Origin: Thunnus maccoyii
Lineage: Eukaryota; Chordata; Actinopteri; Scombriformes; Scombridae
Length of the DNA: 64,000 nucleotides
Direction of reading: 5' to 3'
Assembly (NCBI RefSeq): GCF_910596095.1
Contig: NC_056533.1
Coordinates: 4,959,501-5,023,500 of the forward strand
Below are positions 1 to 64,000 of the stretch, piece after piece. Each line of letters begins with the position of its first letter. The stretch's first letter is position 1. Under the pieces are notes generated by a model that ran no database searches, was not told where the DNA came from, and was given only the letters and a program-made list of their open reading frames with translations. Position numbers and translations under genes: made by a program.

Positions 1-279
1 GTCATTTAAAAATAAATACATAATGCCTTATGTGTAAGATACTACACATGTTGTCTTTATCCTACACTATTATGAGTGTCATGTATTCCCTGTGGAGGGA
101 AAAAATTTGAAACTTTAAGTGACTTCCACATTGTTGAGGTGGGATCTTTTTTTCCCCAGTGTTTGTTGTATTGTATCTATTAAGACAACAAAAAATGTTA
201 CCAATTGCTCTACCAGAAATTATGTACAAATGAAAACCAAAACTAAATATCAGCACATCAGATCTTCACCTCCTCAAAT

Positions 280-834
280 TACTTCACTTTTGGATTGGGT
301 AGTTCACCTCTCCCTACCATCTCGATGTAGTGTTTGACATGCGGCCAGGGCAGCAATCTTCTTTCTGACACGTTCACATTCTCAATCCACTGGTGCTTGC
401 AAAACTTCAGCATGGGTGTGCTATATCCAGTTGCTGTTGTAAAATCCTCGTGGCAGGCAGGGCAATTGTGGAACAGCCAGTAGAAGCTAAAGAGTCCATG
501 TTCAACTTCCCATTCGGTGGATTTACATCCATCTCTGAACGCATTGTTCCGTGTGTGCAACCCACAGCGACTTCCCCACATCATTCTCCACTTGCTTCTA
601 GAGTGTTTCGAAAACTTTCCAATTCATATTCAGCCCATCCATTGAGATTTGGACAAGATACGTTATTCTGATCTCTGAAAGCAAGTTCTTCATTTTCTCA
701 GCGATATCTTGGGCTGATGAATGGCCCATAAACTCTGAACCAATGTATTTAGTCTTCACCTCTGGCCGTCCCATAGCCTGACATGCATGTCTAACTGTTT
801 AGCCTGTAAATAGTGGTTCAGGCTTTCATCAAAG
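280..834 (-). pseudogene. hAT-like transposase remnant, downstream half (interrupted)
   Basis: Read on the minus strand, this stretch continues a transposase-like protein that starts near 2070. Recognisable blocks in order are FDESLN with MHVRLWD (about 830-760), FMGHSSAQD followed by LVQISMDG (about 735-610), then a block with CGLHTRNNAFRDG, CKHQWIEN and ELPNP (about 575-292). I recall these blocks from large uncharacterised hAT/BED-finger-type proteins in fish. Stops and frameshifts break the frame, for example after NPKVK and between the ISMDG and CGLHT blocks, so it is a dead copy. It is separated from its upstream half by a Penelope-like insertion at 848-1590. The superfamily assignment is by remembered similarity only; the left boundary is not visible and the element may run past the window edge. 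Confidence 0.6.
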
Positions 835-847
835 TATCACATTTTTG
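835..847. repeat. Left target-site duplication of the Penelope-like insertion
   Basis: TATCACATTTTTG is identical to 1591-1603 and borders the inserted element on its left. Confidence 0.8.
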
Positions 848-980
848 GTCGGCTACGTCCCTCAAATTTATCGGCATTGAAAGAGTGCGACCCAATCCAA
901 GAGATGTTAACTTGATTAACCAGCTCTTAAGAAGGGAGGCATTTTGGATTTATGAATTGAATACTATTGAACCTTATGGA

Positions 981-1130
981 CTTAATGAAACACAGGATTT
1001 GAGTTATTTTCTGTGATATGAAAATGTTAACCATATGATACATAGTATTTGAGCTCTTTTCTGTGATATGAGTATGTAAACTTTATGAAACACAGGATTT
1101 GAGTTTTCGTCTGAGATATGTAAATATGAA
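981..1130 (+). repeat. Three tandem copies of a 50-bp unit at the Penelope ORF end
   Basis: The word ATTTGAG recurs at an exact spacing of 50 bp (about 997, 1047 and 1097), each time followed by a CTGTGATATG-like word (CTGAGATATG in the third copy). Copies 1 and 3 also share ATGAAACACAGG. The first copy contains the stop codon of the Penelope-like reading frame, and copies 2 and 3 lie in its 3' untranslated region. The middle copy is the most diverged. Confidence 0.75.
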
Positions 1131-1497
1131 CTTGGATTTCTCTCCACAGGCTATTTGGACTCTTAGGGTGAGATGAGCCACTAGGTCCCCTGGCACTCAC
1201 CCTTCCCATTTAGTGATGTAGAGGGACAGCTGTAGGACCTGTAGTCCATTCTGCTTAGGGAATTCTACCCATCCTATTCAGTCAGTTGTTTATGGGATGT
1301 AATGAAGTTTAATTATATAAAATGGTGTAATTCTTGTAACTTTGTGCAACATTAATCACGTCATGTTTTTTGTAATATGTATATTTTCATTTTTGTGCCC
1401 TTTGTAAAATATTCACTTTGAGAAAATGAAGACTGTGATAATTAGTCATGTGACTCAAATGTATTTATCACACTTGTGAGTACTCAGCAGTTGTACT

Positions 1498-1540
1498 GAG
1501 CGAACCTGAAGAAGCTACAGGCGAAACGTGTTGTTCGCTC
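1498..1540 (+). ncRNA. Type I hammerhead-ribozyme-like motif of the Penelope element
   Basis: An 8-bp perfect stem (GAGCGAAC at 1498-1505 with GTTCGCTC at 1533-1540) would be stem I. Directly inside it lies CTGAAGA (1506-1512), which fits the invariant CUGANGA core. A degenerate stem II region (1513-1522) follows, then GAA (1523-1525), an AC/GT pair usable as a minimal stem III (1526-1527 with 1530-1531) and a U at the cleavage position (1532). Penelope-like elements are known to carry minimal type I hammerheads with tiny stem III. The weak stem II and 2-nt stem III loop suggest a decayed or dimer-dependent ribozyme. Activity is unknown. Confidence 0.5.
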
Positions 1541-1590
1541 TTAATAAAGTTACAGTAAAGTCATTACAGTGTGCGGTGGTTAATTTTGAT

Positions 1591-1603
1591 TATCACATTT
1601 TTG
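1591..1603. repeat. Right target-site duplication of the Penelope-like insertion
   Basis: TATCACATTTTTG is identical to 835-847. Together the two copies mark the 743-bp insert. Confidence 0.8.
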
Positions 1604-2070
1604 CTTTGATACAAAGTCAGTTTCTTAAAATAAGGAGCCAGTCTAAAAGTACATATATATGAGCACCTGCATTCACCGCATGCAAATCTGGCAGCTATCT
1701 GGCTGTCAGGGAACATCACCTGAAAAAGCTGGCTTGTGTCCTCATATGACTTGTAGGAATAGTGAGAATTAGCGACCTTTAGCGCCCACAGTAACTCTGC
1801 AGTTTGGGCTTCGTTTTTGGACACAGCACCGAAAATGGTCTCTTGTTTGATGATGGATGAGAGGGAAGCGCTGCAGCTGGCAGCGGGTATCATGTTGGTC
1901 ACCGGGATGAAAGTGATGGAGTTGAGAGTTGATTTTCGAAATGTTGAACGTTTTACTACACAGTCCACATTTTGCACATCCCGTGTCCTGGTCTTTCTCA
2001 AGCCATGCCTTATACTTGTTCAAGTGAAGCCAGACATTATTAAATCAGCATTTTCCAGAAAGTGCGCAAA
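1604..2070 (-). pseudogene. hAT-like transposase remnant, N-terminal half
   Basis: On the minus strand this begins near 2070 with HLNKYKAWLEKD, followed by a zinc-finger-like CAKCGLCSKTF (a CxxC pair, BED-finger-like), and continues in a second frame with AELLWALKVANSHYS, SQLFQVMFPDS and a short block ending in LAPYFKK near 1615. The switch of frame around 1860-1950 shows a frameshift. In related fish proteins these blocks come directly before the FDESLN block found at 830, which is now displaced by the Penelope-like insertion. No terminal inverted repeat was identified, so hAT membership is inferred from remembered similarity. Confidence 0.58.
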
Positions 2071-2119
2071 TTTACATCTCGTCAAAGTACAAGCTGCAAC
2101 TCAAGTCAGAGTCTGACGT

Positions 2120-3480
2120 TACACCATGTAGAAAGCCAGAGCCTTTGATAGAGAGAGTTGCATCAACTCCATAGACTATAATAGGACCAATTATTCCACA
2201 ACAATGGCAGATCATGGAGACTCAAATAGTTCCTAAAAGTGGCTAGTCACAGGCAGCGTTTGCTATTCTTTGATGTATATTTCCATGAAAAAATATCCAG
2301 CAACAACATAAAGAGTTGAATCAGTCTGATTTTTTAATATTCAACTTGCTAGATCAATAGGCTAAATTTGAAGAACAGTCAGGGATTCATTTAATGGAGT
2401 ATTTGCCATCGTTGAAGTACCATTTTTAAAAGCTTTGAGGGATAGGTCCAAAATCACTTCTTATTTTAACCAATAAAATAAGCCTTCAATATATCATCAC
2501 TATATTAGATTGACTGATAGTTATTTGACAATAGCTAAAGTTGGTTGACAAATAGTGAAAACATCAGCAATTAATTACCTATCAACAGAACAACACAACG
2601 TCAAGTGCCGTTCCAAGCTCAAATTCCATGATTTTTTCAGGTTTTTCATGACCGTACAAACCCTGAACTAAAAACACATTTGTTTTCTCATGAACAGCAA
2701 ACAGTTCTGAGTGACCATAAATCAACCCTTAATCAACCCATCATTCACCCTCAATTGGAGGACTTCAATCCAACAGTGCCTGAAGTTGCGCACACAACTT
2801 TAGTATTTCTCTCCATGGGACAAAGTGGCAGCAAAGCTGACAGGCAGCTCTGTATCCACTTTTCTTATTAAATCCATGGTAGGGCTGTGACAGGCGAGAC
2901 AGTCACCTCCCCTAAAAATGCTGTAGCTATGCTGCAAATTTATCCTGGTTTTGAATTCATCACAAGGATGACTGCTATACTAACTAGGAATCATGACTCT
3001 AATGTATATTTACAGTAAAACAACATCTAATCTGCCTCTGTTTATATTCATTTGTATGTATTTATTAATTTTTGTATTGAAATGTGTTTAAGATGTGTAC
3101 ATATATGGAGCTAAAAGTCCACAGAGGCAGCGCTATAGTGTAACCTTAACTGTCCAACAGAAAAGATGCACCTTAATTCGGCTTAAAATACGGCAGAAAC
3201 AAATATGACAGTTCCACTCTGAGACCAAAGTGTATCTTTCAAATTATGTTTAAAATGCAAGAGAGGCATCAGTGCTACTAGATTGTTTACTAAAGACTGT
3301 TCTTTTCTGTTCTAGAGGTATGGTCACATCACACTTTGGTTCAACAAAATTTCCCCACACTGAAACAGGAAATTATGTCTCAAGTCTGACATAGATTTTT
3401 ATACAGGAAACATTGAGCAGAGCAACAAGGTAGTACTTCATAGCCGGTCTATGATGGTGTCTTTGAAGTTATAAAAAGGT
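2120..3480. other. Intergenic stretch, no gene seen
   Basis: This is AT-rich sequence with only short open reading frames. The ORF at 2680-2871 has no recognisable motif. No transposon signature was recognised. Confidence 0.5.
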
Positions 3481-3499
3481 GCTTGGATTGTATTTGATC

Positions 3500-3695
3500 T
3501 ACAGGAGGAGACAGTACTCCACTCCAAGAGATTGGCGGTTCACTCCATAAATGCTGTTCATGAGGAGCATGGTGAGTTCTATTGGTTCATTCATGAGCTC
3601 AGACTAGATGAAGAGCACTTCTGGGAGTACTTCAGGATGGGCATCGAACAGTTTGACATGCTCCGGGGAAGGACAGCACCTCGGATGCAGTAGCA
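3500..3695 (+). pseudogene. PIF/Harbinger transposase N-terminal fragment
   Basis: The plus strand encodes NAVHEEHGEFYW, HELRLDEEHFWEYFRM and a short tail ending with a PRMQ-stop. This matches the N-terminal region of fish Harbinger transposases, where a HGEF..L..ELRLDE..F..YFRM block precedes the helix-turn-helix part. The frame ends in a stop right after PRMQ near 3691. No DDE catalytic region follows directly; a second Harbinger-like piece appears at 5.2-5.5 kb in the same orientation and may belong to the same deleted copy. Confidence 0.55.
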
Positions 3696-3699
3696 AACA

Positions 3700-5210
3700 A
3701 CAAAATTTCATGAGGCAATTGGGGTTGAAGTTGTTGGTATTGTTATTTTAAACAATTCTAACACAGAAAAAAATATTGTCTTCACTGCATATAACTAGCA
3801 CCAGTCAATTGGTTTGATATTTAAATTTTCAGTGTTTGTGTGTATGCTATCATTTTAAAATTAACTAATTTTATTACCATAGGGAAAAATGTTCCCTAAA
3901 AAAATAAAGAGGGAGGGTCTTTAAGAAGAACCTCCACTCAAGCCCAAATAAAAAACATTTTTTAGTTCATTCTGGCAACCAGGTGGTTGGACACAGCGTA
4001 AAAGGAATGAGGAACACTTTCAGAGAGTGTTTGACAAGGCATCTTCTATGGTGCACTCATTGGATATTGAGGTTATCCAAATTCCTCACCAGAGCCAGCC
4101 CCCAAAAGATACACTGGTGGAGCAACTCAGCATAGGCCAAAATCACCAGAAGAGCAGGGCTACAGGGCTAAATTTTACAAGGTGTTATATACTGTAGATA
4201 TGCAAGTCAAATAACTGTTCAGTCCAACCAGGGTACTGGAATACAAGCAAGAGATTTTGTAGAGTAGCCTACTAATCTGCTGACTATAAGTAAAATGCTG
4301 TTTTTCTGTTCTGTTTGCTGGGTTGCTTATATGTCAACAGTACATTATGTATATGGTCTGGCACTTTAATGGTAAATTTAATTTATATACTGGAAAACAC
4401 CAGTGCCACCCAGTGATGCCAGAACTACTCTGTTCTGAAATGTATTTCTGGTTTGTTCCTACCGGGGATTGTTAAAACTTTGTGTGAACTTCGCATGAAA
4501 TTCCTCAGGAGTATGTTTACACACAGTTTATGGATTTCCCTACTGTTTTTTTGTTTGTTTGGTTTTATTTATCTAGTAACATTTTTACAAAAATCTATCA
4601 AATGTACATTTTTATTCAAATTAATTAAACTTGAATTCATTTTACTCTCAAATTTATACAAACAAAATAAAAAGGAAAATATCTTTTCAAATACATTAAA
4701 AAGAATCCATGTGATACAAGTCATGTTTTGGCAAGTTAGCAGATACTTATGAAATAAAGTTTTACAGAATGTGTGCTTGTGCATGTGTGACATAGAGAGC
4801 ATGTTTATACACTACTGTGTATATTGGTCATCTAACAACAGATGTCCCTACTGATGTTAAAACCAAACCTACACACTTGCTAAGTACAGACAGACTAACA
4901 GGCAGATTAGAATTCGGAAAACGAGTCAGTGCCCCACCACCAAAATGTAAAACACATGATTACAGTTTCATTTCAGATTGATTGCCAGGTCTGTTATTTG
5001 TTTATTTACAGCAGTAGAAACAGGCCTATATTTTTTCATGATTAGTTCTTCATAGCACATAAAATTGTCGACTTTCATAACTAACTCAAACCTTAAAATA
5101 ATACTGTATAAGTACATATCGTTGTAGTTTGCAGTATCAAAATGTCACATATATAACTTTTAGTATTGGCTGTTAAGCTACTATAATAACATAAGCCTAA
5201 TAATTTTTTA
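3700..5210. other. Stretch between two Harbinger fragments, no gene seen
   Basis: The sequence is AT-rich. A short open stretch at about 3970-4140 (FWQPGGW near its start) is not recognised. It may be the decayed middle of the Harbinger copy or an unrelated insertion. Confidence 0.4.
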
Positions 5211-5218
5211 GGCCTGGG

Positions 5219-5540
5219 ATGGTCTTGGGACAAATTTCCATTGTCCCTCTTGCTGTGGTGGACTCCTTTGGAACAGCTTTGCAGGCAGGCACCCATGACC
5301 TTCCAGATGATAGTGTTCTACCAACCGGTGATCACCTGGGTCCACTTCAATTTGCATCTGTGGAAGACCTTCCACTTTTGCAGGGAACTTCTGCGTCCCT
5401 ATCCAGGTCAGGTAATCTCCATAAGCACATTTTCAACTTTCATCTGTCACATGCTCAGAGGGTTGTAGATAATGCCTTTGGCATCATGTCATCCCAGTTC
5501 CCAACCAGATTCAACCGTACTGGATTTGTCACAGGAGAAA
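5219..5540 (+). pseudogene. PIF/Harbinger transposase C-terminal fragment
   Basis: The plus strand encodes DHLGPLQF, then, in a second frame, LLRPYPGQV, then KHIFNFHLSHAQRVVDNAFGIM. The last block corresponds to the conserved Harbinger/HARBI1 ending (NYRLSRARRVVENAFGI), in which the E is the third catalytic acid of the DDE triad. Here it is D, and the frame is broken near 5400, so the copy is inactive. It has the same strand as the 3.5-kb fragment and plausibly the same original element. Confidence 0.62.
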
Positions 5541-5609
5541 GAGTCCAGACAAACAACAGTAAAGTACAAACAAAAACACACAGCCCCCATTTGTTATGTG
5601 AATAGAGCA

Positions 5610-7980
5610 CTGTGTAAATAAGAGGTCTGTAGATTAAATGTGCATATTTGTGAGTGTTATTATTATTGGTCTAACTTTCTATGGCAAAATACATGAAAGA
5701 CAGATGCTGCCAATTAGTGTTGTTATTATACTCCACAAATTCATTCTTCATCCACATATAATTAATCCAAACAAAAGCAGCAGCAGAAATAAAATGATGA
5801 CAAGGCAACATAAACTGAAATGCAATTCTACTGAAACCATCATTCTTCAAGTGTCTTTAAATGATATAACTCAATAATACCTGACAAGCCCACTCAAAAA
5901 TTATTTACTTGCAAACTCTGCATTGTGCATCATTTGCCCCATTCTGATTTGTAATTTGCACTGTACTTCTGGTGACAGTCGTCTCAGTGAAGACCTTATT
6001 TATTTCATGAAAGGATCCATTTCATCCCCCTGCTCCGACACCATAGCAAATATTTGTTTTTCAAATGTAGTTGGCAGAACATGCTGGTGTACATACTGTT
6101 ACGACCTCTAATGTCTAGGAGGAACGCAAGGAGTAACATAACCAGGTGACCGAAAACCGTAAAACACTTACAAAGGGTAACAAGGAGAACCATTTATTAA
6201 CAAAAAGGATTATTAACAAAGATAAACTGACTGATATAGTAAAAAAAAAAAAAAAGGAAGCAACTTAGGCGTCAGGGTCTCCAAGGCCAAAACAATAAAC
6301 AAAATCCCACACTAACTAGAAAAGACAGGTATCACTCGGGCTACAGAATGGAAAACAAAGACAATTCTATGCTTCCTGGCTAGCCACAAAACAGGAAAAA
6401 AAAGGGGAGTAAAATAATAAAATAATATGCAAGGCTTCCTGAAAATCACCTACAAGTTACACAGAGCGGTATCAAAGTGCTGACAGTAACACAGAGTATG
6501 AACAGCAACAACTCGACGACAGCACCAGCCCAACCAGCAGCTCAGCTCAGTGGGGGAAGCACTGTTTCAGGGGGGTTGATATATAGCTCCACTGACAATC
6601 ATTCCAAAAGAATCTTCCAAAAAAGAGGCTGAAAGAAAAAACTTAATGTGTTTGAACATTTTAAATCCTTTTCCAACAGTGTCCCAACCCAGTTGCACCA
6701 CACGTACACTAATACACACACATGCATACCATAACAGCCACGCACACACTGACAAACATACACAGCAGGAATGCAAGTAGCAGTGTACACTTTATGTAAA
6801 TTGGTGGAAAGTGAGGGCTTCAGTATGCTTGAAATTAACTACTTCCTACGATGTATTGTTCAAACACATCGAAAGTTTGTTCATGTTCTGAATGGCCACA
6901 CTTGCAGGTGGCTACATCCCACTGCCTCCCCCGATCTTGCTCCAGAAATTCTTCAGCCTGTCTTTGTAGTCTTGACATGGTGAATCATAGCAGTGAGGAT
7001 ACATGTTCAGTCTTTCAGACAATCTCTCCTCAAAAGCAATCATGGTGTTGGATTTGGTTGCACATTCAAAAGGTGACAGAGGTAGTTGTGTGAGGAATAA
7101 AAAAGACTAATAACTGCATGCAGTGGGCATGATGTTAGAGGATCCAACAAGCTCTTTATATTAAACATATGGAGGCCTTAACCCTTTTGCAGAAAAAATG
7201 TAATAAATTAATCAAGCAACTTGTAGGTTTGAAGAATCACCCAGTAGCAACATTTTGTTGAGCCATAAGGTTGAAAATTCACTACATGCAGTTGATGTTT
7301 ACCAGGATTATCTCATTTGTAGGGAGCAGCAGCAGCCAAACCACCGAACCCAACAACATTGGGGAGGATTGTAGAGTGAGGAAGAATAAACGGAAAGCCA
7401 CAAAAATAACAAGTCACCCAGGAAGAGGCTCAAGGGTCACACAAACATCACACACTTGCAAACCCACAAAGGTGGCCGTGGAAAATGTGATAGCAAAGGG
7501 GACTAAGAATGGTCAGCACAGAGACACCCAGGAAGAAACAGAGGAGTCGAAACAATGAGACTGACACAAACACCCGTGAATCAACCAAGGGGTCAGTGGA
7601 GAATTTCAAGGAGACAAGGATAAAAAAGAAAGCCACTGCTGAGCAACTGCCAGCAAGAGAAACTCCCAAGAGAACAAGGAGGAGGGGGTACAGTGATCTC
7701 TGCCTGAGCTCCAGCAGCCTTTCAGCCTCCAGAACAACAGAACATCAGATGCACGCCCTATTCAGTGGGCATCAGAAAAGATAAGCTCATGTCAAGAAAT
7801 TGACAAAAAGATTAATGTCCATTCTTCTGTTTGTATGTGATTGGAAAGATCCATGAGGAAATTTAGGCAGAAACTTTAACAAGGGACTATTTACTACTAC
7901 TGACACTGCGCTGGTTAAGTTCACCAACAGCTTACTGCTTCCTGCTGCTGCAGGCCTTTACTCCATTTTAAAATCAGCTG
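5610..7980. other. Non-coding stretch with low-complexity and A-rich sequence
   Basis: No gene is recognised. A 16-base A run lies near 6240, and the surrounding 6110-6550 segment looks like an unclassified interspersed repeat. The longer ORFs at 7271-7558 and 7509-7784 overlap, are rich in K, T, S and E, and show no domain. Confidence 0.45.
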
Positions 7981-7984
7981 TCTG

Positions 7985-8470
7985 AATTGTCTTTGGATTG
8001 CCTCATCTCTTATCTGTTCAACAGGTCTTTCTCTGTTACGCTTGGAGATGCTCCCCTAATGCTCCTCTCTGTGTGGGGTCCCCCAAGGGTCTATTCTTGG
8101 TCCTCTTTTTATTTATCTACATGCTACCCCTGGGGAAAATCATTCATAGAAATAATATTGATTTTTCACTGCCTGCCTTGCCTGCCTTGCTGAAATTAAA
8201 AATTGGATGTTCTGCAGTCGAAGTACTCCAAATCAGAAACAATTATAATCAGCCCTTCTAAAAAAGAGGCCCATAACCAAGGTGCAATTTTTGATTCAGA
8301 GTTGTCTTTTGATGATCAGGTGACTAAAGTGGTGCAGTCTTGCTTTTTCCAACCGAGACATTTAAACAAGATAAGGTCATTCTTCTCATTTGCAGATATA
8401 GAAAAGGATCTCAAGTGGGCAAACTCTGTATCCTCTCTTCTGAAACTCATTTTTACCACAAGGCTTCCTT
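7985..8470 (+). pseudogene. L2/CR1-like non-LTR reverse transcriptase fragment
   Basis: The plus strand encodes SYLFNRSFSVTLGDA followed, after frameshifts, by a remnant of the GVPQGSILGP block of the reverse transcriptase, then YMLPLG. After a gap comes IFDSELSFDDQVTKVV with FFQPRHLNKIRSFFSF, which corresponds to the post-polymerase region of fish L2/CR1-type retrotransposons. The YADD catalytic block is missing, and several frameshifts and stops are present. It is a short dead fragment; L2 versus Rex1 was not separable by eye. Confidence 0.6.
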
Positions 8471-8526
8471 AACTGATGGTATTTTGTGTAACTGTTTTAA
8501 TAGTAAGTTATGATGTTTGTGCTGGA

Positions 8527-8528
<2 letters not shown>

Positions 8529-8571
<43 letters not shown>
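8529..8571. repeat. (TTA)n microsatellite
   Basis: Uninterrupted TTA/ATT triplets, about 14 units, directly after the L2-like fragment. Confidence 0.95.
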
Positions 8572-8572
<1 letters not shown>

Positions 8573-8579
8573 CATTCAA

Positions 8580-9788
8580 ACCCCAAAGGGGATAATGCCT
8601 AAATATTCAATTTTCGAAAGGCCACGCCCCTCACACTGTAAGTCCAATTGATATGAAATTTCACACACAAGTCCAGCTCAATGTGCTCTACAAAAAGCCT
8701 CTTGGACCATAAGAGTCTGCCAACAAATTCTGCCAATTTGTATAAATTGAAAAACAAAACTTTTTTGATTTTGACTTTATCAACACCAAAGTGAGTATAC
8801 CACAGTGCGGGATTGAGATACACATTTCTATTATTAATGAGCAAGATCAGTCACCATCAACCAAAATATCTTCGCAAGGGCGGGACTTAGAGAATATTAA
8901 TCATAACTCATTAACCATTTGTCCAATCATCATAAATCTTGAGTCCATGATTGGGAATAGGTCCATCAAAGCATTTTGGGCCTGACCCATAAAAGTGTAT
9001 CTGAAAACCCAGTGGACAGAGTTTCACCAAAATTGGTTTGCATGCTCTGGGGGTGAGTATAAACCAAAATCTGAAGTGCCAAATTGATTGGTGTAAGTGG
9101 GCATGGCCTATCATATATTTGCTCATAACTCAAAATGCCTTTGAGCAATCCTGATTTAACTCATTAGAGACATCCTGCACTACCTTCTGAACATACACAC
9201 AGAGTTTCACTTAAATCCAATGAAGGGGGGACAAATGGTGGAACTTTGATTGCATAACTGAAATGCTGCAGGCTTTGTGATGATGAAACAAGTGTGTGAT
9301 TTGTCTCACTCTGTACTGAATTAAACTAGCTGAAGGGACTTTACTCACCTTTATGAAGCCAGAAACTCGCTCGATGGTGCTCATGGCTTTAATTTTGTCC
9401 AATTGGGCTGCTTCCTTCTGTTGAGCGCAAAAACATGTGAACCTGCGAATTGCCTCTTGTGGCCATATTTATTACCTTGTCTTCATGTTACTTTTATTAT
9501 TTTGTTTTTACTTTTTTTGTTTTAAAGCACATTATAACTCTGTTTTGAAAGGTACTAAATAAAGTTATCATTATTATAAAGCTTTGTGCTCCGTTTAAAG
9601 CTACGATTAGTTTAGGCTAAAGGTGGGCAATGATATTTTCAGTTATTGACTTTCAGTGGAATGTTGATTCAGTGATATTGTTTTTCCAAAACTGTGTTCA
9701 TCAAATTGGTAATTTCAAGCAAACTGTAATTAAAAAGCCTACCAGTTTTATGCATGAAAAATTTTGTCAGCTATAATGAATTTAACAT
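8580..9788. repeat. Unclassified interspersed repeat region
   Basis: This holds phrases common in fish interspersed repeats, such as GGCCACGCCCCTC near 8621, a degraded partner GGGCATGGCC near 9098, and repeated wording around GAAATTTCACACA / GAGTTTCACTTAAA. No coding capacity is recognised. The boundaries are not defined. Confidence 0.35.
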
Positions 9789-10720
9789 AAATTTCAGAGT
9801 TAATGGTTCTAACACTGACATTGTTTTCCTTCAAGAGACCTATCTGTGTATAAATGACCATAACAGAATGCGTAAACCTTGGATTGGGCAAATATTTCAC
9901 TCTGCTTTCAACAGCAAATCCAGCTATTATTATTTCCAACCATGCCCCACACATTTTAGATCTAGTACCGACACCTAATACTCAGAGACAATGGAGGTTC
10001 AATACAGGGCTTCAAGCTAATGATGAGTTCTGCGATTTTATCTCAAAAAGAATCAGTGTCTTCCTTGAAATTAACAGGACGATTCAACTTTGCCCTCTCT
10101 GCTATGGAAAACATTAAAAGTTGTAATACAGGAAGAGATTATCTCATACAGTACATGTTTGACCAGAAAAATAAACAAAAACAGCAAGAGCTGATTGACA
10201 CCATTCTCAGAGTAGATAGTGAGTACTCCAACTCCCACAGTCCAGATCTGTATATCAAAAGGGTCAAACTACAATCTGAATTTGACTTGCTCATCACAGG
10301 TAAAGCAGAATATCTTTTAAGGACTAAAGGGACATACTAAGAATATGGTGATAAAGCCAGCCGCCTTGTAGCTCTCCAGCTTAAATGCAGGTCAGCCTCT
10401 CACTTCATATCTCAAGTCTATGACTCCTCCCACTCACTAACTACCGACCCAACTGAAATAAACTCGGCTTTCACTTCCTTTTACTTTAATCTCTATAAAT
10501 CTAATCTCCTGTAAACAAGACTGCAAATGGATCATTTTTTAGATAGGTTAGATATCCCCATTATAGACTCTGATCACAAGAAGGATTTGGATAAATCTAT
10601 ACAGATGGAGGAGATAACCACTTGTCTTAAATTAATGCAAAATAAGTGCCAAGTCCAGACAAATTTCCAGCTGACTTTGACAAGAAGTTTTCCCACCTAC
10701 TTGCCCCCTTATTATAAGAT

Positions 10721-11279
10721 ATGTTTAATGATTCATTGAAACAAGGCTTCCTCCCCTCAACCTTATATCAAGCTTCAGTTTCGCTCATTCTCAAGAAGGA
10801 CAAGAATCCAGTAGAATGCAGCAGCTGGAGACCGATAAGTCTGCTAAATACAGATATAAAGCTCTTAGCCAAGGTCTTGGCACGCCATTTGGATCCTTGC
10901 CTGCCAGACATAATCTCTGAAGATCAAACAGGGTTTGTTAGAGGACAGCAGTTATCATCTAACATTACTTTCTCCTTGCACCTCTCAAGCGGTTGAAATG
11001 GTAATATTGTTTGATGCAGAGAAAGCCTTTGATTGGGTTGAGTGGGATTATTTGTTTTCTGTTCTGGGGAAATCTGGTTTTGGGTCTAAATTTATTTCTT
11101 GGATACGACTTTTATACACTGCCCCTACTGCCTGTGTGACAACTAAATCCCAAATGTCTGACTACTTCCCTCTAACAAGTGGAACTGTCAGTGCTTTCCA
11201 TCACTCTGAAATCCTCCCCACTCTTCACAGGTATTTACAGAGCTGGACTGGAACATCGAGTTTCTCTCTATGCCGATGA
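10721..11279 (+). pseudogene. L1 reverse transcriptase domain, first part
   Basis: This is the palm/fingers part of the L1 polymerase. It contains the conserved SLILKKDKNP and RPISLLNTDIK blocks, then SEDQTGF, then, in the neighbouring frame, the DAEKAFDWVEW block that carries the first catalytic aspartate. A frameshift near 10980 and a small deletion before the normal GxxQGCPLSP block break the gene; only a short GTVSAFHHS-like stretch remains where that block should be. Confidence 0.75.
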
Positions 11280-11919
11280 CCTTCTGTTCTATGTCACAGA
11301 CCCGGTTAACTGTGTAGATGATATTTTACAAATCTTAACAACCTTTGGGTCATTCTTGGGTTATAAGCTTTATATCAGTAAAAGCAAGTGTTTCTCTGTC
11401 AATGAGGCGGCTAAGCAAATTCCACCAGGTATCCTTCCATTCCAATTAGCCCACACCTGTTTCCATTATTTAGGTGTCAGCATTGCTCATTCCCTCCCCT
11501 CTCTCCATAAAAGTAATTTTACCAAGTTGGAAATTAAATCTGATTTGAACCTCTGGGAATCTCTCCCTCTCTGTCTGATAGGCAGAATCAACTCCATTAA
11601 AATGAATATTCTGCCCAGACTCTTGTTTCTTTTCCAGTGTCTTCCAATATTTCTACCAATATCTTTTTTTCTGAATGTTAGACCAAACAATTTCAAAACT
11701 TTATTTGGGCAGGCAAGAACCCAAGAGCACGTAGAGCAGTACTACAGAGAAGCAAAAGGGATGGGAGTCTTGCGTTGCTTAACCTCTGATTTTATTATTA
11801 GGCAGCCAATCTTCAAAAAATTCATACCTGGTGTAACTCTTCTAACCTTGAGTGGTGTATTATGGAGGGCAATTCTTCCCGTCCATCATCGCTGGCAGCT
11901 CTGGTCTGTGCTCCCTTGA
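11179..11919 (+). pseudogene. L1 reverse transcriptase, YADD block and thumb region
   Basis: A 246-codon open stretch keeps SLYADDLLFYV (the YADD catalytic box), then SFLGYKLYISKSKCFS and FHYLGVSI, then LPLCLIGRINSIKMNILPRLLFLFQ. All are standard in this order for vertebrate L1-clade ORF2. It overlaps the previous open stretch in another frame, marking the frameshift near 11200. The end is disrupted. Confidence 0.78.
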
Positions 11920-12345
11920 CTTCTTGTTCTCCCAATTATATTAGAAATTTTCAGTTGTTCTCTGAAAATTTGGAACTAATTCAGGCAACATTTCAAACTT
12001 CATACCCCCATCCCATGCAGTTCTATTTGCAATAACCACCTATTTGCTCCCTCTAATTTAGATACAGCTTCTACTTTGTGAAGATAGAGAAGCCTGGCTT
12101 GTTTCTCAGATTTAGAATTTTAATGAAGTATAATTGACCCCAATCTCATTTGTTCAGGTATTTTCAAGCTCATAATTATGCTTGCATGCATTTTACATCC
12201 TTTCCTCAGTTCCTGGCGGGATCTCTTGCCAGTGAGGTGCTCTCTCTCCTTAAAGCACATGATAGGATCTCTGTTTTATATGACCTTATTTCATCCTCAT
12301 GTGCAGCCCCACTTGCGGGGATTAGGAGTAATTGGGAAAAGAAGC

Positions 12346-12380
12346 TTGAGCTTGAGCTTGATGTGATGTGATGTGATGTG
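12346..12380. repeat. Compound short tandem repeat inside L1
   Basis: Three GAGCTT units are followed directly by about four GATGT units, within the L1 ORF2 C-terminal region. It disrupts the reading frame. Confidence 0.8.
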
Positions 12381-12400
12381 ACGATTGGTGGGAAGAGGCA

Positions 12401-12760
12401 TTGGCCAGGGTCAACTTTACATCTTCATGTGCCTGTCTAAGTCTAATTCAGTTGAAGGTCCTACATAGGGTTCATCTTACAAATGCTAGGCTTAGTAGGT
12501 TGTTTCCAGGTACACATGATACCTGTAACAGATGTGGCTCATCACTGGCAGATCATACTCCTATGTTTTGTTCTTGTTCAAAACTAGCTGAGTTCTGGTC
12601 TTGCTTCTTTAATATGTTAGGCAAAGCCCTCAATATTACACTAGAACCCTGCCCCTTGATAGCCATCTTTGGGGTACCCCTTGTACCAACCAGCCTCACT
12701 AAGAAACATTCTGATGTTGCTGCTTTTGCCTCACTCATAGCCCGCAGATGTATCCTGTAA
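12401..12760 (+). pseudogene. L1 ORF2 C-terminal zinc-knuckle-like region
   Basis: This open stretch contains LKVLHRVHLTNARLSRLFPG, a cysteine-rich block (DTCNRCGSS, FCSCSKLAEFWS) and LIAIFGVPLVPTSLTKKH. It matches the C-terminal zf-RVT-type region of fish L1 ORF2. It lies 3' of the reverse transcriptase on the same strand and about 330 bp before the poly(A) tail, as expected. Confidence 0.72.
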
Positions 12761-13304
12761 CAGTGGAAAAGCCCAAATCTACCTTCTACTATATCCTGGC
12801 TAAATGATTTAATGTTTTTTCTTTCACTAGAAAAGGTGAAATATTCCCTAAGAGGTTCAACTGCCAATTTTTACAAAAGATACCAGCCCATCATCTCATA
12901 TGAAAATACTCTTACCTCTGGACCCTGACTGATTCTCAGTACATCCAGTCCTTGAAGTGGGCATCCTGTGCATCCATTACACCAAAAAGAAAGTGAGGAA
13001 AAAACTATTTTGGAACACAGTTTTGCGTTCTTTATTTGATATTTGCATGACACCAGTATCCAATAAAAAAAATATTTAAAAAAAAAAAAAAAATTTCAGA
13101 GTCAATGCTCACATAAATATCACCATTCAACAGATGAGGCACGTCCATGAGCAAGTCGAGGATCGCAGTAAGTTCAGACATGTCTATAACAGCAGGACAG
13201 AGGGGAGCAAATGCTGTAAAAGTCTTTACACAGCATAGATTACAACTATAGCATTGGGAAATTTTATGGATATGGATGAAAAAAAGTTACAATGATATAA
13301 GTAC

Positions 13305-13955
13305 TAGTGATGTGTCATTTGTGAACGAGTCCGCTCTATGAGCCAGCTCCTTTACATGAACAATGGGAGCCATCTCCCGTCTGAGAGTCATATTCTTTTT
13401 TCTTCCTTTTTTTTTGTAATTAATACAAGACAGAGTAATAGGGTGATCTTTTCACCACACTGCTCAGCCCATGCACTGACTGAATGTTGTGTTGATGTGT
13501 ATCTGAGTGCGACCAATCACGTTTGATGACAGAAAGAGATCATACCATCAGGTTAAAAGCAGAGCAGGGGCTGACGATCAACTGTTCTGAGGGACTGTAG
13601 TTGCTCTCAGTTGTTTTCTCTTTGATTTACCCATTTCATTTAGCATTTTTAACACTGGCCTGACACTGTTTTCACATAGTACAGTATAAATAAAATATTC
13701 AATGCATATGTGAAATAGTGTTAGATTTTTTTTACATTATTTAAGGTTTTTATACCAAACATAATATAAAATTATGGTATACTGGAAATTTAAGTTTTAG
13801 TACAATTACATTGAATTGTGTGACAAGTGCACACATGCCAATCATTGGTCAAAACACTGCTAAATTTGGCTGAATTACAAAAGCCAGAAATGGTACCAAA
13901 TTAAGAGCCATTTGGGTACCGAAAGAGCCAGCTGCTAGGATGCACTATACTGTAG
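13305..13955. mobile_element. Probable hAT-type non-autonomous repeat
   Basis: The segment opens with TAGTGATGTGTCATTTGTGA and a GAGCCAGCTCC word, and near its other end has GGTACCGAAAGAGCCAGCTG. These inverted GAGCC(A/G)GCTC and AGTGATG words are typical of abundant fish hAT-derived non-autonomous elements. No transposase is present. The ends are approximate and no target duplication was confirmed. Confidence 0.4.
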
Positions 13956-13965
13956 TACTTTTCTC

Positions 13966-14078
13966 ATGGTACTAGTACCATAGTATTGTTAAAACTACCA
14001 TGGTACCTTAGTAAGTGCACCATGGTATGTGGTACAGAAACAATGGTATATGTGGTATCTGTACCATAATAAAAAAAA
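13966..14078. repeat. Cluster of TGGTAC/CCATGG palindromes
   Basis: A perfect 16-bp palindrome (ATGGTACTAGTACCAT, 13966-13981) is followed by TACCATGGTA (13996-14005), another CCATGG (14020-14025) and further GGTAT/GTACC words. The whole 110 bp is built from variants of one GGTAC-type word. Confidence 0.7.
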
Positions 14079-14079
14079 A

Positions 14080-15990
14080 TGTATTTGATGAATATAACCA
14101 GTTTATTTTTCTCTACAATGAGAGCGCCTCACTGAGATTCAAAATCAGATTTTCACATCTTGAAAAGTGCAGCATAAATTAATGTGCTACAGTACTGTGC
14201 TGTTCAAAACACTAACATACGGATATTCTATCAGACACTGTCATTGTAGGACATGTATTCCCCCCTGCTTTCTAATTAATTTTAATCAGCACTAATCCAT
14301 ATTTAATAACTTGTCTTCAATTAGTCGTGGGAGCATTCTTGAACAAATCATAAGGGACCCTGTGTCATTTTGTCAATTTTGGCCTTGGTGAATTCAATAA
14401 TACAAGGCTCAAATCGTTTTGTTGTAAGTTTTAAGAGCCATTTCCAGAGTTAAGTGTATGTGGGGCACCAAATTGTTCCAATAGGTGTCACCATTTATGC
14501 TTTGGGTCACTTCCTATATATTAAGGAACTTTCATTCAGGTGACAGGTGTTGCTGGACAAAAGAGCACAATATAGTTTTTTGACCGCCACGCCTTGTGAA
14601 AGTGCCTTGTTATATTGGTGAAATGTTTGGCTGTATGGAGATTTACGCACACACTGATTGTGGATTCTTGCCTTTAATACGTTGAGGACCATTATCGGTG
14701 AGCAATGAATATCCCATCAAAAGCAAGACGCAGAAGTTGGACCCTGTTATTTCACTAGACACTACTAAGTGGTGTTATGGCGAGCGCATCAATTATTAGC
14801 TGTCTATGCATCCCCTCATTGGCTTTAAGTTTAGGCTTGGCCGCTATGGTAGAATATCAATTTTAATCCACAAGTACATCAATTGTTTGAAGGTAACACA
14901 AGTATTTCAAGTAAGTAGCATTTGAGTTTGTCTCTGAAGTTTTCTGGACTTAAAGTTTCTTTCTTTTGAGTATGTACCATCATTAATAAAACACAAATTC
15001 TGCAAAATTCATATGAAGAGGTTATACACTGCCACAATGAACCCTGCTGATGGAAAATGTTACACCTTTGTTTTAGAAAGAAAATTGGTTCCTGAGTGAA
15101 TCATGTCTCCACATCAAATTAAAATCATTTCCCCCGGCACTGAGCATTCTGAGCAAACTGAGCATTGCAATACAGTTTCAAATTCCATTAACCTCCCTTG
15201 CATCTCAGCTCGATTGTTGGCATAAACCATCTCATGTCTAAATATTGACTCAATATATTTCATCTAAATCATCACACATTCAAGAAAAATATCACATTAA
15301 ACTTGACTCGTTCAGTTTTATTTTATAAGGAAATGTTTAATTATGAGGGAGCAGAAATACAGTAACTCGTTTACTACATTACAAATCATTTGCATAGCAC
15401 ACAGTCACAATATTGAGGCTGAGATGTGTTGATTGGAGTCAGCAGTGACACTGTGCAGTTACCCTGCAGCCAAAAAGCTTTGAATGGGAAACTGTCCCCT
15501 GGCAACCCAGCTCACTGGCTGACAGATGAGGTGGCTACAGGCCAGCTGATGTGGTGCTACCCTGTTGGCACGTCAAGCTGAGGTTGGAGGAAGGTGCAGA
15601 ATGGAACCAGTTTTTTTAGCGACAGCATTGCAATGTGATAATGTAAAAGAAAGATTAGGATAGGATGAGAAAAGTAAAATGAGGGACAATTCATGCCAAC
15701 ACGGCTTATTATAATTTAGCTGAATAAAAAACAATAAGAAAAGAGAAATGTAGGAATGTAAGGAATGTGAATTATTAACTAGATGTAACACCTGACTACA
15801 TTATTTAATTTATGACAGTTATTTGTGATTGCTGATGATAAACAATCATTCAATTTATTATTTTACGTTTCTCTGTATTGTAGTTCCAACATTGTTCGAC
15901 CATGCATGTTTATCTAAAAGGAGAGGGGAGAAGTAGTTTTTTACATTTCAAACTGACAATTCCAACTCCAAAGCCCAATAGCATAAGTGG
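14080..15990. other. Intergenic, no gene seen; possible conserved element at 15.3-15.6 kb
   Basis: No coding evidence. About 15330-15560 is unusually complex sequence with TTAATTATG and ATTTGCAT (homeodomain- and POU-type words) and could be a conserved non-coding element. Confidence 0.35.
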
Positions 15991-15996
15991 ATCTAC

Positions 15997-16026
15997 GGGT
16001 GGGCCTGGATGTATGCAGGCCCACCC
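15997..16026. repeat. 11-bp perfect inverted repeat with 8-nt loop
   Basis: GGGTGGGCCTG at 15997-16007 is the exact reverse complement of CAGGCCCACCC at 16016-16026. It is GC-rich in an AT-rich setting and is probably part of an old DNA-transposon remnant. Confidence 0.7.
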
Positions 16027-16329
16027 AGATGGACAGGTTGCCCACCCTATCAGATTTATGAAAGATTAGTTACTTACTTAAGAGGAAGAGCCAGTCACAC
16101 AGAGATGAGCTGGCACCAACTTTAGTCCTGGACTCCAATTTTCAGGACTTGAATGACCAACCCATGAACTGATCACTAGGCACACCAGCATACGGCACAA
16201 GACATGCTGCACAATATGTCATGCACCAGTGACATACAGACACTCACAGACATTTACTAGAACACACACACACACTCACAAATGGCATGGACCCCTGCCA
16301 TTCGCAGTCAGATCAAGGAGAACAGAGGA

Positions 16330-18400
16330 CTGTAAAACCCATGGACTTACAAACGCAGTTTTAGATTTTTTTATGGACAATTAATATTGTATGTTACATC
16401 ACAATATGTGTTATTGTGTACTTAAATTATACTTTTATTCCACTCCCTCTAAGCCAAGAAATGTACCACAAACATACTTCTATCATCCTTGATAACACTA
16501 ACATCATGTTTAGTACCATTCTGCTTGTTTCACTCTCAGAACACTAAAGCTACTATCAAAAATGTCAAATTAGGAATCATGCAATTGTTAAATTGTAAAT
16601 ACTTTGATCAATGGAGTTCAATCCGCCTGTCCATGGACAGGAGAGGATTATCTCTGCTCCCCCAGAATTCTGCGACCCCTAGGATTGTCCAGGATGCACC
16701 TTCTGGGTGGGCAGACTGAAACTTTAAAACAGTCTCTTATCTGAGACTCCAGGCTGGTTTTTGGTGGTTTTCCACTCTGGCTGCTGGCTGCTGGTTTCTT
16801 CTTGCTTTTTCTGTGTCTTCTTGCTTTCTGCCATGCCACTGGAAAGCTTGCATTTTGCTAGTATGAAGATGTGATTCAGAAAATGCATAAGTTATGAGTC
16901 ATGAGAGACCTTTCTCTGCAACAAACCAGATCCAGATGCACCTGAGATCATCCATGTTGACTGGACACCTGAACAACTTGACACTTTTGTCTTTTGAAGA
17001 GAATTATACTTCAGTTTACGATAACATAATCGTTATCGACCTTTTCAATTCAAAACCTAGAAGACCGTGTCTTGTGTCGGTATAGTAGCCACAGGGAAGC
17101 TAGTGTTTTTTTAATTTTGGCATTTAATTTAACCATGGCGTGTTATGATTGCGGTTTCTGTGAGGTAGTTCTGAATTGTAACATATTTGTTGTCCAATTT
17201 GTGTTTGTAGCTACTCTCGTAATGAGGGTTATGCAATGTTGGATTCCTTATTATCGTGTTATTTCCTCTTTTATATATAGATAGCCATTCATCTGACTGG
17301 CTCATTGATATGCCTGTGGGATTCTGACATGAAAGATACGGTAGTGGCATGTTGCTAGGAGCAGTTAAAGTAAAACTTAAAGTTTTTTATGATTCCAGAG
17401 TGATTTCTGTTAGTTAACTTTAATCCTGTACAGCTGCATCAGTCTCATTCACACTTATTGCCATTTTTGTGGCCATTATTCTGTTACTATTTCTTCACGG
17501 GTGTAGCTGAGTAGCTAGCTATTGTAGTTATATAGGAAAATGACATGCCCATTTTGACTGGTCAGTAGTTTCTCCAACCAGTGGAAACAGCCAACAAAGA
17601 GTGGAAGACGATCAAGGGACCAGTATAACCTGCAAGGCGAGAATCACATGACAGAAGGAGGTAGCAGACCTAGCACTACCATTACTGAATTAATCTTCTA
17701 GCATCTTAACTGATGGCTGACCACTGGTTGTGCCAGTGATGTTTACATTATCTTATAGAACACACTGGCTGTGGATTTGATGATGTTATTTGTTTTGTTT
17801 GTTTTTTTGTCGTTGTAATGGATACATATTTAGTTAAAATTGATTACTGAAAATGACGTTTGTCATTATTCCTACAGCCATACATTGTGAACAGAGCTAG
17901 TAGCCCTTATTATAATAATTATTAATTATTGCTAATAACCAGCTGTGCTCCTCACAGATCCAACAGTCGGTGTCCCCCTGTGAGGCTCTCTAACAGTTGG
18001 TGCCCCGTATTATTAATTAATCTAGTCTACTTTCATTAAAAACCACATTCAGCATTCATTCTTTTTTTCTTTAAGATATATTTGCAGTGACATTTAAGTC
18101 AATCTATTATAAGTTTGGTCAGGGCTTAAAACAGGATAATATATCAAAAACAAGATGCAGGCACTTTTTAGTTTTCTTCTTAGTTAGCTTAGTTTATGTT
18201 TAGGACCCTGAAAGAAGCTTATATTGACATATTGGAAGGAAAATTTGACTTGTTTCATTTGAGTGCTACACCGTTCACTGGAAAAGTATTGCTATGTTTT
18301 TGTTTTTCTTTTTCCCCAAAATATCTATACAGGTTGGGGATAATGGGTTCTTGTATTGACTGGTTGTCAGTTTCAACTGCTCCTTTTTACAGGATCAGTT
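16330..18400. other. Intergenic, possible LTR-derived fragment
   Basis: No gene is recognised. Near 17963-18008 two similar phrases (AACAGTCGGTGTCCCC and AACAGTTGGTGCCCCGT) resemble a retroelement primer-binding site with its flank, but no gag or pol sequence follows. Confidence 0.3.
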
Positions 18401-18639
18401 GAGGATTAGTTTAGGAGCCTGTACATGGAAGGGGTGGGAAACACTGCGCAGATTGATAAGGCAGTCAGCAGGAGTGTTTCAAGTCTCATTTGGGGAGAGG
18501 AAGAGTACTTTTTTTCTTTCTGTTTTCTTTTTTGTTTGTTTGTTTGTGTCTGATGGACAGATTGAAGGTGATTCACTATACACAACAAGGTCTTTTCTCA
18601 CCATCTTGGAACACAGTGATGATAACTATCAATAATCTC

Positions 18640-19085
18640 TGTAAAATATCTTTGTGGAATGTCAGGGGTCTGAGGTAATTAACTAAGCTAAAAAAAAAAA
18701 AAAAGTAATGACTAGAATTAAAATTATGCAATCCAAAATAGTGTACCTACAAGAAACCCATCTAATACCCAGTGAGGTCCTGAGGCTGAGAAGAAGATGG
18801 CAAGGGCAGGTCATAACAGCATCATTTTCCTCACACTGAAGGGGAGTGGCAGTGCTCATTCATAAATCTATCCTTTTTCAGGTGAAAGACATCTGTACTG
18901 ATCCAGGTAGTAGATATATAATAATACAAAGTGCTTTATTGGGTGAACAACTTAATCAGTGTTTATGGGCCAAATTTTTTTAACAGTTTGTTTTCTCTTC
19001 ATGTAGAGGTAGCATCACAAGAGATTTTAATTGCACCCTAAACCCCCTTATAGACCACTCATCAGGCAGAGATGCCTCTGTCTGG
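18640..19085 (+). pseudogene. L1 endonuclease-domain fragment
   Basis: The plus strand encodes SLWNVRGLR, then IVYLQETHL, RGVAVLIHKS and a later RDFNCTLNPLID block, with frame changes and stops. These are the N-terminal apurinic-endonuclease motifs of L1-clade ORF2 in the right order (the QETH glutamate and a DFN block). A run of A bases near 18690 sits within it. No reverse transcriptase follows, so it is a 3'-deleted fragment. Confidence 0.68.
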
Positions 19086-19089
19086 ACAT

Positions 19090-21130
19090 GCTGAAATTCA
19101 AAATGCCAATAAATATATTTGTCAAAAAAGAAATGTTCTTCGGTGTCCTTGAGGAAGTTCTTTTGTTAGAAAGAGCTCTTGTCAACGCTCTCTACAATAA
19201 TTATGCACTGAGGTGAATTAACACATAAAACAAGCAAGACAGTGCATTAGCCATATCTCATTCCACGTCTCATCATTACCTTTCAAATCAGGCCTCATGG
19301 CAGCTGTTTAATGTGTGTCTATTGTCTCAGATGATTTTAACCTATCTGTTTAGAAACTCCTTACATGTGACATGTCTAAGAGTAGATTTTTAATTGACCC
19401 CAGCCTTTTTATTGTCTCTGATCTCTTTGCCTCCCATTTATAAAACAGGTGCTGAGGAAAAGATGGAAGGAATGGCTGATGAGGAGCTTTTTAACAGGAG
19501 CTTCTCCACTCTCCCGTTCAAGGAGAGGCTAATTGTCTGACCCCTGCTAATAAAGATTCCAGGAGGCAGAGAGATGGGGGTGATGAAGACACAAATGGAC
19601 TGAAGAGCAATGTCACCTCTGTGGTATGTGATTCATTTTTGCAAAAGGACACATTATATAGACTTAATAGAGACATAACTTGCTTGCCTCACTTGGAAGC
19701 CACCAACAGAAATTGGTGAATATTCTCTGGTTATTTAAACAATTTCTGTGTTAGGATAATTCTGTGCTTAAGGACACATCATACCACTTCTTTAAAGCCA
19801 TTCTGCTCAGCAATGTTCAGCAGATATGTCCCTTAATAGCACTCTGTGGCCCCTGCATTTCTCATTCTCAGTGTACTGTAGGTCTCTTTGCATGTATACC
19901 TATAAATAAGACCCTTGCCTCTAGTTTGACCATGCTGTCAGTCAGTATTACAAACCAATGCATATGGCTATGAGCAAAGCCAGCAGTAACAATACAAAGG
20001 GATAGATGGATTGAACAACACAATGGATGTTTTGCTGTTCTTAGAGATATCTATCATATGCATTTTGGCACCAGGGTGGCACAAGAAGAAGAGGTTTATC
20101 TTCCATTGAGCATGAATGCGCTCAGTAAATGCAGTGATAATGTAATTATTATATTTGGTATGTTTGGTGAGAGGGAATTTTGACCTGATAGTGCTGTTAG
20201 AGAAAAGGTCAGGTAGTCACACCAGGGAAAAAGCTTTGAAATGAATGAAAAGGTACTAATGTTGGTCTGAACATGGCCTTAACTGTGTTGGGTGTAATCA
20301 AGTGGATTGGTCAGCTGTTTATTAGCATTCTGAGATCCTTCATCAGATCTTCCAGATGCCACATCTAGAGGTGGTCTGGCCAATGTTCACAGTGACCACA
20401 TTCTTAAGAAAAAACATCCACCCAGCAAGTTGAAAAGTCACATAACTCTACCTCCTCCCACTAGCTTAAGCAAGACCCACAAAAGCTAAAGAAATGAGCA
20501 GTAGCAGTAGCTGGGTCATTCTTTGACTATCATAATTTTTGTGTTCCTGGCAGAAATAAGAAAAACAAAAACATATTTCTTAATTTTTATTTTTGTTACA
20601 CTATTTGACACTAAAAGGAACACACAAAAATTATATGATAGATCAGACATTATTTTTATTATATAAAAAGTGGCCTTTTATGTGTGGTTTTTGCTATATT
20701 TCCTTTGTCCCTGGACTAGATTTTGGACATTCAGCTGCTTAATCCTTAAGTTAATATTGACCTAATATGAATTTCAAATACAAATGACACCTAACTGCCC
20801 ATTTTAATGAAATGTATCGTGTTGTAAGGTATATTAATATTTTGTCTTTTTTCATAAAAAAGAACACCTGTCCCTTGGGGTCACTGTCATTTCCACCACA
20901 ATGTACAAAATGTAAATTCAGGGAGTTTTTTTTTTAGGGTTTGTATACTTGGTGACCACAGCAAAATTTCTCTTGTATTACCTTATTGTGTATTACCAGT
21001 CATCATGTATAACTTTACATCAATAAAGATAAAATATTCATTTAAATGCATTGATTCAGCATCCCTCTTGTATGTAGATAGGCTATATAGGCTCAATACT
21101 GTTACAGAAATGTGATGTGACACTGACCAA
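19090..21130. other. Intergenic, no gene seen
   Basis: AT-rich, with short unsupported ORFs only. Nothing was recognised as a domain or named repeat. Confidence 0.45.
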
Positions 21131-21161
21131 CTATCTGTAGGTCTTTTTGACGGGCAGGTAG

Positions 21162-21360
21162 CAGACCTCCTAGTTCGAGAGAGTAGCAGTTCGTTCAGTC
21201 TCGTTCAGTTTAACCTGCCGTCTGTCCTGACTCAAGTCCATTAAGTCGCTTCTCGTTCACTCATACGTCCTAGTTCAAGAGAACGGTTCATTTGATCTCG
21301 TTCAGTGAGTAGCTGCCAGGCTGTCTCGACTCAAGTCACTTGCTGATGTTCTCATTTGAG
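21162..21360. repeat. Two tandem ~100-bp copies in a hAT-like repeat
   Basis: CCTAGTTCGAGA (21169-21180) recurs as CCTAGTTCAAGA (21269-21280), exactly 100 bp apart, and GACTCAAGTC recurs about 99 bp apart. Both copies contain CTCGTTCA words. The wider 21130-21600 segment ends in GCCCATCACTAA with ACGATTCGTTCA nearby, which is typical of fish hAT-derived repeats. Confidence 0.65.
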
Positions 21361-21609
21361 ACAATGATTCCCACTCATTCATTGGTGCTCATTCATGTCT
21401 TGAGCGACTGCACCACTGTAGCAGGCAGGCAGGCAGTGTGAGCAGTACGATAATAACAGTGAGTGGGTGTGGGCGGTATGAGTGGGAAAAGTCCGGGAAT
21501 CATGAGCACTCGGTATGTTCGACAGGCTGACCCGGTACATTCCAGATACGAAAACGATTCGTTCAAAAAGATTTGTTTGTTCATTTTTGCCCATCACTAA
21601 CAGCAATAG

Positions 21610-22780
21610 TCATGTGACAGTGGAGCACATGGCTCGAGGACAGAATTAGCTAAATGGGGAGAACTGAAATAGCAACAAATCCTGGTCATTTTTTTATTAA
21701 ATCAAAAATATGTTTTATGGCTGTAATTTCCAAACAGCTCATATTTCCTGTGAATGTACAAATAATAAGAAAAATAACATTTTATGTTTTGTATTTTGTG
21801 TATATTTAATGCTAACTCTAAAACAGACATTAACAGGCTAATATAAATGTGACAAAATGTAATTTCCCCAACACTCATTTCCATCACCTTGTTTATTGTG
21901 ATGGAAATAATAATGCTAGTGCTCCAAATGCATAACAGTTGGCTTATATCACTGAAAATATTGTAGGCTATATTAAATTAAACAATTAAGCCAAAAGCTT
22001 TATCAGCTAATTCATATTGTATGGTAGCAAAGTTAAAAACATTGCCAAGACTGTTGGTCAACTAGAAGAGTAGAATAGATACTTAAATGTGACACCTTCT
22101 CTTGTTCTTTAAGATAGCATGCAAGACCACAACAGAGAGATCAAAAGCATACAGAGAAAGGATTAAATCAGATCTATTTAAATACTAGCAGCTTGTTGCA
22201 TCAGCTGTGCATAAGTTCTCTCTTAAGTTAGGGTGTAAAGTCCACACTAAATGGTACGTTGAAACTAGTTAGTTTGATACTAACACTGTGTCAATGTTTG
22301 TTTGTACCACAGAGACGTAAGGTTCATCTTAGCTACACTGGCGTACTACACTAACCAAAATAGTAGCAGAAAATGACGTCTTCACTTTCTGTGGCCAATC
22401 AGGGAAAAGTACAATTCTTAATTCAGTGTTTATTACCGTGTTGTCAAAGTACATAAACAGAATGAAAACAGTCGTGCTGACAATCTGGGATAAGGTTGTT
22501 GCTACCGTAAATCAGGGCTTTTATATTTCATTAACACTAACCAAATAATAATGCTATTGCTATTTCTTAAGTTCATAGACTGTAACTTAGTTACGTTACA
22601 TTTGTGGTGAGTACTTTTCATTATCATTGCTTTGTAATTTACCACATTATAACACTCTCAGAAAAGAAACTACTTGTTGTGTTGCCAATCACTGTGTTTA
22701 TTGTTGTTTTTAATGTAACGTTATGTTACAGGCTACAACCTGTCATTCTCAATAAGTGTGTGCAAAAACAAGCCCGTGCC
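21610..22780. other. Intergenic, no gene seen
   Basis: AT-rich, without recognisable coding or repeat signatures. The part next to 22.8 kb may belong to the Harbinger element. Confidence 0.4.
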
Positions 22781-22797
22781 CAATGTCTTTCAACACT

Positions 22798-23764
22798 TCA
22801 GAATTTCAGTCTGCTTTTAACACTGATTTGTAAAATATATAGCCAAAATAATGTACGCAATGATGTTTGAATGAAAGCTCTTTCCAAACAGGCCCATTGG
22901 TTCTTCAGGACAGCTATGCACCACTGCACCACATTTCTCGTCTTTGTGTGTGCTGAACTGTAGCACTGCTCACTGATACTTGCTGGGTTTAGGTATGGGG
23001 ACATAAGCCATTTTCGCAGGGGATATCCTGAGTCTCCCAGCAACCTCCCAGGGTATCTTCCTGCCTCAAAGTCTCTCCAAAGGCTAGACTGCTTGAGGAT
23101 GAAGCTGTCATGCTTTGCCCCTGGCCATTTATTCACAGAATTTGTAATAACAAGGTCAGCATCACGCACAATCTGAGCGTTAAATGAATGGTATCCCTTC
23201 TTGTTCACAAAATCGTTTTTGTCTTTGGGTCTCGATTCTGATGTGTGTGCCATCTACACTGCCAAATATGTCGGGGAAACCGGCTATCTGGTAAGAGTTT
23301 CTGATGGGTCATATATTGTTAGTCAGTCTGAGTTGGAAATGTACATAGTCATTAAAGCGCTGACAAAATGATAGTGTGACTTACCTTATTACTCTACATA
23401 CAGTAGATTTATGCACTTGAATTGAATCACCAACCAAGTTTTGAAATGACCTTGTAGCAAAATATCTTGGAGCCAGACACAATTGTAGGGAAGGACTGAG
23501 GGCGCCATTTCTGTCCGTGTCATGTTGCAAGTCTGCTGCCAGCAAGTTGGTAATCCTCTGTATCTCCACTTGTGAAAAACCAAAGCACAAGTATAAATCA
23601 AAGTCATGATAAATGTCCAAGGGGTGTAATCTATCACGGAGAATGTGTTGCCGATGCAAAACAGCCGGTAAAATTCGCACCTCCTTCAAGTTATCCCACC
23701 TTTCGAAACGATGCACCATGCCAATCGCTATTTTACAGAGGACTTTACACCTACTAAGGGCCAA
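22798..23764 (-). pseudogene. HARBI1-like PIF/Harbinger transposase pseudogene
   Basis: Read leftwards from 23764, an N-terminal part (23764-23381) encodes LHPLDIYHDFDLYLCFGF, ITNLLAADL and VHKSTVCRVIR. A disrupted stretch follows, then GFPDIFGSVDGTHI (first catalytic D, near 23265), then in a shifted frame NKKGYHSFNAQIV, NKWPGAKHDSFI, LLGDSGYPL (second D) and a KTRNVVQWCIAVLK block. In active members the last block reads VVERxFGxLK, so the third acid E is replaced by Q. A frameshift lies between GTHIRIE and NDFVNKKG. An AG|GTAAGT donor near 23384 may mark an intron, but the frame does not join cleanly. Fish HARBI1-like transposases have this domain order; this copy is dead. Confidence 0.8.
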
Positions 23765-23889
23765 GTGTAAAATTTCAAGTTATAACTCATGCCTACATTG
23801 GAACTATTTCACCTAGCGCAACCCTTAAAATGTTAGTAGTGCATAAACTCTGACCTAATTAAGTAATTATGTTCAAACTAAACTATGTT

Positions 23890-25650
23890 TGAACTTAGGC
23901 AGAGCTGCTACAACTCGCAGGAGTTCCTCAGAAAAGACAGACCTGGAAAAAAGGAACAAGATGTTGTTAAATTTGTGTCAGAATTGTCAGAGGGAGAGCA
24001 AAGAAAAATTAGAAGACAATGGTGAACTTCTCAACAAAACAGACACAGAAAGTTGAAAAGAGTAGCTGCAGTAGAGATTTATGGCTGGAACAATACCACC
24101 ACAGTCACCAGAAGACATTGTAGTTGACCCAGAATATGTCTCACCCTGCAACCCCAGCCATCTGTAACACCTCACCTGCCTGCATCTAAAAACTGTACAC
24201 AGAGAAGAAGAGGGAGGAAAAAGGTTGCAAAAACACGGGGAAAGGTCTTTATGCAACTAATGCAAAGCTTGAAGATGCCCTAAGGAAGCTAGAGATATAC
24301 AACAAAATATGTGATGTTTTGCAACACAATTTTTTCACAGATAAAAAAGAAATATTAAAATATGCACACTGCTTAAGATTGGCAAGTGATCGCCAAATTT
24401 GTAACTGGTAATGTTTTGAAGAAATAGTTCAGCTTTGTTAAAAAGGCAAATGCAAAAATGTGAAAAAAGGCAAAAAATGCAATATAACAAAATCAGCAAG
24501 GAGGCAGAGGAAAAAACATTTCTGGAGCGTGACAACAACAGAAGGATAAACAACAGGACAGAAGGAGACTATTACAAAGAACAAGAAAAGAATTCAAAAG
24601 CGCTTCCTGGTTGAATCAATGAGAACACTACCTCAGAAGTTTAGAATGGAGCATCCAGAAATTACAGCTTCATACGGTGAGTTTTGCAAAAAGCAAACTT
24701 TCTGTTTTGTTAAACCAACAATCAAGGACAGAGACATATGCCTCTGTAAAATACATGCAAATCTCCAGTTTATGGCAGGCACACTGTTTTATCACAAAGT
24801 GATAAAAAAGTACCAAGTTTGTGGCATTCACAAGTGCAACAAAAGAGTGCATTTACAGGCAGTGCCCTGACTGTAAGGATAAAGAACCGCAAACCTCTGC
24901 CTTTGATGCAGAAGAGCAAACCTGGTGGTTTGAATGGAGAAGCAAGGTTGAGGAGTTGAGGAGAGGAAAAAAGATGGAACATAAAGTTTAAAGTTCACTT
25001 TACAGTGAAAGAAAAAGTCCATGGGACTCCACAGACCCTGATGGATGATTTTTCAGACCAACTTAAAATAAAAATGGGAAAATACATCTACAACATCAGA
25101 CTTCAGTATTCTGCTTTCAGAACCCTGAAGGAAAATATAGGAGAGCAAGGTATTGTCTTGCAAATTGATTTTGCAGAAAACTATGTAAGTATGGGAATGA
25201 GATCCAAACAGTCCATTTTGGTGATTCCTACCCAACAGGCTACTCTCCATACACGTGAAATAGATTTCTTGGCAAATTCTAAGTTGCTTTTGCTCAGAGC
25301 CCCATCTTTGCAGATGTTTTGGTCTTCAAACAGTAGACCTGGAAGGAACAGGTGACATTGAGACTCCTTTGAAAACTGCATTCTCAAGCACACCTACCAC
25401 CACAGCTCAGTCCTTTGTAGACCATCATGAAGGACTGATTGGAACATCCATCCTTACCCAGGTATCATATAGGATGTTGACTCTGACAGCTGTGCTTTGG
25501 TGAAAACCATGAGTCTTGTTGGCAAAAACAGGTTTTTCTGGCCAATGAGAGATGATATGTCCTGGTATTGGCCAGAGGATGTTCATAGACTGGTCCCAGA
25601 GCCTCAACCAGTTACAAAGAGGCACGTGATGTTGGATCCTGCAGGTCGAC
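23890..25650 (+). pseudogene. Unclassified DNA-transposon transposase remnant
   Basis: Several open stretches on the plus strand together resemble a family of large uncharacterised fish and invertebrate transposase-like proteins. The blocks are LPQKFRMEHPEI with VKPTIKDRDICLCKIHANLQ (24630-24770), GTPQTLMDDFSDQL with YIYNIRLQYSAFR and LQIDFAENY (25023-25182), QQATLHT just after it, and GKNRFFWPMRDD near 25520-25560 as the C-terminal part. The order and spacing fit, but frameshifts and stops separate them. I cannot name the superfamily with confidence. No inverted repeats were located at the ends. Confidence 0.5.
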
Positions 25651-25942
25651 CATGAAGGATAAAGGCACCCTTGGTCCATATGCAAGTTTGATTGATACAT
25701 ACTGTGACAGTTAAGTGGCTATGCCTAGATATACCAGTATTAACACACAGGTGTAGTACCGCAACCAAGTAAATGTTTTGAGTGAATGCAAATCCCTATT
25801 GGTAACATTTTAAAGTTAAACTGTAAAGAAAGTTGTTACATTAAAAGTTTGATTTAGCTCAGTATAATATTCAGTATGTTAAAAAGCAAATTTCAAATCC
25901 ATTTTACCATTCATTTTAACTCACTTTAATTTAAAACCTTAG

Positions 25943-26360
25943 AGGACAGGATGTCAAGGGAGTGGCAGGAGATGGACCCAAATGCAGAACGCAGACAGTA
26001 TGAACTGAAGAATAGTCAATATTCAGCCTTGGGAGCAAAGCAAAACTGAACCGGGCAGAACAAAACTGAATAGCATAGAACAAAAAATAAGTTTGTCAAG
26101 CGGAGCAACAAAAATAGGACTGAAAGACAACTGTTGCTCTGAGTTGCAGATCACTTTTGCACAAAGTTTCTACGAGGCTCAGTGTGCAGCAAGCAACAGT
26201 CCTCAGTCACATTTCCTTAAGAAAACAACTAATGTGAAAGCATACATCAGTTTCAACTTCCAGGGCCAACTACCACTCAGTCCAGTTCAACAAATGTCCA
26301 AGGGCACCTCGTGGACTGGTGGAGGGACATAGAGCCAGACTGGGACAGAACCATGACACA
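25943..26360. repeat. Unclassified interspersed repeat
   Basis: It starts near GGAGATGGACCCAAATGCAG and ends near GGGACAGAACCATGACA, phrases seen at the ends of an abundant fish repeat. It is non-coding; the ORF at 26093-26332 has no domain. The name and boundaries are not established. Confidence 0.4.
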
Positions 26361-29300
26361 GAAGATTTTGTTTGTTTCATTTTGGACTTAAAAATTTCAA
26401 ACTTTGTAAAAAGTAATTTTAATTTGATTACATTCTTAAGTTCAACTCACTCATTTCAAATGAAGTTAGCTTCAACATTCAATTGATTAGAGTTAGGGAA
26501 AGATTGAGGTCATGGAAATTAATATTAACTGTTGTTGGGAAACAACTATCGGATATCTCCTCATTTTTTGGTCTTCATGTCTCTGGCCCTTAGCATCAAC
26601 TTTCAATTATCAATTTCACTCCCCCTGGGCTCTGACTCTCTGTATTAAGCAGCAAGTGCCTTTCACCATGACCCCTTATGTCAGTAGCTGCCAGAAATGC
26701 TACAAAATCTTGCTTTATAGAGCTGTGTGAAGTGGAAAGAGCAGGAGAAGAAAAACACATTAAATAGAAATGTGGCATAAAGCAGAGATGGTGAGAGCTG
26801 GCAGAATCACATTAAGGGGAGAGAATCTCCGTGGAGTACTGCGCTGGGAGGATTTAGGATCTGAGTCTTGCATATCATTGAGGGGGATGCTGTGTTTGTG
26901 AGTGGGCAGGCCACATCCTATGACACATATTGTCGCACAGGAAAGAGAGGGCAAGAGATACGGGGGAGGGAAGAGAGTGGGATGATATGGAAGTGGAGGC
27001 GATGAAAGCGCATAAAAAGCAAACACGAGGAGAAGATTAAAGTGATGGCGGCAATGACAGAGACATTAAAAGAGAATGGAAGACCTACGAATGTGAGATC
27101 TATATTGCATTTCTGTAAACACTACTACCTTCTTCATCTGTGTGTCTGCAGTGAGCAGCAGAGATAAGCTTGACAATTTGTCTTCTGTGAATGTCTGCAG
27201 CAAACCAAACACCATTACTGCTGGATAAACTAGGATTAATCAACACATTCTCAACCCCGAACCTAACCATCACCATTACATTGCACATCTTAAACCTTAT
27301 GGTAACCTGAACCTTATCCTAATCATACATTCAATTCTTAATGAAAATCCTTACCATAAATTAACCTTACTCATTAACCTTTCATTTCTCGCAAACCTAA
27401 AGCAAATCAGTATAGTACAGTGATGAAAAAGAGATATGTCCCAGGAGATCATTGGCTCCAGTTTTCCAGACAAGGCAGCGTTCAGACCATCATCAGCCCT
27501 GCATAAAAATATGCAGTCCTCTCATTTATCCTCACTTCTACACATTCATTTATATGAATAGGGGCAGTGCAGTGACACAGCAGGGGTGCCAATGCAGAGA
27601 GCCCAGCAAACCAACGTAAGGTAATCCAGCAAAAAAGTTGAACCAGGCTCAACTTTTGGTGCAACACAACATGACAAATTATATACATGCAAGCACACAT
27701 TCCTGGTGGATTACTTTGCAATGTGAATGCAGGGTTTCTGCTGTTTAGCTCACGATTGTCATGATGAAAGATAAAATAGTTGCCACTGTCATAACTTTGC
27801 AGAGTTGTAAGTGTAATCCTGCCTGTGAGTATTACTTACTTCTGTGCGGTGTTTTGGTGTCTGATACGCTTTTAAACACATTAATCTATAGCCCCTACTA
27901 GACTTCCTGGATTGTATTTCATTATTTTACTGGTACCTTAGTCTGAATGCCTGCTAAGACTTTAACTTTAGCTTTCCATAGTAAGATGACCTTCATTTGG
28001 CACAAAGAGCTCTTATTGATGGCCCATGAACCCTAAACTGCTATCATGTTCTGAGCTGATCCACGGACATATTAGTCATCCACGAGATCAGGGCCGTTCA
28101 TTGCATTCTTTTAGTTATTAACAGTATGAAGCACGATCCATTTCAAATCCTTTGCTTACTCAAGGTATACCAGTTATCAGAAACACCACACTGCATTCCA
28201 TTAAAACAGCATAACCATTTCCTAACAACCTGGTCACACCAGCATTTTAAAGTGAACTTTTAAATATCAACTTTTGTGGGAAGTTCAACTTTGGTTGAAC
28301 CAAACTTTCACGCATTAACCATGAGACTCACGCAATTGACACTTCATACACTCTCACACCACAATTTTTCTCATGAAGTGAAAAACAAATTCATAACTGA
28401 TAATGTTGGGGCGCAAAAAAAGGACACTGACAGCACAGGGACAGACAAGACAGAGCAGCACAGCGCAACAGCAGCACTGTGCAGCAGCAAGTTATTCAGA
28501 CCATCAGGGGGAAAGTGAGAAATATACACAAATCTCTTGTAATTTATTTCCATGCATGCTGCTCAGAGTAATCTCAGTCAGTGGCTCTTCTGGCTCTTGT
28601 GGCTCATCTTGTGCTGTGCGGACACAGGCAGGAGAGAGAGTGAGTTACTATAGTTACAGGGACATTCTATGTCTCTGTCGCTCTGAATCTTTCTCACGAT
28701 TACCAATAATAGATTTTTAGGTAACCTACTACCATTTTAGGCTACATAATGTTTTGATAAATATAATTTCAAATATGAAATAGCCATTCTTCTAATAATC
28801 ATTTCCTGTCCTGATCCACCCAATAATTAATAAATATTGTTCTTCATGCATTCTTGGTTTTCACAGCACCCTCAATCTAACTAATCTGGACTAGTGCAGG
28901 TGGCTGTTTGTTTTAAATTTTAATTTAAATTAATTACATTTTTTTTCCTGGAGGACACCCAGACCCACCCCCCAATTATGTATCTTTCCAAGTTTGCTCC
29001 CCCATTTTAAAACATAACAAGGCTTAAATAACAAGGTGTGTGGTTGGGCGGTGGGGGTGGCTCACGGATTTCAGTCATGTTAACCTGACAGGTATGCAAT
29101 GGTCATTTGTCTAATTTTATGAATTTGTCGGGTGTTACTCAGGATCTGTCGGTGTGAAGTTATAGAGCTGGCGTCCGTAGAGCAAAGTTGGTAAAGTTAT
29201 TGCTAACTTTATTTAAAATACCCCTCACTCCACCCCACCACCACCTGAGAAGAAATGCCAGGATTGGTAAACTGCCTGGTTCAGAGAAAACAGATAGAAG

Positions 29301-30586
29301 CTCAGAGAGCTGATGTGACTGACTAGGCTACCTTGTTACCTTACCAGCTATTGCAGTTTACCATCTAGTCACTATGTGTCCCAGTTTGTGGAACCACATA
29401 TTTTGCAAAGACACATGGATATATTTCACTTTGCCACTTCCTGGTAGAGTGGGACTTAACAAACAGCTTTGAGAGAGAGAGACCTGTGGTACAAATACAT
29501 AAACAGATGTAAGCATTTACCATTAATCATACAGTCAACAAACAATGCAAGTATGCAAGTACAATGTAAGTAGTATCATTGCTTGGAAATCCATTCCATC
29601 TGTGCAGGTGTTTTCAGCAGCTTCTCAGAGACAGACATGGCATCCGCGGATTTTCCATATGAAAGGAATGGCACAGTAAACTAAGTTGGGTTACTTTAAT
29701 GACATGTTTAGATGTTTGAGTTTACCCAAACTGAAGGAAGCACCTGTTGCCTGCAGCTTATTATCAAATAATTTCACTGTGACAGCAGCCCTGGAAAAAC
29801 TAATCCAATCATTTTTGGTAACAGGACAACAGTGAACACAGTGCATATATGAGTCACCCCAGACCACATGTGCACGTATTCTTAAATAATTATAACATTG
29901 GGACATTTGTGATGGTAGTGTTTTATGTATGACTCAAAATATCTACTTTTTTTACCTTGACTGTTTAGACTTTTATGAAGTAACGCAAAAATAGGTGATG
30001 AGTAATGGGATTACTTTTCTAATAGAATAATAAGTAACCTGATCTCATTACAATTTTAGAAGGATAAAAAACAATTAATGATCATTTATTTTTTCTGAGT
30101 AACTACCCCAAAACTGATGATAACAGAACCAAGAACACATCCACAAAGGTTTCCAACACTAAATGCTTACACCATTTTTAAGCCATGTTCTCTTGGCCCC
30201 CAAATATGGGCATTTTAACTGTGGAACTGATCTCTGTCAGTGTCCCAGTTTTTGTAAAAAACAAAAAAACAAACAAACATTTGGGGCTGCCAAAGACTGA
30301 CATTTAAGAGTAAGAAAATAAGCCTACAGTGTCTTCTGTCTTTTCCAAAACTAACAGATCAAACAACAGATCCCAGTGTTCCCAGTGCCAGGCTTTTTTG
30401 ACACCACACAATTGTTAAGGTTCTTCAGTAGAGCTTCATGTTCTTCAGGTCTAACTACAAGAAAACAGTTCCATTTATCCCCGTTCCTGTCTTCTCTGCA
30501 AGGTCAGCCTGATAGTTAGGGCCATTAATATTCATGAGCTAGTGGGCTATGTTGGTTAAACAGCCACCCTCCAATCCCCCTACCCC

Positions 30587-30589
<3 letters not shown>

Positions 30590-30629
<40 letters not shown>
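30590..30629. repeat. (CA)n microsatellite
   Basis: About 20 uninterrupted CA dinucleotides. Confidence 0.95.
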
Positions 30630-30631
<2 letters not shown>

Positions 30632-31841
30632 GCAGAGGAAAGCAGAGACATTAAAAAGATGGAAAGCAGGCTGGGACAAAGAGAAATAGAGTGAGCACTA
30701 AGCATCATACATGACAAACAAACACATAATACATAATTAATATCCTGCAATCAATTATTGTAAAGACAACTAATGGGTGAAATTCCACATGAGGGAGTTA
30801 AAAATACATTTGATCTGTATTACTGAGGACAAAATGAAAATAAGTCATGAGTGAGTAGATAGTTATATCAAACAATGAATTTCAAAAATAAAATATGTAA
30901 ATAATGAAAATTATAACTATGGCTTAAATCCAGGAAGTATTATTATCATTACAGAGAAAATGTTACATTTTAATTATTTTATCTAAGAATTACCAGACAG
31001 TAAATCAGTAATGCACTGGCACAAACTGGAATCAAGTGGTTCATGTCCAAAAATTACATGACAATAACATGACAGGATTTAACCAGTCAGTCACAATTTT
31101 TCACATCTACACCACAGGCATAGATTTGGGTAAAGCTAGTAGGTATATGCCCCAACCAATGTCTGAGTGTTGCTGAATTGTCCTTACCAGTATTTTTAGA
31201 TATCTCAAATGATCTTGTCCGTGAATTGAAGGTCTATGCACCCCGAAAAGCAGTAAAGTGTCAGTAACAGCTTTGCTAATGAGGATGTCCCTTTTCATGA
31301 GTGGAACATGACATTAGTTATTAGTATATGGGTAATTATAACATGGACATTAATTATGAGGTAAATTAGCCACAGCATGTCTAACCACTCAGTTTGTTAG
31401 TGAATGTGGAGATGCAGGCTTTCAGGTGAGCCCTGATGTCACGGTGAAATGGCCAGCCATAAGTTCATGAGTTAATTGAACAATAAATGCAAGTGGAAGT
31501 TTTTGGATAGACTGAAGCATAACTTTATTAGCTGCAGTAAACTCCTCAGTTATGTTTGTGTTGTGTATCAAAATCAACAAACTGAAAGCAGGACAGATAC
31601 AGTTTGAAAATTGTTTACAGCAGACAGTTGGTTCACTCACCTACTGGTTATTTTGCATTTATTTTCTTGTAACATTTCTTTTTAAAATAAATCATTTAAA
31701 TGTTGTCTGATGATTTATATGATAAAACATTTGTTTAAAGTAAGAGTCACATAATACAAGTCCTGTTTAATGCAAGTTATATAACCAAATACTTTTGGGA
31801 AAAAAAAATTCAATTGATTTTGCAGAGTCAAGCCCTTTCTC

Positions 31842-31861
31842 TGTGTGTGTGTGTGTGTGTG
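31842..31861. repeat. (TG)n microsatellite
   Basis: About 10 TG units, followed by a degenerate TATATG-rich stretch to about 31910. Confidence 0.9.
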
Positions 31862-33109
31862 CATCTATATGCGTATCTATATGCATGTGTATATATATGT
31901 ATATATGTTTTATATTTCTTTTGTAAAGCACTTTCAGCTGCATGTCATGAAAAGTGCTCTATAAAGGTTATTATTATCATTATTATCAATACCAAGATTG
32001 AGCTAGAATAATGGTTTGGTCAGAAAATGAGCATACTGTAATTCAAAATGTATTTTTATGAGGGAAAAAAATACTTTATTTTTTATTTAGAAATGGAAGG
32101 CACTGAGTGCATATCAATTAAATGTTTCCTGATGGGTAAAAGTCAATTACCAGTTAAAAGCTTTCCAGCATCATATTATTCACCCTACACTTCATCCCTC
32201 GTCTCTCTTCACTGGCTGTGGCGTTTGAATCAAAATGCAAATAGCTGTCCATGTCCGTCTATCTGTCTCTTAGTCTGTCCCACAGCATATAACCATATCC
32301 TTTGCAGGGCTAAGGGCTTGGTCAAATAGAGTAGTTCATTTGACACGTTGTCTGACCTCTCACCTCTACACACTTGGATCATCAATAAAAATGAGTAAAA
32401 CGGGCAAGAATGTCAGACTGTCAGTTTTTGAAAATTACAGAAATGGTCAGATGCAGTCTATAATTCTGACATCAGAAAGGTGTGTGTGAGTAGGGGTTAT
32501 TCAAATGTGGTCGATCATCCAACAAGAACTTCTGTTGAAGCATACTGATCCCTTATGGGTAATTGGCTGTAAATCATGGGATAAAGAAGACTATAGGTTA
32601 AAGAACCAAGAAAGTTGTGGTTTTACGTGAGGTTAAGTGCTGGACTATGACTTGGTGCACCACAGTGACTTCTTGAGTTTCTGCTGGGGGCCTGGCTACT
32701 TAATGGTAACGACAAAACTTCAGGAAGTCACCACACCAAGCCATGTCTAGCACATAACCCCAAAAAAACCTGTTGTTTTTACTCCACTAAATTTGTACAC
32801 TTTTGTGAACTTTTTGTGAATAATATTGGACAATATAGGATAATATTGGACAATGATAACATATGAATACGAGTCAGGATAGGGAAAAGGTCAACTCACC
32901 ACTTTGGAAACTCCTCTTGCTGACTCTGCTACTTGGCCAGACAAGGTTTTCAAATGTAAACAGAGTAAATAATGTAAATATTGAGGAAAATGTGGCGATG
33001 ATAAATACCAGCTATGATCCCGCCCACAAAGACAAGCGAGACCATCTCTGCGTCATCTTAACATTGGAGGAAGCACAGAGGAAAATGTGGAGGGATTAAA
33101 CACCGGCTG

Positions 33110-34200
33110 CGTTCACGGCCTCATGGATCTTCTCTACCAAGCATCCTGCTAGCCAATGTACAGGCGTTGGGTAATAAACTGGACAATCTCTGTCCCCGCA
33201 TCAGTTTCCAAAAGGACATCAGGAACTGTAATGTCCTTTGTTTCACCAAAACTTGGCTAAATTGTGGAATACCAGACAGCGCATTCAACCATATGACTTT
33301 CTGTATATTGATTCGATGGGACAGAGGACTCTAGCAAGAAAAAAGGAGGAGGTGTGTGCTTTATGGTGCATGAGGACTGGTGTGACAGTGTAAATATTAG
33401 AGTACTATCCCGTTCCTGCTCACCTGATCTGGAGTTATTGTCAATTAAATGCAGACCGCACTTTCTACCGAGGGAATTTACATCAGTCATTATCACAGCG
33501 GTCAACATCCTACCAAAGGTGAATACAGAGACTGAACTGTTGGCTCTTTGCAAAGACTTGAACTGCTCACAGATCAGTAATCCTGATGCTGCTCTTATTG
33601 TAGCTGGAGACTTCAATCTGGTTAACCTTAAGAAGGTTATGCCTGACTTCCATCAACATATTTATCGCGCCACAAGGGGAATAAACACTCTGGATCACTG
33701 CCACACACCATTCAAAAATGGATACAGAACAGGATCATTACCTGTGTTCAGGAAGAGTGACCATGCAGCCATCTTGCTGAGGTCAAAATATGTAAACAAA
33801 CTATGATGCATGCCCCCAGTGATATGAAAGGTCAGTAAAAGTCTAGAGCAAGTTCCAGGACACCACTGTCATTGTCACCGATGACATCAATGGATTCACT
33901 GAGTCTGTGGTGGATTTAATTTATAAAACAACAGAAGCAATGGCAACCAAAACTACAGTTCAATCATTCCACAACCAGAAACCATGGATTACCAGAACCA
34001 TCCGAGATGTCATAAACACACCACTGCAGCCTAAAACTTAGGGCTGCAGTCTGGAAACATGGACGATTATAAAGCAGAAGCCTACAATGTAAGAAGAGCA
34101 GTAGAGGAGGCAAAAGGGACTATAGGAAGAAAGTGGAACTGCAATTCCAGAAGCATGTGGTAAGGTCTAAGAACTATGACAGATTAAAATCTGACCCCGT
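33110..34200 (+). pseudogene. L2/CR1-like retrotransposon endonuclease fragment
   Basis: The stretch begins with LPSILLANVQALGNKLDNL, then CFTKTWLN (normally CFTETWLN, so the catalytic E is K here), IPDSAF and GGGVCFMVHEDWC. The open stretch at 33354-33806 carries ELLSIKCRPHFLPREF, VAGDFNLVNLKKVMPDFHQHI, INTLDHCHT and SDHAAILL. These are the apurinic-endonuclease motifs of fish L2/CR1-type elements, including GDFN and SDH. Sequence up to about 34200 (NYSSIIPQPETMDY-like and VRRAVEEAK) resembles the linker before the polymerase, which is absent. It is a dead, 3'-deleted copy. Confidence 0.78.
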
Positions 34201-37200
34201 CATCAAGCTGTTATCACAGTGTGTATGCAAACAATCACAGGAAACTTCACTTTAAATGTACAACAAAGTTTATTAATTTCAGCAGTATCAATCATAAATC
34301 AATAACACTTCAATTAACAAACATCTATCATACAACTACACTGAAGCCAACAGTCAAACAATTACGTCATGCGAGTTCCAGTTAAGATGGCAGATGTGAC
34401 CTACATGGAGTTATTTTCACACAAGAGTTTCAGTCATTGGGCATGATTGTGAGATTTGAACAGAGGCTGTGATTAAATGGTGACTGACCGTCAACACGTG
34501 CCCCTGATCACAATAATGGCGTCAGACAAAGCTGAGCATCTGTGTTGCCCAGCAACATGTGTCTGGTATACCAGACTCAAAGATGGTGCCACATTCATTC
34601 CTATGAAAGTTGCTCTGTGGCGCATGAAGCCAAAAAATCAGCTTCTTGCTGTAAAGTAATTACCTGGATGTTGCTCACACTTCCTGACTGTTGGGAATAA
34701 TAAAATGGTAGTGGTGGTAAAAGCAAGACTAAAACAGGGACTTCTTTGTGAGAGTACAATATTCTGCAGAAGAATCAGCAGATTAAACAGTTTTTTAAAC
34801 CGCACTACAGGCACTGCTCTAAGAACAGCAAAATTGTCTATCAATTTCAATAAGCAACTGAAGAAGAAAATGTGTTTATGAGTGTGAGTGACTGGATCAA
34901 TAAACTGAAACGAAAGAAAAACTAAAAAAAAATGTATGTTTTGGTTCTTTGACATTCCATACATCTGTTTTTCAGCAATTAATATATCCCCAAATCTCCC
35001 TCCTGTACTCCCGTCCTCTCACCATGGCCCTGATCATTTATCTGCCTGTCTGTGGTAACGATTGGCAGCTGAATAAAAGCTCTCCTGAGTGCGCGAAAGT
35101 GACCTTTTCAGTTTTGCGTTATTACCTTAAACAGCTTATCATGATCAATCTTGAGCTTCTTTCTCTGGTTTTATCGATAGCAATTAAAGACCAGGATGAA
35201 ATGGCACAGCAATTAATCGACAGCACACTGCTGCACGTCTGTATTTACTGCAAATGGCAAGAAAGTGTAGCCAGTGCAAAAACACAATACACAGTACTGC
35301 CATAATAATTATATATTATATACTTTTTCAATCATTAATTAACCTGAAACTGATGGGTTTAATAGACAAACAATACTGATTAAATAAGAATTAAAAAATA
35401 TAGAGAATTATTATTCTGTATTTAAATGATGTATAAAGACTTTTTTTTTTATTTAAAGGAAAACACTGCTCATTTTCAAGTTGAGATGTACTGTATGAAC
35501 AATAAATTTGGAAACAAGAAATGTTGCAGGTCATGTGGAAAGTCAATGAGCTTTGCATTTTTATAGAGAGGCAGATGCTCCTAAACTAAATCACCTGCTT
35601 TAAAGTAAGACAGCTCAGTCTGACTGTGTGTTAATGTTTGACATATAGAGCGATGGGGTTCTGGCTTTGGATGGAAAATTTAGCATTTGATTTATTCTCT
35701 GATAAGTGAGTCACTGGGTTCATGTTGAGTCTAATTTCCTGTTTCCTTGTCAGTGATAAACTCTAATTTTACTGTTGATCCTGCATTGAAACACACACAG
35801 TACGAAGTGAAGTGAATGAAACTTTGAACATTGTAGTCCAAAATGTGCATTTTTTTGTTTATTTTTTATCAGCAGTAATTTAATTTAACTGAAGGGATTG
35901 AGGGTTGGGAATAATGAATGATTATTTGAGTAGTCAATTGACAGAAAATTATCTGGCAACAATTTTGATATCTGATTCATTGTTTAAGTCATTTTAAGCG
36001 ATAATGTCAAAAAATGTACTGGTACTATCTTCTCAAATGTGAATATTTGCTAATTTTCCCAGTTTATGATAGTCAACTTGACATGTTTAGGTTTTTGTCT
36101 GTTGGTCAGAAAAAAAAAGTGAATAAATATGTTAACTTGGACTTCAAGGCATAATTATCAGCATTTTTATATTCTGTCATTTTATACACTGAACAATCAA
36201 TCAGTTATAACAGTAAAGGGAAGAACTGTCAGACCTATTGATAATGAAAATAATTTTTGGTTGTATACAGTGACCAGATGTCCCAGTTTGTCCAGGATTG
36301 TCTGCGTTTCAGCATACTGACAAATACCCTGGTGGATTTTGGGAGACAAACGTAATTTTTTGTCTGCTGAGGCGTTGTCCATGGTGTTGAAAGGTGCTCT
36401 AAGCAGGTGTGCTAAACGCTGAAATAAACACCTGTGGTGTGTGCATAAGCATATACATGTGTGCCTGCATGAACCTGTGGTATACTTAAAGATCACAGTT
36501 TGGGGGTTTGAAAATATGGTCACCCTATGGTTGCAGCCTTACATTTGATGATGATGATGGAATCATACTACTTTGCCCTCAGTTTTGTTTGTATTATTTA
36601 TATGTAACACAGCTTTACAACAAATGTGTTCAATATAAACTAAAACAATTCAGGTCTTAAACTAGATTTTGAGACAGAGGGCCTCTTCGCACGGAGATGG
36701 GGGATGGAGGACCTGTCATAGTTGATATTGTGCTTTAGTGGTGCAAATGATCTTTTCACAAATGATGTAAATTCAAATGACATGGAGTAAACCTGGGGCT
36801 TTTGGGGCCTCTGGGACCCTTGGCTCTAGAGACCACAAATATCAATATTTAATTTAGTTTTTGTTTAACTCAAGATCTGTGAAATCTTTGGAAAATCTTG
36901 AGCTTATCCCAAATTGTTAACAAATTAATCAGGTTTATGGATGGATGGATAACTTTATTAACCCCAAAGGGAAACTACAATGCTACAGCAGCTACTTATA
37001 TATATATCACACAATACTAAAACAATGAGGTAGGTAAAATAAACAAATACTCTTAAAGGCTAAAATATTGTATTAATATATAATAATTAAATAGACTAAC
37101 TCAAATAGAATAAATAAAAATAGAATAAAGAATAGAAATATAGCCATGGTTGGAATATATGTCCCTCAGTAAAAGACAAAAATATTTTTATTAAATTTAA

Positions 37201-37242
37201 GTTGAAAATTTGGCCCTAGTGAAAATATTTTCCACTACACCA

Positions 37243-37311
37243 ATAATTTTCAGCCCTACATGTTTCAAAAACCTAAAGAAGGTTTTTGAAACATGTAAGG
37301 CTGAAAATTAT
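37243..37311. repeat. Near-perfect 32-bp-stem hairpin
   Basis: The left arm (37243-37274) and right arm (37280-37311) are reverse complements over 32 bp with a single mismatch, around a 5-nt loop. In a minus-strand transcript the mismatch becomes a G-U wobble. The arms read ATAATTTTCAGCC at the left edge and GGCTGAAAATTAT at the right edge. It could be a miniature inverted-repeat element, a small-RNA precursor, or a template-switch mutation. Confidence 0.85.
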
Positions 37312-37663
37312 AGCAAAAAGTCTGGAGAGAATATGGAAAAAAAATTCCCTTACTTCTTGGTGATATGAGTTTTTTTTTTTTTTAATTATAGCAGCGGTAA
37401 TATCCTGCTATCATGGTCCTGCCTTCACATCACAAGCTTGAGGCCTCGTAGCATCTCCTAACCAATAATAAATGCTGGTGTGTTGCTTCAATAACTCTTA
37501 TTACTCTGGGCAAATAACTTTATACAGCACAGATGTGGTTGTTGAGACTGGAGGGACTCAAAAGCTGGCATCTCATATTGACCATTAAATATTAAACACT
37601 GACAGGATGAAAATACAGCCCCTGCACTCTGGGAGAGATACCGAATGTAGCACTGGTCTTAAG

Positions 37664-37691
37664 ACATATATGTGTGTATGTGTGTGTGTGA
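37664..37691. repeat. TG-rich microsatellite
   Basis: An imperfect (TG)n run. Confidence 0.75.
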
Positions 37692-38054
37692 GAGAGACGG
37701 TGGTTCAGTCTTTGATTTGTTAAATTATAACCAAGAGGACGATGGCTGGTGGGGGTGTACTCCAACCAAATGTAGGTATCTTCTCATACTTGGATGAATG
37801 AAAATCGTAGTACACTCACCGAGATTCTTCATTCGGGTTTGATGATGAAGGGGCTTGTGAGTCATGGCAGACAACTCAAATGTTCCTCAAAAAGAAAAGT
37901 CAACATTGGGACTTTGGGTGGTGCCATGTGGTAGGAGACAGGGTGAAAAATTAGCTCTTACAAGAAACAATTAAAACCAGCTCTTTAAAACAACATTAAT
38001 GGCAGAAAGTGAGTCAAACTCACAAAAACTTTACAAAGAAATTAATAAAAAGAG

Positions 38055-38757
38055 ATGGAGAAAAAAGGGAGGCTAAGCAAGAAGGATAATGCAAATAACG
38101 GATGTACCGACATGGTGAAGGGAACGATGCCACGGAAGATGCTTGTCTGCTGTGAACAGAACTCAGTAATATTGGCAGAGTTGCACAGGCTAAGACAAGA
38201 GCACACAGAAGCGGTTAATGACAACTACAAGGCTCTTGCCAGACTAGAGACTAACATGAAGGAACTGGTGGAAAGAACAGCCTCATTGGAACAACAAACA
38301 GTAAATATGGAAGAAAGGCTGGGAGATGCAGACGAAAGGACAGCACGACTGGAAAGATCAGTCGCCTTTCCGCTTCACCAAGAGGCAAAGTTATCTGCAA
38401 AGTGTGACGACTTGGGATCAAGCGTAACAAAATACAGATACATGGCATCCTAGAGGGAAAAACCATAGGATTTGTAACTGATTTTAATTGTTCATCAATG
38501 CAAATGCCAGATGACATGGACATCCGCATTGAAAGAGCCCACCACTCACTGATCTCCAAACCGAAAGAGAACGCTGCTCCTCCCCGCGAGCAATCATTGT
38601 CCACTTCCTAGACTATCAGGTGAAAGATTATGTAATACAGCAAGCATAGAAACAAAAGACTACATATGAGGGATGGACCATCTACTTCAATCAAGAGATA
38701 CAAAAAAAAGAGGAGACAAGTATGTGACATAATAAAAAAACGAAACGAAAAGAACAT
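38055..38757 (+). pseudogene. L1 ORF1-type coiled-coil protein, 5' part
   Basis: A 132-codon open stretch begins MEKKGRLSKKD and has a strongly heptad-like middle (LARLETNMKELVERTASLEQ, MEERLGDADERTARLE), followed by AKCDDLGS. After a frameshift come the LINE-1 ORF1 RNA-binding-domain motifs: MPDDMDIRIERAHHSL, an AIIVHFLDYQVKDYV block, and TYEGWTIYFNQEI with QVCDIIKKRNEKN. This matches fish L1 ORF1 (transposase_22-like) in order. It is cut near 38757 by a SINE insertion and continues at 38929. It is not a functional gene because of the frameshift near 38440. Confidence 0.78.
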
Positions 38758-38923
38758 GAAGGTGGCTGTGGCTCAGGGGGTAGAGCGGGTCGTCCACTAA
38801 TCGGTCATGACATCAGTGTATGAATGTGTGTGTGAATGGGTGAATGTGGCATGTAGTGTAAAAGCGATTTGAGTGGACGGAAGACTAGAAAGGCACTATA
38901 TAAGTATAGTCCATTTACCATTT
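38758..38923 (+). mobile_element. tRNA-headed SINE, internally deleted, inserted in L1 ORF1
   Basis: It starts with a tRNA-like head, TGTGGCTCAGGGGGTAGAG; TGGCTCAGGGG (38769-38779) fits the RNA polymerase III A-box. The expected B-box region is missing, replaced by a direct join to the GTGAATGTGTGTGTG-type body. It ends with CTATATAAGTATAGTCCATT and ACCATTT, a tail seen in a very common fish SINE. AACAT occurs on both sides (38753-38757 and 38924-38928), consistent with a short target duplication. The L1 ORF1 motifs resume after it. Confidence 0.68.
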
Positions 38924-38928
38924 AACAT

Positions 38929-39130
38929 TCCCATATCCTTCCCAGCCGAAAGTGTTTTTGGAATCAGGGACTAAGACGTTCACTACAATAATGGAGGCTG
39001 CGCCTATGCTGAAGGACGTGGGTATTAATGTTGAGGATGGGATGGAGAGAATACAGAGTGTGATGATGCAAGGCAGCTGGACCACAGTGACAGGACAGGG
39101 GGAGAAGAGGAGGCAGCCACACATCAGAGG
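38929..39130 (+). pseudogene. L1 ORF1-type protein, 3' part
   Basis: This encodes KVFLESGTKTFTTIMEAAPMLKDVGINVE, the standard C-terminal block of fish L1 ORF1, followed by a low-complexity end. It is the continuation of the copy that starts at 38055, split by the SINE. Confidence 0.72.
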
Positions 39131-39584
39131 TGGGCCTACAAGCCCTCATCGATGAACTCACTAACACGATCATTATGGTAAGGACCAGAGAAAGGACTTG
39201 AATAAATAAATGCATAAGTAAGCAGAGGTCCTGCAACATATTTGGGCAATCTGCCTAATATAATGCATATTGAGTATAAACAGAGCTAATTAAAGGTACT
39301 ATACTACCTATGTAAATTGACAGAAATATTTGTTTTGTAAATATCATTTGTGCGTAGCAACTTTTCATAACAGTTGGGAAGTTTCATGTGCACATAGTGC
39401 TATTTCTGCAGAGAGAATTCGCCATGGGACTTTTGGGAGTCATATTCTCTTGTTATTGTATATTACTTCTTCTGAAGGAAATGATTATTGTTTACCTTTT
39501 TTACTGTGTGAAATTTTGCACAGTTGTGTTGGTTTATATGAGGTGCAGAGCTGATGGGTCTCAACTTAAACTAATATGAATAGG

Positions 39585-39770
39585 TTAAATCTTGTATAAT
39601 GTCCTCGGTTGAAATCATCCCATCAAGAGGAAGAAGATACTGAACCAACTGAACAAAAATGTTCAATTGCTTTAATGCAAGAAACACATTTTGTTGGGAG
39701 TGAATATAAAAAACTGAAAAGGAAGTTGGTAAACCAAATATTTCATGCCTCATATGGCAAAGAAAAGGAA
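39585..39770 (+). pseudogene. L1 ORF2 endonuclease fragment
   Basis: The plus strand encodes KKILNQLNK, then CSIALMQETHFVGSEYKKLKRKLVNQIFHASYG, the first catalytic block of L1 endonuclease (QETH). It lies about 450 bp downstream of ORF1 in the correct order. It ends abruptly at 39770, where an LTR-like segment begins. Confidence 0.72.
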
Positions 39771-39774
39771 CAGT

Positions 39775-40140
39775 GAGCTGCTCAGCTCTGTGTCTGAGTG
39801 CAGCGGGGACTGCTTGATATAACCACTGTCACATCACAGCGGGGCGGGGCTTCTGTACTTGCTGAGCAGGATAAAGGCACATGCCCCACTCAGTTAAACT
39901 GCCTGAGAGAGAAGAACGAGTACACACATGAGAACAAAACAGAAGTGTAGGCAGGAAGGCTCCAATAGGAGCGCAGACACATTTGATTGGAAGCAGAAAT
40001 AAACTGCTTCTACAGTTCAATCTCAGTTTGGTCTCACTGGTGAAGTTTCTGTCTGGATCAAAACCATTTAATTTATTAATTGCTTATCATTTTAATTGAT
40101 ACATTTGTCACTTGATACATACATATGCGGTTCTCATATG
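39775..40140 (+). mobile_element. LTR-like segment inside the L1 copy
   Basis: This 360-bp segment breaks the L1 ORF2 sequence. It has a GC-box-like GGGGCGGGGC (39841-39850), a TATA-like GGATAAAGGC 30 bp later and an AATAAA near 39999 in a sequence of U3-R-U5 character. No gag, pol or env sequence accompanies it, so it would be a solo LTR. Exact ends and a target duplication were not established (AACAG occurs on both sides). An ordinary promoter-like CpG stretch is an alternative. Confidence 0.35.
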
Positions 40141-40339
40141 CGGAAATAATAAGCAATCAGCCCGTTCCAAACAGGCACATTTTGAACAGGCACTGCACTA
40201 GTTAATTAATAGTTCTCTACCATTATCTGCAGAGAAAGTGATAAAAGATAATATGGGAATGGTTGTTGGCTCCATAGAAAATATGAAGACATTACCCTCA
40301 GAAACATAAGAAATGGAAGAATATTTGTAAAACACTATT

Positions 40340-40950
40340 CAAACTAGAAGAACTGTTAATGTCATTTACAGAGGAAGAGACAAAAAAGGAGCTATCAAAA
40401 ATTTATAAAGCACAACAGCACAAATCTAACAATACCAATATGGATGTCAAATAAAAATGGGAGTTGAAAACAAATATTATAATAACAGATAAAAAAAATT
40501 GGGGGGAAACATTTCAAGCAGGACATAAACCAACAGCCCATTATGTAGGGAATTTGAGTGGAAGGTGAAAAAGCAGAACTATGTTGGAGGGGTTGGGGAT
40601 TGGTGGGGAACCTCACACATATATTTTGGGATTGCCCAAAGCTCCTGGATTTCTGGAAGAATGTTCAAAAGGAGATTAAACAGGTTTTGGGTATTTACTT
40701 ACCTTTACATCCAGCACTTTTCATGCTGGGTATACTTCCTGATAATATGGCAGATAGAGATTTGATTTCTTTATTGAGAATTCTGCTTTGAATAGCAAAC
40801 AAAATGATAACAGCTTCCTGGTTGAAGCCGCAGACCCCCAACATAACGCAATAGAGAGACAGGGTAAAAAAAAGAAAACGAGATTACAGCTGAAAACAGG
40901 CAGGTTTGCTGAAAGATGGTCACTATTAATACAGGCAATGCCAGAACTTT
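40340..40950 (+). pseudogene. L1 ORF2 C-terminal region
   Basis: Blocks in order are KIYKAQQHKSNNTNMDVK, TNIIITDKKNW, FQAGHKPT, then LCWRG, NLTHIFWDCPKLLDFWKNVQKEI and LGILPDNMADRDLISLLRILL, followed by ITASWLKP and RFAERWSLLIQAMP. This is the zinc-finger-containing C-terminus of fish L1 ORF2. The reverse transcriptase expected between 39770 and 40340 is missing. It belongs to the L1 copy that begins at 38055. Confidence 0.75.
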
Positions 40951-40999
40951 AGTCACCACTTTTTTCCTATTCTTACTCTTATTTATTTCATTGTATTTA

Positions 41000-43900
41000 C
41001 TTTTTTTTTGTATTTTTTATTCCTACAGTTGTTGGATTTTTTTGTTTTGTTTTTATTTCTCAGGTATAAGCCACCACGTATGTTTGGCTAATACTACAGT
41101 TAGTGCATTGTGTATTCATTGGTAGTATGAGTGGTGTGGTATTTGATATGTGCTGTTTTATGAAAATGATTATTACCAATGAAGAATTATTTCATAACAA
41201 TGTTTGGAACAGACATAAGAAAAATTATTGAGAGCTTAATCTTGCTGAATTTAGCCATATCTTCAAAATTCTGGAAATTTATTTCATAAATACAATTTTT
41301 AAAAACGCAGACTGTACAGTTGAAGCTATATTGAAATGGTCGAATAAATGGAAGTATTTAAAGTGTAAAAACTAAATTGTACATTTGACATATGATTGAT
41401 TTTTTTTCTTTAATTGGCCTGTTACTTAAATTGGCCTTACAGTGCACATGATCTTGAAGGTTTTGAAATTGTCCACTTATGCTGTGGGAATAAAAACACT
41501 GAAAAGGACTTTCTTGAAGTAATGTGTGAAGTAAGGCATGAATTTATACCCTTATGTGGCAAGCCAACTTGTTTTTCAACATGATATTGATTTAGGTTTA
41601 TGTGTGAAAACTTAAGCCTTGTAAACCAAAATTATACTCCTAAATGAGGTTACCGCTATGGTTACTGTATATAGATGCTCTTTGCATGATTTATAGGTCA
41701 GCAGGATTTAAAGGATCCTATCCTTCTCACATGCCCATATGTACTTTGAAATTTCATACTAAAAAGACTCACCCCAGGAAGGGATCACTTCACGGCTTTA
41801 CGGTTTAATGTATAAAGACAGACTTGAAAAAATGTGAACATATCCTTTAACCCTTGACTCTAGTAGCACTGTCAGAAAAACAAATGTATATGTCCTGTAT
41901 TGTTTGCAGGAACTGTGCATCCCCTGTTTACTCAAAGTAATACAAAGCATTCATGCGCATATTCAATTTGTGATACACAAAGACAATCACTGCAAAGAGA
42001 GGGTTTACACAAGAAATGGCTTTGCTAGATTACACAATCTGTGCAGCATTACTGGAAAGAGGGAAAATGACCTCAACCTTCACTATGTTGTCTTCATTAA
42101 CAGAAAATACTGCTGCCAGAAACCAGTAAGGGTCCTCTTTAAAAAAAAAAAAAAAACAACAGCTTTTATCATTTGCTCAAATCCATCTATGTGTGACCTC
42201 TTGTACTCGTGAGAATAAGTAATCTCTAGTAGCAAAGCAAAGTAGCACAACCTTGCTACACCACAGGAAAAGCCTTTTAGAGAGTTCAGAGTCAGACATA
42301 CTGTACAAAGCATGTGACCTCAACAAAAGACCACAGTTTGCCTTTGTCTTTCACTGTTGGGCTTCCTTTACAATCCAACTGAAATGATATTTTTGGGGGT
42401 TTTTTGGTCTGCTACTGCATACTTATCTGCTCTGTAAATCATTTGTCCCATGTTCTCCTTTGAGAAAAAATCAAAAACCAAAAGAGAGAAATTTGTATTT
42501 TATGTTTGTTTCATGATGTTGCCCCCCAGTTTTGCATTAATTTGATTGAATACTGTTCCATTATCTGTCTACATAGATGAACACATTATTTTGATACAGT
42601 AAATCGAATCTTGCATAAAGCAGTAATGCGGTGTTCTATCACAGGCAGAGAAGACGGTCACACTGAGCCTGATTGCATCATGCTCCACAAAAGCCACAGA
42701 CTCTGAACAACAACCCACATTAGCTTTCCTGGTGAAGTCTCCTCCTTATCTTACTTACAAACATCAACACAGGTCTTGTCCTGCAACTTAGTTTGCTGAA
42801 CGAACCACCAAACAAACATCCACTGGGGAAAGTTCACTACCTGTATCATTAAGTACTAATGAGACAGCATTGTTTTTATGTGCTATTACCAGAGCTTCAC
42901 AGAAGACATGTATATAGTCTTAAACTGTGACCTCATTTGCACCTCAACAAATGAAATATGGGCCATTTGTCAGAATTTTACCAGTATTTGAAAAAAGTTA
43001 ACAGAGAGGTCATACTTTCTTCCCGTCGAGCCAAATGAAGCCATTGCAAACCCAATCAGTGCATTGTGTATGCCACATTGTTAATGTGTTTTATGAATAC
43101 ATGAAATGGAAAAACGTTTACTGCAGAGAATTATCACAAAACTCAGCATTTCAATACATCTTCCACCTAGAGAAAGAGATTATAGTGTGTCATGCGCTTT
43201 ATATCAGATTCCCTCTGCAGCTATATTACACTGAAAGAGATTTCTTCCTGTGGGATTTGATTCTCTGCCTGCGCATTGTAAATAATTAATTTCTCCAATA
43301 AGAAAGAGAGAGTCATTAATATATGTGACACACGGAGCAGCCGTGATTTATTATAGCTGCCTGTTAATTGCACATGATAAAAGGTTGTTTACACCTTTAG
43401 CCCGTTTCCTTTTGGCCCCAAAGCCATATTTTCAGGGATGATATTTTTCATCTGCCACTGACTGCTCCTAAATTCAAATTATATGGTCAACTCATTGTGC
43501 TCAGAAAGGATACAAGATACTAGTCTTTGACCTTGGTGTGAGAGACCAAAACTCAGGTATGTTTCAGCCAATTGTTCACACCAGTCACAGGCAGTAATTA
43601 CATAGGTATTTGCTGGCAGGGTCAGCCGAGGATACCAAAAGAAAAATGAGTCACTTGTGCTATCCGCTTAAGTTAAAGAGTTAGGAGCGCGTCTGTGTGC
43701 CACGTTTGTAATCAGCACAACAGCAAAATTTGCTGCCTTAGGAATAACACTCTCATCCCAGGAGAGGCTCAGAGACGGGTGAAGAGCAGAGAAAAGTTAT
43801 GCCCGGAGGGCCTCCATGCACCCAATCAATTAATTACTCCCACTTGTTTTGAAATTAGCATAACAAATATAGCTCGTGGTTGGCACTGAGAAACCTACTC

Positions 43901-46900
43901 ATGCATTCTGGCTGAGGGAGAGCAAAAATGTGTGCAGAATATATATGTGGGATACAAAATGCACTGAAAAGGAAAATTAATGACACAGGCTTCTAGTTCC
44001 CCCGATGTCTTTTGATTACATAAAGGGAATGGATATGAACACGCAGCTCCCAGTACACGCATCCTAATATTTACCATGCAGGAAAAATGCATATAAATCC
44101 ATATGGTAATGTTATTTGGCACCTTATCTACAAACTACAATTGTGCCTGCTCTGAGTCTGACACAATCCACAAAAGAACACAATTTCAACATGAAAACAG
44201 CAATGAGGCACTGAAATATGCGCATACAAACACTTAAAGTAGCTACACCTTATTAACCAGGTCCTCCTAACTCTGAATCATGTGGCTGCAGCTAGGGGTG
44301 TAAAGAAAAACTGATACGTATCAGAAAACCCAATCAGGAGTCAGAAATACATTTGTATCCTAACACAATCACAGATACAACCCAAATTCCATGTAAAATC
44401 CAGAAAACCCAGAAAAATTACCAGGAAGAGCAACATAGCAAACAATGTTATCTTGATGATTTCTTTTAGGTTTTTAGGTCCTTGGTGAATTAATGTATTT
44501 TGTCTGAATTTCTGCTCTTATGGCTCCTAAAACTTGAATATGCACAGTAATCAACTTTTTGAATTTTTTATCTTAAACCTGCAATAACTGATTTTATTGG
44601 CCACTTGGGGGCAGCAGAAACAAGCTGTGAACACAAACACTGAAACACTTGCATTGGAAAAAGTTGTATTGGCACTGGAGAATAAAAAAATATATATTTT
44701 ATTTTGATATTTTTTGCATTATGTGTTTTTCAATGTCAATCTTCAGATTTTTCGTCATGTCTTGTTTTTCAGTATTAGTTTGTTTTTTTTTTACATTGTC
44801 AGTGTTTTCAGTGTCACCGTTTGTTGATTTTGAGTGTTGTAATTTTTTTGCTCTAGGACTGTTAATGTCACTTTATTAAGACTATAATATTTTTTCAGGC
44901 AAGAAATTAACCATGTAGATTCCCAATATGTGGTCAGTTTAAATCTGCTGCAACGTTTTTGGAGATATGAGGAGCCACTGACCGGGTGATACCAGCCGGT
45001 CATCTCAGCTGTTAGCAGCCTGAGTCCTGCATCATCATCCTGGGGAGAGCATGATTGGATTAACTGATCTGTGCAGCCCTTTAGTGATTTAACGCTGGCT
45101 GTAATGTCTCTGCAGCATTTAGATATATGATATAATTCCTTTTGGAAGATAAATGTTGGTCTCACAGATGAAATCTAACAACTGTAGCTGCCACATTAGT
45201 TTGTCTGAATGTAAAGTGAAGCTTTACAACAGTGCTGCCTCTTGGGGTCTATATGTACAGATATCACCACATTTCAATAAATATGAATGTATTAAAATGA
45301 ATGCATCAGTCTATATTCAATTTTGTTTTATTTTATTAAGCTACATTACAGACTGAATAACATAATCTACTGCATCTCTTTGTCAAGGTTATTTTTTGTG
45401 AGAAAAAAGTGTTAGTGGAGCTTTGAGTTGATTATTTTGTCACAGTACAGTCAGGTAGGTGTGTTGAGAACTAGGCAATTTCTGGGGAGGACGCTTAATA
45501 ATAGAGCGAAAATTACAAGAGTCTGGCTCAAAATCTTCACCATGATGCCCTCGCCCTTGGATATCTTCATTGGACTGCAAGGCATACTGGGTAATGTAGG
45601 CCCTCCTCTCTTCACCAAAATGCTGACAGAAAGTTGAGACTGAAAACCAATGACACTGAAAAAAAAAAAACTTACTGTTCTGGCCTTATACAAATCCTAC
45701 TGAATATGAACTGAATCAATATTAAACCGCAGCCAGATCGAACTGTATCACATGGTTACAAATTCATTTATGGTTTTCTGAAATATATCGAGGACAATGT
45801 ATCTAGATATGCATTGAATCATCTGAGAGGGATAGATAAACATGCCTCGTATAAATGTCCAATACAGATCAAGTATAAGTGATGGTGTCCAATGTAAACA
45901 GTTCCCTCTTGTAAACAGCTGTCTTCATGAGATTTTTGCCTGCTACACTGTTTGAAGCTTACAGTGAACAAAAAAAACATGCAGTGAGCAGCAGTTCTGT
46001 GGGTGAAGACAGGCTGTAATTGAGAACTGTCAAATATGGATGGTCAGTCTCTTTCCAGCTAACAGGAAGAGCACAGGTATATAAATAACAGCTCAGCACA
46101 ATAGTGGTGTGCAGAGAAGCATGTCTGAACACACAGCTGTCGTAACGGCAGAAGAGTGTGTCCTGCGGTTCTGTCAGCAGGGAACAAGAGGTTGAAAGTA
46201 TACTGGCCACATGATCAGCAAGACTGGATAACTGAAAGGTGACACCCTAGAGTACACTTCCACGTCACTGCAGCAAGGTGAGAAGGCCAGGGTATGATAA
46301 GTAAATACAAAGTATGGTCCGACCATGCCTATGGCAAAGTGTTAATAGTTGTTCCAAATAAACACACTCAAAGGCAGGGTGAAAAGCCGGCCATCACAGA
46401 GAAGGATGAGATGCAATGAACCATTCATATGGGGATGATGGTGCACACTTTACAGCATTCTTGCTGTATACACAAAAATATGTTCAAATTCTGCCAAGTG
46501 TCTTACCTCCACACACACTTGCCAATCACTGTTTGCCAGTTTGAGAAAGTTGCAACAATTGTCAGATGCAGCCCCCCAATTTCAGATGCTGTTTGACGTT
46601 CCAGCAAGCACTTTGGATGACGCATTCTGACACCTTTAAACCACTGGCTGTCAAGTGTTCAAGTGGTGTGCAGTTGCTCTTCTGACTCTGGCTTTTACTT
46701 GAGTGTGTTTACGTCCACATCAGGTGCACACTGTAGGAACTGGAGACTTTTTTCTACACAGTTTGAAGGAACAGAAAATAAGCAAATTCTAAATAAAGTC
46801 ATCATATTTTGTATTTGTTTTCAAATCTTTTGTAATGTACTGTATGTCTAAAGTCTCCAACCCACAGACATGAGAAGATACTTGGTATGTTCCCTGCAGA

Positions 46901-49900
46901 TGGATTGGTCTGATCTGGTGAGGTGTAATTAATTTGGCCAGTCTAAATCATTCTACTGCAGTGTTACATTGTATATTAACATACTCTATTTGCACAATAC
47001 GTGTGGTGGCCGCACCACATGTCAGCGCTAAGTGTTAGTAGTTTTCTTGTTAACACTTAACATACAAACATTTCAAATAATCACAGTACGTATAGTCCTT
47101 TGTTTTCATGCAGCACACACTTTATTATTATTGACAGTTTGTTTGCTAATTTGAGTCTACGCATTTTGGTTAACATTCTGTTTTTAATATTTCTTGCTTG
47201 TGTTAAATCATGCTTTACCTTTGTCTTTTTTTCATGGATCCAGCGAGTCCTCCCTCTGGCCAAAAGAGTTGGTGCCGGTAAAGATGGCCTCTTATACTGT
47301 GGCAGGCAGGAAGTGGAAGAGGCCAACCGGGCATGCCAGAGGGGAGTCTGCCTTTCAGGATCCAGTTAACTTTAATTACTTTAGGACTTAAAGTTTATTT
47401 TTCTTGCTTTTGATAGTTAGTTTGGTTGTAAATAGTTTCTTGATTTGAATCTTTGTTGGAATTAAGGTTAATTTGTGATATAGAGATAATTGTTTATTCC
47501 CTTCCCCCTTGTATGTCTGTGTAGGCTAGCCTGTGTGTATATAATGGAAACGATTTGCAGTCAGTACACTTACTAATTGTACCTTAACTATGCCATGAAT
47601 TATCCAAAGACATCTCTGCTAAGATAGCCTGGGACAGCCATTGTCGCCACTCACCACCTCTTACAAACTCTTTGCAAATGTATTTCTTGTCTCGTTTGGT
47701 ATTTTTATCCTGCTTATCCTAGTTTTGTTTGTTAAGTGGTTGGCCCTGATACATTGTCCCAAATTGGTCTCACCAAATTTGAAGAGTATGAAATAATAAA
47801 TGGGCCATGCAGACTAGCTACAACACCTAGTTTAAACAATTGTTTGTGAGGTTCTGGAGATTTTAGGGTTGGAAAGTCATGTCTTTATCTACACCTTCCC
47901 CATAATTTACATGCGATTGATTCTCCATGTTTCCCAGGCACTTTTTGAATCAAAAGGAAAAATGTGTGATTTAATTTGCATGAGATTTAACCAGCATGAC
48001 ACACATGTTGTGCACAGGGAGATACTTTGCACAGAAGAGTAGTAGTACTAGCTGATGGATGGATGAGGTTTTGGCTGCATGTACTCAACAATCACAGACT
48101 GGTATTCATATAGCCCTCAGAAAGTACTCCAGAGTTTCTATGGATTGCCTTTTCTGGTGGGAGGTCACAAAGGCAAACATCTCATCACATAAACTATACA
48201 CACAGACATATACAGATCCAGACTAGCATGCACATGTTAAAACAATCTCTTCACACAGTCTCCCCCCGGACTTTTCCCTCATTTCTTCTCCCAACACCCT
48301 GACCTAAGAAATGTAGCCTGTTCTCTCTCACCTCTCCCTGGCTCACGCAGAGGTGATAGATTAGAATGACTGCTGCCACAATGCCTGCAATCTTACTGTT
48401 CAAACACTCACACATACACTGGGAGCCAGCATGTGTTCTTAACAAAGGAAAACAGAGGTGAAAATTGAAAATATGGAAATCTGTGTAGTAAGTTTTTTTT
48501 TTTTTTTGTTGAACAAGCAAAGAGGTACTGTTTCAGACAGAAGTATAATGAGTAAAATATGGAACAAAATGCTAGTCAAAACAGCAGTGAGATTAATAGT
48601 AAACAGACATGCATATGTGTGAACAATATATAATACATAAGCAAGTGTTCAGTCAGGTGACAGAACACAGAGAGAAAAACAATGAGGGTGATAATGTCAT
48701 GATCCTGTCACAGTCTGGCTCTTTGTTATTGGTTACCATTATCCACCATTCCACCAGATGCCTTCAGGCTTTTTCTCTGTTTGTTAAACTGGACTGAGAG
48801 TCTGAATTTAACCTGGACCTCTAGGCATCTTTGCAAATGATCAACTCAATACCACGCCAGTTGTACTGCAGACAATTACTTTGACAGCAAAAGGAGGCTC
48901 AGCATTTAATGATCCCAGTATGTGGTAAAATATTCCCTCTTTTACATTCTAATCATTCCCTAATGATGCCCAGATCAACAACTGGAGAACAATGGAGCAA
49001 ACGGACATACACACAGGGATACAGTCACCATCCCTCAACACGCACACACACACACACACACACTCACTCTCACACACTCCACAGAGGGCAGCCAGCCAGC
49101 AAACTGCTCAGTTGCCGGATGACTTATGGCGTTATATTTTTAAATTAGCCACTCCAGCACATCTGATAAATCAACACACAGGACGTTAAATGGTTCATTA
49201 TTATCCTGATATGATTCATTGTCAGATGGGGGGTTGGTGGTGGAGGGGGAGGGTGGGGTGCAACATGCCAGAGCAGCTCCTTACTGATCCACCATGTTGA
49301 GACAGTCATGCCAGTCTGATTTATGGTCCAGTGCAGCAGGAGCTCAGACTGAGCTGAGCCAGACGTGACAGCATGTATACACATGACTGCACAGTGCACA
49401 CAGAGGAGGTACACACTGTGAACACACAACACACACACATAGATTTATGTAGTATTGTATACCTGCACACATGCATCTGCTGTGTCTGTTTATGTACACA
49501 TAGATGTGCTGTGCTACAAACCTGCTACATCACTGATTCAACCTCAGGAAGACAAAACATTTCAGAGGCAGTTTTAATGAAACTATAAGGAAGCCAAATT
49601 AGAGACAGTAATTTATGCAGTATGCTTTATCTAACAAGATATTGGGTAGTTATCAAACCATGAGACAAGCTGCTGAGACGAGGTTTCTTTGCAGGGTGGC
49701 TGGTGTCACTCTACAAAACAGAGCGAGGAAAGATTCAGGAAGACCTTGAATATCTGTGTTATTCAAGTTAAGCAGCTCATTGGCACGTCTGAGCCTGGAA
49801 AAAACTTTTTGCCATATTACAGAAGAAACACACTCTGAAAGAGTTTTCTGGACATAATGGTAAAAACTACCATCAAACTACCAGTAAGACAACAAACCAG

Positions 49901-50300
49901 TCAACCCCTGAACTGTTGAAGTAACAGAGAGTTACTGGGATTAGAAACTGTAAGTTAATTACTGAATTTCTAAATGTCATCTCTTACAGTGCTCATTACT
50001 GAAAAAAAGTAGTCACATTACTGTAACACTGCTGGAAATACAAAACTTAATCTTAAAAGTACAAATATTTCCACTGGCTCCACTGTATTAGAAAAGGTCA
50101 AGAGCAACCAACCACATCGTGTTTGGTTGTAGTCAGAGGTGTGCTGTGATGCACCTCTATTCACACCCCTGAAGGGAAGCATGAACTTGTAGCTACTGTT
50201 AAGCTGTGTCACTTGTCACATTGAGACTGTGTACCTTAATCTGGAAAGAGGAAATAGCACAAAAAACCAGTTGATAAAAAAATGAAATGCTACTTTGCTC
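41000..50300. other. Gene desert, candidate conserved non-coding sequence
   Basis: No host exon was recognised. About 42950-43480 and 43690-44130 are complex sequences with homeodomain-type words (CATTAATATATG, CCTGTTAATTGCA, CAATCAATTAATTAC) that look like conserved enhancers rather than decayed repeats. 44295-45810 has GGGGTGTAAAG near its start and a degenerate TGTATC-type right part, suggesting an old hAT-type non-autonomous repeat. 46995-47760 could be an LTR-derived fragment. Short ORFs in this span have no domain. Confidence 0.35.
49029..49062. repeat. (CA)n microsatellite
   Basis: A CA repeat of about 12 units grading into CACTCTCACA. Confidence 0.9.
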
Positions 50301-50307
50301 AGGTCAG

Positions 50308-50680
50308 TACACTCACTTATTAATAATAATAATAATAATACATTTTATTTATAAAGCGCTTTTCATGGTATCCAGAGACGCTTTACATAAGTTAAAATGA
50401 TCATAGAAAAACACATGGTGTTCCAAATGTTTTGTCCACTCCATTAACATACATGAGGGGGGCAAAATATTAGAAAGTCTTTTCAATATAATGCACTCCC
50501 GTACACCACCACCCACTACTACTTCAATAATAAACATAAAATAGAATTACCATCTTTCTGACAATGTCAACAAAAACTGAAAATGTATAAGCTTTGTAAA
50601 CGTAGAATTAATGGCAAAGCTGTTGTATTGGATTGCATTAGATTGCACAGGTGTTCCTAATAAAGTGGCCAGTGAGTGTA
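50308..50680. mobile_element. MITE with TACACTCACT terminal inverted repeats
   Basis: TACACTCACT at 50308-50317 is the exact reverse complement of AGTGAGTGTA at 50671-50680. Inside the right end lies GGTGTTCCTAATAAAGTGGCC, a phrase repeated very widely in teleost genomes. Inside the left end is a (TAA)n run and ATTTATAAAGCGCTTTTC, also a common teleost phrase. It is 373 bp and non-coding. The terminal TA on each side could be a TA target duplication. Confidence 0.62.
50317..50341. repeat. (TAA)n microsatellite inside the MITE
   Basis: About 8 TAA units just inside the left inverted repeat. Confidence 0.85.
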
Positions 50681-52416
50681 TCAAGTTATTAAATTTTTCA
50701 TGAGTTGCAACAAAATCATTATAACCAGTGCAAACAGGATCATTTTTATCATATTATATACAAAAAATGATTACATTATGAGTGACATTTTTAAGCCATA
50801 CACATAGACTACATATTTATTACATTTTACATTTTATTGTTTGCTGTGTAACCTACAATGTATCTCCTATAATCTATAATATAGTTTGATGTTAAATGCT
50901 CAGGTTTTGAGGTTCCTCTCCAGGCATTTCACGGATGAAAGCTCCTCTTCTCTCACATCTGTCTTTTAGCTTTCATTTTCTGCCTCTGATCTGCTCTGTC
51001 ATTTCAATAAGCTTTTCTGGAAAATAAATTGATGCTTTCAGCTGCTGGGGCTCTCACCACCACGTTTGCACAGAACCAATGGCTGAACCACCGATACGGA
51101 TTCGCCACTACTGATGTGCCCTCTACTCCCACCCTCTCTGCAGTGTGTTGGTACTCTGTGGACTCCCAGTAGTTCCCAGTAAGCATAGTGCACACAGCAA
51201 ACTCAACAAAGCAGCTTTATTCATTTTTTTTCAAATGTGAGGATATTGTTACTTACACCATGTATTTTTGTGTCAGTCAGTTTGTGGTCATTTTGATTAA
51301 ACACAACCATAGTTGACACTATGCACCATGTGAGCACAATATATACTAAAATATTTGCAGCCAAAAACAACACTATGAGAGTGCTGAGAGTGAAGTAAAA
51401 CAGTAAAGTTGCAGGCTGACAGCTTAACAATGAGCTAAAACGTGTTATAAAGCGCCGTAGAGACGAGAGAACCTGCAGAGTCACTGATAATTCTCTGTGG
51501 GTTCATCACTACGAGTGATACCTCTGACATTACAAATTCATATATTGTTACTATAAAAATATTCATCATAGCTGCTTTAAGTGGTGCAAATTCTTTAATA
51601 AATTTCTCCAGTTGCTAATCTAACTGTGTGTGGCCAGCTGGAGGTTGAAGGCTAGTTTGTAAATGGTTAACTGACTGAAATCTGACTACATGTTCCTGTT
51701 GCTCACAGTCCAACCACATGTCTCTTGCACAGCTGTTTTTTTATCAACACATTTGCACACAAGGATGTTATACTCACAAATTAACATTAAGTGTTGAAAC
51801 TGCAACCCTGTGTGCAAGCTTGTTGTTTACTTGAATCAGCTACTCATGGTAAATATAAATGGCATCACAAGTTGATCATCTGTCAACAGCAGAGTGTAGA
51901 AAGTATCGAATGTGCAGATTTCTTTCATGATTAATGATTTATGATACCAGATAATAGATCCAACGTAGCTATCAGCTTTATTATGTTTTTACAACTTGCC
52001 TATAAATACGTGAAAGCTCTTCAGTGCAGCAAAGAGTGTCAGGGAGCTGCTTTTTAAAATCATTTTTGCATGTTACGCAAGAAAAGAAAAGAATCTCCTA
52101 AATATTCTGGTATAGAGCTCATTTTGTCACAAATGTCTTTATTTGGGCTCTGAACATAAACTGAACTACTATTCACAGAAACTATTCTGTGCAGATGTGC
52201 ACACCAGCGTTTTTGCAAGCAAACACTACTATTAATATACTGACACATGGTTGGCAAAAATACACACACACCTAAATGATGGCATCATGAAGGTAATTTG
52301 CCTGGAGCCAAACAAGCAATTACTGGATCTGAACTGCACTGGAGCACTCCCAGGCTTACCAATTACAGAAATTCAAGTGCTGATGCAGTGCCAGATTTGT
52401 AAAGAGAAGCCAGGCC

Positions 52417-52468
<52 letters not shown>
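52417..52468. repeat. (TG)n microsatellite
   Basis: About 26 TG units interrupted once by CG. Confidence 0.95.
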
Positions 52469-52469
<1 letters not shown>

Positions 52470-52597
52470 CAGGGACAATGATAGCAAATCAGCAAAATGC
52501 AAGACCACCCAGCAAGCTCACTCAAGAGACAATGCCATGTTTCCCTAGAGATATGACCATAGTCATGACTAAGTCGTAAAGCCACAGCTGAAGGCCT

Positions 52598-52650
52598 GAG
52601 GAGGAGGAGGAGGAGGAAGAAGAGGAGGAGGAAGAAGAGAAAGAGGAGCA
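52598..52650. repeat. (GAG/GAA)n purine tract
   Basis: Pure purine strand of GAG and GAA triplets; capable of triplex formation. Confidence 0.9.
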
Positions 52651-54187
52651 GGGGTTAATGTATGAAGGTGTGAGGGGTGGAGGATAAAATTCCATCTCAG
52701 CATAACAGTGAGTGTGAATGCCAGTGTGAGTGACAGCATGGGCAAGGTCGATCAGCGCTTGAAAATTACATCATGTCAGTATCTCTCTGCGGAGCTCTGT
52801 GCCAGGCTGGAATTGATTGAGACGCAGCCATCATCGCTGCCTCCACAACCTGAACCTTCTCTCCGTCCCTTTTCTCATTCCTCCTATCTAATTACACGCT
52901 CTCCTTTCTTCTCTGATCCTCCATCACTCTCCATATCTATTTCTTCGTCCCTTCTATCCCCTGCATGCTGTTTTTCAGTCTGTCCCCTCACTGGCCTTAA
53001 TGGGGGACACTTGGTTTGGACTGATATATGTGGCTGATGTAATATCTTTTTTATTAAAGATGGGATGTGGTTCAGGCACTATCATCTGACAGATTCGGCT
53101 TCTATGTGGATTGTAAATTGTTCATATAGGCTGATTCAAATAATAGGAAAGAAATGAAACATTGTCCCATACTTTTTAAAAAAGAAGACATTGCAACATG
53201 CTTTAAAGGGCCTAAAATGTCAGTAATTAAAGTCCCCCTTCACTCAAAAATATGTTTTCATTCGTCATCCTACAGTTGAATGTTTGAGCTTCACTGTGCA
53301 GAGTGATGTATTTGCAGAGTTTGACACTAGACGGTTGTTTCACATTCATCTGCTAAAAGTGGAAAGTTTCTCTCTGCTCATTGAAAATCCAATTTAATTG
53401 GTTCTTGCACTCCAGCATAACACATACATGTGTTTTCTAGTTCCAGTTATAATTTGGTTAGATTTAGGCACAAAAACAACTTAGTAGGCTTTTGTATTCA
53501 ATTACTTTTAATGCTATCTTGAAAGGCACTTTAAATTGGATGTCTTATCGTTCATAAATGCAAAGTAACACTGCCTAAGAAAAGGACAATCACTTAAGGC
53601 TTTATAAGTGCAGTAACCCAAACTGTCCAGCAGAGGGGGCATGAATACTGATCACTGACAGTGCTGAGTGGCTTTCACCGTGCTGGTTAAGACTTTGAGA
53701 TAATTTGAAATATTAATTTTAAAAGAAAAAAAGACTAAGGAATCATTTTCATAGACAAACAGAAATTATGTACTGTGTGTATATAATGTTACACGCATGC
53801 TTACATGTATATAAGCATCTGTTAAAGTATAGCCAAATGATGCTTATTTCCAATAGGAAAAAGAAAGAGAAAGAGAAACTCATAATTATTGGCTCATAAA
53901 GATTTAGACTGTTCATTGTACCACTCACTGGTTGCTCACTTGTTCTCATATTTTGAATAATTTGGCTGTAGACAACAGCTGCAAACTTATACGTTCTCCT
54001 CTTCATTCCTGAAATGACACAGAGGTTATTAACCTTTCCCTATACCTCTGCTATAAAAATAAAATTTCATAACAACTGAATGTTAGTGCTTTCTGTATGT
54101 GCAAGGCATTTGACCAATGAGTCACATACCCTCACAAACACTAAAGGCAAGGTTATTGCAAGGCTATCTAAACAGTAACCAAGCAAC

Positions 54188-54202
54188 CAGGTCAAAGACC
54201 TG
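54188..54202. promoter_or_regulatory. IR-1-like nuclear receptor half-site pair
   Basis: CAGGTCAAAGACCTG is a perfect inverted repeat. Read as hexamers it is AGGTCA-A-AGACCT, one base from the IR-1 consensus AGGTCA-N-TGACCT used by the bile-acid receptor FXR. It lies 2.4 kb upstream of the slc51b-like start codon. Mammalian SLC51B is a known FXR target through IR-1 sites. A chance occurrence is quite possible. Confidence 0.3.
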
Positions 54203-56575
54203 AAATTTAACTGGCTGAACTTTGCTTTAAAAGCTTTGCCGTGCCTTTATGAGAGAGCCTGGAGAGAGTGTCAATTTATAATCATGTGGCGATGGTGTAT
54301 GTACAGTATTTCAACACTCAATTTCCCTGCAATTACTAAGTTATACCTGATATGGTACAGACTGCTAAAATAGCTCTGCATTTGCTTACTTTCCTCACAA
54401 ATAAGTACATAATATATTTTCCAGTGCAATTTTTGTGCTTATGATGGCAGTTTTACATGTCAGATTCACAGTTCAGAAAAAGGGTGGCGTAATTAAATGA
54501 TCTGCAGGCTCCTCCCCATGAACTTCGGAAAGCTTGTTTTGACTCTCTGTTTGCTAGATAGCCAGTCTTTCCCTCCCTTCTCATCCCAACCACTGACTGA
54601 ACATCACAGAAGTGAGTAGACTTTTACAACTGATACATAACTGACTAACTCTATTCTATACTATTGATAGTTAATGATAGGACATGAGAAATAAAAATAC
54701 ACACATCAGCAAAGCAATGTGATGATTAAAATAATCTCAGTGTATCATTTCATGATGTTCAGCTTTGGTTAGTATAACGTATGGTTGATATACAGTGTAA
54801 CATTGATCATTGTTTTATTTTTTGTAATTGTGAAACTGTCCTGCAGATTGAATTGCAAAACATGTGGTATGAAATCTTTTTCAAGCTGTTTCAGTTTTGC
54901 GAGGTCCCGACCAACGCTGCTTGCAGCTTTAATTTAATTTTTTCTTTGAAATGTAATTTCAACAAATGTGTATGCAGTAAAGTAAATTTTAACATATTTT
55001 ATAATGGTGACATTCTTCAGATTTTTTAAAGAGAATTCATTTAATATTAAATCGGCAACTACTTATTAAGGTTCTGTTTAATTGAAATGGTTGGCCAACA
55101 GATGTTTCTAATAGGAATTATTTAATTGTTTTACATTTATTTGAAAATACTTGTAAATGGTAAACTAGAGCAACTATAGTGGTTTTTAATTAGATTGTAT
55201 GTTTACAAGGTTTCATCTATCTAGCATTTTGAACTTGGAGGATGGAGTCATGCACCAAATGAACGTGTGCATGTCTGATACCATCATACAGGAAGAAAGA
55301 TTTTTATGTCCCCTGACTCACGAAATCTGAGTAAAATTGCACCATAACTCAAATTATCTTAGTTCACTGTTTATAGGCAGATAAGAGAGTTTTATGCATG
55401 TTGCATACTTGCCTGAGAACTTTAGAGCATGACTGTATTGTTGGGTAATTGTATACTGACAGAATTGTACTGTATATGGATTATTGCTTGAACTTTTCAC
55501 TTCATTTCATTTATTACTTTATTTGTCAGAGAGTGTGCTCAAGTGCTCAGTGATGAACATATACATGTCAATGAGCCAGAGTTAGCCTAGGAGGCTAATT
55601 TTCATCTTGTAGTCCCCGGCCAGATATTAAAAAGCAACCTAAAACTAAAATCACATACAGTATGTTACAAACAACCAGATAGAACATTTATTTTAGTAGA
55701 ACCTAATATTTTCATTTGTGTAAAATTATTTTTTATAACTGTGTTGTGATCTATAAGTCAATAAACTAATTGACTATATATACTATATATGTATTTGTGT
55801 TCTTACCTGAAACTTACTGGATAATAACAATAATATTACAATATTTTGTGCTAAACAAAAGATGAAAATTAACATAAAACATGAATAATTATAACTTTAG
55901 GTAAGGAAAATATGGTAGAAGCTTTGAGGTAGAAGCAAGTTTTAAAGGATCAGTTGTAAGCGCAGTGCACGCGGTGTCTGACTACTTAGAGGCTGCTCCA
56001 GAGTCTGGAGCGAGACTATAATGTGATTTGAGAACACTGAGAGGTACATTAAAATTTATTCTTTCATTTAATCATTCAGTGGAGAGATTTTAGTATGGGG
56101 GGTGATATGCACACTTTCTGATATGCACAGTTTTGCTTTTGTAAAGATCTTGGCTGCAGTATTTTGATCCAACTGAAGATTACGTCTTCTCTAGATGTCA
56201 GGAAGGCCTGTGAAGTAGAGATATAAAGCTATGTGTCATTTATATAGCAGTGGAAGCCAATTCTGCATAGTGGATGGTAGAATAGTTGTACAGACAGAAA
56301 AGAATGGGGCCCAGGACTGAACCTTGAGGAACACCACATTAAATAATTATAATTTATGAGCAGGACTCCCTTTAGGAAACAAAGTACTTTACTAAGCAAA
56401 TGCTGCATAGTAATAATTTATTTGTAACAGAAAATTGGATATATTTTTTGAGACAGTAATGTGTTTGAGAACATGGTAATATACTCGTGCCACCCTACTG
56501 TCAATGCTTGCTCTTTTAAATGAAAAGACTGAAATTGCTGTGATTTCTGATAACAATGCTTCAACTTCTTTAGAT

Positions 56576-57096
56576 ATGTTCAATGCCTGGATCGTGTTGT
56601 TTCTCCTCCTGCCAGGTAAATTAATACTTAATTCAGACTAATTTAAAGTTGATTTATATGTCAGTATCAGTGTAACAAACGAAATGTGATGGCACTATCA
56701 CCACACTTGCAGGGGCGAAGGCTTTCCTGATCCACAACACACGCCGCAGCCTGTGCCTGGAGGACACAGCACCTGCAGGTGAAGTTCTGCTGAAGAAGTG
56801 CAACCTGGACTCAAAGTCTCAGCAGTGGGTCTGGGTAGACCAGAACATGCTGATGTGTGTTGGATCGTCTAGATGTTTGTCAGCCCAGCACAGAAAACCT
56901 ATCCAGACCCAGTCCTGCCATGATCCAGAGGTAGATGCTGCAGGGCTCATGTGGGACTGTGACAGGGACAGACTGATCAGCAGGAACACCTCAATGCTGC
57001 TTTCCATAGACGGCCGGCGTCTGACTCTGTCCCAAGACAGCAAACATTCAAAATGGAGATCTCTTGATGAAGGGGACATCTGCCAGGAAAAACTCA
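56576..57096 (+). CDS. Exons 1-2: signal peptide and mannose-receptor-type cysteine-rich domain
   Basis: Exon 1 (56576-56615) encodes MFNAWIVLFLLLP plus the first base of a glycine codon. Exon 2 (56713-57096) starts GAKAFLIHNTRRSLCLE and ends ICQEKL. The pattern FLI.N, then C, then C....SQ.W.W, an MCV..RCL block, and a final W.C.RD.L block fits the N-terminal cysteine-rich lectin domain of the mannose receptor family (ricin-B-like beta-trefoil), which in MRC1 binds sulfated sugars. The exon 2 donor is A|GTAAGA, a strong site. If it were not used, the frame would end a few codons later (stop at 57108-57110), giving a small secreted lectin of about 145 residues. Confidence 0.65.
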
Positions 57097-57788
57097 GTAA
57101 GAATTTTTAAAGAAGAATTAAATTAGATTTCTAGTCTCCATTTTTGAATGGTTTCCAGACCAAATTGAGGTAGAGAAATGTGCATCCACATGCAGGCACA
57201 TCACTGAGAAGTAGTGTAAATGAAGTGTGAAATGAAGTGGTTTATGTTACCTTTTAATAGAAACATCTCAGTGCCATTGTATCATACAAGACTGCAGTGA
57301 CAGAGGCAGAGGGAGATAATTGTAATCAGTCACACAGTCTGTCCATTTGGGCTACAAACTACAAGACCTCAGACTCACAGTTTTCATTTAAATTTTAAAC
57401 TTTCATTTACACATTCTCTAACATAGAAGGTCTGAAACTGGACCTAAATATTGCAGAGAATGACTGTATATGTAGTGTCAGACCAAGCATTCACTCTGTC
57501 CTCCTCAGTCAGGGAGCAGACAAGCGTTAACCTAATTTATTTTCATGGTGATTAATAAGCTTTACTAGAAATTAAAGCAATTGTTTTATCAACCTGCTTT
57601 CCTGTTAATTACGACAGTGGCACATTCTTTATTTTGGACAACCCATAAAACACTTGTACACAAAGCTTGTTCTTATTTGAGCAGAATATTGTTATTTCAG
57701 GATATAAATGAGTAAATTAGCTATTAGCTTGCTTAATTTTCTTATACATTTGAATGAAATCAAATGAAAGCCTTGTACATTTTAGGTA

Positions 57789-57824
<36 letters not shown>

Positions 57825-59729
57825 GAGAATCTTTGTCTTAACACACATATTTAATGCTTCTATATTAAAAATAGATCAAGTGAATGTGTGTTATGTGAAA
57901 GGTGTCACTCATAGTGACAAACCCAAAGAGAATTGTCCCCCAAGTCTGCAATTAATCAACTTCAATTTTATTATTCCGAAGGAAACTTGGTTTGCTGGCA
58001 GGCACAACAAACAGACAACAGGAATACACTGACTTTATCAATGAGCAGCAACAATCAATAGTCAAGGACATAAAAAGCAAAATATACATAAAAAATAATG
58101 AATAAAAACAGAATATTTAAAATTAACTATACAAAAAATAATAAAAACAGCAGCCAAAAACAGAAACACCATCCTTTGCATGAAAAGTTGAAGATCAGAT
58201 TAAGACCAATGCCAAATATAGAAGCAAATAAAGTGTAGTTCCGGGTAAGATAAAGTGCAGCTGTGCAAGTCTTAGCATTACATTAAGAGATTCACTCTCT
58301 CAGTGGCAACAGAAGTTTACTTTTACAATAAATGTCTGGATAACATTATACTCAGTGGTGCCCATCGCAATTTACCAGTGAGTTTTACTCAGAGCCCTGG
58401 TTTTACCTACGGTAGCTACAGTAAGCTACAATCCATTACCTGTGCTTGGCCTGGGCATGCATCAGGCAGAAAACAGTCAGTCAATCAGAAGAGAGGGGCA
58501 TTGAGCAGACACAAAACAGCCTGTTCTTGGTTGTTCTTGGAGATGGCTTTGGTACTTCAAACCACAAAAACATTTTCTTATGGATGTCAAGATTTCAAAC
58601 ACTGGAAAAGTGCAAAGTATGTGACCTTTAAAAAACTTGTTTGATCACACTAACCCTGAAAGACGGCTCCAAATGTAAAATTGCTGTTTTGACAGACACT
58701 GTTACATTTACATAAATTAACTTTTACAACAAATGATCAATGATTTGACTTGGTTGGAATAAAAAGGTTTTGAGAATTGTGTAGCATGAGACTGATGATA
58801 ATGAAAGGTAAGAGTGCTGCTATGTGCTGTGATGCAGAGTGTCTGTATGTCTGGGCTTCTTGCAGGATCCAGGAGGGCGTCTGATGAACCAGACGAGTTT
58901 GAGTTTGCAGAGCAGACAGGCAAGGTGGGAGCCATGACACAGGAGGAGAGAGAGTACCTCCGCTGGTTTTATCGTACCGAGGACCGTGAGTACTGCTCTT
59001 AAAAAAAGGAAAACGAAAATTTGCAGCACCATGTCACGCTTTCAACAACTGAAATTTGATTTCTTGTATGTTATCCTTCTGATTCTCATATTTTACATCT
59101 GCTTCTTTGCTTATCTGTCCTATTCTATATTATAAAGAGTGTTGTCTTCTTCCTGTTACAGCCACTATATGGAAGTTTGTTCTGCTGGGTCTTGCCTTCA
59201 TTTGCCTTCTTGTTGGTTTTCTCTTGTTGGGAATGGGAGCCATGGCCAGCAAGTATGAACTTTCTGAAAAAGTCCACTTTCCTAGCAGCACTTGTTTTGA
59301 TGACACACACAGTAGGAAAATTAACATACTGTATGTCATTTTGAGAGATAGTTGTGTCTTTTTTTCCCCTACAGGAACAGAAAAAAGATCGCAAAGTACA
59401 AAGCAGCAGCTGCTCTGGCTCACAAAAGCGAGGTTGAGGAGCTGCGGGTCATTTCACAGCTCAGAGAGAACAGTGCCAGCACACCATCCCCAGAGAGGCT
59501 GCTGCAGGGTACCGAGGCTTCCCTGTCCAATGAGAAGGTGAGCGAGCTCAAAGCAGGGGACATCATGGTCACATGGAAAAATGGCAACACCTCCTGCCTA
59601 TACTCGGATCCTGTAGCTGAGGCGGAGCTGCCGGAGGAGGAGAAGGAGGTTGAAGTAGTGGAGGAGAAACAGGAGGAGGTCTCAGCTGCTGAGCTGGAGG
59701 CTCATGAAGGAGACGAAACCATGAAGTGA
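56576..59729 (+). CDS. slc51b: OST-beta-like (Slc51b) protein with N-terminal R-type lectin domain
   Basis: Predicted five-exon gene: 56576-56615, 56713-57096, 58866-58985, 59162-59252 and 59375-59729. All introns are GT-AG with phases 1, 1, 1 and 2, giving 990 nt and 329 residues with no stop. Residues 1-16 (MFNAWIVLFLLLPGAK) look like a signal peptide. Residues 17-139 form a cysteine-rich R-type lectin domain with seven cysteines (SLCLED, KKCNL, QQWVW, MWDCD). Then come RWFYRTEDPTIW, a single membrane segment (about 185-207), a basic stop-transfer NRKKIAKYK, and an acidic tail with ELKAGDIMVTWKNGN. The C-terminal half matches organic solute transporter subunit beta, which pairs with OST-alpha to export bile acids and steroids across basolateral membranes. 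The neighbouring rasl12 supports orthology. Exon 3 also has an in-frame MTQEEREYLRWFY, so a shorter classical protein could start there. Confidence 0.72.
57788..57824. repeat. (TTA)n microsatellite in intron 2
   Basis: About 12 TTA units within the 1.77-kb intron between the lectin exon and the OST-beta exons. Confidence 0.92.
58866..59729 (+). CDS. slc51b: Exons 3-5: OST-beta core (membrane segment and cytosolic tail)
   Basis: Exon 3 (58866-58985) encodes SRRASDEPDEFEF and MTQEEREYLRWFYRTED. Exon 4 (59162-59252) encodes the membrane helix TIWKFVLLGLAFICLLVGF and MGAMASK. Exon 5 (59375-59729) encodes the basic NRKKIAKYK, an alanine-rich helix, LLQGTEASLSNEKVSELKAGD, MVTWKNGNTSCLYSD and a run of E residues ending GDETMK. 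OST-beta proteins share the W-F-R-x-E-D block before the helix, arginine/lysine residues after it, and the ELK.GD...W.DGN motif. OST-beta is N-out, so the lectin domain would be extracellular. The last 60 residues are extremely acidic. Confidence 0.82.
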
Positions 59730-60046
59730 GGAGTTTAGCACAGATTACAGATTACTGCTTTAACAACAGGTCTGGATAATCTCAACATGTGACAACAGTG
59801 TCTGCGAGTTTAACCTCTTACCACCAACTGTTCTGCCTGCAGGACGCTGGCACGCTAGCTTTGACTGTCATGGACTGCTAATACTATGAAGAACAACATG
59901 TATATGAACATGTAATATATGTATTGATGGATAAAACTCTTGTGTTTTCAGTCATTGCTGTCAACTCTAAACAGAACAACTGATCATGAAAATAACTGAG
60001 TATAGAACTGAAACCTTAAAGATATGTTGTCTCCCTGCCTGTAATT

Positions 60047-60052
60047 AATAAA
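60047..60052 (+). terminator. Polyadenylation signal AATAAA for the slc51b-like gene
   Basis: Two AATAAA hexamers (60047-60052 and 60060-60065) lie about 320 bp after the stop codon, on the coding strand, and would give a short 3' untranslated region. Confidence 0.6.
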
Positions 60053-60659
60053 ACACTGGAATAAATCTTTGAACAGGTTACATCCAAAGTCATAATAAGG
60101 GTATAAAGATTAAAAAATATCAATTTGTTTTAATTTAGGCAAATCAGCCCAAACAAGGAGCAAATGTTAAAGGGTGTATATTATATGGTAACAGTGTTTT
60201 GTGACATGGGGAAGAGTAGTTTGTTACTGTATATTCATATTGCTGAAAATAAAATACTCCTGAACGATGAACTGTATATTTGCATGAAAGAGGTCTCTTT
60301 AAGGGGATCTTAGCCCCTACTGGCTCCCCCATAATTCCAAAAACTGGCTACCATCCCCTTTGAAGTTCAGTATGTACAATCCTGTAACGATTTCTTAGAA
60401 AAGAACAGACAGGCGCAGTGACTTCCCGGAGTCTCATTTTCACAAATTTTACCAGTTTTGGTACCATTGTGCTTGAGACCTTTACTAAACCTGTTATCAC
60501 TCATATCTGGCATCCCACACTGAAAGCAGAAGTGCTGGGTGAATTAACTGTTTGTTCATCAAGAAATAGTTCCAGTTCCAGAAATAGTTCCTAAAATCAC
60601 AAATTTTATATTTCTGTTTGTGTACAGATTAAACTTATGTTTTCATATGTTTTCACTTC

Positions 60660-60990
60660 ATTTTCAACTGCGAGTCAGGGCAGTTTTTTAAAAAACGTAA
60701 CTATGATTGTGAGGGTGTTTACTGTTGCCATGACAACAAAGGTTGTCTGACTTTAAGGAAGTAGTAACTTTAACCCACACCACGTTTCAAGTGATCATTT
60801 TAACCCAAACCATGATCTTTCCCTAACCCTAACCATGAGATTTATGTGCCTAAATCTAACCAGATCTTAACCACAGCATTGTCACACCATAAAACATTAT
60901 TATTTTTTAACAGTGATGTGTAACAGTTTTGGAAAGCACCTATAGAGGCAGCATATTAGAAAACACCCATGTGTCGTTCTGGAGTGCCTG
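60660..60990. repeat. Dispersed repeat with CCCTAACCCTAACC phrase
   Basis: It contains TTTCCCTAACCCTAACCATG and GTGCCTAAATCTAACCAGAT, words of a very common percomorph repeat. The telomere-like word is only about two units long and does not indicate a telomere. A reverse-oriented relative appears near 53450. Confidence 0.5.
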
Positions 60991-61339
60991 ATACAATCGA
61001 CCTGTGTGGTTGTTTAATTATGATGATGTGTTGAAAAAGCCTCTACTGTGACTGGTTTGGTAGGCTCTACATGGGTGGTCAAAATAACATGAACACCTTA
61101 CAGTGTCACACAGTCCAATAACACAACAAGCCACACCTATTACAATAGAGATGATTCTATTATAAGATTCATAAAGTCATATATCTTGCAGGGCCACTGT
61201 ATAAATATGATAAAAACAAAAGAGATTCAAGTTGAATTTCACAACAGGAATGAAGTAATAAAACTGATTTTCTCTTGCCTTGATTTGTCACCTGTAGTTA
61301 TAATCGCAGTGTTAATTAGCTTGATTTTATGAACAGTGA

Positions 61340-61690
61340 GTTGGGTTAGATCTCCCTGTAGGGCAGAGAATCATGAAAAAATTTTGATCCATTAACCACC
61401 TTGTGGCCTGAATGAGGATTTATCATTGATTTATTTGATGTTGATGACACTATCAATGATCTCAGTGTGTATAGCTTTGTGTGTGTTGATTATTGTTGTG
61501 TGTGGAATATGGTTCCCTCAATTGGCTACATTTTTGCACTTGATTATGTTATAAAAACACACCTGTCCTTGGATATATCACTGTAGCCAGTTTACACACT
61601 AAGGGAGGACGTCTGCCTGAAACGTTCATGCATCAATAAATCATTTAATTCATGTGCTTTCCTGTGATGATTTCTTTATTTGTCACCATT
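61340..61690 (+). mobile_element. Second Penelope-like 3' fragment
   Basis: Decayed coding sequence ends in a CGLNEDLSL-like block near 61405-61430, the same kind of C-terminus as at 1000. It is followed by non-coding sequence ending with a degraded hammerhead-like core (CTAAGGGAGGACGTCTGCCT then GAAACG, 61601-61625) and AATAAA at 61635-61640. The stem I partner is not preserved. It is more diverged than the 848-1590 copy; no target duplication was found. Confidence 0.45.
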
Positions 61691-61699
61691 CATGTAGTC

Positions 61700-63370
61700 C
61701 AAATATTTTGATTGGCTCCTGAGCCATGCAAATCAACTAGTTTGCTACTGTATAGGCTTCCACATGCTCCAAACAAACTAGGTTGTCCAATCGTGTCTAA
61801 GGGCTTCATACCTGTTCAGAATGGCCTCACTCAAAGGCAAGGAAAAGCTGGCTGCCATAGCCTCATCCTGGCTGCATCCGACTGCCACAAAGATTGTAAA
61901 TTTTTGTTATTTCTGCCTTCAGAAACAGGGTTTTTGGACACTCTTAGACAATCCAACAAGCACTGCATTTGAAGCTTACTGAGGTCTTGAAGGGTAGGTT
62001 CACAATTTTTCAAGTAGGTTCACATTTAGTCAGGTGCCCATATGTACATTAAAACTGGTTTTGCTCTAATCATTCCCCCTGTTCGTACTGACCATTAATA
62101 GATCCCTTCCTGATGTGCTTCCATGATACTGTTCCTCCACTGCAGCTCAACAAGTAAACATTGTTTAATTAATTCAGACAGCTGAAGCCTCATCTTAGCT
62201 TTAGTTTTTAATGTATTTTGCAGAATGAGGCTTGTGGATTTTGTCCCCAATTACTTCCATTAGAAGCACTTTAGAAAGGCATCGTTTAATGGCCAGTGTG
62301 ACCAGGAGGAAGTTTTATGATTAGGAAACCCTGCTTCATTGTACATATGGGCACCAGAGTATTATTTTAAGACAGACTTGGAAAAACTCTGAACCTATCC
62401 TCTAAACCTAGATAGCATTTTCTATAATGCTAGTTGCCCATAAAAAATGTATATGAACATGAAAATAACAGTTTTTGAAGCACAGAAGCTTTGTGGTGAC
62501 CCAGAGGAGGTTGTAGAGAAAAGCTAAAGAGAAACAAATCAAGTTTAACAATAGTAAAGGTATGTATATTAAGACTAAAATTTATGCATCTAATGACAGT
62601 TCCTGAGTCTATCCTGGGTTGCTTTAGCCCAAGCCACTCTTCTTTATACCACGTTTACATAGGAGGCATTTCAGACATATTTTTCTCTCATCTGTCTCAT
62701 GTGCATCTGACCAAATATTTATATGTTAATCAATAGAGTTGTCTACACCAACCACATAACGGCTTGCATTTCAAACAAGCAAGTCTCTTCTGCCATTTTA
62801 TCCATGGAACCACAGTGATTGTGCATTTGGGATGCAAGTACTGTCAAAACATGCTGACATGCTGTTTTCACAAGGAGTAAATTGTCAAATTGGTAGATTT
62901 TAGCATTGGAGCTTACATCACTGGTGACTGACAGCACTATTGTAAGCTGAACTGACTTACAGTAAGTTACTCCCTGGTTAAACCTTAACTTTATAAATCA
63001 TGCTTATATGGGCCTAGTGCTGGACTGAACAAAAATCCTCGAAACAGCAGCACACTGAAGACAGTCATTCTTCTTCAGTCTGTGTTTACTTTTAGTCTGA
63101 CTCCAAGACAAGCGTGATTGGGTTGTGTTACAGGTGGGAGACAAATTAGAGGAAAAACTGACATACAGTGTCTCAGTAGGGTGTTGGGCCATCAGGAGCC
63201 TCCAGAACAGCTTCAGTACCCCTGGACATAGAGTGTGGACACATTGCTTCAAAGTTTCTCATAGGTGTTCAGTTGGGTTGAACTATGGTGCTGGTGAAGG
63301 TCATAGCATATGATTCCCATCATTTTCATACTCATCAAACCATTCAGTGAAGCTGTATTTGTGAATGTTC
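61700..63370. other. Convergent intergenic region between slc51b-like and rasl12
   Basis: No exon was recognised. The right part may be rasl12 3' untranslated sequence read on the minus strand. Confidence 0.45.
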
Positions 63371-63378
63371 TCCACTCA

Positions 63379-63384
63379 TTTATT
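63379..63384 (-). terminator. Possible polyadenylation signal of rasl12
   Basis: TTTATT on the plus strand reads AATAAA on the minus strand, 179 bp after the rasl12 stop codon. Other copies further left are possible. Confidence 0.4.
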
Positions 63385-63562
63385 TATGTTTTTTCTTTAA
63401 TTTGTCACCCGTCTGTGTATTGTACAAGTGTTCATGTTATTGTGTCCACCTCATATGTAAGTAAAAGTAAAGTGATCAATGTTACTCTCTCTACATTATC
63501 TCATTAGTCTTTCACAGTGTAATTCTAGTGCAGTGTCAGTAGAGAGGATAACAGGGAGGGGA

Positions 63563-63905
63563 TCAGAAGATCTTGAAGCCTTTGAGCAGGGTGAGTGTGG
63601 CAGCCCGCCGTTTGCTCTGGGCCCTGGATGTCTTCACGGTGACCAGCTTGGCCGTGGCAGGGGCTGGCAGCTCCTTGTAGCAGGGGGTGGTGAAGGAGGG
63701 CGCCGAGGAGAGACTGAGCAGCGCTCTGTCCTCACTGATGTAGACAGCTGGAACCAGACAGCCACGCTTCCCGTCCCGCCTCGCCCTCCTCACCGCCTCG
63801 TAGAAGACATGTTGCACGGAGCGGAAGTCCAGACAGGCCGACACCTCGTAGAACAAACAGCCATAACGAGAGGCGAGGGCTTCACCATCAGACTTACTCA
63901 CCTGC
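63563..63905 (-). CDS. rasl12: RASL12 (Ras-like family 12), last coding exon
   Basis: On the minus strand an acceptor TTCTTCTCAG ends at 63906 and the exon opens with a partial codon followed by QVSKSDGEALASRYGCLFYEVSACLDF. It contains the VSA element of the G5 guanine-binding motif, then VQHVFYEAVRRARR, a variable middle, and the highly conserved ending AKLVTVKTSRAQSKRRAATLTLLKGFKIF with a stop at 63563-63565. This ending is characteristic of vertebrate RASL12, a small GTPase of the RERG-like group. It has no CAAX box, as is usual there, so it is not prenylated. The G1-G4 motifs are on exons beyond the right edge. It is convergent with the slc51b-like gene; both are neighbours on human 15q22, supporting the identification. 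Confidence 0.93.
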
Positions 63906-64000
63906 CTGAGAAGAAATCATGTTTGACAAGTACCACAGTAAAAATACAATTCCACTAAAACATACAGTGTAATCTTACTGTCCTAAGATTCAGATTCAGA

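Follow-up and report, generated by a model that had tools for sequence, protein, structure and literature searches.

The window, a stretch of 64,000 nucleotides of Thunnus maccoyii DNA, carries on its + strand a five-exon gene that is slc51b (OST-beta) in its ray-finned-fish form. Joining the exons gave a single frame of 990 nt, coding for 329 amino acids and a stop codon. All four introns have GT donors and AG acceptors, with phases of 1, 1, 1 and 2 as calculated from exon lengths, and their total length from exon coordinates is 2,164 bases. Exon 1 (56576..56615) contains the start codon and a putative signal peptide (MFNAWIVLFLLLPG...), based on the frame, the GT donor and a hydrophobic window at residues 2-20. 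Exon 2 (56713..57096, 384 nt, with a phase 1 intron on either side) encodes a CysR, or R-type beta-trefoil, lectin domain of the mannose receptor type at residues ~16-141. Exon 3 (58866..58985) encodes a candidate cleavage motif, a variable acidic linker and the start of the OST-beta domain (MTQEEREYLRWFYRTED); the codons of the furin-type motif R142-S-R-R145 occupy 58866..58876, with the first base of R142 contributed by position 57096 on exon 2. The OST-beta transmembrane helix falls on exon 4 (59162..59252), as located by hydropathy and by sequence alignment to the solved OST-beta chains 9unv and 9ljg, and exon 5 (59375..59729) encodes a positive juxtamembrane stretch, the cytosolic tail and the stop codon. 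Beyond the stop codon, the same strand has two AATAAA hexamers resembling poly(A) signals, which begin at 60047 and 60060 (60047..60065). Intron 2 contains an (ATT)n microsatellite (57789-57824, + strand) and, at 58832 and 58847, in-frame ATGs that read into exon 3 (58832..58865, + strand), the putative start of a lectin-less isoform.

Pfam matches agreed with this layout. OSTbeta (PF15048) was found at residues 161-248 (E 3.4e-16, 59.9 bits vs a cut-off of 27), while CysR_MRC2_N (PF24562, residues 16-138, E 2e-10) and Ricin_B_lectin (PF00652, residues 18-120, E 1.2e-7) were both over their curated cut-offs. Hydropathy is highest at residues 2-20, pointing to a signal peptide, and at 187-205, pointing to a single membrane helix; the KNRKK stretch shortly past this helix places basic residues on the predicted cytosolic side. 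The 329-residue model is 100% identical over its full length to "solute carrier family 51 subunit beta [Thunnus thynnus]". A chance arrangement was excluded by this identical record and by the recurrence of the architecture in teleosts, gar and bowfin. With its clean splice signals and single frame, the five-exon fusion of signal peptide, lectin and OST-beta proposed in the sequence-only reading was confirmed, and it is almost certainly one real gene product.

Downstream of this gene, a last-exon-like frame on the - strand (63563-63916) matched Ras weakly over 63563-63913 (E 3.1e-4, 20.8 bits vs a cut-off of 21.6) and probably belongs to a small GTPase gene of the RASL type that extends beyond the window, presumably RASL12-like, RASL12 being, as we assume, a neighbour of human SLC51B. 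A DDE_Tnp_4 transposase fragment (22801-23253, - strand, E 1.7e-24) is presumably Harbinger-like, going by the family name. At 10914-11919 on the + strand, two overlapping RVT_1 fragments under the cut-off mark a decayed LINE-like element. Rfam and tRNA scans over the window gave no matches.

Relatives were collected in three protein searches, of which the best 120 of 172, the best 120 of 161 and 18 of 18 matches gave 147 different listed proteins. These include many close kin, so the counts given below are not independent. The lectin cysteines C28, C43 and C82 occur on one chain with the OST-beta residues W175 and W185 in 143 of the 147 listed relatives; the remaining four (P0110, P0114, P0115 and P0119) start within the lectin, still have its last cysteine and continue into OST-beta. 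Named carriers among the matches listed are tuna, salmon, trout, pike, cod, carp, catfish, eel, tarpon, a mormyrid, gar (P0127) and bowfin (P0131). On the aligned sequences, the fusion is not limited to the tuna genome and is the usual form in the fish proteins listed. Its presence in gar and bowfin as well as in teleosts dates the join to the gar/bowfin-teleost split or earlier. All 18 proteins of the third search, which included gar, were neopterygian; that no sturgeon, bichir, shark or tetrapod protein appeared is uninformative, since the search depends on 5-residue words in common and on a length window. Tarpon (Megalops) has a second, diverged lectin/OST-beta gene (P0136 and P0139, which match P0118 over 88% of its length at 48% and 47% identity), and the tail of P0136 is repetitive, with IPQEIQTPQD-like units.

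The suggested AlphaFold check gave, for the lectin, a confident beta-trefoil whose best structural match was the CysR domain of the mannose receptor, with matches mainly over model residues 12-144. Together, Pfam, alignment and this predicted model show the beta-trefoil and CysR cysteines of an R-type lectin. The domain had been described as a seven-cysteine lectin, which is correct for the tuna protein but not for the family: six cysteines are present in 141-143 of the 143 listed rows long enough to include the first lectin cysteines, and C62 in just 75 of them. C62, on exon 2, is missing in gar, bowfin, the checked eels and carps and three of four checked salmonid rows; the fourth, P0096, has it. 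Among the 75 listed rows that bear it, 64 have seven outer cysteines, an odd number. An unpaired seventh cysteine was considered as a bond to OST-alpha and set aside as not general, being found in 75 of 143 listed rows. The tuna and gar lectins share 36% identity (43/121), with six cysteines kept.

For the comparison of ligand pockets, Trp117 of the mannose receptor was taken to be W136 of its precursor. This residue stacks on the sugar, and the other residues of the 4-SO4-GalNAc pocket have been named (PMC4635314, PMC10914487). HMMER and two MAFFT alignments placed no Trp at that position in the fish lectin, giving a gap or a non-Trp residue; the two MAFFT modes conflict at the C-terminal end, partly since the mannose receptor letters ended at position 123. 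Further 4-SO4-GalNAc pocket residues also differ. Sulfated-GalNAc binding was rejected because neither Trp117 nor these residues are conserved, and the proposal that the lectin senses sulfated ligands found no support. The lack of this pocket removes a ligand and not the fold, since DEC205 and Endo180 are without it too. Relative to CysR domains of the mannose receptor family (MRC1, MRC2/Endo180, PLA2R, DEC205, FcRY), the fish lectin is about 22% identical and differs in that no FNII or C-type lectin domains come after it.

The join of exons 2 and 3 reads ...CQEKL-RSRR-ASDE, and R-X-[K/R]-R stands at this place in 140 of the 147 listed relatives, or in 26 of 28 after thinning to <60% identity. 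Within the 147 listed rows, P4 is Arg in 146, P1 is Arg in 142 and P2 is Arg or Lys in 144, while P3 is free (S, L, F, H, T, V, P and others). When each outer domain was shuffled (200 trials), the motif turned up anywhere in an average of 15.8 of 147 rows, and no trial exceeded 27, vs the 140 observed among the matches listed. The only other aligned place with R-X-[K/R]-R in more than three listed rows is residues 212-215, past the helix (six rows). The seven listed exceptions are three catfishes, which hold other basic runs (RSRKQR, RARKQR and RSRMQR), one Myxocyprinus copy and one conger model, in which the dibasic site is absent, and the two diverged tarpon copies P0136 and P0139, which have RSNR or RFNR instead. 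R-X-X-R is retained near the junction in 145 of the 147. The most economical reading of the motif would be a furin-type convertase site.

In the alignment, the linker that follows is much less conserved than the motif, the commonest residue at columns 148-164 being found in 18-67% of the 147 listed rows. This contrast is partly pair-dependent, since over ten species the linker residues shared with tuna run from 1/17 (bowfin) through 2/21 (gar) to 13/21 (milkfish). Model confidence is lowest between lectin and helix, with pLDDT <50 at residues 153-156 and 158-162. The motif itself ends a model helix (136-146) and is not wholly in a loop, so access of a protease is uncertain. Since a conserved furin-type motif stands at the junction, before a less conserved linker, the lectin is probably clipped off OST-beta there; cutting at the motif itself is suggested by a consensus, which is no proof of processing.

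These elements can be arranged into a mechanism in which a secretory precursor is cut by a convertase into mature OST-beta and a separate lectin. The precursor would consist of the signal peptide, the CysR lectin, the furin-type site RSRR|AS, a short acidic linker, the membrane helix and the cytosolic tail. The signal peptide would bring the lectin into the ER lumen and set the N-out topology; the lectin would fold first, probably during pairing of OST-alpha and OST-beta, in which it might help. A furin-like convertase would then cut after RSRR late in the secretory pathway. The mature OST-beta left by the cut would have about 35-40 residues in its outer tail, near the length of the human extracellular N-tail (residues 1-35; PMC4924846). 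The CysR lectin would be secreted as a separate protein whose production keeps step with that of the transporter. The assembly role, the fate of the lectin and its ligand are the most conjectural steps, and the account as a whole is likely on balance. The lectin had been placed outside the cell, and this stands, since the protein has a predicted signal peptide and the N-tail of OST-beta is extracellular (PMC4924846).

Alternatively, the lectin could stay joined to OST-beta at the basolateral surface, tethering the transporter or sensing glycans, with the basic motif being structural or unprocessed. The fusion is real and conserved, a consensus motif is no guarantee of cutting, and its position at a helix end in the model is consistent with an uncut junction. 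However, a near-invariant R-X-[K/R]-R in which K and R are exchanged and P3 varies freely is hard to explain without a protease, and the sulfated-GalNAc pocket is not conserved. The lasting covalent tether originally proposed is doubtful, since the furin-type motif lies exactly at the junction in 140 of the 147 listed proteins, and we consider it rather unlikely that the lectin remains attached.

Under the cleavage mechanism, a special case concerns the assembly of the transporter. Human OST-beta needs L20L21 for association with OST-alpha, and these leucines are conserved from skate to human, as reported in PMC4924846. They correspond to fish residues 169-170, in an ungapped part of the match to the OST-beta chain, where the human alignment is short. 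None of the 147 listed fish rows has LL at these positions, and QR, QK, ER and EK predominate. LL occurs elsewhere in the outer tail in five of the 147 listed rows, in four of them, gar included, directly before the conserved Trp; a shifted di-leucine motif is therefore possible in a few fishes, gar among them. The mammalian assembly motif is absent from its usual place in lectin-bearing fish, and a role of the lectin as a pro-domain is therefore worth testing. The lectin would provide a cleaved signal peptide, chaperone OST-alpha/beta assembly in place of L20L21, and then be discarded. The replacement of a pair reported as essential in human OST-beta (PMC4924846), together with the conserved cut site, argues for such a role. 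Against it, the role is read from sequence, the displaced LL pairs may do the same work in a few fishes, and the 36% lectin identity to gar with six cysteines kept would also fit ligand binding. It is put forward tentatively, as a rather unlikely but not exclusive form of the cleavage mechanism.

Evidence that the junction is transcribed as one unit came from proteins found only in 'lgn' contigs, which were taken as assemblies of sequencing reads. All 21 of them among the matches listed cross the join of exons 2 and 3 without an intron, eight holding signal-peptide residues and 13 starting at a Met within the lectin. The longest contigs of this source have 1,039-2,834 bases; in P0047, the frame fills 1,002 of 1,207 contig bases and leaves 205, vs 2,164 bases of intron in tuna. 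Being short and intron-free, these contigs were read as spliced transcripts. In addition, trout slc51b qPCR primers printed in PMC13157367, translated by eye, gave EAEELQ and VVTWND; both occur in the trout fusion P0090, so the trout slc51b of that study is the fusion gene. The same paper reports slc51b mRNA in adipose tissue, describes slc51b as a major distal-gut transporter, citing others, and gives bile-acid induction by RNA-seq, with no significant change in qPCR. That a gene prediction had joined two neighbouring genes, with OST-beta beginning without the lectin in intron 2 (ATG 58832 or 58847), is compatible with those in-frame ATGs directly 5' of exon 3 and with the candidate poly(A) signals of intron 2 (five AATAAA and three ATTAAA, though expected in AT-rich DNA), but this was rejected as very improbable, given the short intron-free contigs and the recurrence of the identical join, in perfect phase, in gar, bowfin and teleosts. 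A minor lectin-less OST-beta isoform from a promoter in intron 2, using the same ATGs, is possible. Thus, the single gene and single transcript of the sequence-only reading are supported by the intron-free junction, the recurrence across fishes and the matching phase; together with the extracellular lectin they are retained, while its lasting tether is doubtful and sulfated-ligand sensing found no support.

Furin-processed type I membrane precursors combine a signal peptide, a luminal domain, R-X-[K/R]-R and a membrane helix. Fish slc51b shares these parts, with a folded luminal domain and a conserved R-X-[K/R]-R between it and the helix, and here processing is predicted. To our knowledge, no transporter subunit bearing a lectin pro-domain has been described as processed in this way. 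Like SLC51B/OST-beta of human, mouse and skate, the fish protein has PF15048, a single helix and W..Y-R-x-E-D before the helix; its N-out topology is carried over from the human protein, and NCBI records of fish orthologues bear the same name. The OST-beta PDB chains, presumably human, have 128-141 residues and no lectin, whereas the fish form adds the signal peptide, the CysR lectin and the furin-type site. The fish protein may likewise form a functional bile-acid/steroid transporter with OST-alpha.

Public records already show the fusion by domain name, as a "Ricin B lectin domain-containing" protein; what appears new here is the putative cleavage consensus at the junction and the missing di-leucine. 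No description of the fusion, the motif or the missing di-leucine was found in the titles and abstract openings searched, a set with few subscription papers and no cryo-EM paper of OST. Taken furthest, neopterygian slc51b could be a two-product gene, in which one precursor, probably regulated by bile acids, gives rise to OST-beta and to a secreted lectin at a constant ratio. The lectin would serve first as an assembly chaperone in place of the di-leucine and later as a circulating or basolateral lectin of gut and liver; this extension is speculative and distinctly doubtful. From gar to tuna, fish OST-beta is a natural variant that is born with a possibly cleavable lectin, and slc51b of trout, medaka and Danio is no simple stand-in for human SLC51B. 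A secreted lectin linked to bile-acid transport may exist in these fishes and would be measurable in standard fish models.
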